Assembly: GCA_029858255.1 (NCBI GenBank)
Contig: JAOUFJ010000009.1
Coordinates: forward strand, 1 to 64,000
Length of the DNA stretch: 64,000 nt
Direction: 5' to 3'
Source: a candidate division WOR-3 bacterium
GTDB lineage: Bacteria; Hydrothermota; Tepidihabitantia; SM23-42
Shown here in pieces: positions 1 through 64,000 of the stretch; positions within the stretch are counted from its first letter, which is position 1, and each line of letters opens with the position of its first letter. Made by a program: the position numbers and the translations under genes. The notes under the pieces are model-generated. The model was not told the DNA's origin, searched no databases, and worked only from the letters and a program-made list of their open reading frames with translations.

Positions 1-340
1 GTAGGGTGTATTCACCGGGTTGAGAAGCCGATATCGGTTGCGGTTCTTGGGAAGGGAAGATGTTGAACGTGCCTGGCAGATACTTGCCTTCTTCCCGAAG
101 GATCTCTATACGGTCGAACTTGGAACCAGGTGGGATCACGAACGATAAGTACTTCACCGGTAATTTCGGATGGCCCGGCTCTTCGAGATGGGTGTAATTC
201 GGAATCGAAACGTGGTCATATCCATTGTGCACCTCGAATATAAGCTCGCCATTACTAACATAGGAATTATTGTCAATTATGCCAGCAAACATGGTCACTG
301 GCACAATAATGCATATCAAAAACATTGTATATTTTGACAT
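1..340 (-). CDS. Secreted gingipain-type (peptidase C25 propeptide-like) protein, 5' part only
   Basis: The frame runs open from an ATG at 340 to the window edge, so only about 113 N-terminal residues are present. Residues 1-19 form a signal peptide (a lysine near the start, then a hydrophobic stretch ending VTMFAG). It is followed by a segment reading EPGHPKLPVKYLSFVIPPG, which resembles the N-terminal propeptide of gingipain/C25-type secreted proteins of T9SS-bearing bacteria. A good ribosome site (AAAGGAGC) lies 6 nt before the ATG. The catalytic domain and any T9SS C-terminal sorting domain would lie outside the window, so the enzymatic class is not shown. The sprA-like gene at 30892 makes T9SS export plausible. 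Confidence 0.72.
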   Translation of the reverse strand, partial: MSKYTMFLICIIVPVTMFAGIIDNNSYVSNGELIFEVHNGYDHVSIPNYTHLEEPGHPKLPVKYLSFVIPPGSKFDRIEILREEGKYLPGTFNIFPSQEPQPISASQPGEYTL

Positions 341-368
341 AATAGCTCCTTTCACATGTGTTTATAAG

Positions 369-397
369 ATATTAGCAAAAATTCAACAAATTGTCAA
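369..397 (-). promoter_or_regulatory. Sigma-70-type promoter of the gingipain-like gene
   Basis: On the minus strand TTGACA (392-397), a 17-nt spacer and TAATAT (369-374) lie about 30 nt before the ATG at 340. The predicted leader carries the Shine-Dalgarno site, so this is an ordinary leadered promoter. Confidence 0.7.
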
Positions 398-415
398 GGC
401 TTAAGTCTATTCATG

Positions 416-604
416 AGGGACAGGCATACACTTTTAACACTTTTGAGCCTATATGCGTGCAAATTACGGCGCAATTTGGTTTTGTATAACGTATTAACTG
501 ATCTAACAGACACTCATTCTGATTGCATTTGTGCTGATATCGGCGGTTTGTGTTCTTCTTCGGGCTTTCTCCACGAAAAGTGTAAAAAGTGTATGCCTGT
601 CCCC
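416..604. repeat. MITE-like inverted-repeat element, copy 1 (189 bp)
   Basis: The ends are near-perfect inverted repeats of about 28 nt, each starting (A/G)GGGACAGGCATACACTTTT when read inward. The interior has no credible gene. A diverged copy in the same orientation and of almost the same length lies at 2387-2576, with blocks such as AAATTACG and ACTCATTCT conserved between them. The GGGGACAGGCA end resembles ends seen near REP-associated Y1 transposases, but no transposase is present here, so this would be a non-autonomous element. It ends 11 bp downstream of the ABC permease stop codon and its hairpin might also stop transcription. Confidence 0.75.
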
Positions 605-614
605 GGGGAGGAGT

Positions 615-1364
615 TTAGTATTCGCCCCGGTTGAAAAACAGGACGGCGAAGAATATGACGGCGATGCCGAACAGGCAAAGAACACCGCAGTCCAGTCCTG
701 CCGGAAAGGTGGCAATACCGAGTACGATTTTACGCAAGAGATCAACACCGTAGGTCAAAGGGTTTATGTATACAACGATCTTCAACCACGCAGGCAAGCC
801 AGACACCGGGAACATCGCGCCGCTGAGGAAGAACATGGGCATCACGAGAAAATTCATGATTGTGCCAAAACCTTCAAATGAAGTCATGCGGCTTGCGATG
901 ATTATGCCGATGCCCACCAGGGCAAAGGATATCAAGAACATCGCGGGAATAAGCAGTAGAATATTGTACCAGGCAATGGGCACCTTAACGAGCGGCGCGA
1001 AGACAAGGATCAATGTTCCCTGGATAACTGATAGCGTGCTGCCGGCAAGCGCCTTGCCCAGTGCGATTGCAGTGCGCGGAACCGGCGCAACCAGGATTTC
1101 TTTCAAAAATCCAAACTCACGGTCCCAAATAATGGAGATCGCCGATTGTATTGCAGTGAATATGAGGGCCATGGCAATGATACCCGGAAAAATAAACTGC
1201 GTGTAGTTGAAGCCTTGAATTGCTCCGAAAGAAGGGCGCAATCCACTGCCCAGGATGAAAAGCCATAGTATGGGGCGGGCTATTGAGCTGTAAAGCCTGC
1301 TGCGCTGACGCACGTACCTTATTAAATCACGTAGCCATATCATGTAGATCGTGCTCCAGTCCAT
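615..1364 (-). CDS. ABC-2 type transporter permease
   Basis: A 249-residue integral membrane protein with about six hydrophobic segments and the look of DrrB/NodJ-type ABC-2 permeases, including the amphipathic N-terminus and the PxTAIALGKALAGS region between helices 2 and 3. It would form the membrane channel of an exporter with the ATPase encoded just upstream; the substrate (drug, lipid or polysaccharide) cannot be read from sequence. Its ATG overlaps the ATPase stop codon by one base (TGATG) and a GGAGGA site lies 9 nt before the start, so the two are translationally coupled. Confidence 0.9.
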   Translation of the reverse strand: MDWSTIYMIWLRDLIRYVRQRSRLYSSIARPILWLFILGSGLRPSFGAIQGFNYTQFIFPGIIAMALIFTAIQSAISIIWDREFGFLKEILVAPVPRTAIALGKALAGSTLSVIQGTLILVFAPLVKVPIAWYNILLLIPAMFLISFALVGIGIIIASRMTSFEGFGTIMNFLVMPMFFLSGAMFPVSGLPAWLKIVVYINPLTYGVDLLRKIVLGIATFPAGLDCGVLCLFGIAVIFFAVLFFNRGEY

Positions 1365-2335
1365 CAGCGCATTCCTCCAACCCGTTTCACTCGCTGTCGC
1401 ATCCGGTCTTTCTCTGAAGCGGTTTCTTCTCTTATCTCACGTCCGGTGAGTTTCAGGAAAACATCGTCCAGCGTAGGTCTGCGCACGCTGACGGCGGTGA
1501 TAGGAATTCTGAAATTCTTAACCAGCTGTGGAATGAATTCTTCACCTCTATCCATTTCGAAGTGCAGACCCGAGGAATCGCGTTTGATAACAACGCTATA
1601 TTTCTCGCCCAGTTCTTTTTCGGCAAGGTTATCATCCTGCGTGCGCACGGTTACTATGTCACCTTTGACCGTCCGCTTAAGCTTCTCTGGCGTATCCAGG
1701 GCGATGATCTTTCCATGATCGATCACTGCGATGCGGTCACAATTTTCAGCTTCATCCATGTAGTGCGTGGTAAGGAAGAGTGTGATCTTCTTGCTGCGAC
1801 GCAAATCGTGCAGATACCGCCAGATCCTGTTCCTGGTTTGAGGGTCAAGACCCAGGGTAGGTTCGTCCAGAAACAAGACCTTTGGTTCGTGTAGCAATCC
1901 TCTTGCGATCTCCAGCCGTCGTTTCATTCCACCTGAAAAATACCGGACAAGATCATTGCGCCGGTCGTCCAATTCGGTCATCTGCAGCACTCTATCGATG
2001 CGCGCAAGTCTCTCTTTGCGCGGAACCTTGTAGATTATTGCGTGAAATTTCAGATTTTCATAGGCGGTCAGCCGGTCATCAAGGCTTGGATCTTGGAATA
2101 TAATGCCGAGCGAACGACGGACCTCGGTGGGTTGTTTGAGTACATTGAAACCAGCGATCCATGCCTGTCCTCTTGAAGGTTTGATCAGCGTGCAGAGTAT
2201 CTTGATGGTCGTTGTTTTGCCGGCGCCGTTGGGTCCCAGGAAGCCAAAGATCTCGCTCTCTCTGACATCGAACGAGACACCGTCCACAGCCCAAAGGCCG
2301 TTATAATTCCTGGCTAATTCCTCGACTCTGATCAT
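1364..2335 (-). CDS. ABC transporter ATP-binding protein (DrrA/CcmA-like)
   Basis: The protein has Walker A GPNGAGKTTT, the signature YFSGGMKRRLEIARG, Walker B VLFLDEPTLGLD, and a C-terminal DUF4162-type extension typical of ATPases that energise ABC-2 exporters. It pairs with the permease that overlaps its 3' end. The open frame extends back to 2398, but that start lies inside the flanking repeat, and the ATG at 2359 overlaps the -10 box of the promoter at 2358-2386. The ATG at 2335 (MIRVEELARNYNG), which matches where the family usually begins, is therefore preferred. No Shine-Dalgarno is visible before any candidate start. Confidence 0.9.
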   Translation of the reverse strand: MIRVEELARNYNGLWAVDGVSFDVRESEIFGFLGPNGAGKTTTIKILCTLIKPSRGQAWIAGFNVLKQPTEVRRSLGIIFQDPSLDDRLTAYENLKFHAIIYKVPRKERLARIDRVLQMTELDDRRNDLVRYFSGGMKRRLEIARGLLHEPKVLFLDEPTLGLDPQTRNRIWRYLHDLRRSKKITLFLTTHYMDEAENCDRIAVIDHGKIIALDTPEKLKRTVKGDIVTVRTQDDNLAEKELGEKYSVVIKRDSSGLHFEMDRGEEFIPQLVKNFRIPITAVSVRRPTLDDVFLKLTGREIREETASEKDRMRQRVKRVGGMR

Positions 2336-2357
2336 AATGTTTTGCTTGGTTAGACTC

Positions 2358-2386
2358 ATTATATGCTGTAGACAGTGGTAAATCAA
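2358..2386 (-). promoter_or_regulatory. Promoter of the ABC exporter operon
   Basis: TTGATT (2381-2386), a 17-nt spacer and TATAAT (2358-2363) on the minus strand, giving a leader of roughly 16 nt to the ATG at 2335. The -35 box directly abuts the end of the MITE-like repeat copy 2, so insertion or loss of that repeat could alter expression. Confidence 0.6.
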
Positions 2387-2576
2387 GGGGACAGGCATAA
2401 ATTTTTAAACTTTTGTTCGTGTGTATGTCCAAATTACGTCGAATTAGGGATTTGTACTGCACAGTACATAATCTAAGAGATACTCATTCTTGTTATGTTC
2501 ATACGGAGATTTCAATAGTCTGTGTTTGTCTTTAGGATCTGTCCAGCAGGAAGTGCGAAAGTGCATGCGTGTCCCC
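2387..2576. repeat. MITE-like inverted-repeat element, copy 2 (190 bp)
   Basis: It begins GGGGACAGGCATAAATTTTT and ends with the reverse complement of GGGGACACGCATGCACTTT. It aligns along its whole length with the element at 416-604 but has diverged more, including at its ends. No transposase or plausible gene lies inside. Together the two copies bracket the ABC exporter operon. The remaining gap to 2801 holds no gene I can recognise. Confidence 0.7.
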
Positions 2577-2801
2577 AAGGATTCCCATTGACAGGGTGGT
2601 AGATATGAGTATATTGATAAAGAGATATGAATAAAAAATTGCACAAGCGCCGATGTAGTGGCTCCGCTTGATACATCATGAAAACCCTTTTGGCCTCTCC
2701 GTGTACATCAGAAGAGAGATTGTCTGTAGGATTGGCCATACTGCAACCAGCTCTCCATGAAGGTTCTCTAAAACAGAGACGAAGATGATCCGAAGGCTAC
2801 T

Positions 2802-5084
2802 GTGAAGTCAACCGCAAGAAAACGTCTCAAGCGAATTGCCTTTATCGGTAACTATCTGCCGCGTCAGTGCGGTATTGCAACTTTCACTACTGACCTTTGC
2901 GAATCGATCGCATCTGAATTTACTAAACTAACATGCTTTGCCCTGGCAGTTAACGATGTGGAAGGGGGGTATAGCTATCCGCCGCGCGTCCGTTTTGAAG
3001 TGAACCAAAACGACATCGTTTCTTACCGGCGCACTGCGGATTTCCTCAACATTAATAACATAGATCTTGTCTCGCTGCAGCATGAGTATGGCATCTTCGG
3101 GGGTATTGCCGGGAGTCACATACTCACGCTCTTACGTGAATTGCGTATGCCGTTGGTGACAACCCTCCATACTGTTCTCCGCAAGCCCGATCCGAACCAG
3201 CGCAAGGTGATGCTGGAATTGATTCGCCTGTCTGACCGGCTGGTGGTCATGAGTCAGAAAGCCGCGGAGTTTCTACATGACGTCTACAAAGCACCTCAGG
3301 AGAAAATCGAGATAATCCCCCATGGTATTCCGGATATTCCATTTGTCGACTCGAATTTCTACAAAGACCAATTTGGCGTCGAGGGGAAGATTGTTTTGCT
3401 TACATTCGGACTGCTGTCTCCTAACAAGGGTATCGAAAATATGATCAAGGCTTTGCCGGCGGTTCTAGAACGGTATCCCAACATCGTTTATGTCGTGGTC
3501 GGTGTGACGCATCCGCATACCCTTAAACACGAGGGTGAATCCTATCGCCTTTCTTTGGAACTTCTGGCCGAAGAATGCGGTGTCAAAAAAGGAATCATCT
3601 TCCATAATCGTTTCGTGAGTTTGGATGAACTTGTAAAGTTCATCTGTACGACCGATATCTACATCACACCCTATGTCAACCCGGAACAGATTGTCTCGGG
3701 GACTTTGGCTTACGTTGTGGGAGCGGGGAAACCGGTAATCTCGACTCCCTACTGGTATGCCCAGGAATTACTCGATGATAACCGGGGTGTGCTCGTTCCT
3801 TTCAATGATTTCGAAGCGATTGCGGCTCAGGTAATTTTCCTGCTTGAGAACAGCGTCCAACGGCATGCGATGCGCAAACGGTGCTATCTCCTTGGGCGGG
3901 AAATGATCTGGCCGGTAGTTGCCAAAGGTTATTTGAAATGCTTCGAGAGTGCATATGAAGAGAGAATGCGGCGCCGGCACGCCATTTTCGTGGCCAAGAC
4001 ATTGAGTCAACGACCACCCGACTTGCCCCTTTTGAACCTTAGCCATCTGTTCGCTTTAACGGATGATACAGGTATACTCCAGCATTCTGTCTCCATTGTG
4101 CCCAATTATAATGAGGGCTACACGACCGATGATAATGCCCGGGCTTTGGTCCTGACGACAATGCTTGAAGAAATCATGCAAGACACCGAGTCGAAGATTG
4201 ACAAACTCGCTATCCGCTATCTGGCTTTCCTCATGTATGCGTTCAATCCAGGACTTGGGCGGTTTCGCAACTTTCTTTCTTACGACCGCCGCTGGTTGGA
4301 GGATTGTGGTTCCGAAGACAGCCATGGACGTGCGCTATGGGCATTGGGGTCAGTATTAGCCCGTTCGAAATCCCGGAAGCTGCGCAGTGTGGCTGGTCAA
4401 TTGTTCAGCATCGCCCTACCCGCATCATCAAAATTCAGCAGCCCGCGGGCCTGGGCTTTTACCTTGATAGGCATCAATGAATACCTGCAGCGGTTTTCCG
4501 GAGATCGGACGGCCCAAAATATCGAAGCGATTCTTGTCGAAAAACTTATGGACTTGTACAAGCGCAACAGCACCCCGGATTGGCCATGGTTTGAAGACAT
4601 CCTGTCCTACTCCAATGCCAAGATACCTCATGCTTTGTTTTTGTGCGGACATAGGCTGTTGAATAAAGACATGAAGGATGTGGCACTCAAAGCCCTTGAT
4701 TGGCTGACAACAGTCCAGCAGTCCGGGGAAGGTTACTTCGAACCCATTGGCAGTAACGGCTTCTACCGTCGCGGTGGTGAACGAGCTCACTTTGACCAGC
4801 AACCGATCGAAGCCTACGGAATGATTCTTGCTTGTCTCGAAGCCTACCGGGTCACGGGCGATGAGCGCTGGTACAAAGAAGCGGAGCGCGCCTTTGAATG
4901 GTTCCTGGGTCGTAATAACGGCCGTCTGCCAATATACGATACGACGACGGGCGGGTGCTGCGACAGCTTGCATTCGGACCGGGTCAATGAAAACCAGGGC
5001 GCGGAGTCAACTTTGGCTTTTCTGCTATCGCTTCTCGAAATGCGTCAGGCAGAACATCTTTTGGCTATTCCAAACCAGGAGTGA
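2802..5084 (+). CDS. GT4-type glycosyltransferase fused to an (alpha/alpha)6-barrel-like domain
   Basis: A 760-residue protein. Residues about 10-390 are a GT-B glycosyltransferase of the GT4 type, with the opening FIGNYLPRQCGIATFTTDL, a donor-site region around TFGLLSPNKGIENMIKAL and a C-terminal EQIVSGTLAYVVGAGKPVIST. Residues about 405-755 are helical with the YTTDDNARAL motif, as in glycosidase-like (alpha/alpha)6 domains found fused to such transferases. The next gene, a GH130 enzyme, starts 3 nt later, and this pairing suggests mannoside or related oligosaccharide metabolism. The start is a GTG with weak GAAGG upstream; an in-frame TAA shortly before rules out a longer form. The sugar specificity is inferred, not shown. 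Confidence 0.85.
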   Translation: MKSTARKRLKRIAFIGNYLPRQCGIATFTTDLCESIASEFTKLTCFALAVNDVEGGYSYPPRVRFEVNQNDIVSYRRTADFLNINNIDLVSLQHEYGIFGGIAGSHILTLLRELRMPLVTTLHTVLRKPDPNQRKVMLELIRLSDRLVVMSQKAAEFLHDVYKAPQEKIEIIPHGIPDIPFVDSNFYKDQFGVEGKIVLLTFGLLSPNKGIENMIKALPAVLERYPNIVYVVVGVTHPHTLKHEGESYRLSLELLAEECGVKKGIIFHNRFVSLDELVKFICTTDIYITPYVNPEQIVSGTLAYVVGAGKPVISTPYWYAQELLDDNRGVLVPFNDFEAIAAQVIFLLENSVQRHAMRKRCYLLGREMIWPVVAKGYLKCFESAYEERMRRRHAIFVAKTLSQRPPDLPLLNLSHLFALTDDTGILQHSVSIVPNYNEGYTTDDNARALVLTTMLEEIMQDTESKIDKLAIRYLAFLMYAFNPGLGRFRNFLSYDRRWLEDCGSEDSHGRALWALGSVLARSKSRKLRSVAGQLFSIALPASSKFSSPRAWAFTLIGINEYLQRFSGDRTAQNIEAILVEKLMDLYKRNSTPDWPWFEDILSYSNAKIPHALFLCGHRLLNKDMKDVALKALDWLTTVQQSGEGYFEPIGSNGFYRRGGERAHFDQQPIEAYGMILACLEAYRVTGDERWYKEAERAFEWFLGRNNGRLPIYDTTTGGCCDSLHSDRVNENQGAESTLAFLLSLLEMRQAEHLLAIPNQE

Positions 5085-5087
5085 ACT

Positions 5088-6056
5088 ATGACACATAACC
5101 AAACCGAAATGCTTTTTCAGCGATACCCCAAAAACCCGATTCTCGTTGCCCGGGACTGGCCATATCCTGTTAACAGCGTTTTCAATCCCGGGGCGATACT
5201 ATTGCCCGATGGTATCACGCTGTTGCTGTGTCGCGTTGAGGATCGAAGCGGACATTCGCACCTCTGCGTTGCCCGTTCGAAGAATGGTATGGATTGCTGG
5301 CAGATCGATTCTCAACCTACTTTACTGCCTGACCCTGAGAAATATCCGGAGGAAATCTGGGGTATCGAAGATCCGCGCATAACCTATGTCCCTGAATTGA
5401 ATAAGTATGTAATTGCCTACACGTCGTATTCGAAAGGCGGGCCTGGTGTTTCGCTGGCTCTGACAAGAAATTTTCAGCAATTCGAACGATATGGTTTCAT
5501 CATGCTTCCTCCGGATAAAGACGCGGCACTCCTTCCACGACGAATTGATGGTCATTGGTTATTGATCCACCGACCGATGACTACATATGGGAATCATATC
5601 TGGCTTTCTTATTCACCTGACCTCTATCACTGGGGCAGGCATCAGTTAATTCTCAAGGCGCGGCGTGGTGCCTGGTGGGATGCTGACAAGATCGGTCTTT
5701 CACCACCCCTGATCGAGACGCCAAAAGGTTGGCTCATGATTTATCATGGTGTAAGGCAAACTGCAAGCGGAAGCTTGTATCGATCGGGTCTTGCCCTTTT
5801 TGACCTTGATAAACCAGAACGATGCCTGCTGCGAGGTAATACATGGGTCCTTGGACCCGAAACACCCTATGAACGCGAGGGAGATGTGCCGAACGTAACA
5901 TTTTCCTGCGGGTGTACGGTTTTGCCGGATGGCGATACGCTCAATCTATACTACGGATGTGCGGATAGCAGCATTGCTCTTGCAAAAGCCAGCATAAAAT
6001 CGCTGTTAGACTGGTTACAAGAAAACGGTAGTGCTCCTGGGAAATCTCCGGAATAA
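5088..6056 (+). CDS. GH130 family glycoside hydrolase/phosphorylase
   Basis: A 322-residue five-bladed beta-propeller type enzyme. Visible GH130 features are the FNPGAILLPDG segment near residue 30, GIEDPRITYV near residue 95 (holding the likely catalytic acid), the KDAALLPRRIDG segment, and WWDADKIGLSPPLI. Characterised GH130 members cleave or phosphorolyse beta-mannosides, so action on a mannose-containing oligosaccharide is likely. It follows the GT4 fusion gene by 3 nt, with its AGGAG ribosome site inside that gene's end, so they form one operon. No signal peptide is present, which fits a cytoplasmic phosphorylase rather than a secreted hydrolase. Confidence 0.87.
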   Translation: MTHNQTEMLFQRYPKNPILVARDWPYPVNSVFNPGAILLPDGITLLLCRVEDRSGHSHLCVARSKNGMDCWQIDSQPTLLPDPEKYPEEIWGIEDPRITYVPELNKYVIAYTSYSKGGPGVSLALTRNFQQFERYGFIMLPPDKDAALLPRRIDGHWLLIHRPMTTYGNHIWLSYSPDLYHWGRHQLILKARRGAWWDADKIGLSPPLIETPKGWLMIYHGVRQTASGSLYRSGLALFDLDKPERCLLRGNTWVLGPETPYEREGDVPNVTFSCGCTVLPDGDTLNLYYGCADSSIALAKASIKSLLDWLQENGSAPGKSPE

Positions 6057-6667
6057 TAGATGTAATATGCAGTGACGTGGGGTCAAATCCCTGAACTCGT
6101 AGTATTTTGGGGTCGGCCCTCTCTTCTAACTAAGAAATTGAGACGTTAAGAAGCTGAGAAGATAGACTTACATGGTTTTGTCATCGTCCGGCGTGACCGG
6201 ACGATCCAGAAGTATAAAGATGCTCTGGATTCCCCGATTCCCCTGAATGAATCAGAGGACAGGCAAGCCGGGGAATGACACGCCGTTAGGAGCATTTCGA
6301 AATTGGGATTGCGAATTGCGAAATTGACAAGAATGGCCCAATGAATCTCATAAAAACCTCTATCATTTGTGAGCAAGGCAGCAAATATAAACTACCGTCT
6401 CACGTCATTGCGAGGACGCCGCAGGTGGACGAAGCAATCTCAGTATTATGACTTGCTGGCAGCGGAGGTTGCCGCGTCACCCCGCATTTTATCTAAGAAA
6501 AAATTACGGGACTCCTCGCAATGACGTGCGGTGGTTTGTTGACAGCTCCGTATTTTCTTGTATAATCTGACGCAGGTATTGATTGTGTAAGATTTCACCC
6601 TCACCTTATTTCTCTCCTCCTCCTGAGGCGGACACAGCTTCAAGGGAGAGGAGAGAGGGGTTGGTCA
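6057..6667. other. Intergenic repeat-rich stretch, no gene seen
   Basis: About 0.6 kb with no open frame of coding character. It holds fragments such as GGGGTCAAATCCC and GGGGTCGGCCCTC near 6078-6120, a stretch of GGGATTGCGAATTGCG type, and the inverted repeat at 6401-6528. The composition resembles decayed mobile or repeat DNA. Confidence 0.6.
6401..6528. repeat. Intergenic palindromic repeat with TCATTGCGAGGA arms
   Basis: A perfect 16-nt inverted repeat: CACGTCATTGCGAGGA at 6401-6416 and its reverse complement at 6513-6528, enclosing about 96 nt. Shorter related pieces (CCTCACAATGACGG near 10452, CTCGCAATGACCGG near 10501, CTCGCAATGACTGC near 11211) occur in other gaps of this window, so this is a dispersed intergenic repeat family. 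Confidence 0.75.
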
Positions 6668-6704
6668 GCCGGGATGATGGAATCTGGTAGACATAGCGGA
6701 CTTA
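6668..6704 (+). pseudogene. tRNA-Leu 5'-half fragment (decayed duplicate)
   Basis: The 37 bases starting GCCGGGATGATGGAA and ending TAGCGGACTTA match the 5' half of the intact tRNA-Leu at 6793 with few changes, covering acceptor strand, D arm and the anticodon 5' side. The anticodon 3' stem, variable arm and T arm are missing. A short ATCCCGG follows near 6710 and could pair with the acceptor strand, but no functional cloverleaf can be drawn. Confidence 0.65.
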
Positions 6705-6792
6705 TGGTACATCCCGGAGCGGAGCGTAGGGGAAATCCGATCGCCGTAAGGCGATATTATGATGTTAGCTGTGCAGTTGTTGTTGTTGATAA

Positions 6793-6879
6793 GCCGGGAT
6801 GGCGGAACTTGGTAGACGCAGCGGACTTAAAATCCGCTTCTCAGCAATGAGAGTGCCGGTTCGAGTCCGGCTCCCGGCA
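6793..6879 (+). tRNA. tRNA-Leu (anticodon UAA)
   Basis: The 87-nt gene has a 7-bp acceptor stem (GCCGGGA with TCCCGGC), a D arm with TTGGTAGAC, an anticodon stem GCGGA/TCCGC with loop CTTAAAA (anticodon TAA at 6828-6830), a long variable arm typical of leucine tRNA, the T loop TTCGAGT and discriminator A at 6879. CCA is not encoded. A 10-bp hairpin follows directly. Confidence 0.97.
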
Positions 6880-6902
6880 TTTTCATGGCAAAGCCATGAA
6901 AA
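6880..6902. other. 10-bp perfect hairpin directly after tRNA-Leu
   Basis: TTTTCATGGC (6880-6889) pairs perfectly with GCCATGAAAA (6893-6902) across an AAA loop. It could mark the transcript end or 3' processing of the tRNA, but no T run follows the stem, so it is not a classical terminator. Confidence 0.5.
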
Positions 6903-7365
6903 CAAACTCTAAATACTAATATCTAAATACTAGACAATTTCAAATGACAAAAATGCGAAATTCAAAACATTACGACTTGGAAGAAAGGACGTTGCTATTC
7001 GCGAAACGCGTCATTGCACTGGTTAATCGGTTGCCAAAGACGTTACCAAATATTGAAATAGGCAGACAGCTTGTGAGGTCATCTGGGTCCGTAGGGGCCA
7101 ACTACATCGAGGCTAATGAATCATTGAGCCGGAAGGATTTTGTCGTACGGATAAAAATATGCCGCAAGGAATCAAAAGAATCACGGTATTGGCTGAAGTT
7201 AGTTCAGCCTAAACGAGAAGACGAAAGAGAACGCGAATCTCTGATTGCGGAGGCTACCGAGTTGATGAAGATCTTTGGTTCGATTATCGAAAAATCCAAA
7301 TAAGTTTGGAACATTTAGAATTTGAATTTTAGATTTGTTTAGTGTTTAGAGTTTAGGATTTCGGA
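6903..7365. repeat. AT-rich inverted repeats flanking the four-helix-bundle gene
   Basis: The left flank carries CTCTAAATACTAATATC and TAAATACTAG; read from the other strand the right flank carries CTCTAAACACTAAAC, AATCTAAAATTC and CTAAATG. The flanks are thus related inverted repeats of about 40-50 nt on either side of the gene at 6944-7303. The arrangement looks like a small mobile cassette inserted just after tRNA-Leu. Similar AAATCCTAAATCCTAAG sequence recurs near 11050. Confidence 0.45.
6944..7303 (+). CDS. Four-helix bundle protein (23S rRNA intervening-sequence family)
   Basis: A 119-residue, highly charged helical protein matching the family first found encoded within 23S rRNA intervening sequences. 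Family hallmarks are LFAKRVIALVNRLPK, the QLVRSSGSVGANYIEAN core near residues 43-60 and the KESKESRYWLKL helix. Its function is unknown; the fold is a four-helix bundle that oligomerises. The ATG has no Shine-Dalgarno and a second ATG three codons later is possible. It stands alone in repeat-rich DNA between a tRNA gene and inverted repeats, in keeping with the scattered, transfer-prone distribution of this family. Confidence 0.85.
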   Translation: MTKMRNSKHYDLEERTLLFAKRVIALVNRLPKTLPNIEIGRQLVRSSGSVGANYIEANESLSRKDFVVRIKICRKESKESRYWLKLVQPKREDERERESLIAEATELMKIFGSIIEKSK

Positions 7366-7379
7366 TTTGAAGGGTCTGT

Positions 7380-8729
7380 TCAAAGCAAACCCTTCTTGCG
7401 GTATTTCTTGATCCTGTTCAGCAGTGTCTTGTACGACACCCCGATGCGGCGAGCGGCTTCGGATTTGTTGTTACGCGTTTTCTCGAGGGTTTTTTTTATT
7501 ACTTCTACCTCGGCAAGTGCGCGTCCAGCACTTGCCGCCGCCTTTAAGGTCTTAGGCAATTCCTTCTTGCTCAGCGTTACTCTTCTTTCCGGAAGTAATA
7601 TATCTTCCGCCTGTATTATTTTTTTTGCGATTATGTTTGCACGTTCGATAGTATTTTCGAGTTCCCGGATATTACCCGGCCAATCGTAGCGTTTCAATTT
7701 CTCGATTGCGCTGGGTGAGATGTTTTTAGCCGACCGCAATTTCTTGAATATGTGATCGACCAGGAGCCTCAGGTCTTCTTTTCTTTCACGCAACGGAGGA
7801 ACGCGAATAGGAAAAACGCTCAGACGATAATAGAGGTCTTCACGGAATTTCTTTTCTTTTACCAGATTCATCAGATCACGGTTCGTTGCGGCTATTATGC
7901 GGACATCAACGCTTATTAGATAGGCACCGCCAAGTCTTTCAAAACTCCTCTCCTGAAGAACACGCAGGAGTTTCGCCTGTAGGTCTAAATCAAGGTCACC
8001 TATTTCATCCAGAAATATCGTTCCCTTGTTGGCGAGTTCAAATTTACCTATTTTTTTGGAGACAGCTCCGGTGAACGCGCCTTTTTCCGATCCAAAGAGT
8101 TCGTTCTCGATCAGCTGGTGTGGTATTGCCGCGCAATTGATCGCGACAAAAGGATTGTCCTTTCGCGGCGACAGCATGTGACACGCGCGCGCAAATAATT
8201 CTTTACCCGTACCAGACTCGCCCACGATCATTACCGTCGTGTCGGTTGGCGCGGCTTTTTGGAGTAGTTGTGCGACGTGTTTGATCGCTGGTCCCTTACC
8301 GATTATTTCCGGTGCGCCGTGTATCCTTGATGTTTCATCCCTGAGCAAGATGTTTTCATAGTATCGCCGCTGTTCTTCAAGTATCCTTTGAATAAGAGCG
8401 ATGAACTGTTCCACGTCAAATGGCTTAGTCAGAAAATCATAAGCGCCGAGCTTCATGGCTTCGACCGCGCGCTCGATCGTACCGAATGCGGTCATGATCA
8501 AAAATTTCGTGTCGGTATCTGATTTCTTAAGTTCCCGCAGGAGGTCAATACCGTCGATGTCAGGAAGTCTCAGGTCGATGATGCCTATCTCGAATTTTTC
8601 CTTCTTGAACAAACGCATTGCCTGGCGGCCATCCTTTGCCAGGTTGACCGATATGCCGGCATCCTCCAGACTGGCTTTGAGCATTTTCCCAAAGCTTTCT
8701 TTATCCTCGACTATGAGAATGTCAGCCAT
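7380..8729 (-). CDS. Sigma-54-dependent NtrC-type response regulator
   Basis: A 449-residue regulator with three domains. Residues 1-118 are a receiver with phospho-acceptor Asp52 and conserved Lys102. Residues about 138-370 are an AAA+ domain with Walker A GESGTGKE (170-177) and the sigma-54 contact loop GAFTGA (217-222). The C-terminus is a Fis-type helix-turn-helix ([22 protein letters not shown]). It activates sigma-54 RNA polymerase at target promoters when phosphorylated. No histidine kinase is adjacent. It starts 6 nt after thiC ends on the same strand, so it is probably the last gene of the GYD-thiC transcript, which is an unusual place for such a regulator. Confidence 0.95.
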
Positions 8730-8735
8730 TTTGTG

Positions 8736-9989
8736 TTAACGAGACCTGCGCAAGACTTCGCGCGTTTTCTTCATCGCGCAGAATTCTCCGCACATCGTGC
8801 ACGTATCTTTTAGCTTGGAGCGCGAGCGCTTGTAGATCTTCTTAGCCTTTTCCGGCGCGGCCAGGAGTGTGAGCAATTTCTTCCAGTTAAGATCGTATCT
8901 TGCTCTGGAAACTGCGAGGTCGATCTTCTTAGCATGTTTGAGGCCTCTGGCAATGTCGGCCGCATGTCCGGCAAGCTTGGTCGCTATCACACCGTCTTTT
9001 ACTTCCTCGATATTTGGCAGCCCCAAATGCTCCGAAGGCGTGACATAGCATAGAAAATCTGCGCCGTGATATGCTGCAAGGGCTCCACCGATCGCTGCAA
9101 CAATATGGTCATAACCGGCGCCAATGTCGGTCACTAGTGGCCCGAGGACGTAGAAAGGTGCTCCTTCGCATACATTCTTCTCGAGTAGCATGTTTGCTTC
9201 GATCTCGTTTATCGGTATATGTCCGGGTCCTTCAACCATGACGCTCACTCTGGCTTTTTTGGCCCTTTTCACCAATTCTCCGATGACCATGAGTTCCCTT
9301 ATCTGGTATTCATCGGTTGCATCGGCGATCGCGCCGGGTCTCAGCCCGTCACCGAGGCTCAAGGTCGCATCGAATTTCTCGGTGATATTTAGCAGCCGAT
9401 CATAATATTCATATAAGGGGTTCTCTTTCTTGTTATGCTGCATCCATTCTATCATCATCGAGCCGCCGCGGCTCACGACGCCGCACACACGCCGTTTTCT
9501 GTCCATTCCCTTGATACTCTCTCTGGTGACACCACAGTGCACCGTTATGAAATCGACGCCGTCAGCCAGATGTCGTTCAATGACTTCGAATATCTCGTCG
9601 ACCGATGCCTGGGTGAACGGCTTGTGTTTCTTCCGCGCTTCGATCGCTACCTGGTAGATAGGTACGGTTCCGATGGGAACTGTTGAGCGCTTGATAATTG
9701 CCCGCCTGATCTTGTCGATGTCACCCCCAGTAGAAAGGTCCATGACAGTATCAGCTCCGGCTTCTATTGACGCTGCCAGTTTCTTCAGTTCGACCTTAAG
9801 ATCAGCGACATCGGGCGAAGTGCCGATATTCGCATTTACTTTAGTGGTAAGGCCCTCGCCGACTGCCAGGGGCTTGATCTTGTGCATTTTGTTTTTCAAG
9901 AGGACGATGCGTCCCCGTTTGATACCCTGCTTCAGGTATTTAACCGATATACCTTCTCGTTTGGCAATTTGTCCGTAGATATCTGGCAT
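8736..9989 (-). CDS. thiC: Phosphomethylpyrimidine synthase ThiC
   Basis: A 417-residue radical SAM enzyme converting aminoimidazole ribotide to HMP phosphate for thiamine synthesis. It has the family core (VNANIGTSPD near residue 54, MDLSTGGDI, VEGPGHIPINEIEANM) and the C-terminal cluster cysteines in CTMCGEFC (residues 397-404), the short-spaced form seen in compact ThiC proteins. Its start overlaps the end of the small GYD-like gene by one base. No TPP riboswitch is recognisable before the operon. thiE lies about 5 kb upstream in its own unit. A ThiD2 domain in ThiE probably supplies the kinase step. Confidence 0.97.
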   Translation of the reverse strand: MPDIYGQIAKREGISVKYLKQGIKRGRIVLLKNKMHKIKPLAVGEGLTTKVNANIGTSPDVADLKVELKKLAASIEAGADTVMDLSTGGDIDKIRRAIIKRSTVPIGTVPIYQVAIEARKKHKPFTQASVDEIFEVIERHLADGVDFITVHCGVTRESIKGMDRKRRVCGVVSRGGSMMIEWMQHNKKENPLYEYYDRLLNITEKFDATLSLGDGLRPGAIADATDEYQIRELMVIGELVKRAKKARVSVMVEGPGHIPINEIEANMLLEKNVCEGAPFYVLGPLVTDIGAGYDHIVAAIGGALAAYHGADFLCYVTPSEHLGLPNIEEVKDGVIATKLAGHAADIARGLKHAKKIDLAVSRARYDLNWKKLLTLLAAPEKAKKIYKRSRSKLKDTCTMCGEFCAMKKTREVLRRSR

Positions 9990-10231
9990 TATTTTCTTTC
10001 CACCGGCATCCCGAGTGAAGTCTTAGGCACTGCAACCGATACGAATTTGAGGATAAACGACAGCGCTTTTTCCTCACTGGGTGCTTCAAATGTTAAAATA
10101 TAATCAGGTTTTCCAAAAAGACTCAAAAACTCGCGTATTTTGATGTCTTTTGGCACTTTTATCGTGTTTATTATTTTCCTTAATTCATCCACCTTGCCTG
10201 GTATTACGTCCAACATAGAGACAAAAATCAT
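9989..10231 (-). CDS. Small GYD-like / dimeric alpha-beta barrel protein
   Basis: An 80-residue protein, MIFVSMLDVIPGKVDELR onward, with the pattern of a small ferredoxin-like alpha-beta barrel. The stretch DYILTFEAPSEEKALSFILKF recalls GYD-domain proteins and the ligand-binding half of Lrp/AsnC regulators. No DNA-binding part is present. It has a strong AAAGGAGC ribosome site and a clear promoter (10252-10279), and it overlaps thiC, so it is co-translated with it. A role linked to thiamine-precursor synthesis is possible but only inferred from context. Confidence 0.6.
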   Translation of the reverse strand: MIFVSMLDVIPGKVDELRKIINTIKVPKDIKIREFLSLFGKPDYILTFEAPSEEKALSFILKFVSVAVPKTSLGMPVERK

Positions 10232-10251
10232 ATACGCTCCTTTCCTGCGTA

Positions 10252-10279
10252 ATTATAGTCGTATTTGAGTTTTTGTCAA
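10252..10279 (-). promoter_or_regulatory. Promoter of the GYD-thiC-regulator operon
   Basis: TTGACA (10274-10279), a 16-nt spacer and TATAAT (10252-10257) on the minus strand; the leader of about 15 nt carries AAAGGAGC before the ATG at 10231. Confidence 0.8.
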
Positions 10280-10665
10280 TTAAGCCATGTGGAAGCTTCT
10301 TCCGCAGGGCTTTTGATTATATTGATTCAAAAGAAGATTACAGCGATGTTTATATTTACTTGCACGCCGTTGGCGTGCCGTCGATGACAGCGATGAAAAA
10401 AAAGATTATGATGATTGCCTTTTAAGCGGAGATTGCTTCGTCATTCCATTCCTCACAATGACGGCGGAGTGGGTGAGATCCCCGCGTCCGCCCACTGCGA
10501 ACTCGCAATGACCGGGAGGATGGCTAAGTTCTGGTTGGTGTTGGGCATGAGGCGTTCAGCGTGCAGCGTCGAGCGGTCGGCTTCTCGACGCAGTCGGCTG
10601 CGCCTCCTTTGCTCGAAGAATAGCCATTACTTAACAGCGGGGAAGACGTATAGCGTTTCTGGTTC
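10280..10665. other. Intergenic stretch with repeat fragments, no gene seen
   Basis: It holds pieces of the TCATTGCGAGGA repeat family (near 10440-10510) and a CTTCTCGAC...CTCGAAGAATAGCCATTA segment near 10578-10632 that recurs in altered form near 19490-19525. No open frame has coding character. Confidence 0.5.
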
Positions 10666-10693
10666 TTGACATGTAATAACGGTTAATTAAAAT
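10666..10693 (+). promoter_or_regulatory. Promoter of the EF-Tu domain-2-like gene
   Basis: TTGACA (10666-10671), 16-nt spacer, TAAAAT (10688-10693), followed by a short leader with GAAGGAGG before the ATG at 10712. Confidence 0.75.
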
Positions 10694-10711
10694 GGGGTAG
10701 AAGGAGGAAAA

Positions 10712-10966
10712 ATGGAGAAGTTGATTGGCAAGATCACACATTATTTCAATAAGATCAGTGTAGGCATCATTGAAATAACAGACGGTGAATTAAATGTAGG
10801 TGATACAATACATATAAAGGGTCATACAAGCGATTTCACCCAGCAGGTGACATCTATACAACTCGAACACAATCCTATTGAAAAGGCAAAAAAGGGCGAT
10901 GCCATAGGAATAAAAGTCGAATCACCCGTACACGAACACGACCAGGTGTTTCTGGTCACTGAGTAG
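10712..10966 (+). CDS. Stand-alone translation-factor domain 2 (EF-Tu domain II-like) protein
   Basis: An 84-residue beta-barrel protein. The segments VGIIEITDGELNVGDTIHIKGH, VTSIQLEHNPIEKAKKGDAIGIKV and HDQVFLV follow the order of domain II of translational GTPases (EF-Tu, IF2, SelB), but there is no GTPase domain. Such stand-alone domains occur in several bacteria and archaea and have no settled function. It is monocistronic, with a strong AGGAGG site and its own promoter. Confidence 0.8.
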   Translation: MEKLIGKITHYFNKISVGIIEITDGELNVGDTIHIKGHTSDFTQQVTSIQLEHNPIEKAKKGDAIGIKVESPVHEHDQVFLVTE

Positions 10967-11327
10967 CGGTCACTTCTAATTGTACATAAGTTCTTCTCTT
11001 TAATGCATTTGAAACAATAGTTGACTTTTCTGTAATCCTCTCAGTGACCAAATCCTAAATCCTAAGCACGAAATTCTATTCCGCAGATACTCGAATCTTT
11101 GATTTGATTGTATGTGCGAGAATGCCCGCAGGGTGAACAAATTCAAATATCAAAGCACGAATAATTAAAATAAAGACTGCTTCGTTGTCGTTCGCCTAGC
11201 TCACGAATCCTCGCAATGACTGCCTCCCGGCATAGATGACGGTGATGACAAATAGATTACAGCGATAAGGTTGTAGTCAGGCCGTTACTGCGTCAACTTT
11301 TTACTTCTAACTCATATTGTTATTAAA
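10967..11327. other. Intergenic stretch with repeat fragments, no gene seen
   Basis: It contains AAATCCTAAATCCTAAG near 11050, resembling the repeats around the four-helix-bundle gene, and another CTCGCAATGACTGC piece near 11211. No coding frame is evident. No clear terminator for the convergent gene at 11328 is seen. Confidence 0.5.
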
Positions 11328-12974
11328 TTATACGCGTACCCCGCGGTCGACGAACAGATGTCGTTTGATCTTCTGCGTACTCGTCTTCGGGAATTCTTCG
11401 TCGCGGATTTCAAACTCGGTAACCTTCTTGTAGATGGGCAGTTGTTCATTGACCTCGCGTACGATTTCCTTGTATATATTCTCGACATCCAGTTCGCTCA
11501 TCTCCACTCCTTTTTCAATGCCGTGTTGTTCCAACCGTTCGTAGTCCGGGAAGATGAGAGCGCATATCTGTTCTTTCTTTGTCTTCTGATCGATCCTGGG
11601 TATGACCAGTACTTCTGTTATCCATTCACTCTTTATCAATTTCGCTTCTATCTCTTCGGGCTGAATATTCTTGCCGGTCTGCGTCACGATAAGACTTTTT
11701 TTCCTGCCGGTGATGTAAATATAACCTTCATCGTCCATGTAACCCAGATCGCCGGTATACAGCCACCCGTTTTTCAACACTTCGTCAGTCGCTTCTTTGT
11801 TTTTATAGTAGCCGAGCATTATGTTAGGTCCGCGCGCGATTATCTCGCCGATGCCATTCTCGTCCGGTTCGTCGATCTTGATCTCTACATCCGGTATCGC
11901 CACGCCGACTGATTTCACGTTTGGTTTCTCCAACGGACTCACCGACAGCACAGGTGACGATTCGGTCAAACCGTAGCCCTGTAGAATGGGGACCGCGAGC
12001 AACTGTAATGCCTTGGCGACTTTGTCGGTCAGCGCCGCGCCTCCAGCGCACGCAATTCTCAGGTTACCGAGTCCCATCTCTTTACGTACGCTAGCAAAGA
12101 GTGGTTTGCGCAAGAAGGGTACTACTGACCCGATGCCGCTTATTGCGTTGAACATGATTTTCTTCGTAAGAGATGCGCTGCCGACCTTCCGGTAAAGTGC
12201 GCCGACGAATTTCTCGAAGAGCAATGGCACGGCTATGAGACAGCTCACATTGGATTCCTTCATCGTAGCCAGAATATCGGTTGGTTTCAGACTCGGCGGG
12301 TAATAAATGGCTGCGCCGCGGAAAATCGGGAAGAGGAAACCGGCTGTTCCCTCAAACGTGTGATGCATGGGGATGATCGAGCAAAGGGTGTCTTTCTCAT
12401 TAATTTCGATGAAGCGCTCGACCGATTTCATGTTACACATTATATTATAGTGGCTCAGCATGACCGCTTTTGATGTACCTGTTGTGCCTGATGTGAATAT
12501 CAGGACCGCCAGGCCTTTGGGGTCAATGCCCTTCACCTGGATGTCCTTTTTGGGTGATATCCTCTTTATATCGGCCATCGGTATAATGTGTTTGATATTC
12601 TTTATCTCTCCTTTGAGCTCGTTTATCTTTTCGAGATATGTCTCGGACACTATTATACCTTTTGACTCACTGCGTGTGAGAATGTGTATTATTTCGGCAT
12701 CCTGTGACATACGGTCGACCGGGACCGTGATCAAACCAGCCCTTACGATCCCTAGATATCCAATCGCCCATTCTGGTGAGTTTTCACCCATGACCGCGAA
12801 CTTATCACCCTTCTGCAGACCAAGTTCAAGAAGGTAGTTCTTCATTCTGACTACGGCATCTTTCAGTTGCCTGTATGTGTAGCTCGTTTCGCCTTTCTTC
12901 AAGGCAAGTTTATCCGGCCAGTTGCTCACCGCTCGTTCAAAAACATCACCTAAAAGTTCTCTTTCTCCGTTCAT
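11328..12974 (-). CDS. AMP-binding long-chain fatty acid-CoA ligase-like protein
   Basis: A 548-residue member of the ANL adenylating superfamily. The P-loop motif is LIFTSGTTGTSKAVMLSH (about residues 163-180); QGYGLTESSPVLSV, GWLYTGDLGYMDDEGYIYITGRKK and the C-terminal lysine region KTSTQKIKRHLF are also visible. It adenylates a carboxylic acid, most likely a fatty acid, and passes it to CoA or a carrier. Its start overlaps the EIIA gene end by 4 bp, placing it last in the hpf-hprK-EIIA transcript, an unusual partner for sugar-regulation genes. Confidence 0.9.
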   Translation of the reverse strand: MNGERELLGDVFERAVSNWPDKLALKKGETSYTYRQLKDAVVRMKNYLLELGLQKGDKFAVMGENSPEWAIGYLGIVRAGLITVPVDRMSQDAEIIHILTRSESKGIIVSETYLEKINELKGEIKNIKHIIPMADIKRISPKKDIQVKGIDPKGLAVLIFTSGTTGTSKAVMLSHYNIMCNMKSVERFIEINEKDTLCSIIPMHHTFEGTAGFLFPIFRGAAIYYPPSLKPTDILATMKESNVSCLIAVPLLFEKFVGALYRKVGSASLTKKIMFNAISGIGSVVPFLRKPLFASVRKEMGLGNLRIACAGGAALTDKVAKALQLLAVPILQGYGLTESSPVLSVSPLEKPNVKSVGVAIPDVEIKIDEPDENGIGEIIARGPNIMLGYYKNKEATDEVLKNGWLYTGDLGYMDDEGYIYITGRKKSLIVTQTGKNIQPEEIEAKLIKSEWITEVLVIPRIDQKTKKEQICALIFPDYERLEQHGIEKGVEMSELDVENIYKEIVREVNEQLPIYKKVTEFEIRDEEFPKTSTQKIKRHLFVDRGVRV

Positions 12975-13363
12975 TTCTTCTCCAGTTTAAATATGCTCTC
13001 TTTTCCTTTTTTGACCAGGATGGGCACCAGCTGCTCAGCTGGATATTTTTCTCTCAGCATGAAGAATTCAATGAGAATCGGAAGGTTGATGCCACATATG
13101 ACATTCAGGTTTTCTCTATTCTTTAATAAACTGTAGCAGCTGATCGTGCAGCTACCCCCTGGTAAATCGACGAAAACAATTGTCTCGTGTTTGTTAGTTT
13201 GCCCAACGACTTTGTCGAGCTTTTCGTCCAGAAGAGTACACGACATCCCGGCGTTGGAGACCACTTCCATAAGATCCTGCTTACCGACTATCTGTTCGGC
13301 GGTTTTGAGCATAGTTTCAGAAAAACTACCGTGTCCTACTATAATACCTCTGATCACCGTCAT
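12971..13363 (-). CDS. PTS EIIA component, mannose/fructose type
   Basis: A 130-residue EIIA-Man-like domain with the phospho-accepting His11 in IIVGHGSF and the conserved FVDLPGGSCTISC stretch. In a complete phosphotransferase system it would accept phosphate from HPr and pass it to EIIB. No EIIB, EIIC or EIID gene is nearby, and it sits directly after hprK, so a regulatory rather than a transport role is likely. Confidence 0.88.
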   Translation of the reverse strand: MTVIRGIIVGHGSFSETMLKTAEQIVGKQDLMEVVSNAGMSCTLLDEKLDKVVGQTNKHETIVFVDLPGGSCTISCYSLLKNRENLNVICGINLPILIEFFMLREKYPAEQLVPILVKKGKESIFKLEKK

Positions 13364-14344
13364 TTACTCTATATCCTCGTCAAAGGTAACACTAGGCATT
13401 TCGCGTTCGGATAAGATTCTCTTGAGTTCTCTATCATACTCCTCCGCCGGTCTGATCCCGCGCAGGTCGAGAAGGTAGTTCATCGCAATTACTTCAGCAA
13501 TTACCGAAATATTCTTTCCCGGACTTAGTGGTATGACGATTTGCGGTACCCCAACGCCTAGTATCTCCATTTTCTTTTTCTCAATACCAAGACGGTCAAA
13601 ATTACCTTTTATTTCATCCCATAGAACGAGTTCGATTATTATCTCTATCCTCTTCTTGAGGCGAACTGATTTTACACCGAATATCCTGTAGATATCAACG
13701 ATACCGACACCTCTGATTTCTATGTGATGCTTGAGGCGGTCGCTTTTCTCGGCGCCGGCCCCGATGAGTATGTCGCCCCTTCTGATTATCGTGATCAAGT
13801 CATCGGCCACAAAGCGATGTCCGCGTTCAACGAGATCGAGCGCGCATTCGCTCTTGCCTGTACCCGGCTTGCCCATGAACAATACCCCGACTCCATAGAT
13901 GTCAACGAGGGTTCCCTGCAGGAATTCGGTTGGGGCAAGTTTGAAATCAAGGTATGCGGTGAGACTATGTATAAAGGGTGTTGTTGAGTTAGGTGTACGC
14001 AGAATGGGAATTTTCCGGCGTTTTGCTTCATCGATGAATTTCTTGTCGATGGCAAGCTTCTTGGTCACTATGACGACCGGCGTGCCAAGTCTCATAACGG
14101 TGGCAATGCGGCGGTTCTTGATCTCTTTTTTGAGGGTCTTCAGGTAAAATGTTTCAGTTTTACCGATGATCATGATCCGATCGCTCAGGAAATAGCCGGT
14201 ATAACCAGCGAGCGCGAGGCCAGGACGAAAGATATCGTAACTGGTTATTTCTTTCTTCTCAAGATATTCTTTGCCTGTTATTACTTCGAGAGACAACTCG
14301 TCCTTTTTTTCTTCATACAGCGTCTTGAGGTTTATGGATTTCAT
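13364..14344 (-). CDS. hprK: HPr kinase/phosphorylase
   Basis: A 326-residue protein of usual length. The N-terminal domain (about 1-130) is followed by the catalytic domain with P-loop GKPGTGKS (158-165), the FVADD acid pair near 178-182 and the family signature EIRGVGIVDI near 209. It phosphorylates and dephosphorylates a serine on HPr to sense carbon status. The start overlaps hpf by 4 bp and the next gene, EIIA, begins immediately, forming a compact hpf-hprK-EIIA operon of the sort known from Gram-negative lineages with reduced PTS. Confidence 0.96.
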   Translation of the reverse strand: MKSINLKTLYEEKKDELSLEVITGKEYLEKKEITSYDIFRPGLALAGYTGYFLSDRIMIIGKTETFYLKTLKKEIKNRRIATVMRLGTPVVIVTKKLAIDKKFIDEAKRRKIPILRTPNSTTPFIHSLTAYLDFKLAPTEFLQGTLVDIYGVGVLFMGKPGTGKSECALDLVERGHRFVADDLITIIRRGDILIGAGAEKSDRLKHHIEIRGVGIVDIYRIFGVKSVRLKKRIEIIIELVLWDEIKGNFDRLGIEKKKMEILGVGVPQIVIPLSPGKNISVIAEVIAMNYLLDLRGIRPAEEYDRELKRILSEREMPSVTFDEDIE

Positions 14345-14658
14345 TTTCTTCTTGTTTTCTGCGCCAATCTCTTTCTTTCGCGGAATTTTCCTTCGTATTT
14401 ATCGAGCTGGCGTTCAACCTTTCTCACAACATCGTTAATGCCTATATAAATGTCTGGATTGCTCACGCGGCTGGTAATCGATGAGTGCTTTACTGACAGG
14501 GTAAGCTCGATGATACTCGTTCCCTTGTCCTTTTCCATAATCATTTTGGAGTCTATGACATAGTGTTCAAAATGTTTCAATTTTTTAAGTTTTTTTGTTA
14601 CGTAGTCTTTAATTGCATCAGATACTTCAAAGTTCCTGGCCGTGATGTTTAGTTTCAT
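14341..14658 (-). CDS. hpf: Ribosome hibernation-promoting factor, short form
   Basis: A 105-residue HPF/YfiA-family protein with the opening MKLNITARNFEVSDAIKDYVTKKLKKLKHF and a basic C-terminus. It binds the small ribosomal subunit during slow growth. There is no long-form dimerisation domain. AGGAGG lies 4-5 nt before the ATG, in a leader of about 48 nt from the promoter at 14713-14741. It leads the hprK operon, as its homologues do near rpoN/PTS regulatory genes in Proteobacteria. Confidence 0.95.
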   Translation of the reverse strand: MKLNITARNFEVSDAIKDYVTKKLKKLKHFEHYVIDSKMIMEKDKGTSIIELTLSVKHSSITSRVSNPDIYIGINDVVRKVERQLDKYEGKFRERKRLAQKTRRK

Positions 14659-14712
14659 ATAACCTCCTGATGTGCGTACAACGGGGAGAAAACTAAGGGC
14701 ATAGATATGGTA

Positions 14713-14741
14713 ATTATATGCATATTCTATTTGCGTGTCAA
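14713..14741 (-). promoter_or_regulatory. Promoter of the hpf-hprK operon, inside the end of thiE
   Basis: TTGACA (14736-14741), 17-nt spacer and TATAAT (14713-14718) on the minus strand. The -35 box is made of the Leu-Thr codons near the C-terminus of thiE, whose stop codon lies at 14727. Confidence 0.8.
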
Positions 14742-15734
14742 TGAACGCAATCTGTTTTTCATATTGCCTCCGAAGACGAAGGACGCAACTGCAATGCCGG
14801 ATGCTCCTGCGTGCAGAATAGATTTGTAGTTCTTGTCATTCACGCCGCCAATACCGATGACGGGAATCTTCACAGACCGGCATATTGACCTCAAGGTGCT
14901 GATCGTGCATTTGCGGGCATCCGTTTTTGTCTTCGTGGGGTAGATCGCACCGACTCCCAGATAATCGACTCCATCAGACTCCGCCTTCACGGCTTCTTTT
15001 ATAGTACGGGCTGAGGCTCCGATGATCGCCGTATCGCCCATGATTCTCCGTACAATACTCACGGGTATATCCTTTTGCCCTAAGTGTATGCCGTGTGCAT
15101 TACATGCTATCGCAATATCCGCACGATTGTTGACTATGAATTTCACATCTTTCTCGCCTATTGTTTTGCGTATTTTATGGGCGTATTTCAAGAAAGCGCG
15201 ATCGTTCAGTGATGTGATCCTCAGCTGAATCATCGTGGCGCCGTTTTTCATGAGGATTCTGGTTACTTCTTCGACATTACAGGAAGGCAGGTACTGTTCA
15301 TCGATGATCACGTGAAGGTAAGGGTCGAAACGCTTATCGATGTGTCTTACAAAATCTTTTTCGAGGTCGTAAATCTTGAATCGTATTTCTTTCATTGATC
15401 CGCTCAGTTTTGTGTCAAAAGTCTTGCACGTTTCTTCAAGTATTCTCGATGCCTCCTTGGCGCGGGTTATATTGGACAAGATTACTATGGTGCTTGTTTT
15501 GGTTGTTATGGTGTCGAATTTTGCCGGGCGCCCGGGGTCTTCACTGCTCAGGCGAGACTGGATGACTTTTTTCAAGGGCAATGATTTTTTGAAATCACGG
15601 AAGGCATTTCTGATATTCCTCGTCTGGGACAGGAGGTTCCGGTCATAGATATGGAATCGTGCGATATCTTCTATGAGCTTGAGGGATTCATCCAACCGAT
15701 TGAGGTTTACGTCTATGATGCGCAAAAAAGGCAC
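14727..15734 (-). CDS. thiE: ThiD2-ThiE fusion, thiamine-phosphate synthase
   Basis: About 335 residues. The N-terminal third (IIDVNLNRLDESLKLIEDIARF and SSEDPGRPA) matches the ThiD2-like domain often fused to ThiE; the rest is a TIM-barrel thiamine-phosphate synthase with MIQLRITSLNDR, VGAIYPTKTKTDA and IGIGGVND phosphate-binding loops. It joins HMP-PP and thiazole phosphate. The frame stays open to a TTG at 15749, but that codon lies upstream of the -10 box end. The GTG at 15734 lies 5 nt after TATACT with no Shine-Dalgarno, so a leaderless GTG start is preferred. Confidence 0.92.
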   Translation of the reverse strand: MPFLRIIDVNLNRLDESLKLIEDIARFHIYDRNLLSQTRNIRNAFRDFKKSLPLKKVIQSRLSSEDPGRPAKFDTITTKTSTIVILSNITRAKEASRILEETCKTFDTKLSGSMKEIRFKIYDLEKDFVRHIDKRFDPYLHVIIDEQYLPSCNVEEVTRILMKNGATMIQLRITSLNDRAFLKYAHKIRKTIGEKDVKFIVNNRADIAIACNAHGIHLGQKDIPVSIVRRIMGDTAIIGASARTIKEAVKAESDGVDYLGVGAIYPTKTKTDARKCTISTLRSICRSVKIPVIGIGGVNDKNYKSILHAGASGIAVASFVFGGNMKNRLRSLTRK

Positions 15735-15739
15735 ACTAA

Positions 15740-15768
15740 AGTATAACAATAATCCACTCAGGTGTCAA
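15740..15768 (-). promoter_or_regulatory. thiE promoter, apparently leaderless
   Basis: TTGACA (15763-15768), 17-nt spacer and TATACT (15740-15745). The transcription start expected 6-7 nt after the -10 box coincides with the GTG at 15734. Confidence 0.75.
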
Positions 15769-15783
15769 GGTGGCGATAGCAGC

Positions 15784-15816
15784 AAAAAAAGGGGGCAAAC
15801 ACGAGATTCGCCCCCT
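15784..15816 (-). terminator. Rho-independent terminator of the cold-shock gene
   Basis: On the minus strand GGGGGC (15810-15815) pairs with GCCCCC (15791-15796) and is followed by seven T residues (15784-15790). It lies about 20 nt past the cold-shock gene stop codon. Confidence 0.9.
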
Positions 15817-15838
15817 GAAACACATGCGTGCCTGTTGC

Positions 15839-16051
15839 TTATTCGTTAGTGCGTTCGACCTTTATTGCCTTTGAACCCTTGGGTGTTTGACTTATTTCGA
15901 ACTTAACTCGCTCGCCTTCACGAAGGACCCGATAACCTTCACCAGTAATATCAGCATAGTGCACAAAGACATCACCGGACCCGTCTTCATTCTCGATAAA
16001 CCCGTATCCCTTTTTGCCATCGAACCACTTTACCTTACCGTAGACCTGCAA
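15839..16051 (-). CDS. Cold-shock domain protein
   Basis: A 70-residue single-stranded nucleic-acid binding OB-fold protein with RNP1 KKGYGFIE and RNP2 DVFVHY motifs. The chosen start is the TTG at 16051, directly after AAAGGAGG; the longer frame to an ATG at 16087 would put that Shine-Dalgarno inside the gene. The leader of nearly 80 nt contains a small AACCG/CGGTT hairpin, in keeping with leader-based temperature control in this family. It has its own promoter and terminator, so it is monocistronic. Confidence 0.93.
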   Translation of the reverse strand: MQVYGKVKWFDGKKGYGFIENEDGSGDVFVHYADITGEGYRVLREGERVKFEISQTPKGSKAIKVERTNE

Positions 16052-16135
16052 ATTTCCTCCTTTCGAGCTTTGATACCATATTCCCATCCAGAGAGGATTA
16101 CGAATTTGGTCAACCGCTACGGTTAAACCTTAAAA

Positions 16136-16163
16136 ATTATATAAAATCGATGGAGGATGTCAA
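16136..16163 (-). promoter_or_regulatory. Cold-shock gene promoter
   Basis: TTGACA (16158-16163), 16-nt spacer and TATAAT (16136-16141) on the minus strand; gives a leader of about 78 nt to the TTG at 16051. Confidence 0.8.
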
Positions 16164-16276
16164 TTATCTATTCGCGCTGGCCATCTGTAGCTTTGTTCTG
16201 CAATACCGCAGACTTGAGAAGAGTGCCGGTTGGTAAGAGTACCAGTTTTCTGGAGAAAACGCTTCATTTTCGGGAG

Positions 16277-17353
16277 TTATTTGTAAGAATTGAACAGCTT
16301 ACCCCAGTCCGTTCGCAGGAATTTCTGTGCGATCTTCTTGCCGTGGATGTTATACCAGTAATAGTCGTGGTAGAATCTTGAGGCTATGAATGACCATGGC
16401 ACGATCGGGGTCCGGAGCAACAGATTTTCAAGGGGTTTAAGAGGCCCCCAGTATATGGCTTTCTGCCCCCGGGATGCAAAAGTATCCTTCATCTGGAAAT
16501 GAAAATTGACGTTTCGGATATCCTCGCCTACGATCTCTATCTCGTGAGGATCTGCATTACCCAATCCCATCTGATGCGCAAGGTAGAGAAACTTCAGGTC
16601 AAGCGGGTCAAAACCCATCATTTTGGCAGTGACAGCATCTATAGCTACTGAATCTCCGCTCGCCAGCATGTAATTCTTGACATGCGGATGCATGAGACGG
16701 GGGCCCGCACCATCTCCCGCGACCGTGCCATCTGTCACGCAAAATATTCCGGGGTGTATTTCTTTCTGTATCTGGAGCAGATCTACGAGCGTTTCGTGGA
16801 TGACCGAGTGAGTCCAGTGGCGGTTGTCATTAAGCAGTCCGCCGAATGCGTTTTTCATTGCGCCGGTTATCGTAGTAAAGACATGCGTTTTCATGGTCGG
16901 AAGGTGGAAGGCGTTTTTGCCAATGAATAATTTTGGTATTTGGATACCATCGGCGTATACTCTATCCAGAACCAGCATTCTTGATTTTGGTTTGAAGTGT
17001 ATCCATTCAACGTCAGGTTTGTAGAGATATACGAATTTCAGATTGTGCTTCTTCATTACCGATGTCAGGTGATTATTATCCGCGCCGATCTCTGGATTGA
17101 TTACGACGGTACGATTCTGCGCTGGTATGAGATCACGGTATCCGAACTTGCTGAGTGCGGACACAACACCATCAAGTTGCCAGGGTGTGGTTGAACATGC
17201 CGGATAATAGAAATGCCAGGTTATGTTCACCTTGAGGATTGTGGGCAAGTTACTCTTGAGATGGTACCGGACGCCGGCAAGCTCCATCAAACGCTGTATG
17301 TCTTCGAGGACTTTACCTGGATTCGTTTTGACGACGGCGACCCTGGATTTCAT
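16277..17353 (-). CDS. DUF362 domain protein
   Basis: A 358-residue protein matching DUF362 along most of its length, including LKVNITWHFYYPACSTTPWQLDGVV near residue 41 and LPTMKTHVFTTITGAMKNAFGG near residue 150. No ferredoxin cysteines are present, unlike some relatives that carry a 4Fe-4S domain. Function is unknown for the family. Its start overlaps the end of the pyruvate-kinase-C-like gene by 4 bp, so the two are co-translated. Confidence 0.82.
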   Translation of the reverse strand: MKSRVAVVKTNPGKVLEDIQRLMELAGVRYHLKSNLPTILKVNITWHFYYPACSTTPWQLDGVVSALSKFGYRDLIPAQNRTVVINPEIGADNNHLTSVMKKHNLKFVYLYKPDVEWIHFKPKSRMLVLDRVYADGIQIPKLFIGKNAFHLPTMKTHVFTTITGAMKNAFGGLLNDNRHWTHSVIHETLVDLLQIQKEIHPGIFCVTDGTVAGDGAGPRLMHPHVKNYMLASGDSVAIDAVTAKMMGFDPLDLKFLYLAHQMGLGNADPHEIEIVGEDIRNVNFHFQMKDTFASRGQKAIYWGPLKPLENLLLRTPIVPWSFIASRFYHDYYWYNIHGKKIAQKFLRTDWGKLFNSYK

Positions 17354-17919
17354 TTTATCAATCGCGGCTTGCAGATTATTTCACGCACTTCGAACGAGAA
17401 GAAATCTTTTCCGTGTCTCGGAAGGCATACGATTGCGGTGTCGGCACCCTGCCCGCTCCCTCCGATAGCGATGACCTCCTGGTCATATGGTATAAGCCCT
17501 GCATCAATAGCCATTATCGCGATCTCGATTGCGACCTTGGTTCCCTGGCCGAAGATACGCAGGGTATTTGCCGTAAGTTCATCGACTTCCAGACCACCAA
17601 ATTTCATTCTAACTGCCCGGCCCAGCCCGCCAAAGAAGTGAGTGCCGGTGTATACCTTAACACCTTTGCTGATCAGTTCTGTTTCAGTTTCTTCTGAAAG
17701 TTCGCATTTCCCCGGGTCACGGAACCCAGCCTGGTGCGCCACCGAGATGATATTCAGATCTTCAGCCTTCTCACAAAGCAGCTTCGTCGTGTAGCCGACA
17801 CACGACGCAACGATGATGTATTTTATGCCAGTTTCCCTGGCCCGTTTCAAGGCTGCGTCAAGTGTATCTTCTGTATTATCTCTGCCTGGCTTGTCCCAAT
17901 AGTGGACTTCGTATTTCAT
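17350..17919 (-). CDS. Pyruvate kinase C-terminal (alpha/beta) domain-like protein
   Basis: About 189 residues resembling stand-alone pyruvate-kinase C-domain proteins: EDTLDAALKRARETGIKYIIVAS, AHQAGFRDPGKCELSEET and a glycine-rich IAIGGSGQGADTAIV. There is no pyruvate kinase barrel, so it is not a kinase on its own; function is unknown. The chosen ATG at 17919 follows GAAGGAGC; a longer start at 17937 would overlap the promoter -10 box. It leads a two-gene unit with DUF362. Confidence 0.78.
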   Translation of the reverse strand: MKYEVHYWDKPGRDNTEDTLDAALKRARETGIKYIIVASCVGYTTKLLCEKAEDLNIISVAHQAGFRDPGKCELSEETETELISKGVKVYTGTHFFGGLGRAVRMKFGGLEVDELTANTLRIFGQGTKVAIEIAIMAIDAGLIPYDQEVIAIGGSGQGADTAIVCLPRHGKDFFSFEVREIICKPRLIK

Positions 17920-17935
17920 GATAGCTCCTTCAATC

Positions 17936-17963
17936 ATTATACTGCTGTGACGTGCAAAGTCAA
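17936..17963 (-). promoter_or_regulatory. Promoter of the PK-C-like/DUF362 operon
   Basis: TTGACT (17958-17963), 16-nt spacer and TATAAT (17936-17941) on the minus strand; the short leader carries AAGGAGC. Confidence 0.8.
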
Positions 17964-17982
17964 TGCACGTATGCTCTTCCGA

Positions 17983-18489
17983 CTACGTCGCGTACTTCTC
18001 AGTCCATTTTTTGGCGAGCTCGTCTCGGCGTGGTTTATATATGGTCTCATAGAAGTAGCGCTGAGATTTTAGTACGGCTTTATCGTGCTCTTTGCAGATT
18101 TTAACGGCCTCCTTCCACGCTGTGCTGAAATTCTTGCCGAAGCGTTTGGCGATCTGCCGCTTGAAATCGTCCGGTGACTGGACCTCGCTTCCCATGACGA
18201 AGAATTGTTTACCCGCGATCTTCACACTGTAGGCCGCTTCGTCTCCAATACTCGTCATGGTGAATGATTTCTGCATTTTCCTTACTTCACTTTCATTGTA
18301 TTCTTTCCCCTTTGATTTGAATTTGCCTGGTGGTTTCACGCCTCCCTTGCCTTTAAAACCGCGCTTTGCGGCCGCGTAGAATATCGCGCGGTTCAGCCCG
18401 AATGACTTCGCTGAAGCGACCGGCATTCCCAGGACATACGCCCGAGCTGCCTGTAATGTCGCCATTACTTGAAATCTGCCAACTGACAT
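17983..18489 (-). CDS. Hypothetical protein, lysine-rich, 168 residues
   Basis: I do not recognise the family. The protein is basic, with a predicted central beta-containing segment (SIGDEAAYSVKIAGKQFFVMGSEVQ) and a helical C-terminal half ending in a charged tail. No signal peptide or membrane segment is visible. AAAGGAGG lies 5 nt before the ATG, so it is well expressed if transcribed. It follows the mini DNA ligase and a micro-ORF on the same strand and may share their transcript. Confidence 0.65.
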   Translation of the reverse strand: MSVGRFQVMATLQAARAYVLGMPVASAKSFGLNRAIFYAAAKRGFKGKGGVKPPGKFKSKGKEYNESEVRKMQKSFTMTSIGDEAAYSVKIAGKQFFVMGSEVQSPDDFKRQIAKRFGKNFSTAWKEAVKICKEHDKAVLKSQRYFYETIYKPRRDELAKKWTEKYAT

Positions 18490-18574
18490 ACATCCTCCTT
18501 TGTCTTCGGAGCAGACAAATACGAAAGACCTAAATCTGCCTAAAAATGGACCAGGATACCTGAATATTCATAGC

Positions 18575-18646
18575 TTATGAACGCTGCGCTTCGGCGAGTG
18601 AAATGATACTGCGAGCTTTACGATACTGCTCAGTACGTCTGGTCAT
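18575..18646 (-). CDS. Candidate 23-residue micro-ORF coupled to the ligase gene
   Basis: The ATG at 18646 overlaps the ligase stop codon (ATGA) and has GGAGG 8 nt upstream. It encodes a basic peptide beginning MTRRTEQYRKARS and stops at 18575. The strong ribosome site and 4-bp overlap argue for translation, but 23 codons could also be the remnant of a longer gene or chance. Confidence 0.35.
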   Translation of the reverse strand: MTRRTEQYRKARSIISLAEAQRS

Positions 18647-19218
18647 TTTATTTTCCTCCAATCCTGCGTGGCTATGGGACTTTCTTTACCGAGGAGATAC
18701 AGCGAGCTTAGCTTCTTGATAACAATGCCTTCATGTCCTTTCTTCACTTCTGACAGATAACTACTTTTCAAATCCGTCAGCTTCTTGTCTGGTACATAGT
18801 AAAAGGGTGGGTTGAAACTCATTCTGCCCAGCAATCTCTTTCGCTGCTTTAATGTTTTCTTGCTGATATCCATACCGTTGTAGTATATCATATCGAAAAC
18901 ATAGACGATTGGATCAACCTTTGGTTCCTTGACGAATAGTGATGGAATGAGACGTCTGCCGCCGCTGGAACACAACTCACAATCGAGTAGAGTATTTTCT
19001 GGAAGCATACCAAGCAATTTTTCGAGCAAATAACCTAATTTGGCCGACCAGTTCGGCTTGCGTTCGAGCCGCCTTCCCCAGCATTCTAATTTGCCACCTT
19101 TGTAGCAGATTATTTGCATGCGCCATCCGTCGATCTTCGGTTCATATATCCAACCGCCTCGTATTTTTTCGCCAAAATAAGGGATCGGCTGCATCAGCCA
19201 GATGGGACCGGACAACAC
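18643..19218 (-). CDS. Minimal ATP-dependent DNA ligase (adenylation domain only)
   Basis: A 191-residue protein with ligase nucleotidyltransferase motifs: I (EPKIDGWRM, Lys near residue 28), III (YVFDMIYYNG), IV (EGIVIKK) and V (DWRKIK at the C-terminus). The OB-fold domain that normally follows motif V is absent, and so are Ku- or LigD-type polymerase and phosphoesterase domains. It may act with a partner or be a degenerate ligase. The GTG start lies 5 nt after a -10 box and lacks a Shine-Dalgarno, suggesting a leaderless mRNA. Confidence 0.82.
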   Translation of the reverse strand: MLSGPIWLMQPIPYFGEKIRGGWIYEPKIDGWRMQIICYKGGKLECWGRRLERKPNWSAKLGYLLEKLLGMLPENTLLDCELCSSGGRRLIPSLFVKEPKVDPIVYVFDMIYYNGMDISKKTLKQRKRLLGRMSFNPPFYYVPDKKLTDLKSSYLSEVKKGHEGIVIKKLSSLYLLGKESPIATQDWRKIK

Positions 19219-19223
19219 ATGAC

Positions 19224-19251
19224 ATTATAGTCCCGTTGCAGGGAGAGTCAA
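19224..19251 (-). promoter_or_regulatory. Ligase promoter, apparently leaderless
   Basis: TTGACT (19246-19251), 16-nt spacer and TATAAT (19224-19229); the GTG start codon at 19218 follows after 5 nt. Confidence 0.78.
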
Positions 19252-19660
19252 CAGAACGCCCTTAGAAGTTATGAAGATGAGAAGGTGAGAAGCTGGGAAC
19301 GAAACAACGGTAGTTGAAGACATGTCCGCACAACGGACTGAAGCTATGTTTCACTGGAGTCATGCCTTCGGCTGAAGACACGCTTCGCTTGAAATACTGA
19401 ACATAGCATAAACGAATACAACAAGCGCTGAATATGCTAGATCAATAAACATTGAAAGCACTGAAAGAGTTGCCTCGTTGGAGAATTTGCTTCTCGACAA
19501 GCTCGAAGAATAAGGCATTATTGTTCTGGTAAGTGACACAAGGAACGCATCGAGAACATAGTGAGTTGCTACGTATCTACTCTATGCCTCTGCATCGACA
19601 TTACCGAACCTAACGATAGTAACGAGAATACGTGAAGCGTCAGGCGTGATGCGTGTGGCG
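19252..19660. other. Intergenic stretch with degenerate repeats, no gene seen
   Basis: It includes GAGAAGGTGAGAAGCTG near 19279, related to AAGAAGCTGAGAAG near 6148, and TTCTCGACAAGCTCGAAGAATAAGG-type sequence near 19490-19515, related to the piece near 10600. No terminator for miaB and no coding frame are evident. Confidence 0.5.
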
Positions 19661-20950
19661 TTATTCGTCGATCAGTTCGCCTATCGGCGTGTGACCTTTC
19701 ATTTCTTTTATGACAACGTTTCTAACCTCTCCCGGCTTTATCTGCGTTTGCACAATGACATCTTTGTTACCGCGTGTCTTGCCGCGTGAAGCTTTTCCTC
19801 TGGCAGCACTCTCGAACAGCACTTCATACTCTCTGCCAATCATCCCGGATGTCTTCTCTTTGACGATCTCATTCTGGACTCTGATCAACTCGCTTAGGCG
19901 TCGCTTGATCGTATTCTCATCCAGTGATTGCATGTTGCTTGCTTCTGTTCCCGCCCTCTTTGAGTAACGGTACATGTAGGCATAGCCGAATCCGATTTGT
20001 TTTAACACGGAAATAGTCTCGAGAAATTCCTCCTGGGTTTCAGTGGGAAAACCGACGATGATGTCGGTAGTTATGGTAGGGTTAGGGATCTCCTGGCGGA
20101 TATAGTCCACGAGGGCGAGATAATGTTCTGTCGTGTATTTGCGGTTCATCAGCCGCAGGATTCGGTTACTGCCTGATTGGAGCGGAAGGTGAAACCATTC
20201 GCATATGTTATGGTGACTCTTTATAACCTGAACGGTTTCTTTGCTAAAGTCTTTTGGATGAGAGGTCAGAAAACGTATTCTGAATGCACCGGGAATCCGC
20301 GCGATACGTTCAAGTAGCCCCGCGAAATTCATATCCTCATGGTGGTATTCGTTGACGTTTTGTCCCAGCAGCGTAATATCCTTGACCCCGTGTTTCACGA
20401 GGTGGCTGACCTCGCTACATATGTCAACGAAAGGACGCGACCGCGCATGTCCCCGAACATAAGGCACTACACAATACGAACAGTAATTATTACAGCCGCG
20501 CATTATTGAAACGAAATCAGTGATCGCATTCGGCGAGTGGTATATGCCGCAGTACGTCTCGGCCGAGAGCTTTGTATCGATGATCCTCACCTTTGTTTCC
20601 ATTATTTGTGCTATATAGTTGCCAATCTCCCGGTAGGAATCCGGCCCCAGAATAAGATCAACGTGATTGAGTTTTCTTGTGATATCGTCAGCATTGCTTT
20701 TCGCAAGACAGCCGACAACAGCCAGAACCCGCTCACCTTCCTTTCGCCAGTTTTTTAGACCAGACGTGTAGGCGAGTGCTCGGTTTGCGGCGTGTGCTCT
20801 TACCGTGCATGTATTTACGATAAATATGTCTGCAGTTACCGGGTTATCAACCGACTTAAAACCCTGATCGGTGAGAATTTTACTCATGAGAAAAGAGTCA
20901 TTCTTGTTCATCTGGCAGCCAAAGGTTTTAATGAAGAATCTCTTTTTCAA
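19661..20950 (-). CDS. miaB: tRNA-2-methylthio-N6-dimethylallyladenosine synthase MiaB
   Basis: A 429-residue methylthiotransferase. The N-terminal UPF0004 domain holds the auxiliary-cluster cysteines (TFGCQMNKND, VNTCTVR, VVGCLAK), the radical SAM core has GCNNYCSYCVVPYVRG near residue 150, and a TRAM domain ends the protein. It adds a methylthio group to i6A37 of tRNAs reading UNN codons. It overlaps the MtaB-like gene by 4 bp and is last in a transcript starting at rpsA. Confidence 0.95.
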   Translation of the reverse strand: MKKRFFIKTFGCQMNKNDSFLMSKILTDQGFKSVDNPVTADIFIVNTCTVRAHAANRALAYTSGLKNWRKEGERVLAVVGCLAKSNADDITRKLNHVDLILGPDSYREIGNYIAQIMETKVRIIDTKLSAETYCGIYHSPNAITDFVSIMRGCNNYCSYCVVPYVRGHARSRPFVDICSEVSHLVKHGVKDITLLGQNVNEYHHEDMNFAGLLERIARIPGAFRIRFLTSHPKDFSKETVQVIKSHHNICEWFHLPLQSGSNRILRLMNRKYTTEHYLALVDYIRQEIPNPTITTDIIVGFPTETQEEFLETISVLKQIGFGYAYMYRYSKRAGTEASNMQSLDENTIKRRLSELIRVQNEIVKEKTSGMIGREYEVLFESAARGKASRGKTRGNKDVIVQTQIKPGEVRNVVIKEMKGHTPIGELIDE

Positions 20951-22125
20951 TGTATTGTCTGGTTTTTTACAGTACAGGGTATTGCATGGGTGATGTCCTC
21001 GGTTACGTTATCGATCATGACCTCGACAAGTTCATTCTTTGGGCATTGTTCGTCAATGTGGACCTTGATGTAATTGTCTGTAAGTCCCAGGCAATGCCCA
21101 TTTTTGTACTCGACAGCGACCTCGAATTTCTTGTTGATAAGTTGCCTGCGGAATTCGTAATTCTTTTGTCCTATCAATTTCTTGAGTTCCCAGAGTCGAT
21201 TCTTCTTCTCGATCTTAGATACCGGGTCGCCTAACTTGAAAGCGTCGGTGCCATACCTGGGTGAAAAGGGGAACACATGCACGTGAGTGAACGGCTGTTC
21301 GTGTATGAATTCATATGTATTCCTGAACTCCTGTTCGCCTTCACCAGGAAACCCGACGATTACATCTGCTCCTATTGCGACATCCTGAAACTTCCCCTTG
21401 ATCAGGCGGATCACCTTTTCAAGGTGTTCTTTATCGTATGAGCGGTTCATTTTCTCAAGTATTGTATTGTCGGCGCTCTGGATAGGAATGTGGAAGTGAC
21501 GGCACGCCGAGGTTTCTCTCATGGTATCTACTAATCGGGGAGTAATAAAAAACGGCTCTATCGATGATATCCGGACCCGGGGGCATCCGGGTATTTTGTG
21601 TAAAGCAACGAGCAGTTCATCGAGTGAAGTGTTTGCATCCCTTCCGTAGAGGCCAATGTTTGCTCCCACGAGGACGATTTCCTTGTAGTTTAGCGATATC
21701 GCCCACCGCACTTCTCTCTCGATTTCCTCTATCGTTTTACTCTCAACCGTTGACCGTACCTTTGCCACGATGCAATACGAGCACTTCATATCGCAGCCGT
21801 CCTGTATCTTCAGGAAATAGCGTGTCTTGTCTGGTCTGGGCAAGATATCCTTGATCGTTGTATTTCGATCGACGTTGTCGATCAGGTAGGTTGCCTTCGC
21901 GTATCTGTCCGGGTCAGTGCGACAAGCACATCCGGTTGCGATGATCGTGGCTTGGGGGAATTTTCTCAGCGCCTGGCGGAATTTTTTGTGAGAATTCAGC
22001 TCCGCTTCTCTGGTCACGCAACAGGTATTGACGATGACCAGATCTTCTACGTCGCTGAATACTTCCAGCAGACAGTAGCCTTCGTACTGATTGAGCTTAC
22101 AGCCTAGATTGATTAGTTTTTGCAA
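20947..22125 (-). CDS. mtaB: tRNA t6A37 methylthiotransferase MtaB-like
   Basis: A 392-residue relative of MiaB with opening LGCKLNQYEGYCLLEVF, VNTCCVTREAE, ATGCACRT and the radical SAM motif QDGCDMKCSYCIVAKVRS near residue 110. These match the MtaB/YqeV subgroup that modifies t6A37 in ANN-decoding tRNAs. The gene begins 12 nt after the rpsA stop codon and overlaps miaB, so the two methylthiotransferases are co-expressed with ribosomal protein S1. Confidence 0.92.
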   Translation of the reverse strand: MQKLINLGCKLNQYEGYCLLEVFSDVEDLVIVNTCCVTREAELNSHKKFRQALRKFPQATIIATGCACRTDPDRYAKATYLIDNVDRNTTIKDILPRPDKTRYFLKIQDGCDMKCSYCIVAKVRSTVESKTIEEIEREVRWAISLNYKEIVLVGANIGLYGRDANTSLDELLVALHKIPGCPRVRISSIEPFFITPRLVDTMRETSACRHFHIPIQSADNTILEKMNRSYDKEHLEKVIRLIKGKFQDVAIGADVIVGFPGEGEQEFRNTYEFIHEQPFTHVHVFPFSPRYGTDAFKLGDPVSKIEKKNRLWELKKLIGQKNYEFRRQLINKKFEVAVEYKNGHCLGLTDNYIKVHIDEQCPKNELVEVMIDNVTEDITHAIPCTVKNQTIH

Positions 22126-22136
22126 GCCGGATTATG

Positions 22137-23801
22137 CTACTCTTTTTGCTCCGCTTGTTTCTGAGAATCAAGGATATCACCGATGGTGAATTTATCAGGC
22201 GCTGGTTTCGGCGCTTCTTTTTTCTTTAGCGGGGCCTTGAAGATTTCCTTCTCGCTGAGGATTATTCTTCGCAACCTCGAATTGATCTTCCGCACCGTTA
22301 CCTCAATCTCCTCACCGAGCGTGTATAGGTCTTTTGGTTTCTTCCCGCGCCTTGCCAGATAATTTGCCGGTATGAATTCCTCAACTCCACCTTCGAGCAC
22401 CAGCCGGATCCCTTTTGGCAAAATATCACTGATCTTGCCTGTTATCTTTGAACCTTCAGGAAAGGTTTCAACAAACTTGGTGAATGGATCCTCTTTACAG
22501 TGTTTGATGCTCAGTGATATTCTTCGGTTCTTACGGTCGATCGTGCAGATGACCGCTTCGACTTTCTGTCCTTTACGCAGATAGTCAGAAGCCTTCTTGA
22601 CCTTTTTGTCCCAGAAAAAATCATTGACGTGGATAAGGCCTTCGACACCGTCGATTATCTGCACGAAAGCACCGAAGTCCTTGAGATTAGTCACCTTGAC
22701 GACTGCCTTTTGGCCGACTTCGAGTTTTTCATCAACTGTTGACCAGGGATCTGGTTTTGTCTGTTTCATCCCGAGAGAAATCCTTTGTTCATTGCGGTCG
22801 ATTGATAGGACAACAGCTTCAACCGCGTCGCCAACCTTGAGAAGTGACGATGGATCCTTTACGTCTTTTGTCCAGGACATCTCAGACACGTGGATGAGTC
22901 CTTCTATGCCTTTTTCAAGCTCAACAAATGCTCCATAGTCGACGACACTGGTCACTTTTCCTTTAACCCTGGTGCCGACCGGATACTTTTTCTCGATGGC
23001 TTCCCAGGGATGCTCGGTCAGTTGCTTCAAGCCAACAGCAATCCTGCCGGTTTCGCGATCCATGATAAGCACCTTGACCTTGATCTTGTCATTGACTTTT
23101 ACGACCTCGGCCGGATGGGTTATTTTCAGCCAGGAAATATCCGTGATATGAAGCAGGGCGTCGATGCCTCCGATATCAATAAAGGCTCCAAAATCTGTGA
23201 GATTACGCACGGTGCCGTCAATGATATCGCCAACTTTCATCTTGCTGAATATGCGCTTGCGCGCTTTTGCTTGTTCTTCTTCGACCGCCATTTTTCTCGA
23301 AACCACGATGTTCTTGCGCAGCATGTTGATCTTTACGATCTTGACTTCGGATTTCTGACCGATCAGAGATTCGCCGTCAGCTTGTGCCTTGTAGTCGATC
23401 TGTGAACTGGGCAGAAATGCTTCAACCCCCATGAGATCGACCGAATACCCGCCCTTGATTCGCTTTTTTATCGTGCATGAAGCAGTCTCGCCGTTCTCAT
23501 ATATATGTTTTATTTTGTCCCAGGCGAGCTGAAAATCCGCTTTTTTCTTCGATATTACGGGAAATCCTTCCCGATCTTCAAAGGCTTCGAGAAAAACATA
23601 TATCGTTTTTCCTTCTTCGGCATCTTCAGGAGCACCGAATTCTTCGAGGGGCAGAAATCCCTCGGCCTTAAGGCCAAGATTGAGCAGAACACCGTTCTTC
23701 GTTCTTTTGATGACCGTCGCTTTTACAATATCACCCTCTTTAGGTGTGACAAATGATTCTTCCAACAGTTTGTTCAAATCCTCTTGAGCAATTTCTTTCA
23801 T
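22137..23801 (-). CDS. rpsA: 30S ribosomal protein S1
   Basis: About 554 residues carrying six S1 RNA-binding repeats in tandem, clearest at IDGTVRNLTDFGAFIDIGG, VKGKVTSVVDYGAFVELEKG and VKVTNLKDFGAFVQIIDG. It helps the 30S subunit bind and unfold mRNA. The frame is open to an ATG at 23840, but AAAGGAGG lies just before the ATG at 23801 (MKEIAQEDLNKL), so the shorter start is chosen. An ordinary promoter (23844-23871) gives a leader of about 35 nt. Confidence 0.95.
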   Translation of the reverse strand: MKEIAQEDLNKLLEESFVTPKEGDIVKATVIKRTKNGVLLNLGLKAEGFLPLEEFGAPEDAEEGKTIYVFLEAFEDREGFPVISKKKADFQLAWDKIKHIYENGETASCTIKKRIKGGYSVDLMGVEAFLPSSQIDYKAQADGESLIGQKSEVKIVKINMLRKNIVVSRKMAVEEEQAKARKRIFSKMKVGDIIDGTVRNLTDFGAFIDIGGIDALLHITDISWLKITHPAEVVKVNDKIKVKVLIMDRETGRIAVGLKQLTEHPWEAIEKKYPVGTRVKGKVTSVVDYGAFVELEKGIEGLIHVSEMSWTKDVKDPSSLLKVGDAVEAVVLSIDRNEQRISLGMKQTKPDPWSTVDEKLEVGQKAVVKVTNLKDFGAFVQIIDGVEGLIHVNDFFWDKKVKKASDYLRKGQKVEAVICTIDRKNRRISLSIKHCKEDPFTKFVETFPEGSKITGKISDILPKGIRLVLEGGVEEFIPANYLARRGKKPKDLYTLGEEIEVTVRKINSRLRRIILSEKEIFKAPLKKKEAPKPAPDKFTIGDILDSQKQAEQKE

Positions 23802-23843
23802 TTGGCTATAAATCCTCCTTTGAATAGTTTTGCCATTCACGTG

Positions 23844-23871
23844 ATTATACTGATTTTTCGACGGTTGTCAA
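23844..23871 (-). promoter_or_regulatory. rpsA operon promoter
   Basis: TTGACA (23866-23871), 16-nt spacer and TATAAT (23844-23849) on the minus strand. Confidence 0.85.
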
Positions 23872-23981
23872 TCGTTTTCAGGCATTAGTTCCTGCTCCGA
23901 ACGGTTGACGAACCGCCTTGAACGCGAAGCTTGTCGTATCAGCAATCAGGACTGCATACAGGCTGACGCACAAAGGCTCAT

Positions 23982-24009
23982 TTGACTTTTGCCCATAAAT
24001 GAATATAAT
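23982..24009 (+). promoter_or_regulatory. Promoter of the lipoprotein cyclophilin gene
   Basis: TTGACT (23982-23987), 16-nt spacer and TATAAT (24004-24009), followed by a leader with AAAGGAGG before the ATG at 24038. Confidence 0.82.
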
Positions 24010-24037
24010 ATGTTTCAATTTGCCAAAGGAGGATTTG

Positions 24038-24583
24038 ATGAGATATTTGTGCATGGCCGCTATGCTTTTCTTTGCATGCGGTGTTCAGAAGGACAGTGAT
24101 ATGGTCGTCAAAAAGACCGGCGTTCCTTACATGAACATTGCGGTAAAGGACTATGGTACCGTTGTGATCGAGCTGCTGCCGGATGCAGCGCCGAAAAACG
24201 TCAAAAATATCATTGAACTGACAGATAAAGGTTTCTACAACAATCTGATTTTCCATAGGGTCATAAAAGGTTTTGTTATTCAGGGCGGGTGTCCGAACGG
24301 CGATGGCACGGGCGACCCTGGGTATGAGATCGAGGATGAAATCTCGCCGCAGGAGAAACACCTGAAAGGCACAGTGGCGATGGCGAATCGGGGTCCAAAT
24401 ACAAACGGATCTCAGTTCTACATATGTTTAGAGCCTCAGCCCAGACTCGATGGTCGGTATACGATCATCGGTCGGGTCGTACAGGGCATGGACGTTGTGG
24501 ACCGCATAGGCAATGTGGGGACCGGGCAGTATGACAAGCCATTGGCCGATGTTGTAATGGAAAGAGTCTGGATCGAAAAATAG
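24038..24583 (+). CDS. Lipoprotein peptidyl-prolyl cis-trans isomerase (cyclophilin type)
   Basis: About 181 residues. A short signal peptide ends in a lipobox (LFFAC, Cys near residue 14), so the protein is probably lipid-anchored outside the cytoplasmic membrane. The rest is a bacterial cyclophilin: FHRVIKGFVIQGG, GTVAMANRGPNTNGSQFYICL and LDGRYTIIGRVVQGMDVVD cover the active-site Arg, Phe and Gln positions. It would speed folding of exported proteins. The frame extends to 23999, but that ATG overlaps the promoter; the start after AAAGGAGG is used. Confidence 0.93.
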   Translation: MRYLCMAAMLFFACGVQKDSDMVVKKTGVPYMNIAVKDYGTVVIELLPDAAPKNVKNIIELTDKGFYNNLIFHRVIKGFVIQGGCPNGDGTGDPGYEIEDEISPQEKHLKGTVAMANRGPNTNGSQFYICLEPQPRLDGRYTIIGRVVQGMDVVDRIGNVGTGQYDKPLADVVMERVWIEK

Positions 24584-24643
24584 CCTCAACGCTCTGCTTT
24601 TCGTCCAAATGTGCTTGCTGGAAGTATTGTTACACGACAATTA

Positions 24644-24672
24644 TTGACGGTGAGAAGGACGTAAGGTATAAT
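24644..24672 (+). promoter_or_regulatory. Epimerase promoter, apparently leaderless
   Basis: TTGACG (24644-24649), 17-nt spacer and TATAAT (24667-24672); the ATG at 24678 follows after 5 nt (ACACA). Confidence 0.8.
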
Positions 24673-24677
24673 ACACA

Positions 24678-25526
24678 ATGGAATTTGATAATCTTTTAAC
24701 CAGCGCTTTTGGTTTCGCCGAGAAGTTGATACTCGAACTGCTGCAGAGAGGGGAGAGTGTTTATGCAATTTACCCGACCCCAAAAGACGTACCGATGTCT
24801 TTTCTTGGCAAGAAGAACATAAAATATGGTTTCTTGAAATTCGAGCATGACCCGATTCTTGAAAAAACATTACCCAGAAGGGTCAAGCACATTTTCCATA
24901 TCTTTGATATGTACGGCGGCAGGTTTTCGAAAGTATTCAAAGCCAATACACTGGCCACGCTGCTGCTGTTGGACTGGGCCAAGAACGTTGGCGCTGAGAG
25001 TTTCACACATCTCTCGAGCGGAGAAGTCTATGGCAGAGGCAAAGACCTGACTGAGGAGGCTGCTCTCGAACCACATGGGTTCTATGCGACTACGAAATAC
25101 CAGGCAGAGATGTTCTTCAAATACTATCAGCGGGCACTCAGGATAAGTACAGTCCGCTTATTCTTTCCTTTTGGTAGTGGTGTTGAACAGGGTTTTCTCT
25201 TCGACCTCGCACGTGCCGTCAAATCCGGGAATCCTGTGGAATCGACGTATGATCAGATCAGCCCCACGTTTGGCGACGATATTGTTGCTCCCCTGTTGAA
25301 GATCCACGACCGCAAACAGGTTGGTGTTTACAACTTATGTGGTAGCCCGATAAAAGTTGAAACGATTGTCGAGAAGATAAGACAGATAATAGGAAAAGAA
25401 CCCAGCAAAATAACGGTAGAAGAGAACGAACTGACCGGGAACGCCAGACTTGCCAGAGAGAAACTTGGTTATGTGGAAACCTCAATTGATGATGCTCTGG
25501 AGCGCGCATTTGTGCATATGAAATAG
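24678..25526 (+). CDS. NAD-dependent epimerase/dehydratase family protein
   Basis: A 282-residue extended short-chain dehydrogenase-like protein. The substrate side is well kept: HLSSGEVYG, the catalytic-type YATTK (near residue 136) and VRLFFPFGSG. The N-terminal nucleotide loop reads LLTSAFGFAEKLI where the family has a TGATGFIG pattern, so two of the three glycines are lost and cofactor binding may be altered. No Shine-Dalgarno precedes the ATG, which follows the -10 box by 5 nt. The genes downstream suggest a role in surface-glycan or sugar-nucleotide metabolism. Confidence 0.85.
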   Translation: MEFDNLLTSAFGFAEKLILELLQRGESVYAIYPTPKDVPMSFLGKKNIKYGFLKFEHDPILEKTLPRRVKHIFHIFDMYGGRFSKVFKANTLATLLLLDWAKNVGAESFTHLSSGEVYGRGKDLTEEAALEPHGFYATTKYQAEMFFKYYQRALRISTVRLFFPFGSGVEQGFLFDLARAVKSGNPVESTYDQISPTFGDDIVAPLLKIHDRKQVGVYNLCGSPIKVETIVEKIRQIIGKEPSKITVEENELTGNARLAREKLGYVETSIDDALERAFVHMK

Positions 25527-25592
25527 CGCAACTGTTTCATGTATGGCCTGCTGTTTTTCCTCTGTAATTAAATTTGACATATATAGACATTT

Positions 25593-27023
25593 ATGACTGA
25601 TCTGTTACTGGTTAATCCAAAAGAGGCAGGAGCGTTCTTTGAACGAATGCCGCCTCTGGGTCTTGCATACATCGCTGGAAAACTCCAGACCCGTGGCTAC
25701 TCCGTAAAAATCGTGGATTTTGAAGTAGATAGACGCCCGTTAACGTACTGGCTGGATTTGTTTCAGCCAAAATATCTTGGCATTTCTGGCACCAGTCATA
25801 CTCGCTTTGAGTCGTTTCGATTGGCAAATGAAGCAAAGGCTTATTCACCGGAGATTGTGACTATTTATGGAGGCGTGCATGCCACTTTCACCGGCGTCAA
25901 TACCCTTCGGCGGATAACCGAAATCGACTATGTTGTATGTGGTGAAGGTGAAGATACAATCGTAGCGCTGCTTGATAAACTATGCGCTAGTGAAGAACCC
26001 GAAGATGTTTGTGGTATATGCTATCGAAAAGGTGAGGACATCGTACAGACGCGTCCGGCACCGCGCGTCAACCCGCTCGATAGTCTACCCAAACCAGCAT
26101 ATCAACTGCTGAATATGGAACAGTATTCAGTAGAAATGGATTTTCTGGGTCGTAGAGCGATTTCCCTTCTGACCTCACGGGGTTGTTATGCAAAATGCAG
26201 TTTTTGCTCTGCCAGTAGGATGTTCGGACATAAGGTGACGACTCATTCTGCTCAACGTATGCTCGATGATGTTGAATTTCTTTTCAGTAGCTACGGGTAC
26301 GAGGGTCTGAAGATTTTTGATAGCACCTTTACCATGAAGAAAGAACATGTTTATGAATTCTGTGATGAGATAACGAAACGCAAACTCAATTTCCCGTGGG
26401 AATGTGAGATAAGAATCGGCTCGGTCGATCTTGAAATGCTTGAGAAGATGAGAGATTCAGGATGTTACTATGTCAATTTCGGTGTTGAGTCCGCAAGCCA
26501 GCGCGTCCTTGATCTGATGCGTAAAGCTATTAGAGTCGAGCAGGCAGTCGAACTGCTGAATCTGTGCAACAGTGTAGGTCTGCGTACCAAGGTATTTTTC
26601 TCGTTCGGACATATTGGCGAAACAATGGATGACGTGGAGAAGACTTTCGAGTTCATCGACGAGCATGCCGGTGAGATATCGACCGTGGCCAGCGGTGCTG
26701 GTGTGCGTGTCTATCCGGGAACTTATCTGGAAGAATATGCCTTCAAGAATAGTTTTTTACCCAGCGATTTTGAGTGGAGTTTACCCTATGATGACCCGCG
26801 ACTTGACAACATTATGCAGACACGGTCGATACCAGTGCTGGTCCAACCGCAACTTGGCTATGATGAACTGGAAAGTATTGCGCTACAGGTATACTCACGG
26901 AAGTTCAGAGGTTGGAAGGGATTCAAACATGGTGTGAAAAAGGTAACTGATTGGAATAAGCTAAAGAAACTCTCACGGCTGCTGAGGATAAAAATGAGAA
27001 ATTTCTTATCGGGGAGGGATTAG
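25593..27023 (+). CDS. B12-binding-domain radical SAM protein
   Basis: A 476-residue protein. Residues about 1-140 form a cobalamin-binding Rossmann-like domain (MPPLGLAYIAGKLQTRGYSV, TIYGGVHATF), and residues about 185-400 form a radical SAM core with CYAKCSFC near residue 199. Relatives carry out methylations or ring rearrangements on lipids, cofactors or natural products; the substrate is unknown. The usual B12-binding DxHxxG motif is not clear, as in many members. No Shine-Dalgarno precedes the ATG, and a TATATA lies 7 nt upstream. The next gene, a glycosyltransferase, starts 4 nt after its stop. Confidence 0.88.
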   Translation: MTDLLLVNPKEAGAFFERMPPLGLAYIAGKLQTRGYSVKIVDFEVDRRPLTYWLDLFQPKYLGISGTSHTRFESFRLANEAKAYSPEIVTIYGGVHATFTGVNTLRRITEIDYVVCGEGEDTIVALLDKLCASEEPEDVCGICYRKGEDIVQTRPAPRVNPLDSLPKPAYQLLNMEQYSVEMDFLGRRAISLLTSRGCYAKCSFCSASRMFGHKVTTHSAQRMLDDVEFLFSSYGYEGLKIFDSTFTMKKEHVYEFCDEITKRKLNFPWECEIRIGSVDLEMLEKMRDSGCYYVNFGVESASQRVLDLMRKAIRVEQAVELLNLCNSVGLRTKVFFSFGHIGETMDDVEKTFEFIDEHAGEISTVASGAGVRVYPGTYLEEYAFKNSFLPSDFEWSLPYDDPRLDNIMQTRSIPVLVQPQLGYDELESIALQVYSRKFRGWKGFKHGVKKVTDWNKLKKLSRLLRIKMRNFLSGRD

Positions 27024-27027
27024 TTAC

Positions 27028-28092
27028 GTGCGTATCTTGCACCTTTCATTTGAGAACTTCCAGGACGTGCCTGGTTTGTTGAGTAGAAGTCACAGCTATT
27101 TTGGCGACAAGGGTTGCTTGACGACGATGGTCCGTTCCCGGCTTGGTTTTCCAAACGGAATTTGTTTGCATTACCCGTTTCTCGATTCCGGGTTTCCAAG
27201 TAGCCTTTCGAGGATTTTGGGTCGGTACAACGTCAATGTAATGGAAACCGAGTTGAGGCTTAAAGTGAAAGGCGAAAATCCTTTAGAAAGGTTGTATTTC
27301 AAAGCCCGGGATTACACCTGGCTCTATAGATTGAGCCGCGCGTGGCGCCGCTATGAGCTGGACAGTTTTGATATCTACCATTTTGACGGGGATGTTCCTT
27401 TCATTTACGGTGACCGGATCCTGAAGAAGCTAAAAGGGAAGAAGCTCGTCACGCACTTCTTTGGAAGCGAGCTCAGAAAATGGGGTATGAATTCCTTTTT
27501 GCACGAACACGCCCACCTGAGGTTCACTTCGGAGTTAGACCATACAAAGATAGATCCAACGCTTTTCTTCGTGCCTATTCCTTACGAAGTTGGTAATATC
27601 AAAGCCCGCACGCGCGAGAACAAGGTGTTACGTGTCGGGCATTCGCCGACACGCAGGACCGCGAAAGGTACTGGAGATATTATTGAAGCGGTGAACCGAA
27701 TAAAGAAGCATCTGAACTTCGAGTTTCTGCTCATTGAGGGTGTATCCCATAATAAATGCATGGAATTGAAGGCTATCTGTGATATTGGTATCGATCAGAT
27801 CGGCAACTACGCCGGAACCGGATACGGCCGCAGCGGATTGGAATTTCTCGCGCTCGGGGCACCCACGATTACGGAAATTCCGGATGAATACGAGAGACTG
27901 CTACCCGGTCATCCATTTGTCAAAGCTACAAAAAGGGATTTCGAAGAAGTACTTTCGAAATTGTTGCGCGACCATCAATTACGTGAAAAGAAACGTAAGG
28001 AAGGTTTAGAGTGGGTACATGAATTCCCGCATCCGAGACGGATAATCTCAGAAATATACAAGGAATATCGCAGAATAGGTTGGATTCATTGA
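27028..28092 (+). CDS. Glycosyltransferase-like protein (GT-B fold)
   Basis: A 354-residue protein with a GT-B arrangement. The C-terminal half has VGHSPTRRTAKGTGDIIEAV and a YGRSGLEFLALGAPTITE sugar-nucleotide-site region like GT4 enzymes; the N-terminal acceptor domain is divergent. It probably transfers a sugar to a lipid or polysaccharide. The start is GTG with GGGGAGGG about 10 nt upstream, and the gene is coupled to the radical SAM gene before it. Confidence 0.75.
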   Translation: MRILHLSFENFQDVPGLLSRSHSYFGDKGCLTTMVRSRLGFPNGICLHYPFLDSGFPSSLSRILGRYNVNVMETELRLKVKGENPLERLYFKARDYTWLYRLSRAWRRYELDSFDIYHFDGDVPFIYGDRILKKLKGKKLVTHFFGSELRKWGMNSFLHEHAHLRFTSELDHTKIDPTLFFVPIPYEVGNIKARTRENKVLRVGHSPTRRTAKGTGDIIEAVNRIKKHLNFEFLLIEGVSHNKCMELKAICDIGIDQIGNYAGTGYGRSGLEFLALGAPTITEIPDEYERLLPGHPFVKATKRDFEEVLSKLLRDHQLREKKRKEGLEWVHEFPHPRRIISEIYKEYRRIGWIH

Positions 28093-28108
28093 ATATACCA
28101 ATTGCATA

Positions 28109-28136
28109 TTGACAAATATGTATTTTGCATTAGAAT
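28109..28136 (+). promoter_or_regulatory. Promoter before the isoprenoid/sprA operon
   Basis: TTGACA (28109-28114), 16-nt spacer and TAGAAT (28131-28136); the ATG of the prenyltransferase is 17 nt further on, with no Shine-Dalgarno. Confidence 0.65.
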
Positions 28137-28153
28137 TACGTTCTTGAAATATC

Positions 28154-29023
28154 ATGCAGAAATTTGCTTTTGATGAATATTTGGCGTGTCAGAAAAATCT
28201 GGTGGATGCGGATCTGAAGAAATTTTTTTCGCAGAAGAATGCGCTGTTTGACATCATGTACTATTCGGTTGATGGCGGCAAACGGATAAGACCCATACTT
28301 GCGATTGCAGGATACGAGGCATGCGGTGGCAGTGATACCGGCGCGATAATGCCCATTGCATGTGGTCTTGAGTTGATCCATACCTATTCTCTGATCCATG
28401 ACGACCTGCCGGCAATGGACAATGATGATTTTCGAAGAGGCAAAGCATCGGCCCATCGGAAGTTCAACGAAGCGACAGCGATCCTTTCCGGTGATGCTCT
28501 ATTTGCCTATGCCTTTGAGTTGTTCAGCAGCGGTAACGACTATGCGCCCGAGAAATTGGAAGTGATCAGAGTAGTCAGTGAAGCTGTCGGCCCGCAGGGT
28601 GTAGTGCATGGGCAAATGCTCGATATATGCGATATGGAACAGCAGCCGAAGGTTTTGAGAAGCATACACCTGAACAAGACTGCCAAGTTCCTTGCGGTGG
28701 CAATCAAGGTCGGAGCAATAATGGCGGGTGCATCAAGGACGGTGATCGAAAAATTGCACGGTGCGGGTATCTGTTTGGGGATGCTCTTTCAATACACCGA
28801 CGACATATTGGATGTAGTTGGAGATAAAAACGCCCTTGGCAAGACGCCGGGAAAAGATGAGGCGAGCGGTAAGCTGACTGCACCTGCTGTTTACGGTCTC
28901 GAAGGTGCACGATTCAGGGCGCAGCGTTACGCCGATCGTGCAAAGGTTCAATTCAGAGAGCTCGGAAACGAATTTGAGTTTTTCTGTCAGATGACAGATT
29001 TTGTGTTGAATCGTTCGTTTTAG
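28154..29023 (+). CDS. ispA: Polyprenyl diphosphate synthase (farnesyl/geranylgeranyl type)
   Basis: A 289-residue all-helical trans-prenyltransferase with the first aspartate-rich motif DDLPAMDND (near residue 82), the second DDILD (near residue 215) and GGKRIRP near residue 38. It condenses IPP with allylic diphosphates to C15 or C20 products; chain length cannot be fixed by eye. It is followed 15 nt later by dxs, a pairing common in bacterial isoprenoid operons. Confidence 0.93.
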   Translation: MQKFAFDEYLACQKNLVDADLKKFFSQKNALFDIMYYSVDGGKRIRPILAIAGYEACGGSDTGAIMPIACGLELIHTYSLIHDDLPAMDNDDFRRGKASAHRKFNEATAILSGDALFAYAFELFSSGNDYAPEKLEVIRVVSEAVGPQGVVHGQMLDICDMEQQPKVLRSIHLNKTAKFLAVAIKVGAIMAGASRTVIEKLHGAGICLGMLFQYTDDILDVVGDKNALGKTPGKDEASGKLTAPAVYGLEGARFRAQRYADRAKVQFRELGNEFEFFCQMTDFVLNRSF

Positions 29024-29038
29024 TCATATAAGGAGAAG

Positions 29039-30895
29039 ATGTCATTACTGACAAAGATCAAAGAACCAAAAGACCTCAAGGGTCTGACGCTTGAGCAACT
29101 AGAATCATTGGCCAAAGAAATACGTGCCGAGATAGTCAACACATGCGCGAATACCGGCGGACATGTCGCGCCTTCATTGGGTGTTGTGGAATTAACACTT
29201 GCCCTTTATGCAGTTTTCGATGCCGAGCGCGATAAGATCATCTGGGACGTTGGACATCAGACCTACACGCAAAAACTGATCACAGGCCGGGCGAAAAGGT
29301 TCAAGACTCTGCGAACGTATCATGGAATTAGCGGTTTTCCCAAACGCAGCGAGTCAAAGTACGATGTTTTCGATACAGGACATTCTTCAACTTCCCTTTC
29401 CGCGGCAACCGGGTTTGCCCTGGCTCGCGATTTTCGGGGTGATAATTACAAGATCGTGAGTGTAATAGGCGACGGCTCACTTGGTGCGGGTATGGCTTTT
29501 GAAGCTCTCAATCACATCGGTCATTTGAAAAAAGACATAATCGTTGTTCTTAATGATAACGAACATTCGATTGGAGAGAGTGTAGGCGCGCTCTCCCAGT
29601 ATCTTAATAAGGTCATAACGACGAGAACCTATAATCGTTTTCGAGATGATCTTTGGAAATTTCTCGGACGGTTTCCACCTTATTTCCGTGACCGGGGAAG
29701 GAATGTGGCAAAGAGGATGCAAGAAGGTCTCAAAGGACTTTATGCGCCATCGATCATATTTGAAGAGCTGGGATTCAGATATATCGGGCCACTGAACGGT
29801 CATAAACTTGGGCAGTTGATAGATACTCTCTCAAGACTAAAAGAGGTTCGCGGTCCATGGTTTGTACATGTCGTAACCAAAAAAGGTAAGGGCTACGAGC
29901 ATGCCGAAAAATGCCCTGAGGTATTTCACGGAATCGGTCAGTACTGTGTGGAAACCGGTGAGGTGAAGAAGAAATCCACTTCATACACCAAGGTTTTCGG
30001 TGACGCAATAGTGCGATTGGCCAAGCAGAACGATAAGATCGTGGCCATCAGTGCGGGGATGACCCTCGGTACCGGTCTAAAAAAATTCAGTCAGGAGATC
30101 CCCGGAAGATTTTTCGATGTTGGCATTACTGAGCAGCATGCCGTTACAATGGCTGCTGCACTCGCCCTCGATGGTTACATTCCGGTATGTGCGATATACT
30201 CTACTTTCCTGCAGCGTGCTTACGATCAAATCATCCACGATGTGAGTTTACAGAAAGCGCCAGTCATCTTTGCTGTTGACCGGGCTGGACTCGTGGGAGA
30301 AGACGGCCCGACGCACCACGGTCCGTTTGACCTGTCTTATTTCAGTTGCATTCCGAATATCGTTGTTTCGTCACCCCGAAACGGGACAGAGCTTATTGCG
30401 CTGCTTAAGACGGCGGTGCAATACCGGCAAGGACCTTTTGTGATACGATATCCAAGATCATCCTGCGTGTTGGATGACGAAGATCCTGCCCCGCTGTCGA
30501 TCGGAACATGGGAAACCATATGTGATGGCAGGAATTTGGTCATCGTAGCCACAGGTTCCATGGTCGAAGAGGCGCAGGGTGCTCTCACAATATTGAAGAG
30601 AAAGCGCTTACGTCCGAGCCTTGTCAATGCACGTTTTATAAAGCCTCTCGACGGCGCGTTGCTCGATAATCTGATGAAGAAGAACAAGACTATCGTAACG
30701 GTCGAGGAGAATGTGTGTCACGGTGGCTTGGGTAGTCTTGTTTCCGAATATTGCGGCGAGAGGAATGCCAGGGTAAGAGTTCGCTGTATCGGTTTACCAA
30801 ACAGTTATGTCGAACACGGCGCCAGGCAGATATTGCTGAAAATCACACAGCTTAACGCGGAGGGTATTGCAGAAAGAATTCTTTCAATTTTATGA
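29039..30895 (+). CDS. dxs: 1-deoxy-D-xylulose-5-phosphate synthase
   Basis: A 618-residue thiamine-diphosphate enzyme of full length, first step of the MEP isoprenoid pathway. Visible are DVGHQTYTQKLITGR (His of the active site), GDGSLGAGMAFEALNH (ThDP-binding GDG...N), FDVGITEQHAVTMAAALA and the transketolase C-domain. AAGGAG precedes the ATG. Its product feeds the ispA enzyme encoded just upstream, and its cofactor is made by the thiamine genes elsewhere in this window. The stop codon overlaps the next start (ATGA). Confidence 0.97.
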   Translation: MSLLTKIKEPKDLKGLTLEQLESLAKEIRAEIVNTCANTGGHVAPSLGVVELTLALYAVFDAERDKIIWDVGHQTYTQKLITGRAKRFKTLRTYHGISGFPKRSESKYDVFDTGHSSTSLSAATGFALARDFRGDNYKIVSVIGDGSLGAGMAFEALNHIGHLKKDIIVVLNDNEHSIGESVGALSQYLNKVITTRTYNRFRDDLWKFLGRFPPYFRDRGRNVAKRMQEGLKGLYAPSIIFEELGFRYIGPLNGHKLGQLIDTLSRLKEVRGPWFVHVVTKKGKGYEHAEKCPEVFHGIGQYCVETGEVKKKSTSYTKVFGDAIVRLAKQNDKIVAISAGMTLGTGLKKFSQEIPGRFFDVGITEQHAVTMAAALALDGYIPVCAIYSTFLQRAYDQIIHDVSLQKAPVIFAVDRAGLVGEDGPTHHGPFDLSYFSCIPNIVVSSPRNGTELIALLKTAVQYRQGPFVIRYPRSSCVLDDEDPAPLSIGTWETICDGRNLVIVATGSMVEEAQGALTILKRKRLRPSLVNARFIKPLDGALLDNLMKKNKTIVTVEENVCHGGLGSLVSEYCGERNARVRVRCIGLPNSYVEHGARQILLKITQLNAEGIAERILSIL

Positions 30896-33800
30896 TCTTT
30901 CTATTTTCTCTTGCGATATTAGCACAATTTACCACTCCCTTTGATGAGAGATTGTACATCGATGCCTACGGTGAATTCGTTATATACGCCCGGTATTTTC
31001 AAGGAACCCTGGTCAGTATCGATACTGTAAAGACGATCGAGGATTACATATCCTCTGGTTTCTATACGCGCAACCAGGGACTGTTGCTCAGAGAGTTGAA
31101 GCAGGACATGGCAGAGAGCGGAGGTTACGCAAATAAGGGGCTGTTCGGAACTTTCGAGATTCCCCTACCAAAGGGCGGCTTCAGCGATTTCATGGGCGAA
31201 ACAGGAAAACTTGATGTCGGTGGCTATGTCAAGATTACCCTCGGCGGCAGTGAGACTTTTGTTTCTAACGTGCCCGGATTGGTCGGTCCATCACTCTGGC
31301 CTGAGTTGGAGATGAATCAGGAAATGGCTATCAATCTCGACGGCCAGGTCGGCGACCGGGTGAGGGTATTCATTGACCATAATTCCGAACGGATCAATGA
31401 GAGCCAGAATAAGATCACCGTGACTTACCAGGGGCGCGAAGATGAAGTTATACAGGAAATCCAGGGCGGCGACACTGAGTTGAAAATCCCGACCACGACC
31501 TATACCGGAGACATCCCTTCGCACCGTGGTCTTTTTGGCATAAAATCAAGCGCCAAATTTGGACCGGTGGATCTTGTGGCAATCGCCTCTAATGAGCAAA
31601 CCCAACATCAGGAAATCGATATCGAAGGTAGTGTGCAGGCACAGGCCGATACGATATGGGACCGCGAGTATCAGAAACGCAGATTCTTTTGGCTGGGTAC
31701 CAACGAAACAATAATCCCAGAATCTCTGCAGGTGTACATTGATGATAACAATTTTCAGAACAACAATGTAGCCGGCGGCATCACCCTCTACGGGACGGCT
31801 TATGTTGATGTTAATGGCGATGATATTATTCCCGATGATACCCTGCAGTCTGAAGTTGGCTATTTCACTTTGAAATACCTTGAGCAGGATTACATATTCA
31901 TCCCGGGTAACAATATCGTTGAACTCAAGCAAGGTCTTCAGAAGGACGCTGAGGTTCTCGGCGTAAAATATAGTCTTCTGCGTAATGGACAGATAGTAAA
32001 TGTTGGCGGCATAGTGCAGGATACAGTGGTGCTGAAACTTGTATGCCCGAAGAGCCCGGATAGTACATCGGTCACCTGGCAGTATGAGTTGAGGAATTAC
32101 TATCAGATAGTGGCTCCTGGGTCGCGGCTTGATTCATTGAAGATCTTCTATATCACACCTGGTGGACAGCACAGAGACCGCAATGATGTCGGTGATACAT
32201 ATCTTGAAATTCTGGGACTCGACGATAACAAGGATGGAAGGGTCGATGATTATTTTGGCGAGTACGGGTTTGACGCAGGCCGTGGTCTTCTGATTTTCAG
32301 AGATTCACTACCCTTTGCATCCGACACGCTGGACGACCCCGATCTTGAAATCTACGAGAATCCATATTACATGCAGGGGCGCGGAAAGTATTATCTATAC
32401 AAGAAGACAGTTGAATCCCGTCCCGTATTTTCACTGCCACCGAATGTTGTTGATGTGACGGTATACGTCGACGGTTACGAACAGACTGAAGGCGTGGATT
32501 ATTACGTCAATCTTGATCTCGGGGAACTCGAGTTCAAGAAAGTCATACCGCCTACCGCGCGCGTCAAGATACACGTTGAATATGCACCGTTCTTCTCGGC
32601 GGCTCAAAAATCGCTTATCGGCGTGAGAGCAAGCATGAAGTCCTTTGGTGATGCGTCACTCGGTTCTTCTTTCTTCTATCGGACCGAGTCTTATCCAACG
32701 GATCGCGTGCGGCTGCGGGAGGAGCCTTTTAATCGCATGGTTTGGGAAGCGGATATGTCTTTACCACAGAAACTGCCGTTCCTTACAAGAGCCGTTGACT
32801 GGCTTCCCTTGGTCCAGACCGAAGCCGAATCGAAAATCAATTTGAATGTCGAAACTGCTTATTCGATCTCCGATTTGAATTCCAAGGGTGAAGTGTATCT
32901 CGACGACCTGGAATCATCAACGATAGTGACTAATGAGATTTCGATCACGTACAGTGATTGGGTTCAATCATCAAGGCCAGTAGGCATGCTACAAGATGAT
33001 CTAGCTATCGAAAGAATACTCTGGTATAATCCGCGAGGTGCTGAGGTTCTTACTGCCGGAGATATCTATCTAGACCCGCTTGATCCAAATGAAACTGCTC
33101 ATGTTTTGAGACTTGTATTCAATCCTGACGACCTGTCGTCGTTCGCTGGCTTAATGCAGTATATGTACAGCGCGAATTTCGATGATTGCGAAAATCTCGA
33201 GTTTATCGTAAGGGGCAATGGTGGTCGTATCCATGTTGACCTGGGTCAGGAAATGGCCGAGGACCAATTACGGCGCAATAGCACTGGAATACTGGTCGGT
33301 GTCGGTGTTCTGGATGATGAGGACCGCGACCACAATGGTTCATGGAACGAAAGCAGTGAGGATACCGGATATGATGGTGTCTTTGGTGTTGATGAGGAGA
33401 ACGTGGCCGGCGATGACGCAAATGATGACTATACCGAAAGTGACTATACCGGAGGTATAAATGGCAGTGAGAGTAATCATCTATGGAATACGGAAGATAT
33501 CAACCGTAATGGAATTCTGAACGTCGACAACATTTATTACAGTTATGTAGTCAATCTGGATTCCACAGAATTCATGGTCGAAAATGCAGGTCTTCAGGAA
33601 GGTTGGACGATGTTTCGCATCCCGATCAAAGACACGATGGCTTTTGACACTGTATTGGGGCAACCGGATTGGCGTACCATCAGGTATGTACGTATCTGGC
33701 TGGAGAATTTCTCTTCTGCCGAAACACTTGAAATATATCGTCTTTTTGCCACGGGCAGCAGATGGAAGAATTATGGTGTCAATGGAGATCTTTCGACGTG

Positions 33801-36282
33801 GGACTCAACAGAAGTGTTTACACTGACCCCGGTCAACACCAGAACACACTCCTACTACGAGTCCCCCTTTGTTGAAGAACGTGATCCTCTGACCGGTCAG
33901 GTGAAGAGTGAGGGCGCGCTGGAATTGAGACTTGAGAATATCAGGGAGGGTCATACATGCATTGCGCACCGGCAGACCGACGCCAACGAGGACTATCGTG
34001 CATATGATACGCTGACCTTCTATCTGAACGCCCTGCATTCAAATCCGATCGTATCAATGCGTATCGGCAGCGATTCTGTAAATTATTATGAATATAAGAC
34101 CGAATTCGATAATGGGGTAGCTGTGGCCGGTGGCAATGGCTGGCGTACGTTCACTGTTTCAACGGAGCATCTTCTTGACTTGAAGCAGATCACACAGGGC
34201 GAGGGTGTGGCGAGAGACTCTGAATATGCGGTCGTTGGCAACCCTTCGTTGTCGGTCAATCAATTTTTCGAAATCGCAATTACGAATCAGAATACTACTC
34301 CTTTGACCGATACAATATGGTTTAACGATATCAGATTAATCTCGCCACAAACTGAAATCGGACGTATCATCAGAGCAACAGGTTCACTGAATCTTGCCGA
34401 TCTTGCTTCTGTGACGGTTTCTTTTGATGAATCAAATGGCCGTTTCAAACGTCTTTCGGAGTCCAAGACCATATCGACCAACAGTGCTGGCCGCAACTAT
34501 GCAATAAATTCGAGCATTGCGCTTCACAAATTCTTACTCGAGAAATGGGGATTCAATATGCCCTTGGTCCTCAATTATAGGAATACTCTCCAGAAACCGC
34601 GTTTCTCATATTTCGCCGATGATTTAGAAATCACGGGTGATGAATTGGATAAACAGAAATCGACAAATATCGTTAACTCGTATACGATCAGTCTTTCAAA
34701 ATCAGGTTCAAAAAACTGGCTCATCAAGAACACCCTGGATGCGTTGTCATTCGAGCATAGCCGTTCCAAGACGAATACCCATAACGCGCTCAATGTCGAT
34801 ACTTCAATCACCAAGAGTTACCGTGGGACATATCGGCTCGATCCGCGGGTGTCTTTCAAGCTGCTCGGGCAGGCATTTTCGGTTATGCCACAGAACATAT
34901 CGTTCAACGTGTTGTATGCCGATAACCTTGTGCGCTACTATTATCGTCTAGACCCTGATGACACTTTGCGTTACTCGGCTTCAGGTTCGCAACACCGCAA
35001 GACCATGAACCCTAGTTTCAGCGTGGCCTATTCACCCCACCGAACATTGAGTACGAATTTTGATTTCACTCAGAACCGCGATTCGGTCTCAACACGCGGA
35101 CAATTCGGCGAGGAAGTGGCCAGGAACCAGACGCTTAACGCAACATTCACGGAGGATTTCAAGCTTTTCAGGCCCAGGTTGAGTTTCAATGCCTCGTATA
35201 ACGAAGACTATCGCTTCGAGATTCGCCAGGATGAAGACCTGCGGAATGTCTCGAATAGTGCTAGATACGGAGTCGATGGAACGGTGGATGTCCAGCGGAT
35301 CGTCAAGTTCATTACACGCCTGCGGGACGAAACAAAAGACACGCTCCTCACGGTTGGGACACCGGCCTGGCTCGCCAAGCAGGTAGAATATTTCATTGAA
35401 CGATTGCAGAATCCTTCGCTGAGCTGGTCGCGTCTGAAGAACTCCAACTACCTCAGTGTCAAGAGACGTCCTGATTTTGAATACCAGTTTGGCCTCGTGG
35501 ATTCAATCCCATCCGATGATGTTTCGCCGAACAGTTATCCGGGCAGGGGCATGACCGATTCATACAAGGCAACATCAGGATTGAACCTGAACTTCATTAC
35601 TCTGAACGGTGTCTATAACGAAAATATCAACAGGACGTACGCTTTTGGCAACATAGAGACACGTACGCATACTACGTCCTATCCAAATGCCAATGTGAGG
35701 GTGGCAAAACTTGAAGTCCTGCCGTTCCTGAAGAAATATACACATTCATCATCTATCAATATGATGTTCAACCAGACATTTGAACGTCGTTTCCAGGATA
35801 CCGTCCTGCAGTCGGATTCGAAGAGTATTAGTTTTAGCCCCCTGGTCGGTTGGCAGGTGCAATGGGTGAAAGGAATTTCTTCGACAATAGACATCTCGTA
35901 TTCGGAGACGGCGTCAAGAGATTATCAGGGTGCGTACATCGTGCCGTCAAAAACGCTGAACCGAGGTGCTTCAGTGAGTTTGGGCTATACATTCAGCGCG
36001 CCCAAAGGTCTCGGCCTACCGTTCCTAAAAGGCATTCGCTTCTCGTCCAACCTCGCGCTGAGCTTGGGACTCAGTTACAACCGAAGCACAAACTATTCTA
36101 CAAACCTCACTGAGCCAATCTACGATTCGAGTGTTATGCAGGGCGATCTGGGTTTGTCCTACAACTTCTCCTCAAGCATCACGGGCGGTGCGAATTTTTC
36201 TTACTCGCAGAACAAAGAGAAGGTGCGCGATCAGGATACGAAAAGAGTTGGTGTTAACATATGGACGAACATAAATTTCTGA
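30892..36282 (+). CDS. sprA: SprA-like T9SS outer-membrane translocon / giant beta-barrel protein
   Basis: 1796 residues, shorter than the roughly 2400 of Bacteroidota SprA. The N-terminal MNQEMAINLDGQVGDRVRV (141-159), HNSERINESQNKITVTYQG and IQEIQGGD follow SprA/Sov closely; long amphipathic beta strands fill the rest, and the last residues NIWTNINF end in Phe as outer-membrane barrels do. Aspartate-rich EF-hand-like loops occur near residues 442-463 and 805-880. A short hydrophobic N-terminus (LFSLAILA) precedes Gln12. SprA forms the pore that exports T9SS cargo. It overlaps dxs by 4 bp and the next gene by 22 bp. Confidence 0.85.
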   Translation: MIFLFSLAILAQFTTPFDERLYIDAYGEFVIYARYFQGTLVSIDTVKTIEDYISSGFYTRNQGLLLRELKQDMAESGGYANKGLFGTFEIPLPKGGFSDFMGETGKLDVGGYVKITLGGSETFVSNVPGLVGPSLWPELEMNQEMAINLDGQVGDRVRVFIDHNSERINESQNKITVTYQGREDEVIQEIQGGDTELKIPTTTYTGDIPSHRGLFGIKSSAKFGPVDLVAIASNEQTQHQEIDIEGSVQAQADTIWDREYQKRRFFWLGTNETIIPESLQVYIDDNNFQNNNVAGGITLYGTAYVDVNGDDIIPDDTLQSEVGYFTLKYLEQDYIFIPGNNIVELKQGLQKDAEVLGVKYSLLRNGQIVNVGGIVQDTVVLKLVCPKSPDSTSVTWQYELRNYYQIVAPGSRLDSLKIFYITPGGQHRDRNDVGDTYLEILGLDDNKDGRVDDYFGEYGFDAGRGLLIFRDSLPFASDTLDDPDLEIYENPYYMQGRGKYYLYKKTVESRPVFSLPPNVVDVTVYVDGYEQTEGVDYYVNLDLGELEFKKVIPPTARVKIHVEYAPFFSAAQKSLIGVRASMKSFGDASLGSSFFYRTESYPTDRVRLREEPFNRMVWEADMSLPQKLPFLTRAVDWLPLVQTEAESKINLNVETAYSISDLNSKGEVYLDDLESSTIVTNEISITYSDWVQSSRPVGMLQDDLAIERILWYNPRGAEVLTAGDIYLDPLDPNETAHVLRLVFNPDDLSSFAGLMQYMYSANFDDCENLEFIVRGNGGRIHVDLGQEMAEDQLRRNSTGILVGVGVLDDEDRDHNGSWNESSEDTGYDGVFGVDEENVAGDDANDDYTESDYTGGINGSESNHLWNTEDINRNGILNVDNIYYSYVVNLDSTEFMVENAGLQEGWTMFRIPIKDTMAFDTVLGQPDWRTIRYVRIWLENFSSAETLEIYRLFATGSRWKNYGVNGDLSTWDSTEVFTLTPVNTRTHSYYESPFVEERDPLTGQVKSEGALELRLENIREGHTCIAHRQTDANEDYRAYDTLTFYLNALHSNPIVSMRIGSDSVNYYEYKTEFDNGVAVAGGNGWRTFTVSTEHLLDLKQITQGEGVARDSEYAVVGNPSLSVNQFFEIAITNQNTTPLTDTIWFNDIRLISPQTEIGRIIRATGSLNLADLASVTVSFDESNGRFKRLSESKTISTNSAGRNYAINSSIALHKFLLEKWGFNMPLVLNYRNTLQKPRFSYFADDLEITGDELDKQKSTNIVNSYTISLSKSGSKNWLIKNTLDALSFEHSRSKTNTHNALNVDTSITKSYRGTYRLDPRVSFKLLGQAFSVMPQNISFNVLYADNLVRYYYRLDPDDTLRYSASGSQHRKTMNPSFSVAYSPHRTLSTNFDFTQNRDSVSTRGQFGEEVARNQTLNATFTEDFKLFRPRLSFNASYNEDYRFEIRQDEDLRNVSNSARYGVDGTVDVQRIVKFITRLRDETKDTLLTVGTPAWLAKQVEYFIERLQNPSLSWSRLKNSNYLSVKRRPDFEYQFGLVDSIPSDDVSPNSYPGRGMTDSYKATSGLNLNFITLNGVYNENINRTYAFGNIETRTHTTSYPNANVRVAKLEVLPFLKKYTHSSSINMMFNQTFERRFQDTVLQSDSKSISFSPLVGWQVQWVKGISSTIDISYSETASRDYQGAYIVPSKTLNRGASVSLGYTFSAPKGLGLPFLKGIRFSSNLALSLGLSYNRSTNYSTNLTEPIYDSSVMQGDLGLSYNFSSSITGGANFSYSQNKEKVRDQDTKRVGVNIWTNINF

Positions 36283-37085
36283 TACGAGTTGCTCGCTGTC
36301 ATCTGCTGTTGATTGGTTTGTTACAGGTTTTACCTCTCTTTTATGTTCATGCAAAGCATCCTTACGACCATTTCACCGCATTCTGTAGCATAGGTGAACG
36401 TGCGCCTGGGACTGCTGGTCATATCAGGGCGCGGGATTTCATTATCGGAAATTTGAAGAATCCGGAGGTCGATACATTCCGGGTGTTAGGCACAGATTAC
36501 TTCAATATCTACAAGCGGTTTCTTGGAAATGGTCCCCGTATCGCTTTCGCCGCTCACTGGGATTCTGACGTAGGGTGTCCGGGTGCCAATGACGGTGGCT
36601 CGGGTGTGGCAATACTACTCAGCCTGGCCGATACTCTGGCAAAGGATCGGCCGGGACACGGTGTTGACCTTCTCTTCTTCGACGGTGAAGATGTGGAAGC
36701 GGCCGAACTACTTGGCTCAAAACACTTTGCCGCCAGTTGTATTGTCAACTATGACTACGTCATAGTGCTCGATATGGTCGGCGATAAGGACCTGCAGGTA
36801 TTCCAGGAAGGTAATTCAAAGAAATTCTTTCCAGCCTTTGTGGATTCGATATGGGAGATAGGGCAGTTGCTTGCGCCGGACATCTTCATTCCGCTCGTGA
36901 AGTATTACATCGTCGACGACCATATTTCTCTCATTAAGTACGGCATCAGGTCGATCGATGTGATCGATTTTGATTATCCTTACTGGGATACGGCGGATGA
37001 TACGGTGGATAAATGCAACCAGCAAAGTCTCGACACGATCTACCATTTTGTATTGCATCTGATTTACGAGCGTTCTGTATATTGA
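36261..37085 (+). CDS. M28-family metalloenzyme, glutaminyl-peptide cyclotransferase-like
   Basis: A 274-residue exported or membrane-anchored protein: Arg-containing N-terminus and a hydrophobic stretch (LLLIGLLQVLPLFYV), then an M28/glutaminyl-cyclase fold with AAHWDSD, PGANDGGSGVAILLSLAD, FFDGEDVEAAELLG and a C-terminal region ending YWDTADDTVDKCNQQSL. The pattern is closer to glutaminyl cyclases than to aminopeptidases. The final zinc ligand, normally His in a YWHT-like motif, is Asp here (a GAT codon), so activity is uncertain. It overlaps sprA by 22 bp, tying it to outer-membrane export. Confidence 0.75.
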   Translation: MDEHKFLIRVARCHLLLIGLLQVLPLFYVHAKHPYDHFTAFCSIGERAPGTAGHIRARDFIIGNLKNPEVDTFRVLGTDYFNIYKRFLGNGPRIAFAAHWDSDVGCPGANDGGSGVAILLSLADTLAKDRPGHGVDLLFFDGEDVEAAELLGSKHFAASCIVNYDYVIVLDMVGDKDLQVFQEGNSKKFFPAFVDSIWEIGQLLAPDIFIPLVKYYIVDDHISLIKYGIRSIDVIDFDYPYWDTADDTVDKCNQQSLDTIYHFVLHLIYERSVY

Positions 37086-37411
37086 TGAAAGGTATGAAAA
37101 AAAGCGAAATTATTGTTCTGTTACTTTTTATCGTTTCTCTGGTTGCCATTAATGTGTACAATTACTGCAGAAAAGAGAGATTGAAGGAAACTTACTCCGT
37201 ACTCATCGAGCGCGGTAAGATCAAACTGGCGATCAATGATATTGGAGCTGGTGAATTAGAGAGTCTGCCAGGCATCGGTCGCGTCCTTGCCAGGCGTATA
37301 ATCGATTACCGTGATCAGATCGGGAGATTCAAGTCCCTCGAGGAGCTAAAACAGGTCAATGGTATCGGAGATAAGCTATATCAGAAAGTCTATCCCTACC
37401 TGAAACTGTAA
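37085..37411 (+). CDS. ComEA-like helix-hairpin-helix protein
   Basis: About 108 residues: an N-terminal transmembrane helix (IIVLLLFIVSLVAINVY) and two helix-hairpin-helix motifs, LPGIGRVLARRIIDYRDQIG and VNGIGDKLYQKVYPYL, preceded by the ININDAxxxEL-like KLAINDIGAGELESL. ComEA relatives bind incoming double-stranded DNA at the membrane during transformation. The frame opens further upstream, but the ATG at 37085 overlaps the stop of the previous gene (TGATG) and fits the domain. No other competence gene is in the window. Confidence 0.85.
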   Translation: MKGMKKSEIIVLLLFIVSLVAINVYNYCRKERLKETYSVLIERGKIKLAINDIGAGELESLPGIGRVLARRIIDYRDQIGRFKSLEELKQVNGIGDKLYQKVYPYLKL

Positions 37412-37462
37412 CTGGCGCAAATCGACTTTCAGTGAACGCCGTGTTCGTTTGTGTGTATAGCT

Positions 37463-38959
37463 TTACATGCTGGCGAGAAATTCGTAAAGCGTGCGGACGC
37501 CAAACCCAGTCCCTCCGGGCGGTGTATAATCGCTCTCTTTGTCTGTAAGCTCTGTCCCAGCAACATCTATATGCAGCCATTTAGCTTTTTCCACAAAGGC
37601 TTTGAGGAATATTCCAGCGGTTATGGCCGAGGCATAACGACCGCCTGAATTTTTGAGATCGGCGACATCGCTCTTCAGCAATTCGACGTAGCCTTCATAA
37701 AGCGGCAAAGGCCACAGCGGTTCACCGGTTCGCTCGGAGACTCTGATTAGTTTATCGCTCATCGCTTTGTTGTTACCCATCAAACCGGCAATTTTTTCAC
37801 CCAACGCGACCACACATCCTCCTGTCAGGGTCGCTATATCGATAATGAGCTTTGCCTTTTTCCTTTCAGCGTAGACGAGAGCATCGGCGAGAGTCAATCT
37901 GCCTTCGGCATCAGTACTGACGATTTCTACCGTCTTACCGTTCATTGCACGAACCACATCGCCCGGACGAAAGGCCGAGCCCGAGGGCATATTCTCGACT
38001 GCCGGAATGATCGTCATCAGGTTAGTGCTCGTGCCCAGCTTCGCAAGGGCGAGGGTAGTGCCAACAACCACGGCGCCACCTGCCATGTCGCTTTTCATCG
38101 CGCCCATTCCCCCTGATTGTTTTATGGATATTCCACCGGAATCAAATGTGACCGTCTTTCCGATCAATGTAACCAATGGTTTGCGTGCAGAAGCAATCCT
38201 TAAAACGATGAATCGGGGTTCATGTGAGCTGCCTTGTCCAACCGCCAGCAGGGCGCCCATGCCCATTTTCCGCATCGCGGTTTTGTCCAGGCACTGGCAC
38301 TTTATTATCCCTCCGAGTCCCCAATCCCTTATCAGTTTCTGAATGGACTCGTGCATTTTCTCCGGCGTGAGGACGTTTGCCGGTTCATTGATCAGGTCGC
38401 GGGCGGCGTTTTGGGCATTGGCAAGGATTTGTCCCGACTTGATTGTACTCTTTATTTGCTTTGCATTTGATGGATCTTCCTCTGCGATCACAAAATCTTT
38501 TATCTGATGTCGATCTGAGGATTCCTTATACGCGCTGAAATTGTATAGTGCAAGGCATGTTCCTTCAACCAGTGACTGTGCCGCTCTCGATATATCCATG
38601 CCACCGATACCAGCGCCATGAACGACCGTTCCGATACGCTTAGCGTTGATTTTTCTTGCTTTTTTAGCCGCGGCTCCGGCTGCTCTTCTAATGGTCTCGT
38701 AAGTGAGTTCTTCTGGCTTGCCAATCCCGACGAGGATTATTTTCCTCGCGTGAAGTTTAGGGCATTCATGCAGTACCGTCACCTCACCAACCTGGCCGGT
38801 CAGTTCACGGTCTGTGATGAGTCTCGATATCAATCCTTTAAGTGTTTTATCCACGGCGCCTGTTGTGCCATGTGGTGATTTCTTACCTTCAAAAATACTG
38901 AGGATAATGGCATCACCTTTGAAATCAATAATTGATTTGGTAAGTATGCTTATTTTCAT
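37463..38959 (-). CDS. pepA: Leucyl aminopeptidase (M17)
   Basis: About 498 residues of the M17 family: an N-terminal macro-like domain and a catalytic domain with LIGKTVTFDSGGISIK (metal and active-site Lys), KSDMAGGAVV and STDAEGRLTLADAL. It removes N-terminal amino acids in the cytoplasm using two metal ions. Two ATGs lie two codons apart; the one at 38959 lies 6 nt after TATACT and no Shine-Dalgarno is present, so a leaderless mRNA starting here is likely. It faces the ComEA-like gene with a 51-bp gap and no clear terminator. Confidence 0.95.
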   Translation of the reverse strand: MKISILTKSIIDFKGDAIILSIFEGKKSPHGTTGAVDKTLKGLISRLITDRELTGQVGEVTVLHECPKLHARKIILVGIGKPEELTYETIRRAAGAAAKKARKINAKRIGTVVHGAGIGGMDISRAAQSLVEGTCLALYNFSAYKESSDRHQIKDFVIAEEDPSNAKQIKSTIKSGQILANAQNAARDLINEPANVLTPEKMHESIQKLIRDWGLGGIIKCQCLDKTAMRKMGMGALLAVGQGSSHEPRFIVLRIASARKPLVTLIGKTVTFDSGGISIKQSGGMGAMKSDMAGGAVVVGTTLALAKLGTSTNLMTIIPAVENMPSGSAFRPGDVVRAMNGKTVEIVSTDAEGRLTLADALVYAERKKAKLIIDIATLTGGCVVALGEKIAGLMGNNKAMSDKLIRVSERTGEPLWPLPLYEGYVELLKSDVADLKNSGGRYASAITAGIFLKAFVEKAKWLHIDVAGTELTDKESDYTPPGGTGFGVRTLYEFLASM

Positions 38960-38965
38960 GCTCAT

Positions 38966-38993
38966 AGTATACTGTAATCGACCGCAAAGTCAA
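38966..38993 (-). promoter_or_regulatory. pepA promoter, apparently leaderless
   Basis: TTGACT (38988-38993), 16-nt spacer and TATACT (38966-38971) on the minus strand, 6 nt before the ATG at 38959. Confidence 0.78.
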
Positions 38994-39037
38994 GTCTGGA
39001 AAGCCCTGGCAAGAACATCAGGGTGAGGAAGGGTATG

Positions 39038-39065
39038 TTGACTTTGTTGGCTAAATATATATAAT
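39038..39065 (+). promoter_or_regulatory. Aminotransferase promoter, apparently leaderless
   Basis: TTGACT (39038-39043), 16-nt spacer and TATAAT (39060-39065), 6 nt (TTCACT) before the ATG at 39072. It is divergent from pepA. Confidence 0.8.
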
Positions 39066-39071
39066 TTCACT

Positions 39072-40301
39072 ATGAAATCAGCGAAAAAAGTAAAGGGATC
39101 CCGCGCGCCGAAACCAAAATTGTCGAAACGCGCGTATGCTATGCCTTTTTCTCCGATTCGCAAACTAACGCCATTGGCCGATGAAGCGAAAAAGAAGGGA
39201 ATTCACGTATTCCACCTGAACATTGGTCAGCCGGACATTGAGACACCAATAGAGATGTTCGATGCAATCGCCAAATTCAGAGAGAAGGTGTTGAGTTATG
39301 GACCATCAGGCGGGTTACTCGATTTGCGGCTTGCCGTTGCGGATTACTATCGAAGGGTTGGCATCGATATCGATCTGGATAGTGTCTGGATCACGACCGG
39401 TGGTAGCGAAGCGATTCTGTTCACATTGATGTCCGTGTGTGACCCAGGAGATGAGGTCATTGTCTTTGAGCCCTTCTACACAAATTACAATGGACTGGCG
39501 ACGATGGCCCAGGTCAAGCTTGTTCCTTTGACGACCAAGGTCGAAAACGGGTTCCATCTTCCCACACAATCGCGGATTGAGGCGAAGATCACGCGAAAGA
39601 CACGGGCGATATTGATCAACACGCCGAATAACCCCACCGGAACCGTGCTGACCGAGGAGGAGATGTATATCCTGTACAAAATATGCAAGAAACACGGTCT
39701 CTTCCTGCTTTCGGATGAGGTTTACCGCGAATTTGTGTATGATGGACGTATCCAGATAAGCGCTTTGTCGCTGCCTGAAATACAGGACCAGGTTATTGTG
39801 CTCGATTCCATATCCAAGCGTTTTTCAGCCTGCGGTGCCCGCGTTGGTTGTATCATCAATCGCAGCAAGAAGGTAATGGATGAGATAATAAAATTCAATC
39901 AGGCAAGACTCTGTCCACCGACTATCGAGCAGGTGGGTGCGATTGCCGCCTACAGGAATTTTGACCAATACATTAAACCGGTAATCGTTGAGTATGAACA
40001 TCGCAGGGATTTTCTTTTCAAAGGGTTACAGGGAATAAAGGGAGTCTACGGGCACAAACCAGAGGGTGCCTTCTATACGGTGTTGAGATTGCCTGTGAAG
40101 GATGCCGATAGGTTCTGCAACTGGTTACTTAGTGATTTTCACTATAAGAAGAAGACAGTGATGCTTGCCCCGGCGAATGGATTTTATTCTTCTGCTAACA
40201 AGGGAGTTAATGAGGTCCGCATTGCCTACGTGCTCAAAGAAGCTGATTTGAAAGATGCGCTTGACGTCCTCAACGTTGCCCTTGGATCTTACAAGGATTG
40301 A
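39072..40301 (+). CDS. PLP-dependent class I/II aminotransferase
   Basis: A 409-residue fold-type I aminotransferase related to aspartate aminotransferases. LNIGQPDIETP near the N-terminus, NTPNNPTGTVLTEEEM, LSDEVYREFVYDG and the PLP lysine in DSISKRFSACGARVG are visible. It moves an amino group between an amino acid and a keto acid; the substrate is not certain. An unusually basic N-terminal 20 residues (KSAKKVKGSRAPKPKLSKR) precede the usual start of the fold. Translation probably begins at the transcript's first base. The lipid A acyltransferase gene follows after 16 nt. Confidence 0.92.
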   Translation: MKSAKKVKGSRAPKPKLSKRAYAMPFSPIRKLTPLADEAKKKGIHVFHLNIGQPDIETPIEMFDAIAKFREKVLSYGPSGGLLDLRLAVADYYRRVGIDIDLDSVWITTGGSEAILFTLMSVCDPGDEVIVFEPFYTNYNGLATMAQVKLVPLTTKVENGFHLPTQSRIEAKITRKTRAILINTPNNPTGTVLTEEEMYILYKICKKHGLFLLSDEVYREFVYDGRIQISALSLPEIQDQVIVLDSISKRFSACGARVGCIINRSKKVMDEIIKFNQARLCPPTIEQVGAIAAYRNFDQYIKPVIVEYEHRRDFLFKGLQGIKGVYGHKPEGAFYTVLRLPVKDADRFCNWLLSDFHYKKKTVMLAPANGFYSSANKGVNEVRIAYVLKEADLKDALDVLNVALGSYKD

Positions 40302-40317
40302 TCCCTTTTAGATTTAG

Positions 40318-41175
40318 ATGAATTTGCAGCTCCAACTGCGCAGGTTTGGCGTTTCTGCGTTAAGAATAATCCCTCTAAGTTTTGCTGACAGCATTGCCAC
40401 CCTGCTCGGCTTTTTGTTCTATTGCATCTTGAAACAAAGGCGTCGTTACATTGAACACAATTTACGTCACATTTTTTTCGATAAGCCTGTTGAGCCTAAG
40501 CAATTCAACAGGTATGTCAGGAATACATTTGTGAACTATGGACGTCATATGGTCGACTTTCTCCGGCTTGGGTTCATGAGCGGGGAAGACTTTAGTGTCG
40601 AGATGATTGGTATCGAAAATGCCTTTGAGGCCTTAAAGCTGAACCGGGGCTGTGCTTTACTGACCCTGCATCTCGGTAACTGGGATTACGCAGGCGCCTA
40701 CCTTGCAACGCGTGGCCTTCCGATTTCTGCACTGGTCGAAGACATCGACCCGGCTATGTTAGATCTATATACGGAACATCGCGAGCGAACTGGGATGAAG
40801 ACTTTTCCTGTTTCGAGGTCGGCCTTCGCATTCGTCAATACGATCAGAAGCAACCGTATCATGGCAATACTCGGCGATCGTGACGTGGTGGGAAATGGCA
40901 TCCCTGTGCCGTTCTTTTCGGGTGTGCGGAAGGTACCCAGGGGCCTTGGCGAGATAATTATCAAGAAGCAACTGCCGGTCGTGTTCGGTTACATGGTTTT
41001 TCATCCCCTCAGGAAGCGGCGCTACCTGGGGCTCATCGAGCCGCCGGTTTTTTTTGCTGGTGGGGTTGAGGAATTCAACAGACATATTGTGAGGAAATTT
41101 GAAGAATTTATCAGACTGTATCCTGACCAGTGGATTGTTTTTCACCCCGAATGGGTGGACGAGATGAGGGCATGA
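40318..41175 (+). CDS. Lipid A biosynthesis acyltransferase (LpxL/HtrB family)
   Basis: A 285-residue member of the lysophospholipid/lipid A acyltransferase family, with the HxxxxD catalytic motif in LTLHLGNWDYAGAY (near residue 118) and the downstream GDRDVVGNGIPVPFFSG block. It would add a secondary acyl chain to a lipid A precursor at the inner membrane, which indicates an LPS-bearing outer membrane. It is preceded by the aminotransferase gene and overlaps dut by 4 bp. Confidence 0.88.
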   Translation: MNLQLQLRRFGVSALRIIPLSFADSIATLLGFLFYCILKQRRRYIEHNLRHIFFDKPVEPKQFNRYVRNTFVNYGRHMVDFLRLGFMSGEDFSVEMIGIENAFEALKLNRGCALLTLHLGNWDYAGAYLATRGLPISALVEDIDPAMLDLYTEHRERTGMKTFPVSRSAFAFVNTIRSNRIMAILGDRDVVGNGIPVPFFSGVRKVPRGLGEIIIKKQLPVVFGYMVFHPLRKRRYLGLIEPPVFFAGGVEEFNRHIVRKFEEFIRLYPDQWIVFHPEWVDEMRA

Positions 41176-41606
41176 GCAAAATAGTGGTGAAGATAACAGG
41201 TGATTTTGTTCCACAGTATCAAAGCGAACAGGCGGCGGGTTGCGACCTTCACGCCTGTATAGCTGAGGATGTCGTGATAAAGCCACAGGAATATTGTACC
41301 ATCCCGACCGGCATAAAAGTAGAAATTCCCGAAGGCTATGAGGCTCAGGTCAGGCCGAGAAGCGGCCTCGCGTCAGCTCACGGCATTGGCATTTTGAATA
41401 CGCCGGGTACAATTGACGCTGACTACCGAGGCGAAATAAAGGTGATATTATTCAACTTTGGCAAAATGCCGTTCAGGATAAAGAACAGAGATCGCATTGC
41501 TCAATTGGTGTTCAACAAGATCGAGCATGTTTCGTTTGAAATAGTAGAGGATCTTGAGAGAACGGGAAGGCAGGAAGGTGGATTTGGCCACACCGGGAGG
41601 CAATGA
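41172..41606 (+). CDS. dut: dUTP diphosphatase
   Basis: About 144 residues with all five motifs of trimeric dUTPases: AGCDLHA, PRSGLAS, GTIDADYRGEI, RIAQLVF and the C-terminal RTGRQEGGFGHTG. It hydrolyses dUTP to keep uracil out of DNA and to supply dUMP. The start at 41172 overlaps the acyltransferase stop (ATGA); the 14 extra residues in the longer frame are not family sequence. Confidence 0.97.
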   Translation: MSKIVVKITGDFVPQYQSEQAAGCDLHACIAEDVVIKPQEYCTIPTGIKVEIPEGYEAQVRPRSGLASAHGIGILNTPGTIDADYRGEIKVILFNFGKMPFRIKNRDRIAQLVFNKIEHVSFEIVEDLERTGRQEGGFGHTGRQ

Positions 41607-41660
41607 TTTGAGACCGGTTATGCTGAAATGCGACGATTCGGAAGGGGTGGATCGGTATCG

Positions 41661-42791
41661 ATGAAGATATTGATGGTCACGGAGACATATTATCCCTTGA
41701 TAGGCGGCATCCCCGATCATATCTCGCATCTTGCCGACGAGTTGCGGGAACGCGGACACGTGGTCAAAATCCTTACCGCTCGCTTCGGCTGGGATCATCA
41801 AGCAACCGACGAGGATATTGTAAGAATCGGGCGGGGGATACCGATTCGCGCCAATAAATCTTTTGCGCGGCTTACCCTTGGTTGGAGACCTTCGAATAAG
41901 GTGAAGCAGTTCCTGGAGGATTATCAACCCGATGTCATACACGTTCATGGTTCCCTGGCACCGATGTTACCGATTCTGGCTATCAGGCATTCAAAAGCAA
42001 AGACTATCGCCACATTTCATGCCGGGCATAGAAAATCAATTGGTTACATGCTCTTTCGACCACTGCTCATGCCTTATTTCAGGAAATTCGACCGTCTGGT
42101 TGCTGTTTCCAAGACAGCCGAATTTGCGATGAGCAAGTATTTCAGCGGTGATTACAAGATAATACCTAATGGTATCGATACGGATGGTTTCAATCCGAAA
42201 GGCCCGTTCATCGAGCAATTTGCGAATAACCGAAAAAAGATTTTGTACATGAACCGCCTCGAACCAAAAAAGGGATTACCGCATCTTTTGCGGGCTTTGT
42301 ACCACATAAAGCGGGAGATCCCAGACGTTCTGCTCATAGTGGCTGGGTCAGGGCCGTTCGCCAAGTACTACAGGGATATGGTTGACGATACCATAATGGA
42401 TAATGTAGTATTTGTTGGTAAGATTCCCGGGAGACCGGTTTCGTTAAGGGCGTCCTACTACCGAAGTTGTGATATATTCTGCGCACCATCCATCGGCCAT
42501 GAGAGTTTCGGCATAGTACTTTTGGAGGCGATGGCTTGTGCAAAACCAGTAGTCGCCTCACACATTGATGGGTTCATACACGTGCTGGAACACGGAAAAG
42601 AAGGATTATTCTTCCCTTCGAAGGATGACAAGGCGCTGGCGGCGGCGACAATAAAGATTCTTAAAGACCCGGGCCTTGCAGAACAAATGGGTAAAGCAGG
42701 AAGGAAGAAAGCGCTGGCATACTCGTGGAGGAAAGTGGCCGTAGACGTTGAACATCTCTATGAGAGACTCAGAAGAAATGACACCGGGTGA
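41661..42791 (+). CDS. GT4 family glycosyltransferase
   Basis: About 376 residues in a GT-B fold. The N-terminus MKILMVTETYYPLIGGIPDHISHLADEL is typical of GT4 transferases, followed by NGIDTDGFNP, YMNRLEPKKGLPHLL and a donor site with SFGIVLLEAMACAKPVVAS. It transfers a sugar from a nucleotide donor to a lipid or glycan acceptor, such as phosphatidylinositol or an LPS/capsule intermediate. The longer frame from 41628 adds 11 residues that do not fit the family. The deacetylase downstream suggests envelope-glycan work. Confidence 0.88.
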   Translation: MKILMVTETYYPLIGGIPDHISHLADELRERGHVVKILTARFGWDHQATDEDIVRIGRGIPIRANKSFARLTLGWRPSNKVKQFLEDYQPDVIHVHGSLAPMLPILAIRHSKAKTIATFHAGHRKSIGYMLFRPLLMPYFRKFDRLVAVSKTAEFAMSKYFSGDYKIIPNGIDTDGFNPKGPFIEQFANNRKKILYMNRLEPKKGLPHLLRALYHIKREIPDVLLIVAGSGPFAKYYRDMVDDTIMDNVVFVGKIPGRPVSLRASYYRSCDIFCAPSIGHESFGIVLLEAMACAKPVVASHIDGFIHVLEHGKEGLFFPSKDDKALAAATIKILKDPGLAEQMGKAGRKKALAYSWRKVAVDVEHLYERLRRNDTG

Positions 42792-42806
42792 ACGCGATGA
42801 TTCTTT

Positions 42807-44162
42807 TTGATAAAGCAAACATTTCTCGCAGTACTGCAATGGGGGTGCTGCATTAAGAGGGCGAATTTCTGGAATATACTGAAGGTTAGGGATTTCTCGA
42901 TATTCACTTTTGCGCAGACCGTGAGTCAATTCGGGGACAAACTGGATTACATCGCCCTGGTAGCAATCATTGGTTTGTTCCCGAAGGAACAAGCGCCGCT
43001 GTTGCTTTCTCAGATGATGATATTCATAACGCTCCCTGTATTGATATTCGGGCCGATCGCGGGTATTCTTGTCGACCGCTGGCATAAAAAAACCGTTATG
43101 GTTATCTGTGACGCGCTGCGTACTGTTTGTGCAATTATGATCCCAATACTTTTTCTGGCCACGCGCAGTATCTATCCGGTTTTTGCTGCTGTGTTTTTCA
43201 TGTTCCTACTCGCTTTGTTCTTCAACGCGGCACGTAGTGCTATCATACCTAACCTCGTGTCCAGGGAGCGTATTTTGACTGCGAATTCAGTTGTGAATTT
43301 TGTTTCGCGCGGTGCGACTTTCATGGGCATGCTCGTGGGTGGAATCATCGTTGATTGGCAGATATGGCATAAAGCGTTCGGCATAGCTGGCTGGACAGCG
43401 GCCTTTATTCTGGATAGTGTTACTTTTGCCGTATCAGCATTTCTTTTGTACATAATGAAGGTCAGATTGCCGGAAATTCCCAAGAAGGTTGAACACTTGA
43501 AACCCAGGGGATTTTTCATGTTGCTGAAAGGGGGATTGTCCAAGATGTGGCACGAGTTGGTATACGCTCTGAAGATGATTGTCCGTGAGAAGAATCTTGC
43601 GTTTGTAATGGCAACAATCGTATTGATGGTTATCGCGGGGAGTGCGATCTACATCCTGGTGATACCGACAGTACAGCAGGAGATGGCATGGGGCACCAGT
43701 GGCGTAGGTTTTCTGGCGGCAATCGGCGCCATTGGATTATTGCTCGGTGCATACCTGACTGGTATCTTCGGCCATCACTTCGATATGAAGATTTTGATGC
43801 TGGCGAGTTTTATCATCATAGGCGGAGCATTGTTACTTTTTCCAATCCTGAACAGTTTTCTCGTTTTTGCACTGGTGTGTTTCGTTTGCGGGACAGCTAT
43901 TTCACCCGTCTTCATTGGCCAGGATACCTTAATACACCATTATGCTGATGAACTGGTCCGTGGCAGGATTTTTTCGATAAGGGATTGGATACTCAACGGG
44001 TTATTCGCCATCGGCGCTGCGTTAGTAGGTTTCTTGTCTGCGGTTATTAACAAGGATTATCTTTTCGTGATATTTGGGATATGCGTTGCCTCTTTGGCAA
44101 CGCTCGGTTGGTTGATATTAGCACGTGGTAAAAGCAATTCAGTTTCACAGAGTCACACCTAA
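42807..44162 (+). CDS. Major facilitator superfamily transporter
   Basis: About 450 residues with twelve hydrophobic segments and the MFS loop motif GPIAGILVDRWHKKTVMVICD between helices 2 and 3. It resembles the MFS_3/enterobactin-exporter-like group. The substrate is unknown. The only in-frame start is a TTG at 42807 without a good ribosome site; the first 20 residues are unlike the family, so the true start may be further in, near IKRANFW. Its 3' end overlaps the polysaccharide deacetylase start by 38 nt. Confidence 0.87.
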   Translation: MIKQTFLAVLQWGCCIKRANFWNILKVRDFSIFTFAQTVSQFGDKLDYIALVAIIGLFPKEQAPLLLSQMMIFITLPVLIFGPIAGILVDRWHKKTVMVICDALRTVCAIMIPILFLATRSIYPVFAAVFFMFLLALFFNAARSAIIPNLVSRERILTANSVVNFVSRGATFMGMLVGGIIVDWQIWHKAFGIAGWTAAFILDSVTFAVSAFLLYIMKVRLPEIPKKVEHLKPRGFFMLLKGGLSKMWHELVYALKMIVREKNLAFVMATIVLMVIAGSAIYILVIPTVQQEMAWGTSGVGFLAAIGAIGLLLGAYLTGIFGHHFDMKILMLASFIIIGGALLLFPILNSFLVFALVCFVCGTAISPVFIGQDTLIHHYADELVRGRIFSIRDWILNGLFAIGAALVGFLSAVINKDYLFVIFGICVASLATLGWLILARGKSNSVSQSHT

Positions 44163-44853
44163 GGTCCAGTTCTGTGGTACCTGGAACCACCCTGGGCAAT
44201 TCGAGGGCTTCATACGTTCGATTCAGCGTGATTTCAGGGTGGTGCTGCCCGGCGATGAAGGAGACGGGTTGGTTATTACCTTTGATGATGGGGATATGAG
44301 CGTATATCACCATGCATTTCCGATTCTCAAACGGTGCGGTGTGAAGGCAGTTGTGTTTCTGATCGGCGAATATATAGGTAAGGACGATCTATGGGATATC
44401 ACTTTGCTGGGTAAGAGAAGCGTTCACCTTGGATGGGATGAGATCTGTGAAATGAAGGAGTGGGGGATCGAATTCGGATCGCATACAATGAACCACCGTA
44501 ATCTCACGACGCTCAATATGGATGAAATTTCTTATGAGCTGTCAGAATCGAAAAGGATTCTTGAGGACAGAATTGGACAAGTCCGATGTGTATCCTACCC
44601 ATTCAATCGAGTGAATGACCAGATTGTCAGTCTTGCCAGGCAGGCCGGCTACCAATACGGGTTCGGCGGGTCAGGACAGAGTGACCTGCTCATAAAAAAA
44701 GAAGCAGTATATATAACTGATACTCCCTGGAGCTTAAATGTTAAAATACGCGAGCGTCCGCGACTACTATACCGTTACGATAGGGCTAAGCAGCAGGTCA
44801 TAAACTACTTCACGATAGCCACGATGCTTGCGAAGAAACAGTCAAAGGGTTAG
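44125..44853 (+). CDS. Polysaccharide deacetylase (NodB/CE4 family)
   Basis: A 242-residue CE4-type enzyme with TFDDGD (catalytic Asp and metal-binding Asp), FGSHTMNHRNLT (metal-binding histidines) and a later VSYPFNRVND segment. It removes N- or O-acetyl groups from a surface or intermediate glycan. No signal peptide is seen, so it may act on a lipid-linked intermediate in the cytoplasm. The GTG start overlaps the MFS gene by 38 nt. Confidence 0.88.
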   Translation: MVKAIQFHRVTPKVQFCGTWNHPGQFEGFIRSIQRDFRVVLPGDEGDGLVITFDDGDMSVYHHAFPILKRCGVKAVVFLIGEYIGKDDLWDITLLGKRSVHLGWDEICEMKEWGIEFGSHTMNHRNLTTLNMDEISYELSESKRILEDRIGQVRCVSYPFNRVNDQIVSLARQAGYQYGFGGSGQSDLLIKKEAVYITDTPWSLNVKIRERPRLLYRYDRAKQQVINYFTIATMLAKKQSKG

Positions 44854-45189
44854 GGTTTAGATGCTGGATAAGGATCGGATGATGTTGGGCTGTTTGGAGA
44901 GGCGATACTGTTTCGTAATCGTGGTTCGTATGTCGTATTCGTATTATTTCCTGAGATGAAAGACGCTGCAGAAGTGCGTGTTCAGTATGGTGAATCGAGC
45001 ATCAAGTTTCCAACGGGAATAACGATATTAGCGATATTAACGAGATTAACGTTGTGTTTTTGTATATGGGGCCAAGCCGGGTTCCGATTCGCCTTTCGAT
45101 ACCGTCGGCTGAGTGGCGATAGGTATTGATAGTTTTGATGGGTTATATACGTATAGCATAAAAGAGTGTGAATAAGGAAGGGAGGAATA
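44854..45189 (+). other. Intergenic region before the TPR gene, no gene seen
   Basis: About 336 bp with no coding frame. It carries AACGATATTAGCGATATT-type short direct repeats near 45018. A weak promoter-like TTGATG, 16-nt spacer, CATAAA arrangement occurs near 45133-45160. The strong GGAAGGGAGG ribosome site at its end serves the next gene. Confidence 0.45.
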
Positions 45190-45924
45190 ATGGTTAGAAA
45201 AAGCATCGTCTGTGCATTGTTGCTGGTCGCCATGGTATGGGCTCAGAGTGCAGATTCTTTGATCGACCATGCGGTAGAATTGTACGAGACAAGGCATCTC
45301 GATGATACGAACCTGTCAAAGAGTGCTTCGATACTTGAAGGGATCGTTGAGAGTGATCCGAAGAATGTTCGAGCGCTTTATGAGCTATCGAAAGTCTGTT
45401 TCTTTCTTGGCGACGAGGCCGAGGAAAAGGACGCGAAACTGAAACTCTTCTACAAGGGCAGGGATTATGGTGAGAGTGCCATTGAACTCGATGAGGAATC
45501 GCCCGATGCGCATTTTTGGTATATGGTAAATGTTGGAAGAGTGGGACAAACAAAGGGCGTATTGAATTCACTCGTCTTGGTACCCACGGTGAGAGAGGAG
45601 ATCAACACAGTATTGGAACTTGATCCAAAACATACCGGTGCTCTGGATGCGCAGGCAATGCTGTATTATGAGCTTCCTGGGCTTTTGGGTGGTAACCTCA
45701 ACAAATCAATCGAGTCTCTTGATAAGGCCATTGCTCTTGATTCAAACTACACCTTGCTTTACGTCGATATGGCGAAAGTATATATCAAAAAGAAGAATTA
45801 TGAAAAGGCTCGCTGGTACCTGGGTCGGGCAGTCGAAATAGAAACTCCAACCTATGAAGCCGATCACGTCCTCGATGACAAACCGGAGGCGATAGAGTTG
45901 CTGGAGGAGATCAAAGACAAGTAG
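45190..45924 (+). CDS. Exported TPR-repeat protein
   Basis: A 244-residue protein. A signal peptide (VRKSIVCALLLVAMVWA) has a probable cleavage site A18/Q19, leaving Gln at the new N-terminus. The mature part is helical with at least three tetratricopeptide-type repeats, clearest at NVRALYELSKVCFFLGDEAEE and YTLLYVDMAKVYIKKKNYEKA. It is likely periplasmic or outer-membrane-linked and a protein-protein interaction module. The Shine-Dalgarno is very strong. Confidence 0.82.
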   Translation: MVRKSIVCALLLVAMVWAQSADSLIDHAVELYETRHLDDTNLSKSASILEGIVESDPKNVRALYELSKVCFFLGDEAEEKDAKLKLFYKGRDYGESAIELDEESPDAHFWYMVNVGRVGQTKGVLNSLVLVPTVREEINTVLELDPKHTGALDAQAMLYYELPGLLGGNLNKSIESLDKAIALDSNYTLLYVDMAKVYIKKKNYEKARWYLGRAVEIETPTYEADHVLDDKPEAIELLEEIKDK

Positions 45925-46012
45925 TAACCGATAACTGATAACAGATATCTGATGACAGATAACCGCTGACAGAAGTCCGGCGTTCATAGTCACAAAGGAA
46001 AACAAAGCGTAA

Positions 46013-46942
46013 ATGGAAAAGATGGTCGATACACTGGTCATGCTGTTCCGGCTTGACAAAGGCAACAGGTTCAAGAAGTACGGATACTTTGAGGGTTTTC
46101 TGAGCATTTTACTGAATGTTGTTCTATCTACTCTCAAGTTCGTTTTTGGCACGTTACTGAATAGTGTTTCGTTGATCGCCGACGCACTTCACTCGCTTTC
46201 TGATGTCATCACATCGGTGATAGTGGTGTTCGGTTTTAAGATTTCGGCAAAGCCGCCAGATGAGGAACATCCGTTCGGGCACGGAAGGGCGGAACGTATT
46301 GTTTCGATAGTTATTGCTTGTTTGCTCATCGTGGTGGGTTTTGAATTCTTCATGAGCGGTTTTGAACGATTCAGGAATCCGATTCCCATCAGGTCAGATG
46401 CTCTGGTGATCGCGATGCTTGTGGGGTCGATATTCATTAAGGAATTCCTTTACCAGATATCTTTACGTCTGGGGCGTAGGATCAATTCCGCCAGCCTTAA
46501 AGCAGATGCCTTTCATCACCGAACCGACGCGATTTCAACGGTTCTCGTCTTGATTGGGTTTGTATGTTTTCGCTTTGGGCTGTTCAGTCTTGATGGCTTA
46601 ATGGGTATGGCGGTTGCTCTGATAATTGTATATGCCGGTGTCTCCATCATCATAGAATCGGGTAATTTCTTAATCGGCCAGGCGCCGTCTTCGTTTTTGG
46701 TCGATAGGATCAAGGACACGGCAGCGCAATGCGACGGGGTAAACGATGTGCATCATATCCATGTCCATGATTATGGAGGTCAACTTGAGGTTACCATACA
46801 TGTAAGATTGAAAAGCAATATTCTTCTGGACGATGCGCATCTGAAAGCGTCAGAGGTTGAGGAGGCGATCAGGCGCTGTGTGCCGGGTGCCGAAGTTACC
46901 GTGCACCTTGAACCCTACAATGAAGGCAGAAGAAATTCGTAA
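46013..46942 (+). CDS. Cation diffusion facilitator (CDF) family metal transporter
   Basis: A 309-residue protein with six hydrophobic segments and the CDF hallmarks SLIADALHSLSDVITS (metal site in helix 2), HPFGHGRAERI and the second half-site KADAFHHRTDAIST in helix 5. A cytoplasmic alpha-beta domain ends the protein with metal-binding HHIHVHDYGG. It exports Zn(II), Fe(II) or similar ions in exchange for protons. The 88-bp gap before it holds short AACTGATAACAG/ATGACAGATAACC repeats. It overlaps the GNAT gene by 23 bp. Confidence 0.92.
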   Translation: MEKMVDTLVMLFRLDKGNRFKKYGYFEGFLSILLNVVLSTLKFVFGTLLNSVSLIADALHSLSDVITSVIVVFGFKISAKPPDEEHPFGHGRAERIVSIVIACLLIVVGFEFFMSGFERFRNPIPIRSDALVIAMLVGSIFIKEFLYQISLRLGRRINSASLKADAFHHRTDAISTVLVLIGFVCFRFGLFSLDGLMGMAVALIIVYAGVSIIIESGNFLIGQAPSSFLVDRIKDTAAQCDGVNDVHHIHVHDYGGQLEVTIHVRLKSNILLDDAHLKASEVEEAIRRCVPGAEVTVHLEPYNEGRRNS

Positions 46943-47384
46943 GGCACACGACGGTTTCACAATAAGAAAATTCCGTATGGCAGACTACGATTCATTATTG
47001 GAACTGTGGGACAATGCTGGATTACCTCATAAGCCTAAAGGTCGCGATACTAGGGAGAACATATCGCGGGAGATCAATCATCCTAATGCGGTGTTTCTCG
47101 TGGCTGAGAAGGACGGTTGTCTGATCGGTTCTGCGTTCGGCACGCACGACGGGAGAAAGGGTTGGATAAACCGGGTTGCTGTTCTTCCTGCACACCGGAG
47201 GCAGGGCATCGCAGCCGATTTAGTTGAAGAAATAGAAAAGCACATCACGAGAATGGGGATCGGCATAATTGCCTGTCTTGTTGAAGAATGGAACAGAGAT
47301 TCACTAAGTTTTTTCCAGAAGATGGGTTATGTTTGCCACAAAGACATATTCTATCTTACAAAGCGGGAGGTTGATTACATATGA
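46920..47384 (+). CDS. GNAT family N-acetyltransferase
   Basis: About 154 residues with a GNAT fold: motif A INRVAVLPAHRRQGIAADLVEEIEK carries the acetyl-CoA-binding R/QxxGxG/A loop, and the C-terminal FFQKMGYVCH matches motif B. The acceptor is unknown. The ATG at 46920 lies within the CDF gene end; the longer frame (46857) starts inside the transporter coding region and has no family sequence. The gene overlaps the racemase start (ATGA). Confidence 0.85.
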   Translation: MKAEEIRKAHDGFTIRKFRMADYDSLLELWDNAGLPHKPKGRDTRENISREINHPNAVFLVAEKDGCLIGSAFGTHDGRKGWINRVAVLPAHRRQGIAADLVEEIEKHITRMGIGIIACLVEEWNRDSLSFFQKMGYVCHKDIFYLTKREVDYI

Positions 47385-48067
47385 AGAAAATAGGTATTAT
47401 CGGGGGGTTGGGCCCGGAAGCAACAATAGACTACTATCGTACGATCATAAATGAATGCCGTGAGCAAACACAAGGCGACGTTCCGGAGATCATCCTCTAC
47501 AGTTTGAACCTCAGGGACTTTCCAAGTATTGATAATGAAGATGCGGTCGTAAAATGGTTATTAGACGGTCTCAAAGCGCTGCACCGTGCTGGGGCACATT
47601 TTGCTATCATCTCTGCAAACACGCCGCATATTGTATTTGATAAGCTAAAGCCTCTGTCGCCGCTACCTTTGTTGAGCATTGTGGAAGAAACGTGGACGGC
47701 AGTCAGGGCATTGGGTGTTGGCAGGGTGGGGCTTTTTGGTACCAAGGTAACCATGAGTAGTGATTTTTACCAGCGGGTTTTCGAAAATTATGGTATCGCG
47801 CTAGTCGTACCATCAATAGAAGAACAGGACTATATTGATCATAAAATATCGTCAGAACTTATGTTTAACAACATATGTGAAGAAACGAGGAATGGCTTGC
47901 TTGGAATAGCAGAGCGGATGATCAGCGATGAAGATATAGAGGCACTAATTCTTGGATGCACCGAGTTACCGCTCATACTCACCCATGATGATTTGGGTAT
48001 CCCGTTCCTTAACACAACGAGGATCCATGCACTCAGTGCCATCCGCTATTGTCTGACAGGTCTGTAG
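47381..48067 (+). CDS. Aspartate/glutamate racemase family protein, one catalytic Cys missing
   Basis: A 228-residue two-lobe protein opening MKKIGIIGGLGPEATIDYYR, the classic aspartate-racemase start. The second catalytic cysteine is present in ILGCTELPL (near residue 189). The first, normally CNTxH, reads SANTPH near residues 73-78, so Ala replaces Cys. Such a protein may be one-sided, hydrolyse a different substrate or have lost racemase activity. It is coupled to the GNAT gene by a 4-bp overlap. Confidence 0.87.
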   Translation: MKKIGIIGGLGPEATIDYYRTIINECREQTQGDVPEIILYSLNLRDFPSIDNEDAVVKWLLDGLKALHRAGAHFAIISANTPHIVFDKLKPLSPLPLLSIVEETWTAVRALGVGRVGLFGTKVTMSSDFYQRVFENYGIALVVPSIEEQDYIDHKISSELMFNNICEETRNGLLGIAERMISDEDIEALILGCTELPLILTHDDLGIPFLNTTRIHALSAIRYCLTGL

Positions 48068-48269
48068 ACCTTGTGCCATCCCTACGCAAATGGGTCGAGA
48101 ATCAGGCACAATAAAGCCGACTTCTTGTTGCCGGCGAATATTGTAATCACATCCACCGATCTTGTGTGTGGTTATTGATGCTGCTAAACATATCGTACAG
48201 GTAAGGGAATTCAGGGTGACAACGCCAAGGACATGAAAGGCATACCAGCCTTGGTGTTTATAGCTCTGC

Positions 48270-48297
48270 TTGACATTTAGATGTTCTGGCATATAAT
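48270..48297 (+). promoter_or_regulatory. Promoter of the kinase-Hdr gene cluster
   Basis: TTGACA (48270-48275), 16-nt spacer and TATAAT (48292-48297). The ATG at 48311 follows after 13 nt with no Shine-Dalgarno, so the leader would be only about 7 nt. Confidence 0.75.
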
Positions 48298-48310
48298 TGC
48301 GCGATAACGT

Positions 48311-49420
48311 ATGGAGCAGCCAAGAGTCTTGATCATCGACGATGAAAAAGCGATCTGTGAGGCTTGCTCGACCGTTCTGACCCAGGAGCACTATGACGTT
48401 CAGACCAGCCATGATGGTGAAACAGGACTGGAAAAAGTTGACGCCTTCAAACCGGATATCGTTTTTGTCGATTTAAAGATGCCGGGTATGAGCGGCATAG
48501 ATGTTATCCGGGCAATAAAAGAGAAGAATCCTGACATAGTGCCTATCGTAATTACTGGTTATGCATCGATTGATTCGGCTGTCGAATCAATGAAGGCAGG
48601 TGCCTATGACTTTCTACCGAAACCTTTTACACCTGCACAGCTCAGAATTATTGCAGAAAGGGCACTGGATAAGCGACTGGCATCTCTTGAAGCTGAGCGC
48701 CTAAGATGTGAGAAAGAGAAGATGCGTCAGGGATTTATTTCGATGGTGTCGCATGAATTGCGTACACCGCTTGTTGCGGTTATTCAATACCTCGAGGTAC
48801 TTAATAATAGTTTTGCCGGTAGCATTTCCGGTGATCAGGGTAAGATTATCGATCGGATGAAGGTACGTATGACTGAGTTGTTGAGGATGATCGACCGGTG
48901 GTTAAAACTTGCCCGGCTCGAGGAATTAAAGTTGAAAGAAGATTTCGCAGTCTTCGATATCGAGCCAGTGATTCTCGAAGCAATTGACCTTGTCAAGAAT
49001 ATCGCTGCTGAAAAAAATGTATCTGTAGAATACAATGCCTGCTCCTCTGAGGCTGCGATTAAGGGAGACCGTGATTTAATTAAGGAAGTTCTTGTGAATT
49101 TGATTGGCAATGGCGTAAAATACAACCACATCGGGGGAAAGGTGGACGTTTCGATCGGTGAGCAGGGTGTTCACTGGGTTATTAGTATTCGTGATACCGG
49201 TATTGGTATTCCTGCAGGTGAATTGCCTCATGTGATTGAGGAGTTTTACCGTGTCAAGAGAGAAGGGGTGGCGGCGGGTACCGGTATCGGTTTGTCAATT
49301 GTGAAGAAGATACTAGATATTCATGAAGGAAAGTTAGAAATTGCCAGTGTGCTGAATCAAGGAAGCACGTTCAGCGTTTTCTTACCTAAGATAGAACCGT
49401 CTATTAAAGGAGATCGATAA
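48311..49420 (+). CDS. Receiver-histidine kinase hybrid (REC-HisKA-HATPase)
   Basis: A 369-residue cytoplasmic protein. Residues 1-118 are a receiver with Asp54 and Lys104; residues about 138-205 are a HisKA dimerisation domain with phospho-His148 in VSHELRTPL; residues about 245-360 are the ATPase domain with NLIGNGVKYN, RDTGIGIP and GTGIGLSIVKKI. With the receiver at its N-terminus it probably takes phosphate from another kinase and then signals on. It heads the electron-transfer cluster and overlaps the next gene by one base. Confidence 0.93.
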   Translation: MEQPRVLIIDDEKAICEACSTVLTQEHYDVQTSHDGETGLEKVDAFKPDIVFVDLKMPGMSGIDVIRAIKEKNPDIVPIVITGYASIDSAVESMKAGAYDFLPKPFTPAQLRIIAERALDKRLASLEAERLRCEKEKMRQGFISMVSHELRTPLVAVIQYLEVLNNSFAGSISGDQGKIIDRMKVRMTELLRMIDRWLKLARLEELKLKEDFAVFDIEPVILEAIDLVKNIAAEKNVSVEYNACSSEAAIKGDRDLIKEVLVNLIGNGVKYNHIGGKVDVSIGEQGVHWVISIRDTGIGIPAGELPHVIEEFYRVKREGVAAGTGIGLSIVKKILDIHEGKLEIASVLNQGSTFSVFLPKIEPSIKGDR

Positions 49421-50217
49421 TGAAGAATATAAGAATTCTAGTCATCGATAGTGATTTGGAATATGCCGAAAGCAACAGGAAGATTCTAGAAGCAGCGGGT
49501 TATGATGTCATTATCGCACAAACCGGCAAGCAGGGGCTGGAAGCTGCCCGTAAGGAAAATCCAGATCTGGTCATTCTTGATGCAATGCTGCCCGATATAA
49601 ATGGCTTATCTGTCTGTCGTGAATTGAAGGAAAGTGTGAAGCATGAGGTTATGCCGGTTCTTGTTGTAACCGCACTCGGGACAACGGGCGAGAGTTACCT
49701 TGCTAACATGGCTAAAGAGCACAAGGCAGATGGATTCTTTGCGAAGCCTGTCGCTGCAAAGCAGCTGCTTTCCAAGATTGAAGAGCTGTTGAGCAAGACT
49801 ACCCCTGTGCCGAAGGCACCGTCGGCCAAGGCGCGGATTCTGCTCGTTGATGACGACCCCGATTTTCTCGAAGCCACTCGTCATATACTGGTCGCGAATC
49901 GGTACGAAGTCATAACGGCCAAGGATGGGGAGGAGGGTGTTGCTAAGGCCAAATACGAGAGGCCGGATTTGATTGTGCTCGATGTCATAATGCCTGGAAA
50001 GGATGGTTATTCTGTATGCTACGAATTAAGAAAAGTCGAACAGACACGACCGATACCCATCATCATGCTGACAGCGATTGGACAACAATTGTCCAAACCC
50101 GAGTATGCAATGGACATGGCCATTGACCACCTTGCCGACGATTATATCGATAAACCTGTAGATACGCAAACGCTCATTCGTAAGATCGAAAAGCATCTGA
50201 GATTCTACGGGCGATAA
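49420..50217 (+). CDS. Tandem-receiver response regulator (REC-REC)
   Basis: A 265-residue protein of two receiver domains, about 4-125 and 140-262, with phospho-acceptor Asp in VILDAMLPDING and IVLDVIMPGKDGY. There is no DNA-binding or enzymatic output. The linker KTTPVPKAPSAK is proline-rich. It has AAAGGAG before the ATG and is followed by the HdrC-like gene after one base, so phosphosignalling and redox proteins share a transcript. It may bind a redox subunit directly or act as a phosphate sink. Confidence 0.9.
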   Translation: MKNIRILVIDSDLEYAESNRKILEAAGYDVIIAQTGKQGLEAARKENPDLVILDAMLPDINGLSVCRELKESVKHEVMPVLVVTALGTTGESYLANMAKEHKADGFFAKPVAAKQLLSKIEELLSKTTPVPKAPSAKARILLVDDDPDFLEATRHILVANRYEVITAKDGEEGVAKAKYERPDLIVLDVIMPGKDGYSVCYELRKVEQTRPIPIIMLTAIGQQLSKPEYAMDMAIDHLADDYIDKPVDTQTLIRKIEKHLRFYGR

Positions 50218-50218
50218 T

Positions 50219-50716
50219 ATGCCACTTGTTCCGAGATTCAAGTATGAGGTTGCCACCGAGCCGGGCGGTGAGAACATAAAGTTGTGTTTTGCTTGTGGCA
50301 TATGCACAGCCAGTTGTCCGATCCGGGAGGTGGATAACCGGTATAATCCACGTAAAATAATCCGTATGGTCCTTTTGGGGATGAAAGATCGTATATTGAA
50401 AAGCGATTTTATTTGGTTATGCTCAAGCTGCTATGCTTGCAGCGAGCGGTGTCCTCAAGGCGTACGTTTTACTGAAGTGATGAACGCAATAAAGAACCTT
50501 GCGGTAAAGGCGGGTTTTGTTCATCCTGCCTATCTATTACAGGTAGGTATCATAAAGAAATTTGGGCGGCTCTACGAGATTGATTCGTTCGATAACAACA
50601 AAAGGACGTCCCTTGGCCTGCCGGTTGTTGCTAAGGCAAAGATGTTCACTGCCAAGATCAGCGCCTTGACCGGTCTTGATGATATCCTTAACAAGATAAA
50701 GGGCCATGCTGCATAA
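50219..50716 (+). CDS. hdrC: HdrC-like 4Fe-4S protein
   Basis: A 165-residue protein with two 4Fe-4S cluster motifs: CFACGICTASCP (Cys 23, 26, 29, 33) and CSSCYACSERCP (Cys 68, 71, 74, 78), the arrangement of heterodisulfide reductase subunit C. It passes electrons between the HdrA flavin and the HdrB active site. The gene is coupled to the tandem receiver gene; HdrB follows after 96 nt. Confidence 0.92.
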   Translation: MPLVPRFKYEVATEPGGENIKLCFACGICTASCPIREVDNRYNPRKIIRMVLLGMKDRILKSDFIWLCSSCYACSERCPQGVRFTEVMNAIKNLAVKAGFVHPAYLLQVGIIKKFGRLYEIDSFDNNKRTSLGLPVVAKAKMFTAKISALTGLDDILNKIKGHAA

Positions 50717-50812
50717 GGCGCGCTTTCCAATTTTCCGGCACCTTGCCGTCATGTCTGACACATATGACGTGGGATTTTCCATCTGCCATGTACTAGAAGG
50801 AGTGTCCAGTCC

Positions 50813-51697
50813 ATGAGATATGCAATTTTTCCCGGTTGCACTGTACTTGGTAGGGGAAGGAACTACGAGATGGCAGCACGGCAGGTTGGAAAATTGATTG
50901 GCATTGAATTCGTTGATCTGGACGACTTCGAATGCTGCGGGTTTCCGGTTAAGTCAATACACCACGACACATTTGTTCTCATGGCGGCCCATAATATACT
51001 TGCTGCTGAAGAACAAAGCTTAAACATATGTACGTTGTGCAGTGCGTGCACGGGTTCGCTCACTGAAGTGAACAAGTATCTGGGCGAACACTTCGATGAG
51101 AAGGCAAAGGTCGTGGCAACGCTTAGGAAGCAAGGCTTTGATTTTCATTTCAGCAAATCCATCGAGGTTAAACATTTTGCCAAGATACTCTATGAGAAAT
51201 TTGACCTGGATAACATAGGAAAAATGATAACGAGGAAGTTATTGGGGCTGAGAATTGCGGTGCATTATGGTTGTCACTACTTGAAACCGGTCGATATCTA
51301 TGATGGTGCCGAAGACCCAGAGAACCCTCATTCAATTGATGACCTCGTACGACTGACCGGAGCAGAATCTGTTGCTTACAGTGAGAAGACAAAATGCTGT
51401 GGCGCCGGAGTTTTGGCGATAAGTGAAGAATTAGCGTACACCATGGCCAGGAGTAAACTTCTGGAATTATCGCAAAATTCCGTTGATGCCTTGGTAGTGG
51501 TGTGTCCATTTTGTAGTATAATGTTTGACGATAATCAGAGGAAGATCGAACAGAAATTTCAGGAGCAATACAACATGCCCGTCTTGTATTATCCGCAGTT
51601 ATTGGGGATAGCTTTAGGAATTGATGAAAAAGCGCTGGGTTTACGCATGAACCGCGTTTCAACAAAGAAGCTTATGGAAAAAATTTCTTATGTCTGA
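50813..51697 (+). CDS. hdrB: HdrB-like CCG-domain protein
   Basis: A 294-residue protein with two cysteine-rich CCG domains: PGCT (residue 9), ECCGFP and CTLCSAC in the first; HYGCHYLKP, KCCGAG and CPFCSIMFD in the second. In heterodisulfide reductases these cysteines bind two non-cubane 4Fe-4S clusters that split a disulfide. The physiological disulfide here is unknown; CoM-S-S-CoB is not expected in a bacterium. AGAAGGAG precedes the ATG. It overlaps the next gene by 8 bp. Confidence 0.92.
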   Translation: MRYAIFPGCTVLGRGRNYEMAARQVGKLIGIEFVDLDDFECCGFPVKSIHHDTFVLMAAHNILAAEEQSLNICTLCSACTGSLTEVNKYLGEHFDEKAKVVATLRKQGFDFHFSKSIEVKHFAKILYEKFDLDNIGKMITRKLLGLRIAVHYGCHYLKPVDIYDGAEDPENPHSIDDLVRLTGAESVAYSEKTKCCGAGVLAISEELAYTMARSKLLELSQNSVDALVVVCPFCSIMFDDNQRKIEQKFQEQYNMPVLYYPQLLGIALGIDEKALGLRMNRVSTKKLMEKISYV

Positions 51698-52571
51698 TAC
51701 AAGCAGGAATAGCGAAGTTGTCGGCTCGGCCATGGTTGTTGGCAGCGGTATCAGCGGTATCCAGGCTGCCCTGGATTTGGCTGATGCTGGATATAAAGTA
51801 TACCTGCTCGAGAAGAGCGCGAGTATCGGTGGTGTGATGGCACAGCTGGACAAGACTTTTCCCACAAATGATTGTTCGATGTGTATTCTTGCTCCAAAAT
51901 TAGTGAGCGTTGCGCGGCATCCGAATATCAAGATAGTAACGAATGCCGAAATTGAGAAAGTGAGCGGTTTGGCGGGTAGTTTCTTTGTGACGGTCAGGAA
52001 AAAACCACGTTTCGTGGATGAAACAAAATGTACCGGCTGTGGTCTTTGTATGGCTAACTGCCCGGTACGGCAGGTGATGCAGATGGACGGCGCAGAGATG
52101 GCGGTGGAATTGAGTCCTGATGACCGAGAGCGTGTCGAGCAAATATTCAAGGGTCATGAAAAGGCTCGCAGCAGCGTTATGTCCGTATTGCACACGATCA
52201 ACGAGAATTACAACTATTTACCACAGGACATATTACGATGTGTGGCTACTGAACTCGATGTGCCTCTGTCCGAAGTCTATAATATAGCTACTTTCTATAA
52301 CAGCTTCAGTCTTGTACCAAAGGGACGTCATACGATAGCAGTATGTCGAGGCACGGCGTGCCATGTCCGTGGTTCAGCGCGAATCCTGGATCGGCTCGAG
52401 CAGGAACTTGGCATCATCGACGGAGAAACGACAGATGATCTGCGATTCACGATCAGGAACGTGCGGTGTATCGGTTGTTGTAGCATTGCACCCGCAGTAC
52501 GCATAGACCGCGAAACCTACGGCAATGTTCGGCCCAACCAAATCTCCAGTATTTTGAGGAAACACAAATAA
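51690..52571 (+). CDS. HdrA N-terminal fragment fused to NuoE
   Basis: A 293-residue fusion. Residues 10-127 match the first part of HdrA: FAD-binding VVGSGISGIQAALDLADAG, GGVMAQLDKTFPTNDCSMC, and a ferredoxin motif CTGCGLCMANCP (Cys 114, 117, 120, 124). HdrA sequence then stops. Residues about 140-293 are a complete NuoE-type thioredoxin-like 2Fe-2S subunit with Cys219, Cys224, Cys260 and Cys264. The missing rest of HdrA appears at residue about 190 of the gene at 55776. It overlaps HdrB by 8 bp and NuoF by one base. Confidence 0.88.
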   Translation: MSDTSRNSEVVGSAMVVGSGISGIQAALDLADAGYKVYLLEKSASIGGVMAQLDKTFPTNDCSMCILAPKLVSVARHPNIKIVTNAEIEKVSGLAGSFFVTVRKKPRFVDETKCTGCGLCMANCPVRQVMQMDGAEMAVELSPDDRERVEQIFKGHEKARSSVMSVLHTINENYNYLPQDILRCVATELDVPLSEVYNIATFYNSFSLVPKGRHTIAVCRGTACHVRGSARILDRLEQELGIIDGETTDDLRFTIRNVRCIGCCSIAPAVRIDRETYGNVRPNQISSILRKHK

Positions 52572-55500
52572 TGCGATTGAATAATTATGATGATTTGGTC
52601 AAAATGAGACAGCAGAAACAAGGTCACTTGTATCCTCGCGACAGGGTACGGATAACCGTGGGTATGGCGACATGTGGTATTGCCACAGGTGCTGGACCGA
52701 TCTTTGATTTCCTGACCATGGCCACAAGAGGCAACGGTAAAAATTTCGTGGTCAATCCGGTCGGGTGCATCGGATTTTGTCAGCAGGAGCCACTGCTTGA
52801 TATTCTGATTCCCGGTAGCCCGAGAGTAACGTTCACCCAGTTGGATCAGAGCCGGACGGAGACTATTTTTTATGATTTAGCAAAGGGCAAACTAGATATG
52901 GGAGCGGCCGCGTGGCGAACTGACCGGGATAATTTGTTAGTTCTGGATGAAGAGAAGATCATGGTCAACGGGGCTTTGGATAATGATATAAAAGCAATCA
53001 CCAGATATGAGGATGTTCCTTTCTTCAGTAAACAGTTGAAGATCGCCTTGCGCAATTGCGGGTATATCAATCCTGAGGATATCCAGGAGTACGTTGCGCG
53101 CGGTGGTTATCATTCGCTGTATAAAGCACTCAGCGCGATGAGCCCGGTCGATGTGATAGAAGAATTGAAAGCATCGGGGTTGCGCGGCAGGGGAGGTGCT
53201 GGTTTTCCAACGGGTAGGAAATGGGAGATATGCCGCAACGCCCCGGGAGAAACTAAATATCTTATATGCAATGCGGACGAAGGTGACCCCGGTGCCTATA
53301 TGGATCGCAGCATTCTTGAGGGCGACCCCCACTCGGTTATTGAAGGTATGTTGATCGGTGCTTATGCTATTGGAGCATCCGAGGGTCATATCTATGTTCG
53401 TGCCGAATACCCATTAGCAATAGAAAGGTTGGCGAGGGCGATAAGTGAAGCTGAGGCTTACGGTTTGTTAGGGCAGAATGTGTTCGGTACGGATTTCGCA
53501 TTCAGACTATCGATTTGTCGAGGCGCCGGTGCATTTGTGTGCGGCGAGGAAACCTCTTTGATCGCTTCGATCGAAGGGAGACCACCAGAGCCCCGGTTGC
53601 GTCCCCCATTTCCTGCCGAATCTGGTTTTCGAGGTAAACCCACTAACATTAACAATGTCGAGACATGGGCTAATGTCCCGGTAATAATCGCGCGCGGCAG
53701 TGAGTGGTTTTCAAAAATAGGCACTGAAAAGAGCAAGGGTACAAAGGTATTCTCGTTGGTTGGTAAAATAAAAAATACCGGTCTAATTGAAGTACCAATG
53801 GGCATAAAGCTCAATGATATTATCGATATAGGCGGGGGGATACTCCAGTCAAGACGGTTCAAGGCAATTCAGACAGGCGGTCCTTCAGGCGGGTGCATAC
53901 CACTTGAGTTGGTTGATCTTCCGGTTGATTACGAACAGTTAGCAGAAGCTGGTTCGATAATGGGTTCAGGTGGTATGATCGTCATGGATGAACGTACATG
54001 TATGGTCGATGTGGCGAAGTATTTCCTTGAATTTCTCAAGGATGAGTCTTGCGGCAAGTGTACTTCTTGCCGTGATGGCATTCTACAGATGTATGAGATT
54101 GTCAAGAGAATCACGGAAGGTAACGGCCAACAAGGTGATGTTGATCTGCTGGAGAATCTCGGCACTGTAATCGAATCCGTTTCCTTGTGCGGATTAGGAA
54201 AGACTGCAGCAAATCCTGTTCTTTCGACACTCCGGTACTTTAGAGAAGAATATGATGCGCATATCTCGAACAAGCGCTGTCCTGCTGTAGTATGCAAGGA
54301 AATCATTTCGTCGCCATGCCAGCATACATGTCCTATTAACACTGAGGCGCAGGTCTACATAACGTACGTTGCACAGCATCAGTTCCATGATGCCCTGAGG
54401 GTCATAGTCAAGGAAAATCCCATGCCCGCTACGGTAAGCCGTATTTGCCATCATCCATGTGAGCGGATAATGTGTCGGGCGAGTGAGCTGGGTGAACCGA
54501 TTGGCATCAGGGCCATCAAGCGTTTCGTCATAGATTGGGCGCGCGACAATAGAATCGAGATGAATGCCACTGAACCTTTGCCAGCCACTGGGAAGAAGGT
54601 GGCGGTGATCGGTTCAGGACCAGCGGGACTTTCAGCTGGTTATTACCTCCGGCTAAAAGGCCACGCAGTTACGGTTTACGAAGCGAAAGATCGACCCGGC
54701 GGCATGTTATGGCTTGGCGTACCTGAGTACAGGTTACCCAGAGCGATCCTTGAATATGATATCGAAAATATCATTAAGGCAGGGATTGATGTAAAGACAA
54801 ATACCGAGGTGGGTCGCGACATCACGCTTGAAGAGATTTTCGGACAAGGGTACGAGGCCGTATTCGTTACTGTGGGTGCTCATGATAGCATGAATATGAA
54901 AATACCCGGAGAAAATCATCCAAATGTTTTGCCGGCGATGAAATTCCTGGACCAGGTACATAGCGGCAAGGATGTCAACTTGGGCAAAAGAGTATGCGTC
55001 ATCGGTGGTGGTAATTCAGCGATCGACGCATCACGTGTAGCCAGACGGTTGGGTTGCGATGTTACCATCTTTTATAGACGTACGAGAGCAGAGATGACCG
55101 CATTCGTCGAGGAGATAAATGGTGCGCTCGAAGAGGGAATTAGACTTGTGCTCCTTGCCGCACCTAAAAGGATTATGGCACAGAATGGCGAGTTACTTCT
55201 CGAAGTGCAGCGAATGCAACTCGGTAGTTTTGACCGGTCTGGCAGGAGACGCCCAATACCAGTTGAGGGGTCTGAATTCGTCGAGGCTTTTGATACGATA
55301 ATATCAGCTATCGGCGAGCGACCAAGGGTCGGGTTTTTGAACGGTTACGTTGAATTGACAGACTGGGGTACGATTAAGGTCGACCCTCGCAACCTAATGA
55401 CGAGTCGTCGAGGAATATTCGCAGGAGGAGATGCGGTCAGGGGCCCGAGCACGGCCATCGAAGCTATCGCTGATGGCAAGAACGCTGCTGAATCCATACA

Positions 55501-55783
55501 TCACTACCTGAATGGACAAGTCTGGCAAGTGGAATACAAGATAACCAGACCGACAGAATATCTTGCACCGGTTGAGATCAGCGATGACGAGATAGGTACA
55601 TTTGAACATGTCGAGATGCCGAGACTGCGTGTTGAGGAAAGAATTGGCAACTTTCGTGAGATTGAGCTCGGTTATTCGGCAGAAATGGCAATGAAGGAGG
55701 CACGTCGTTGTCTGCGATGTGATTTGGATACGGAACAAGGACGGGCATTCATTGAGGCGTTAAGAAAGGAAAAGAATGGTTGA
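52571..55783 (+). CDS. NuoF fused to a GltD/NfnB-like NAD(P)H flavoprotein
   Basis: A 1070-residue fusion. Residues 25-115 hold a thioredoxin-like 2Fe-2S region (Cys35, Cys66, Cys70). Residues about 155-570 are NuoF, with FMN/NADH site GLRGRGGAGFPTG (203-215), ICNADEGDPGAY and 4Fe-4S cysteines at 494, 497, 500 and 540. Residues about 585-1040 resemble the small subunit of glutamate synthase/NfnB: cysteine-rich entry, FAD site VIGSGPAGLSAGYYL (near 678), NAD(P) site VIGGGNSAIDASRVA (near 810) and IFAGGDAVRGPSTAIEA. NADH and NAD(P)H could thus both react with one chain. It overlaps the next gene by 8 bp. Confidence 0.9.
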   Translation: MRLNNYDDLVKMRQQKQGHLYPRDRVRITVGMATCGIATGAGPIFDFLTMATRGNGKNFVVNPVGCIGFCQQEPLLDILIPGSPRVTFTQLDQSRTETIFYDLAKGKLDMGAAAWRTDRDNLLVLDEEKIMVNGALDNDIKAITRYEDVPFFSKQLKIALRNCGYINPEDIQEYVARGGYHSLYKALSAMSPVDVIEELKASGLRGRGGAGFPTGRKWEICRNAPGETKYLICNADEGDPGAYMDRSILEGDPHSVIEGMLIGAYAIGASEGHIYVRAEYPLAIERLARAISEAEAYGLLGQNVFGTDFAFRLSICRGAGAFVCGEETSLIASIEGRPPEPRLRPPFPAESGFRGKPTNINNVETWANVPVIIARGSEWFSKIGTEKSKGTKVFSLVGKIKNTGLIEVPMGIKLNDIIDIGGGILQSRRFKAIQTGGPSGGCIPLELVDLPVDYEQLAEAGSIMGSGGMIVMDERTCMVDVAKYFLEFLKDESCGKCTSCRDGILQMYEIVKRITEGNGQQGDVDLLENLGTVIESVSLCGLGKTAANPVLSTLRYFREEYDAHISNKRCPAVVCKEIISSPCQHTCPINTEAQVYITYVAQHQFHDALRVIVKENPMPATVSRICHHPCERIMCRASELGEPIGIRAIKRFVIDWARDNRIEMNATEPLPATGKKVAVIGSGPAGLSAGYYLRLKGHAVTVYEAKDRPGGMLWLGVPEYRLPRAILEYDIENIIKAGIDVKTNTEVGRDITLEEIFGQGYEAVFVTVGAHDSMNMKIPGENHPNVLPAMKFLDQVHSGKDVNLGKRVCVIGGGNSAIDASRVARRLGCDVTIFYRRTRAEMTAFVEEINGALEEGIRLVLLAAPKRIMAQNGELLLEVQRMQLGSFDRSGRRRPIPVEGSEFVEAFDTIISAIGERPRVGFLNGYVELTDWGTIKVDPRNLMTSRRGIFAGGDAVRGPSTAIEAIADGKNAAESIHHYLNGQVWQVEYKITRPTEYLAPVEISDDEIGTFEHVEMPRLRVEERIGNFREIELGYSAEMAMKEARRCLRCDLDTEQGRAFIEALRKEKNG

Positions 55784-58700
55784 GTTGTTGTTAAACAATC
55801 GTTCTGTGGAGTTTGAACCGGGCAAGACCTTGCTCGAGGTTTGCCGGAAGCATAACATTCCTGTTCCATCCCTATGCTACGATAAAGCCCTTAGTCCATA
55901 CGGTGCTTGCCGGCTGTGTGTCGTGGAAATTAACCGGCAAGGCAAGAAATCTATTCAGGCTTCATGCACTTACCAGGCAGAACCAGGTATCGAAGTCCTA
56001 ACAGATACTCCTGAATTGTTGAACATGCGGCGCACGGTTGTCGAACTGCTGATGGCGCGTGCTCCAGAATCCAAGAAAGTAAAAGAGATCGCATCGGCAC
56101 TGGGTGTCAAGGAGACTCGCTTCGTGAAGCTCAACAAAGACTGTATTCTCTGCGGTCTTTGTGTTCGCATGTGCCGAGAGCGTATGGGGCGTAATGTTTT
56201 GGGTTTTGCCAATCGCGGTGATAACCGGAAAGTAGTCCCCCCGTTCGATATCAACTCGGAAATTTGCATGGCGTGTGGTGCATGCAGGTTCATTTGTCCG
56301 ACTGCCGCAGAAAGGCTAAACAAATTGACGAACAAAATACCTGCGCAAATACCAAATGAATTCGATGAAGGTTTGCGGCCGCGATCGGTTATTTATATTC
56401 CTTTTCCCCAGGCTGTGCCCAACGTAGCAATCGTTGACAAAGACCGGTGTATCCATTTGGTAAGTGATGGTTGTAGGGTATGTGAGGAATATTGTGAGGC
56501 GAAGGCGATTGATTTCCAGCAGAGAGATGAAGTCATGGATTTGAACGTTGGTGCAATAATACTTGCTTGTGGTTTCGATGAATATGATGCAACTTGCAGA
56601 AGCGAATATGGCTACGGCAAATATTCCAATATCGTGACTTCGACGGAATTCGAGAGGATCTTGTCAGCTTCAGGTCCATACGAGGGTCACGTATCGAAAC
56701 CAAGCGATCACGCTGAGCCACGCAGAATAGCTTTCATTCAGTGTGTAGGTTCCAGAGATTCAAAATCAGGCAACAGTTATTGCTCTTCCGTTTGCTGCAC
56801 TTATGCGATAAAGGAAGCAATTATCGCAAAAGAACATGCACGAGGTGAGTTAGATACAACGATATTCTTTATGGATATCAGAACCTTTGGGAAGGGTTTT
56901 GAAGCGTATTACGAACGTGCCAGGAAAGAATACGGCGTGCGTTTTGTGAGGGCAGGGATATCCAGTATTGACGAGGTCCCGGACAGTAAGAATTTGCTTG
57001 TGCACTATGAAAACGAGGACGGCCAAATTATGAAGGAGGAATTCGACCTGGTAGTGCTTTCAGTTGGACTGGTGCCAAAATCTGATGTCGATATGGTAGC
57101 AAGAAAACTAAGGATAGCCCGCAATGAATATGGTTTTTTCAAGAGTTCAGAGTTCATGCCAATGGACACCACCAGAGATGGAATATACGTGTGCGGTACC
57201 GCAGCCGGTCCCAAGGATATACCTGAGTCTGTTACGCAAGCCTCGGGGGCCGCCGCAAAAGTCATGTCCTTGTTATCTTCAGCCCGCAAGAGTCTTACCG
57301 TCATGAAATCCTACCCACCTGAAATGGATGTCAGCGGGCAGGAGGTTCGTATTGGTGTTTTTGTCTGTCACTGTGGCATCAACATTGGTGGTTATGTTGA
57401 TGTCCCCCATGTCGTTGAATACGTCAGATCTCTTCCCAACGTCGTGTATGCGGAGCATAATCTATACACATGTTCTGAGGACACGCAGAGAAAGATTGCC
57501 GAGATCATCAAGGTACAGCATGTCAACCGGGTCGTCGTCGCATCTTGCACGCCGCGAACGCATGAAGCATTGTTCAGGGAGACAATTCGAGAGGCGGGTT
57601 TGAATCCATATCTCTTTGAAATGGCGAACATACGTGACCAATGCAGCTGGATACACATGCAGCAAGCATCGGCCGCCACTGAGAAGGCAAAGGACCTTGT
57701 AAAGATGGCGGTGAGTAAGGCACGTTTGCTGAAATCCTTAAAGCGTGTGGAAATACCGGTGACTCAAAAGGCATTGGTACTCGGCGGCGGTATTACTGGA
57801 ATGATTGCTAGCCTATCGCTTGCTGAACAGGGCTTTGAGGTGAGCCTGGTTGAACGAGATTCTGTGCTTGGTGGCCACATGAGACACATCTATTATACTA
57901 TCGAGGGTAGAAATGTTCAGAACTTTTTGAAACGCTTGACAGATGACGTACGTAACCACCGTCTGATCAATGTGTATACGGATGCAAGGGTCACGGAAAT
58001 AACTGGCTTCGTCGGTAATTATGAGACTGAGATATGTCTTGGCGATGGTAGGAGCGAGAAATTCAAGCATGGAGTCGTGATCGTGGCCACCGGTGCCGCG
58101 GAATACTCGCCTCAAGAATATCTGTACGGGAAGGACAAGAGAATCATCACGCAGCGGGAGTTCGAGGAATTGATGTCGGGAAATGGACCTGCCCAAATTT
58201 TAGAAAATGTTGATTCTGTGGTGATGATCCAATGCGTGGGCTCCCGTGACGATAAGCATCCTTACTGCAGCAGAATTTGTTGTTCTCAAACGGTTAAGAA
58301 CTCTCTAAATTTCTACAAGACAAATCCCGATGCCAACATCTATGTTCTCTACAAAGATATGAGAACATATGGTTTTAGAGAATATTACTACCAAAAGGCC
58401 CGGGAAGCCGGGGTTGTTTTCATAAGGTATGATGATGATCATAAACCAGAGATCAGGATGGATAATGGCAGTATATCAATGTCTGTTATGGAGCCAATTC
58501 TGGGTGAGTCCATCGACATCAAACCGGACCTGGTCGTCTTGGCGAACGGGGTGGAAGCAAGTGGCGACAATATTCAGTTGGCAAAAATGCTGAAGGTTCC
58601 CCTCAATGACGAGGGATTTTTCCTCGAAGCACATGTTAAGCTGAGACCAGTTGACTTCGCGACGGAAGGCGTATTCGTCGCGGGAATGGCACACAATCCC

Positions 58701-59024
58701 AAGTGCATCGACGAATCCATTAGCCAGGCCGAGGCTGCGGCTGCCAGGGCCGCAACAATTATCGCGCATGATACATACTATGCAGAGGCAGCGGTTTCTC
58801 ATGTGAATGACGATCTCTGTGCAGGATGTGGGATTTGCAGCATGCTCTGTCCTTACGAGGCAGTCGAAATTGTGTCTGAGAATGATCGGAGGAAATCGAA
58901 GGTCAACGAAGCCTTGTGTAAAGGATGTGGGACATGCGCTAGCGCCTGTCCGTCTGGAGCCATAGACCAGTATGGTTTCACAAGAGATCAAATCATGGCA
59001 ATGATTGATGCATTAGAGTACTAA
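55776..59024 (+). CDS. NuoG N-terminus fused to HdrA C-terminal part and a second HdrA module
   Basis: A 1082-residue fusion. Residues 1-80 are a NuoG-type 2Fe-2S domain (Cys34, 45, 48, 64); 120-180 hold two 4Fe-4S clusters (Cys 123-133 and 164-174). From about 190, IPNEFDEGLRPRSVIYIPFPQAVPN resumes HdrA just where the fragment in the gene at 51690 stops, continuing with CIHLVSDGCRVCEEYC, QCVGSRD and the flavin C-half to about 510. A second HdrA module (VFVCHCGINIGG, FAD loop GGGITGMIASLSL near 667, QCVGSRDDKHPYC) and two more ferredoxin motifs near 1017 and 1050 follow. Confidence 0.88.
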   Translation: MVELLLNNRSVEFEPGKTLLEVCRKHNIPVPSLCYDKALSPYGACRLCVVEINRQGKKSIQASCTYQAEPGIEVLTDTPELLNMRRTVVELLMARAPESKKVKEIASALGVKETRFVKLNKDCILCGLCVRMCRERMGRNVLGFANRGDNRKVVPPFDINSEICMACGACRFICPTAAERLNKLTNKIPAQIPNEFDEGLRPRSVIYIPFPQAVPNVAIVDKDRCIHLVSDGCRVCEEYCEAKAIDFQQRDEVMDLNVGAIILACGFDEYDATCRSEYGYGKYSNIVTSTEFERILSASGPYEGHVSKPSDHAEPRRIAFIQCVGSRDSKSGNSYCSSVCCTYAIKEAIIAKEHARGELDTTIFFMDIRTFGKGFEAYYERARKEYGVRFVRAGISSIDEVPDSKNLLVHYENEDGQIMKEEFDLVVLSVGLVPKSDVDMVARKLRIARNEYGFFKSSEFMPMDTTRDGIYVCGTAAGPKDIPESVTQASGAAAKVMSLLSSARKSLTVMKSYPPEMDVSGQEVRIGVFVCHCGINIGGYVDVPHVVEYVRSLPNVVYAEHNLYTCSEDTQRKIAEIIKVQHVNRVVVASCTPRTHEALFRETIREAGLNPYLFEMANIRDQCSWIHMQQASAATEKAKDLVKMAVSKARLLKSLKRVEIPVTQKALVLGGGITGMIASLSLAEQGFEVSLVERDSVLGGHMRHIYYTIEGRNVQNFLKRLTDDVRNHRLINVYTDARVTEITGFVGNYETEICLGDGRSEKFKHGVVIVATGAAEYSPQEYLYGKDKRIITQREFEELMSGNGPAQILENVDSVVMIQCVGSRDDKHPYCSRICCSQTVKNSLNFYKTNPDANIYVLYKDMRTYGFREYYYQKAREAGVVFIRYDDDHKPEIRMDNGSISMSVMEPILGESIDIKPDLVVLANGVEASGDNIQLAKMLKVPLNDEGFFLEAHVKLRPVDFATEGVFVAGMAHNPKCIDESISQAEAAAARAATIIAHDTYYAEAAVSHVNDDLCAGCGICSMLCPYEAVEIVSENDRRKSKVNEALCKGCGTCASACPSGAIDQYGFTRDQIMAMIDALEY

Positions 59025-59159
59025 TCTTCCGCGGGAGTCCAATTTCCACGACGCGGACCGAAAACGCCGCGAAATAAACAACGTGCGCGGGGCTTTGTCT
59101 GACAGCCGGCAAAACCATTCGTTGACAGTTTACTGCTCTTATTTGGGAATATAATCAGA

Positions 59160-59187
59160 TTGACAATTGATGAAACTCCAATATAAT
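59160..59187 (+). promoter_or_regulatory. Promoter of the second sensor-kinase operon, apparently leaderless
   Basis: TTGACA (59160-59165), 16-nt spacer and TATAAT (59182-59187); the GTG at 59192 follows after 4 nt. The rest of the 167-bp gap from 59025 holds GC-rich sequence but no clear terminator. Confidence 0.75.
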
Positions 59188-59191
59188 AGGC

Positions 59192-60466
59192 GTGCATAAA
59201 ATGTTGAAATTACGCATCCCTCTGAGCACAAAACTAACCCTTGCATTCTCGATGGTTATCATTATCGGCGTTTTTGCTTTGACCATCATTGGAACCCATT
59301 TGATTGCATCGACGATTATCAGGCAGGCCCAGGACAAAGTGGGGCTCGATTTGAACTCGGCGCGTGAGGTCTACAACAGTGAAAGCGATGTCGTCAGGAC
59401 GAAGATAAGATTAACTGCAGAGAGATTTTTCATCAAAGATGCCCTACATATGAATGACATATCGCGCTTACGCCTCGAACTACAGAAAATTAGGGAATTG
59501 GAGGGGCTGGACATACTGACTCTCACGGATATAGATGGAAGGATACTCGTGCGCGCACATAATCCAGCCACTTATGGCGATCGACCCGCCGATGATGTAA
59601 TCGATTGGGTGCTTAGCCGGAAAGAATCGGTCGTTTCCACAGTGATCGTTTCGGAATCCGAACTAGCAAAAATCGGTGTCGCTTATCTCGAGCGCGCCCG
59701 GATTGCGCTGATCCCTACGCCCAAATCGCGCCCCCTGGAGAAGAGCGTGGAGAGGTCGGGAATGTTCATCAAAGCTGCCGCGCCGGTCTTCGACTACTCG
59801 GATAACCTGATCGGTGTACTTTATGGGGGCAACATGTTGAACCGCGATTACTATATCGTTGACAAGGTAAAGAACACTGTTTATCTCGGCGAGATGTACA
59901 AGGGTAGGGAGATTGGTACTGCCACGATTTTTCTTGATGACGCACGGATTTCGACCAATGTTATGAATACGGATGGCGAACGGGCAATAGGTACGCGTGT
60001 CTCCAGCGAGGTTTACGAGCAAGTGGTAATCAGAGGCGATCCCTGGATAGGGCGCGCATTCGTTGTTAATGCATGGTATATGACTGCCTATGAACCGATA
60101 AGGAATATCAAGGGGCAAATCATCGGCATGCTTTACGTAGGAATGCTTGAGGCGCCATATGTCGACTTGCGTAACCGTGTTGTCATAATTTTCCTGGCGA
60201 TTGCCGTTGCCAGTGTTATTTTGCTATCCGTCATCGCTTACTTCACAACGACGCGGATATCGCGTCCGATAAAGGCCCTTCGCAATGCTACAAAGAAAGT
60301 GGCCGATGGAGATCTAAAATATCGATTACAGATAGAATCACGTGATGAGATCGGTGAGCTGTCCGAATCATTCAATCGAATGACAGCCGAACTTCAGAAG
60401 GCAACCGACAATTATCATGTCCTGACACGCACACTGGAGGAAAAAGTAAAGGAAAAGACAGAATAA
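59192..60466 (+). CDS. Membrane sensor part of a histidine kinase (Cache-HAMP), ending at an in-frame TAA
   Basis: 424 residues: TM helix about 15-37, an extracytoplasmic Cache-type sensor (about 40-328), TM helix about 330-352 and a HAMP domain (TTTRISRPIKALRNATKKVADGDL onward) then a coiled linker ending KVKEKTE. The next codon is TAA (60464-60466), after which the same frame continues LRATQDFLIQSEKLASLGKLAAG, the normal sequence of such kinases. The kinase core is therefore separated from its sensor by a single stop codon. Start: GTG at 59192, 4 nt after the -10 box; an ATG three codons on is the alternative. Confidence 0.85.
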   Translation: MHKMLKLRIPLSTKLTLAFSMVIIIGVFALTIIGTHLIASTIIRQAQDKVGLDLNSAREVYNSESDVVRTKIRLTAERFFIKDALHMNDISRLRLELQKIRELEGLDILTLTDIDGRILVRAHNPATYGDRPADDVIDWVLSRKESVVSTVIVSESELAKIGVAYLERARIALIPTPKSRPLEKSVERSGMFIKAAAPVFDYSDNLIGVLYGGNMLNRDYYIVDKVKNTVYLGEMYKGREIGTATIFLDDARISTNVMNTDGERAIGTRVSSEVYEQVVIRGDPWIGRAFVVNAWYMTAYEPIRNIKGQIIGMLYVGMLEAPYVDLRNRVVIIFLAIAVASVILLSVIAYFTTTRISRPIKALRNATKKVADGDLKYRLQIESRDEIGELSESFNRMTAELQKATDNYHVLTRTLEEKVKEKTE

Positions 60467-60505
60467 CTGAGAGCGACACAGGATTTCCTGATCCAGTCGG
60501 AAAAA

Positions 60506-61210
60506 TTGGCTTCCCTGGGAAAGCTCGCTGCCGGGATTGCACATGAGATAAATAATCCGCTCACATCGATCTTGATCAATAGTCATCTGTTGCTTGAGAA
60601 AATCGAGAGCAGTAGTCGGTCGGCCAGTAATTTACGGCTCATCATTGATGAAACAACGAGATGCAGTGCAATAGTAAAAGGACTGCTTGAGTTTGCTAGA
60701 CAGACACCGCCAGAAAAGACAATGGTCAGTATAAACATGGTAATAGACAGTACGCTTCTGATCATGGATACACAGGCATTGGTTCATAATGTCAAGGTGA
60801 AGAAGAAATTAGATGACAATCTGCCACAGGTCATGGTCGATGTGAATAAGATCAAGCAGGTTTTTGCCAATATCATATTGAATGCTTTGGAGTCAATGCC
60901 GGAAGGTGGAGTGTTGGAGATCACCTCGTATGTTTCGGCAGATGACGAGTATGTCAATATCAAATTCAAAGACAGTGGACGCGGGATATCGAAGGATGAT
61001 TTGAAGAAGATTTTTGACCCCTTCTTCACAACAAAAGGGACCAAAGGTACTGGTTTGGGCCTTTCAATAAGTTATGGCATCATTCAACAGCACAATGGCG
61101 CCATAGACGTAGATAGCGAAGTCGGGGAAGGGACGACGATGACCATTCGCCTTCCCCTTAATCCAATAAACAGAGATAAAAAGGAGGAAAGACGTGACAG
61201 AGAAGTTTAA
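60506..61210 (+). CDS. Histidine kinase core (HisKA-HATPase), continuation of the sensor gene
   Basis: The coding sense resumes right after the TAA at 60464-60466 in the same frame (60506 minus 59192 is 1314, divisible by 3). 234 residues hold the phospho-His in AAGIAHEINNPLTSILIN, the N box ANIILNALESMPEGG, the G1 box DSGRGI, the F box DPFFTTK and GTGLGLSISYGI. The TTG at 60506 has no ribosome site, so separate translation is doubtful; readthrough, reinitiation at the CTG after the stop, gene decay or a base-call error are all possible. It overlaps the response regulator by 17 bp. Confidence 0.8.
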   Translation: MASLGKLAAGIAHEINNPLTSILINSHLLLEKIESSSRSASNLRLIIDETTRCSAIVKGLLEFARQTPPEKTMVSINMVIDSTLLIMDTQALVHNVKVKKKLDDNLPQVMVDVNKIKQVFANIILNALESMPEGGVLEITSYVSADDEYVNIKFKDSGRGISKDDLKKIFDPFFTTKGTKGTGLGLSISYGIIQQHNGAIDVDSEVGEGTTMTIRLPLNPINRDKKEERRDREV

Positions 61211-61970
61211 GATCTTGGTGGTTGATGATGAATTACCAGTTTGCAAGAGTATTGCTAGCGCACTGATTAGCGAGGAATATCTGGTCGATACCGCACTCAG
61301 CGGAGAAGAAGCACTGGAAATGCAGGAGAAGAAGCACTACGATGCAATAATCATAGATTTGATGATGCCGGGAATTAGTGGAATGGAACTTCTTAAGAGA
61401 GTCAAGAAGAACCGACCTGATACAATGATGATCATGATTACCGGATATCCTTCAATTCGCACTGCAGTAGAGTCGATAAAAATCGGTGCCTTTGACTATA
61501 TACCGAAGCCCTTTACGCCGAATGAAATCCGCAGTATGATTTCGAGAGCCTTAGTTAGAAAACGAGTCATCCAGAAGAAGGTCGAAGAATCAAGATTCCT
61601 TGAAGATATGCCCGTGCCCGAAGGTTTGTACACTATCCCTGACAATTCATGGCTAAAAATAGAGGACGACGGCAGTGTTTTAGTTGGTGTCCATCACAAT
61701 TTTTTGATTACTATTACAAAGATAGCGACGATAGAGTTTCCAAAAATCAATGAAACAAGATACCAGGGTGAGACCTGCGTAAGGATCATGGAGTCGAACG
61801 ACCGCATTCATAAACTCTGGACTCCCGTGACCGGCAAAGTAACCGCGATCAACAAGAGGGTGCAGGATGATTATGCAGTGCTCTACAAAGATCCATATGT
61901 CACGGGTTGGCTGGTTCAGATGATGCCCACCAATCTTGAAATCGATTTGAAGAACCTTGTAGTGACCTGA
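61194..61970 (+). CDS. Response regulator with a GcvH/lipoyl-like output domain lacking the lipoyl lysine
   Basis: 258 residues. The receiver (1-120) has Asp55 and Lys105. After a helical linker, residues about 144-250 follow the H-protein of the glycine cleavage system: LYTIPDNSWLKIEDDGSVLVGV, KIATIEFPKI, WTPVTGKVTAINKRV and DPYVTGWLVQM. Where H-protein has ESVKA with the lipoylated lysine, this has ESNDR (residues 200-204), so it cannot be lipoylated there. The GTG start has AAGGAGG upstream, inside the kinase gene. It closes the Hdr cluster, and a regulatory link to redox flow is likely. Confidence 0.87.
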   Translation: MTEKFKILVVDDELPVCKSIASALISEEYLVDTALSGEEALEMQEKKHYDAIIIDLMMPGISGMELLKRVKKNRPDTMMIMITGYPSIRTAVESIKIGAFDYIPKPFTPNEIRSMISRALVRKRVIQKKVEESRFLEDMPVPEGLYTIPDNSWLKIEDDGSVLVGVHHNFLITITKIATIEFPKINETRYQGETCVRIMESNDRIHKLWTPVTGKVTAINKRVQDDYAVLYKDPYVTGWLVQMMPTNLEIDLKNLVVT

Positions 61971-62081
61971 ACTGTCTCCTCGGCAGGTGGCGTTGGGAAA
62001 TCCCATCTGTGTGGGGGTGATTGTGTCAATGTCAGATGAGTTATTACTCGATCTTTATCCTGTTTGTATATGGGGGGTTTT

Positions 62082-62744
62082 ATGATCTTGATGTACGGTG
62101 ACAAGACGATTGATCTGAAACCAAGCAAGATCATGGCGGTGGCGAGAAATTATAAGGCTCATGCTGACGAAATGGGTGCAGAATTGCCGAGTGAACCGAA
62201 ATTTTTTCTGAAGCCACCATCAGCATTACTTGCCGATAAGGGGCAGGTAATTCTTCCTAAATCATGTTCACGTGTAGACTATGAAGTTGAGCTGGCTGTC
62301 ATCATTGGTTCGAGGGTCAAAAATGTGACGTCTGATAATGTGACCGGGATACTTCTGGGTTACACGGTACTCGTTGATATTACGGCACGCGATGTTCAGG
62401 CTACTGCAAAAAAACAAGGGATGCCGTGGACGATCGCCAAAGGTTATGATACTTTTGCGCCTATTGGTCCGCACATTGTCCCCGCAAAGAAAATAGACCC
62501 ATCGGATTTAGATGTATGGCTCAAAGTAAATGGCGAGATAAAACAACAGGGTAATACAAATTTGATGATATTCTCGGTCTGCGAACTCGTCTCATTTATT
62601 TCAAAGGTCATGACCCTTGAACCAATGGACGTGATCGCCACCGGTACTCCGTCCGGGGTCGGTCCGATGGAGGATGGTGATGTGATCGAAGCGGGGATTG
62701 AAGGAATCGGCACATTGACGTTTACGGCAGCTCGCGGGCATTGA
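62082..62744 (+). CDS. Fumarylacetoacetate hydrolase family protein
   Basis: 220 residues of the FAH fold: IMAVARNYKAHADEMG, FFLKPPSALL, DYEVELAVIIG (metal-binding Glu pair), TARDVQATAKKQGMPWTIAKGYDTFAPIGP and GTPSGVGPM. Members hydrolyse or decarboxylate keto-acids such as acylpyruvates and oxaloacetate with Mg or Mn. The chosen ATG at 62082 has GGGGGG 4 nt upstream; the longer frame from a TTG at 62064 is less likely. The next gene follows closely or overlaps. Confidence 0.92.
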   Translation: MILMYGDKTIDLKPSKIMAVARNYKAHADEMGAELPSEPKFFLKPPSALLADKGQVILPKSCSRVDYEVELAVIIGSRVKNVTSDNVTGILLGYTVLVDITARDVQATAKKQGMPWTIAKGYDTFAPIGPHIVPAKKIDPSDLDVWLKVNGEIKQQGNTNLMIFSVCELVSFISKVMTLEPMDVIATGTPSGVGPMEDGDVIEAGIEGIGTLTFTAARGH

Positions 62745-62761
62745 ATCGCTCGTGCATATCC

Positions 62762-63541
62762 ATGAGAAACCAAGGTAACAACAACCGTACACCAATCCTG
62801 ATGTTGGATTGGGGTATTGAAGGGATGCGCTACGCTCTACAGAACAGCGATATTACTGTTGTCGTGGATACGCTCCGTTTTAGCACCGCGGTCGTAACGG
62901 CAATTGCCAATGGGTTTACGATATATCCCATCGGGGATCGTAAATCAGGGGAGGACCTGGCGGCATCGATCGGTGCCAATATCGCTGGCAAACCTGGAAT
63001 GGCGAAATATACGATCTCGCCGCATAGTTACTTAAATTCCGATCGTGAGGAGAATAAAAAGGTCGTTTTGTTCTCGCCCAACGGTGCTGCCTGTTCAGCT
63101 CTTGTGGGCAGAGGTCGTAACGCCTATGTCGGCTGCTTGTTGAATGCGAGAAAAGTTGGTGAATATGTTACGATGTTAGCCCGAAGGCGGCGGGTTAATG
63201 TGACAGTGATCGCGGCCGGTGAACAACGTGCTATCGATAACGGGGAAAGGATAGTCTATGAAGAAAAGGCTGCCTATCCTGTATTCGCGATCGAGGACTA
63301 TCTCGCCAGTGGCGCAATAATGAGCTTTTCAGATTTAGAAAAGAGCGCTGAGGCGCAAGTCTGTGAGCTGGCCTTTGGTGGTGCAAAAGAAAATATTGAA
63401 GATTTACTGCTCGACAGCTTCAGCGGTAAATACCTTGTGCAGCATAACCTCCGGGATGATGTGGAGCACGCTGCCCGCTTGAACCTATATGACGTGATCC
63501 CCCGCATCAAAGATGGGAATATAACGGGAATAAGGCCTTGA
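62762..63541 (+). CDS. 2-phosphosulfolactate phosphatase-like (ComB family) protein
   Basis: About 259 residues with ComB-family features: VVVDTLRFSTAVVTAIANG (where the family has VxIDVLRATT), FSPNGAACSALVG and VIAAGEQRA. In methanogens ComB makes sulfolactate for coenzyme M; bacterial homologues are common and their substrates mostly untested, so coenzyme M synthesis should not be assumed even though Hdr genes are close. The start is unsure: the frame opens at a TTG overlapping the FAH stop (62741), and the first ATG, used here, lacks a clear ribosome site. Confidence 0.82.
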   Translation: MRNQGNNNRTPILMLDWGIEGMRYALQNSDITVVVDTLRFSTAVVTAIANGFTIYPIGDRKSGEDLAASIGANIAGKPGMAKYTISPHSYLNSDREENKKVVLFSPNGAACSALVGRGRNAYVGCLLNARKVGEYVTMLARRRRVNVTVIAAGEQRAIDNGERIVYEEKAAYPVFAIEDYLASGAIMSFSDLEKSAEAQVCELAFGGAKENIEDLLLDSFSGKYLVQHNLRDDVEHAARLNLYDVIPRIKDGNITGIRP

Positions 63542-64000
63542 ATTCGAGAGTCGAGAATTTGAATGAAATATTCGATTATTACAATGAACGGGCGTTCGAA
63601 TACGATGAAATATATCAGGGTGGAGCACCCGGCATACCCGAATCAGCTGTGTACGAGAAGGATGTCGAGACGATCAAAGTACTCAGTGCCAGTTTCGGCA
63701 AGGGACATCTTATAGATGTAGGCTGTGGGACCGCTTATTGGCTACCATACTATGCCAGTAACTGCAGTGAAATAACTCTTTTTGATCAATCGCGGCGCAT
63801 GCTTGCCGAATGTCAAAAAAGGGTGAGCCATCTCAATTTGGACATTGATGTTCATTATGTCAAAGGTGATTTTTTTGAAGTTCGCTTCTTATCGAAGATA
63901 TTTGATTCTGCGGTTGTTGCATTTCTTATGAGCCATTTGAATGAAGAAACCTCCGCGGTTTTCTTTGAGAAGTTGCGGAAAATACTCAGACCCGGAGCAG
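63538..64000 (+). CDS. Class I SAM-dependent methyltransferase, 3' end cut by window
   Basis: About 154 residues before the window edge. The SAM-binding motif I LIDVGCGTAYWLPYYA lies near residue 60, followed by ITLFDQSRRMLAEC (motif II) and DSAVVAFLMSHL (post-II); a YNERAFEYDEIY stretch precedes. The acceptor cannot be told. The TTG at 63538 overlaps the stop of the ComB-like gene (TTGA); another in-frame TTG lies at 63559. No ribosome site decides between them. Confidence 0.82.
   Translation, partial: MNSRVENLNEIFDYYNERAFEYDEIYQGGAPGIPESAVYEKDVETIKVLSASFGKGHLIDVGCGTAYWLPYYASNCSEITLFDQSRRMLAECQKRVSHLNLDIDVHYVKGDFFEVRFLSKIFDSAVVAFLMSHLNEETSAVFFEKLRKILRPGA

Follow-up and report, generated by a model that had tools for sequence, protein, structure and literature searches.

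Does the glutaminyl-cyclase (QC)-like gene that overlaps sprA in a candidate division WOR-3 (Stahlbacteria) genome encode an enzyme that caps the N-terminal Gln of exported proteins, as described by the Q-rule of the Bacteroidota? The source genome (G000) comprises 2.72 Mb in 82 contigs; "the window" is the whole stretch of 64,000 nucleotides that was analysed. The locus contains the following features.

29039..30895, plus strand: dxs, with a 4-bp overlap with the sprA start.
30892..36282, plus strand: sprA/sov, outer-membrane translocon of the type IX secretion system (T9SS), 1796 aa, NCBIfam TIGR04189.
36261..36282, plus strand: overlap of sprA and the QC-like gene, 22 bp, the first 22 bases of the QC-like open reading frame.
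36261..37085, plus strand: QC-like M28 protein, 274 aa, ATG start, Pfam Peptidase_M28 (E 5.6e-29).
37085..37411, plus strand: membrane-anchored helix-hairpin-helix (ComEA-like) protein, PF12836 (2.2e-18), immediately 3' of the QC-like gene.

The operon thus has the order dxs, sprA, QC-like gene and small helix-hairpin-helix membrane protein. SprA scored 384 bits against TIGR04189 (cut-off 200), and the 22-bp overlap claimed by the first-pass annotation was found. The QC-like reading frame is real, since orthologues of 56-85% identity occur across the order. Almost every genome sampled from the same genus, family and order has such a close orthologue, whereas the genomes sampled from other families of the class have none; among the other WOR-3 genomes searched, 15 contain more distant relatives (35-47% identity). 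Within the order, upstream DNA could be read at 17 loci. At each of them sprA directly precedes the QC-like gene, and a comparison of the starts by hand showed the 22-bp overlap to be kept in 11 of these 17. A homologue next to sprA was not found in 14 of the 15 more distant WOR-3 genomes, the only exception being G050 from another class (QC-like gene 41352-42191, sprA 42265-47481, both on the minus strand). Judged by 17/17 loci in the order and 1/15 distant genomes, the linkage to sprA is old but not universal. Viral contigs were searched for relatives of the QC-like protein, and none were found. In two loci (L064 and L065) an in-frame TAA comes after the start with the 22-bp overlap, and an ATG further on, 5 bp past sprA, takes over. 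Of 13 related loci examined, 12 have an ORF similar to the ComEA-like neighbour at the equivalent position.

The nearest PDB sequence matches of the QC-like protein were Bacteroidota QCs (6qro, 3tc8, 3gux, 6qql), and hmmsearch with the family profile returned the bacteroidal QC 6qro as best match (E 1.5e-43). Its structure was predicted with a pLDDT of 87. In VIA-align comparisons the model reached Z 34-35 with the QCs of Bacteroides, Porphyromonas, Tannerella and Parabacteroides and 33.3 with an Acidobacteriales QC, whereas aminopeptidases gave at most 29.2. The M28 alpha/beta fold expected of a type II glutaminyl cyclase is therefore closest to QCs, and we conclude that the protein descends with the bacteroidal QCs.

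Active-site positions were taken from PMC7948796, PMC5837995 and PMC7522609. In the alignment, the metal ligand Asp (HsAsp159/PgAsp149) is present as Asp111, the second ligand Glu/Asp (HsGlu202/PgAsp183) as Asp144, which is the bacteroidal form, and the catalytic Glu and Asp (HsGlu201, HsAsp248) as Glu143 and Asp171. The third metal ligand, His330 in HsQC and His299 in PgQC, is replaced.

36987..36989, plus strand: codon of Asp243, placed by alignment with characterised QCs; PDB relatives have His.

Asp243 is shared by all 18 homologues that were read, and Asp occupies this site in every WOR-3 orthologue read as well as in a 38% identical relative (L071). A sequencing error is excluded as its source by this breadth of homologues. 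His99, Asp111, Glu143, Asp144, Asp171 and Asp220 are likewise unchanged in all of 19 sequences, the most distant of which has 38% identity. The insertion loop bearing the pocket Trp (HsTrp207/PgTrp193) is absent, and the position of PgPhe294 aligns to a gap. All 144 Zn-bound M28 structures surveyed in PMC7522609 carry His at the ligand-3 site. QC activity cannot be assumed with Asp instead of His as ligand 3, and since one defining metal ligand fails, the protein was not filed as a proven QC: by its residues, the product of ORF 36261-37085 is a variant. The first-pass label "glutaminyl-cyclase-like" thus holds for the bacteroidal-QC branch of M28, in sequence and predicted fold, and not for the third metal ligand, where His is Asp.

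That the protein is a plain M28 aminopeptidase, trimming exported proteins, is quite improbable. It has some general M28 features, its loop behind Glu-Asp is shorter, with a loop length nearer to that of aminopeptidases, and the fold is common to known two-zinc aminopeptidases (Z 28-29). However, QCs score higher in the fold comparison by 5-6 Z units. Two-zinc M28 aminopeptidases carry Asn or Asp right behind the bridging Asp, where QCs have Gly or Ser and where Gly112 follows Asp111 here, and His at ligand site 5, where Asp243 stands; Trp242 replaces their Tyr before ligand 3, and Asp replaces Glu at ligand 2.

A different reading of the same residues is that the protein is a non-cyclase or inactive M28 relative, in which the change of His to Asp abolishes cyclase activity, and whose role is that of a factor for the binding or assembly of SprA or of exported N-termini. 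The lost His ligand and the missing Trp193 loop are in line with this, as is the tight operon with sprA. On the other hand, the remaining catalytic residues do not vary in the 19 sequences, as would be unusual in a dead enzyme, and Asp is itself a metal ligand. We consider such a protein unlikely. The lumenal domain of GPAA1 (PMC7522609) offers a partial parallel: it is an M28 domain of the single-zinc type, with Asp at site 3 and a residue other than His at site 5. It differs in that the latter residue is Tyr, not Asp, and in being a eukaryotic transamidase subunit, its zinc mode being a model.

Compared with the bacteroidal type II QCs (PgQC PG_2157, TfQC 6qro, BtQC 4fuu/7d1e, PdQC 3tc8), the WOR-3 protein shares the fold (Z 34-35), the metal Asp, the ligand-2 Asp, the catalytic Glu and Asp, the Gly behind the metal Asp, the Trp before ligand 3 and, as predicted, periplasmic export. 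It differs from them in ligand 3 (Asp for His), in the missing Trp193 insertion loop, in a leader of signal peptidase I (SPI) type that has no lipobox, and in the operon with sprA; the PgQC gene heads an operon that also includes PG_2158 and hemG (PMC10653852). The N-terminal signal peptide or anchor spans residues 2-28, with a plausible cleavage at VHA|KHPY. The likely +1 residue is thus Lys; in homologues it is Lys, Glu or Arg, with Thr in L061, and never Gln. QCs outside the Bacteroidota are already known from the structures of the Fimbriiglobus ruber (7d1b) and Acidobacteriales (7d18) enzymes, which share this distribution with the WOR-3 protein. The motif VIDFDY..W is common to 7d1b and the WOR-3 protein, both of which are without the bacteroidal insertion, but 7d1b and 7d18 have His in the ligand-3 region, unlike the protein with Asp243. 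The 38% identical homologue L071:7647-8774 (isolate LB3_2), also an Asp metal-site variant, has a lipobox-like leader (LLIACGG), and the ORF upstream of it is not sprA-like in appearance.

The first-pass annotation had placed Gln right behind the leaders of SprA and of an exported TPR protein, and both residues were confirmed at these positions.

30925..30927, plus strand: codon of SprA Gln12, right behind an 11-residue hydrophobic leader.
45190..45924, plus strand: exported TPR protein, signal peptide MVWA|Q19.
45244..45246, plus strand: codon of Gln19 of the TPR protein.

SprA begins with MIFLFSLAILA-Q12. Its leader has about 8-11 hydrophobic residues without Lys or Arg, and is not the product of a mis-called start, since the same start and a similar leader length recur in 11 orthologues. 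Gln stands directly behind the leader in all 11, and to judge from this conservation it is clearly under constraint; Pro at +5 is equally invariant. The leader may be cut before this Gln. The cleavage site had been called plausible; the -1 residue, however, varies between A, T, S and N and gives a poor signal-peptidase consensus. The TPR protein begins with MVRKSIVCALLLVAMVWA-Q19, its Gln coming after a good signal peptide; among its orthologues, L054 has Gln and G031, which is devoid of the QC-like gene, has Asn at the likely site.

A wider set of candidate substrates was provided by the T9SS, which is present in G000 with SprA, PorU (450 bits) and about 120 matches to the C-terminal cargo domain (CTD, Por_Secre_tail). 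PMC5837995 describes T9SS as occurring seldom, if at all, outside the Bacteroidetes, and no description of one in WOR-3/Stahlbacteria was found in the literature searched. All 41 class relatives searched have SprA.

The residue at +1 was counted in two sets, with signal peptides sampled from scattered genome stretches. The strict automatic set was not built to look for Gln as such. It gave Gln at +1 in 8/37 signal peptides of G000, in 13/74 of three WOR-3 genomes with the gene versus 11/59 of three without it (Fisher p=1), and in 8/14 of Prevotella (genomes with the gene versus Prevotella, p=0.004). The second set consisted of CTD proteins, which are expected to be exported as T9SS cargo, with cleavage sites placed by hand on their N-termini. 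Such placement is a weakness, as it was made with knowledge of the hypothesis; as it was applied alike to both groups, it should neither create nor hide a difference between them. Gln was found at +1 of the cargo in 11/29 (G000), 2/8 (G010) and 2/8 (G012) with the gene and in 6/14 (G031) and 1/8 (G028) without it, that is, 15/45 versus 7/22 (p=1), where a modest effect of the gene may exist, the samples being small. An earlier automatic site picker was discarded: it put some sites in the wrong place (LLASA|FAQ where LLASAFA|Q is correct) and lowered the share of Gln, even in Prevotella. An EM model whose +1 column was left free gave 16-17% Gln in genomes that have the gene, 8-18% in those that lack it and 37% in Prevotella; it was superseded by the stricter and the hand-placed sets. 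E. coli yielded too few signal peptides to serve as control (2/6).

The enrichment of Gln at +1 implied by the first-pass annotation was observed: class-wide it reached 22/67 of the T9SS cargo (33%, 22-45%), far higher than the 3-4% Gln in mature sequence, and on the cargo of G000 Gln was the commonest +1 residue (11/29 = 38%, 95% interval 21-58%). Under the Q-rule, most SPI substrates start with Gln: more than 48% have it at +1, with a Bacteroidota mean of 71% (PMC5837995). The class as a whole lies far below this mean, and G000 alone is borderline, its interval touching the lowest Bacteroidota values. Neither does Gln at +1 go with the presence of a QC. A plant-type QC was considered as source of the bias in the gene-less relatives and rejected, since none was found in G031 and G028; the M28 proteins of these two have frames of 442-864 codons and are not QC-sized. 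G012, with both QC types, has no higher Gln frequency. Plant-type QCs (PF05096, E ~1e-90) were found beside the M28 gene in G008, G009, G012, G020, G021 and G022 of the same family.

A Q-rule that depends on the QC-like gene is not supported. If the gene drove a complete Q-rule of the Bacteroidota type in WOR-3, this would account for the preference for Gln on G000 cargo and for the presence of a QC-like enzyme; such a rule is disfavoured as very improbable by the class-wide frequency, by the equal Gln content of relatives without the gene, plant-type QC or small M28 proteins, and by G012. Likeness to the Bacteroidetes Q-rule (PMC5837995, PMC10653852) extends to Gln as the commonest +1 residue and the QC-like enzyme; the differences are that Gln occurs on about one third of the substrates, not 71%, and independently of the gene. 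Of the proposed capping outside the Bacteroidota, the QC-branch gene and the enrichment of Gln are thus supported, whereas dependence on the gene is not, and His is replaced by Asp. Gln frequencies outside the Bacteroidota have been described as intermediate, forming a continuum (PMC5837995). That Gln at +1 is unaffected where the gene is absent also agrees with the inactive or binding protein considered above.

The explanation preferred here, with moderate confidence, is that the gene encodes a periplasmic M28 enzyme of the bacteroidal-QC branch with an Asp111/Asp144/Asp243 metal site, co-expressed with SprA and cyclising the N-terminal Gln of SprA and of about one third of the T9SS cargo and other exported proteins. 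From residues and fold model, the protein probably works like a bacteroidal QC; metal binding, cyclase activity, cleavage of SprA before its Gln and the substrate are what we infer. It would be exported by Sec and then either set free in the periplasm or held there by its N-terminal helix. One metal ion, bound by Asp111, Asp144 and Asp243, would polarise the Gln amide and Glu143 would shuttle a proton, so that ammonia leaves and pyroglutamate forms. After Sec export and removal of the leader, the N-terminal Gln of SprA would be converted in this way. SprA is the first candidate substrate because of the operon and its invariant Gln, and the T9SS cargo starting with Gln would come next. Rather unlikely, in our estimate, is a narrower role, in which a glutaminyl cyclase with a three-Asp site, tied to sprA by its operon, is dedicated in WOR-3 to capping SprA at its N-terminal Gln. 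With this single substrate it would be either an ancestor of the general Q-rule or a side branch of it.

No earlier description was found of the Asp-for-His metal site in a QC-like clade, of the operon with sprA or of a gene-independent Gln bias. Since the Zn-bound M28 structures surveyed in PMC7522609 all have His, a clade in which Asp is invariant throughout permits a direct test of the tolerance of QC chemistry at its metal site, for which the sprA operon offers a specific candidate substrate. The comparison also shows that Gln can be favoured behind signal peptides where no QC is detected, which is relevant to the question of whether the Q-rule preceded the enzyme or followed it.

A gene for an M17 leucyl aminopeptidase (37463-38965, minus strand) is convergent with the sprA/QC-like operon. 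N-terminal pyroglutamate would withstand M17-type enzymes, and the M17 protein of the window looks cytosolic.

Follow-up and report, generated by a model that had tools for sequence, protein, structure and literature searches.

A response regulator with a GcvH-like output domain lacking the lipoyl lysine, encoded beside an Hdr-type gene cluster of a WOR-3 bacterium

The REC-H protein and its gene cluster

The window analysed here, a stretch of 64,000 nucleotides from a candidate division WOR-3 bacterium, carries on the forward strand an open reading frame at 61194–61970, which starts with GTG and encodes a protein of 258 amino acids with a receiver and a GcvH-like domain (REC-H). The receiver domain comprises residues 7–116 (61212–61541, Pfam E 4.9e-29). 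Its residues D11, D12, D55 (61356–61358), T83 and K105 are intact and are invariant in 12 and 17 homologues in two alignments. Judged by sequence, the domain thus has the acidic pair, the phospho-acceptor Asp, the Thr/Ser and the Lys of a phospho-accepting response regulator. Residues 146–255 (61629–61958) match the GCV_H profile (PF01597) with E 3.1e-15 and 56.6 bits at a cut-off of 22.2, and match PDB GcvH chains by sequence as well as by fold. Response_reg and GCV_H are the only Pfam families passing their cut-offs in REC-H, and neither a helix-turn-helix nor another DNA-binding output domain was detected among the Pfam matches.

The initial annotation had described this gene as a response regulator with a degenerate GcvH-like output domain and had proposed a structural comparison with GcvH, in which an unrelated fold would speak against the assignment. 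An AlphaFold2 model (mean pLDDT 91.0, pTM 0.86) gave E. coli GcvH (3a8i_E) as the top Foldseek match, with a TM score of 0.83 by target and an rmsd of 1.8, while the N-terminal half of the model was matched by receivers. Pfam and fold comparison therefore agree with the annotation. Because the VIA-align matches of the model are almost all receivers, the H domain is assigned from the Foldseek result and from sequence comparison; by profile and fold the domain belongs to the GcvH fold family (PF01597).

Fold, length, structural glycines and prolines and the DPYxxGW segment are shared with GcvH. REC-H differs from GcvH in its fusion to a receiver, in the separate position of its domain in the tree described below and in a stretch H-[KR]-L-W, which is conserved after the loop in the REC-H subtype of the window. 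A further difference is the lipoyl loop: in the alignment to PDB H proteins ESNDR (E200–R204, 61791–61805) stands opposite ESVKA and D203 (61800–61802) replaces the lipoyl lysine, as the initial annotation had noticed. With Asp instead of lysine in this loop, REC-H lacks the feature by which a functional lipoyl carrier of the GcvH type would be recognised. The genuine GcvH of the same genome, with gcvT and gcvP around it, reads EAVKA at the loop. The H-like domain of REC-H contains a single cysteine (Cys195).

The genes upstream of REC-H lie on one strand and mostly overlap or almost abut. The run begins with a REC-HisKA-HATPase hybrid kinase (48311–49420, +, assigned by Pfam), orthologues of which are located immediately upstream of Hdr modules in other families of WOR-3, and a double receiver (REC-REC, 49420–50217, +, assigned by Pfam and synteny). 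These are followed, all on the forward strand, by genes for an HdrC-like 4Fe-4S protein (50219–50716), which is homologous to the C-terminal part of the REC-H-HdrC fusions described below, an HdrB-like protein with two CCG domains (50813–51697), an N-terminal piece of HdrA fused to a NuoE-like domain (51690–52571), a NuoF-like protein fused to a GltD-like flavoprotein (52571–55783) and a NuoG-type ferredoxin part fused to an HdrA2-like flavoprotein (55776–59024). The partner sensor kinase of REC-H (sCache-HAMP-HisKA-HATPase, 59192–61210, +) was recognised by Pfam, read-through and homologues and overlaps REC-H by 17 bases. Its reading frame is interrupted by one in-frame TAA (60464–60466) at a position where intact homologues in two genomes of the same genus carry glutamate or aspartate; this may be either a real loss or an assembly error. 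No Pfam DNA-binding domain occurs in the two-component proteins of the cluster, which, together with the domain content of REC-H, agrees with the earlier suggestion of an output acting in place of DNA binding. At 62741–63541 the window contains an open reading frame matching 2-phosphosulfolactate phosphatase (PF04029), which follows an FAA-hydrolase gene and is kept beside REC-H within the genus.

An Hdr-like cluster thus does adjoin REC-H as annotated, but the analogy to sHdr sulfur oxidation that had been drawn from it does not hold in detail. The lipoate-binding protein LbpA of the sHdr system resembles REC-H in being GcvH-like and in its genetic linkage to genes of the Hdr type. In LbpA, however, the lysine is strictly conserved and usually accompanied by two conserved Cys residues near the N- and C-terminus (Cao et al. 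2018, PMC6067878), whereas REC-H has Asp at the lysine position and one Cys. The Hdr cluster is also of another type: sHdr loci are laid out as hdrC1B1A-hyp-hdrC2B2 (PMC6067878), with lbpA and an LplA-like ligase, whereas the window combines HdrC, HdrB and HdrA with NuoE-, NuoF- and GltD-like parts and a NuoG piece fused to HdrA2. HdrC, HdrB, HdrA2 and NuoE/NuoF-like parts within one cluster are likewise found in the HdrABC-Flox/NuoEF type, in which HdrABC is combined with NADH-oxidising modules. Unlike in that type, the block of the window is bracketed by two-component genes, and in three genomes a receiver and an H-like domain are joined to HdrC.

Distribution and phylogeny of the REC-H family

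At least about 90 proteins belong to the REC-H fusion family. Full-length members are present in five of seven relatives of the same genus and in further families of the WOR-3 phylum, and beyond it in Cloacimonadota, Zixibacteria, Ignavibacteria, Bacteroidota, the phylum of a deltaproteobacterial MAG and a 'Heimdallarchaeota' MAG. The two contigs of the latter (L032, L256) are short, carry REC-H with a typical bacterial-type kinase and are possibly mis-binned bacterial DNA. Across phyla a cognate histidine kinase adjoins or overlaps REC-H, as in the window. The kinases paired with REC-H in Zixibacteria (L234:7898-9715 cluster) begin with a part of about 130 residues that contains a GGGxGS motif and has no Pfam match; it looks Rossmann-like by eye and could be a dinucleotide sensor.

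The lipoyl position is not conserved within the family and is occupied by L, G, K, N, M, D, E, R and other residues. Lysine was found in 12 of about 94 scored proteins (about 1 in 8) and never within ESxKA, although, with the position picked by loop pattern, a small number of rows may be shifted by one residue. A tree of 106 H domains, which is to be read with caution since it was built on few columns, unites cytoplasmic REC-H and the triple fusions described below in one supported group (95/88) and places GcvH separately (98/93). Most membrane-anchored REC-H rows are found elsewhere in this tree, beside membrane-anchored H-like proteins, and according to this topology the fusion of a receiver to an H-like domain seems to have arisen at least twice. 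The estimation of dN/dS within the genus carries little weight: only the pair G002/G004 gave a value (omega about 0.15 for the H domain), the other pairs being mostly saturated at synonymous sites.

Several groups of H-like proteins occur besides REC-H. Membrane-anchored H-like proteins without the lysine adjoin ferredoxin-NrfD genes in Bacteroidota and relatives (L253:1125-2529, L253:11983-12699, L243:2254-2922, L286). Others have a cysteine-rich N-terminal part without a Pfam match (L230:3-698, L280, L253:12668-13549, L307_13, L297_6); the lysine is missing in those examined, and several are encoded near Hdr or NrfD-type genes. A separate group retains the lysine in a loop reading [EQ]SxKWVG (L230:8569-8994, L002, L036, L040, L043, L059), again with several members near Hdr genes. 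The representative in the genome of the window (G000:C12:47564) adjoins genes for a FAD-oxidase/CCG protein and LarA-like genes.

REC-H-HdrC fusions and redox-gene neighbourhoods

In three genomes from two phyla, receiver, H-like domain and HdrC form a single protein of 440–450 amino acids: in G072 and G074, which belong to WOR-3, and in G667 from the phylum of the deltaproteobacterial MAG, where the gene is located on a 3.4-Mb contig. The next gene encodes HdrB in all three genomes. It is followed by a full HdrA-like flavoprotein in G072 and G667, and the contig of G074 stops in a short HdrA-like fragment. REC-H of the window shares 40–46% identity with the front part of these triple fusions over its full or nearly full length, and the HdrC-like protein of the window shares 56–66% identity with their back part over nearly its full length. 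The triple fusion is preceded by another REC-H gene in G667, and in G074 by a gene truncated at the contig edge, of which the H-like end remains. No further triple fusion was detected among 125 genomes of the phylum of the Cloacimonadota MAG; around G667 the search covered an order and class that contain just two genomes. By the gene-fusion argument, the separate REC-H and HdrC proteins are probably in contact.

Genes for HdrA/B/C, MvhD, NrfD or its ferredoxin partner are present at 22 of 43 REC-H loci, compared to 1 of 40 windows of 20 kb placed arbitrarily in such genomes, the REC-H loci not being independent since many of the 22 represent one Bacteroidota operon type. Among 52 loci collected through plain GcvH-like proteins, 2 carry genes of this set, and in both cases the H-like protein belongs to the KWVG type. 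Many of the positive loci are from Bacteroidota or related and encode periplasmic ferredoxin-NrfD, mostly together with a class III-type cytochrome, a kinase and paired REC-H proteins. A control with 37 other response regulators of the same genomes, of which 9 are located near redox genes, was replaced by the 40 arbitrary windows, because its members were picked as the most similar receivers and several turned out to be parts of this very system, with REC-HK before Hdr or with H-like or REC-H genes in the vicinity.

At the remaining 21 of the 43 loci, none of these redox genes appears in the sequence that was read, some of the contigs being short. One set of them adjoins a HEAT/P-loop/WD40 protein and another a PAS-PAS kinase. 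The former, of about 1040 amino acids (L033:5366-8530 and orthologues), is encoded directly 3′ of REC-H in Zixibacteria, Cloacimonadota, WOR-3 and the 'Heimdallarchaeota' MAG. It had been considered whether REC-H is always accompanied by Hdr or Nuo genes, which is not the case, and homologues keeping the lysine and scattered without redox neighbours had been named as counter-evidence to a redox function. The lysine is retained in about 1 in 8 proteins, as given above; lack of visible redox neighbours was indeed observed, at about half of the loci.

Within the genus, an orthologue of the HdrB gene of the window was found in G000, the genome of the window, and G005 alone, and in both the Hdr block is bracketed by two-component genes. 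A related arrangement in G009 is more extensive and includes two HdrA, two MvhD and HdrC. The other four genomes with REC-H (G001–G004) keep it without this HdrB orthologue, though other Hdr modules are present; in G001–G003 the two-component genes remain but the Hdr block is missing, and G004 has REC-H together with at least the end of the kinase gene. In G018, G023, G026 and G082 orthologues of the hybrid kinase and of the double receiver lie directly upstream of HdrC and HdrB (HdrCB(A)). This synteny suggests that the Hdr module is widely subject to two-component control in WOR-3, with REC-H as one part of it.

Possible function of REC-H at electron-transfer complexes

We favour, with moderate confidence, the view that REC-H is a response regulator whose cofactor-less GcvH-like domain serves as a docking module on an electron-transfer complex, with the side of HdrC as the most likely contact, and thereby tunes electron flow. 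This view is based on the natural fusions, the grouping of cytoplasmic REC-H with these fusions apart from GcvH, the redox enrichment, the synteny with kinase genes, the lack of a DNA-binding domain and the unconserved lysine. The Cache-type membrane sensor kinase encoded next to REC-H would phosphorylate the receiver at D55. The H-like domain would then attach to an iron-sulfur/flavin complex of electron transfer, or change the way in which it is bound there, and electron flow would be adjusted post-translationally. The most likely target would be the side of HdrC in the HdrCBA-NuoEF-type complex encoded by the same gene run. We infer that binding by REC-H depends on phosphorylation. In other lineages related REC-H proteins may act likewise on NrfD/ferredoxin/cytochrome complexes. 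Docking on a redox complex, as put forward by the initial annotation, is thus in line with the triple fusions and with the enrichment beside Hdr and NrfD-type genes, but the loci lacking a visible redox partner count against it, as do the four genomes of the genus that have REC-H without the HdrB orthologue, the small number of triple fusions and the stop codon in the kinase gene of the window. The alternative in the initial annotation, docking on a lipoyl-dependent enzyme, received no support from our analysis. A more far-reaching version remains tentative and appears to us somewhat less probable than its contrary: two-component phosphorylation would directly gate a HdrABC/NuoEF-type, possibly electron-bifurcating complex, with REC-H as a regulatory subunit that is detachable in the window and built-in in the fusions, and a parallel membrane-anchored version would serve NrfD-type respiratory complexes.

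The same HdrC fusions and synteny would also fit an H-like domain that is an assembly or anchoring scaffold, by which two-component proteins held on the redox complex sense electron flow, with redox state as input and signal as output. The hybrid kinase and the double receiver of the cluster could pass such a signal on, and anchoring in the membrane next to NrfD complexes is seen in another REC-H lineage, which seems to be independent. Nevertheless, a transcription factor or other protein that would evidently serve as the final output is missing from the cluster of the window, and receivers of two-component systems usually act as the controlled and not as the sensing part, so we regard this explanation as unlikely. 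Less probable again is an ordinary signalling adaptor that binds an unrelated partner, e.g. the HEAT/P-loop/WD40 protein, the vicinity of Hdr genes in WOR-3 being incidental. That protein does lie beside REC-H at eight loci, and the main Zixibacteria type mostly lacks Hdr genes nearby, but REC-H-HdrC fusions in two phyla and the redox enrichment over arbitrary windows would be left unexplained.

At nearly the same low level, and marginally below it, we place a phosphorylation-gated decoy, which would compete for a docking site with a lysine-bearing, Hdr-associated H-like carrier of lipoyl or sulfur (QSxKWVGK type). A protein of this type directly adjoins the REC-H-HdrC fusion in G072, another is present in the genome of the window beside the FAD-oxidase/CCG protein, and the type occurs near Hdr genes in a methanosarcinal and an actinomycetal MAG; furthermore, its rows are on the same side as REC-H in the H-domain tree. 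However, REC-H and the putative carrier, whose lipoylation is hypothetical, are neighbours at only one of the loci examined.

Docking on the HdrC side, the reading we prefer, would place REC-H among the response regulators with a protein-docking output. RssB-like regulators similarly combine a receiver with a C-terminal domain that does not bind DNA, whereas the output of REC-H is a pseudo-lipoyl carrier, which as an output domain is apparently undescribed. Our search of open-access papers yielded no description of GcvH, PF01597 or a lipoyl domain as the output of a response regulator; for HdrC together with two-component systems the open-access papers described other systems only and no REC-HdrC fusion. 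The architecture REC-GCV_H may already be listed in domain databases. If the preferred reading is true, a sensor kinase exerts its control post-translationally, and not via genes, over energy-conserving enzymes of electron transfer, and many proteins annotated as 'glycine cleavage H protein' but incapable of carrying lipoate gain a role. The natural REC-H-HdrC fusion makes the docking question testable with a single protein. The HdrA-like protein adjoining this fusion in G667 (L249:2054-6793) has 1580 amino acids and continues in frame into PIN and TRAM domains.
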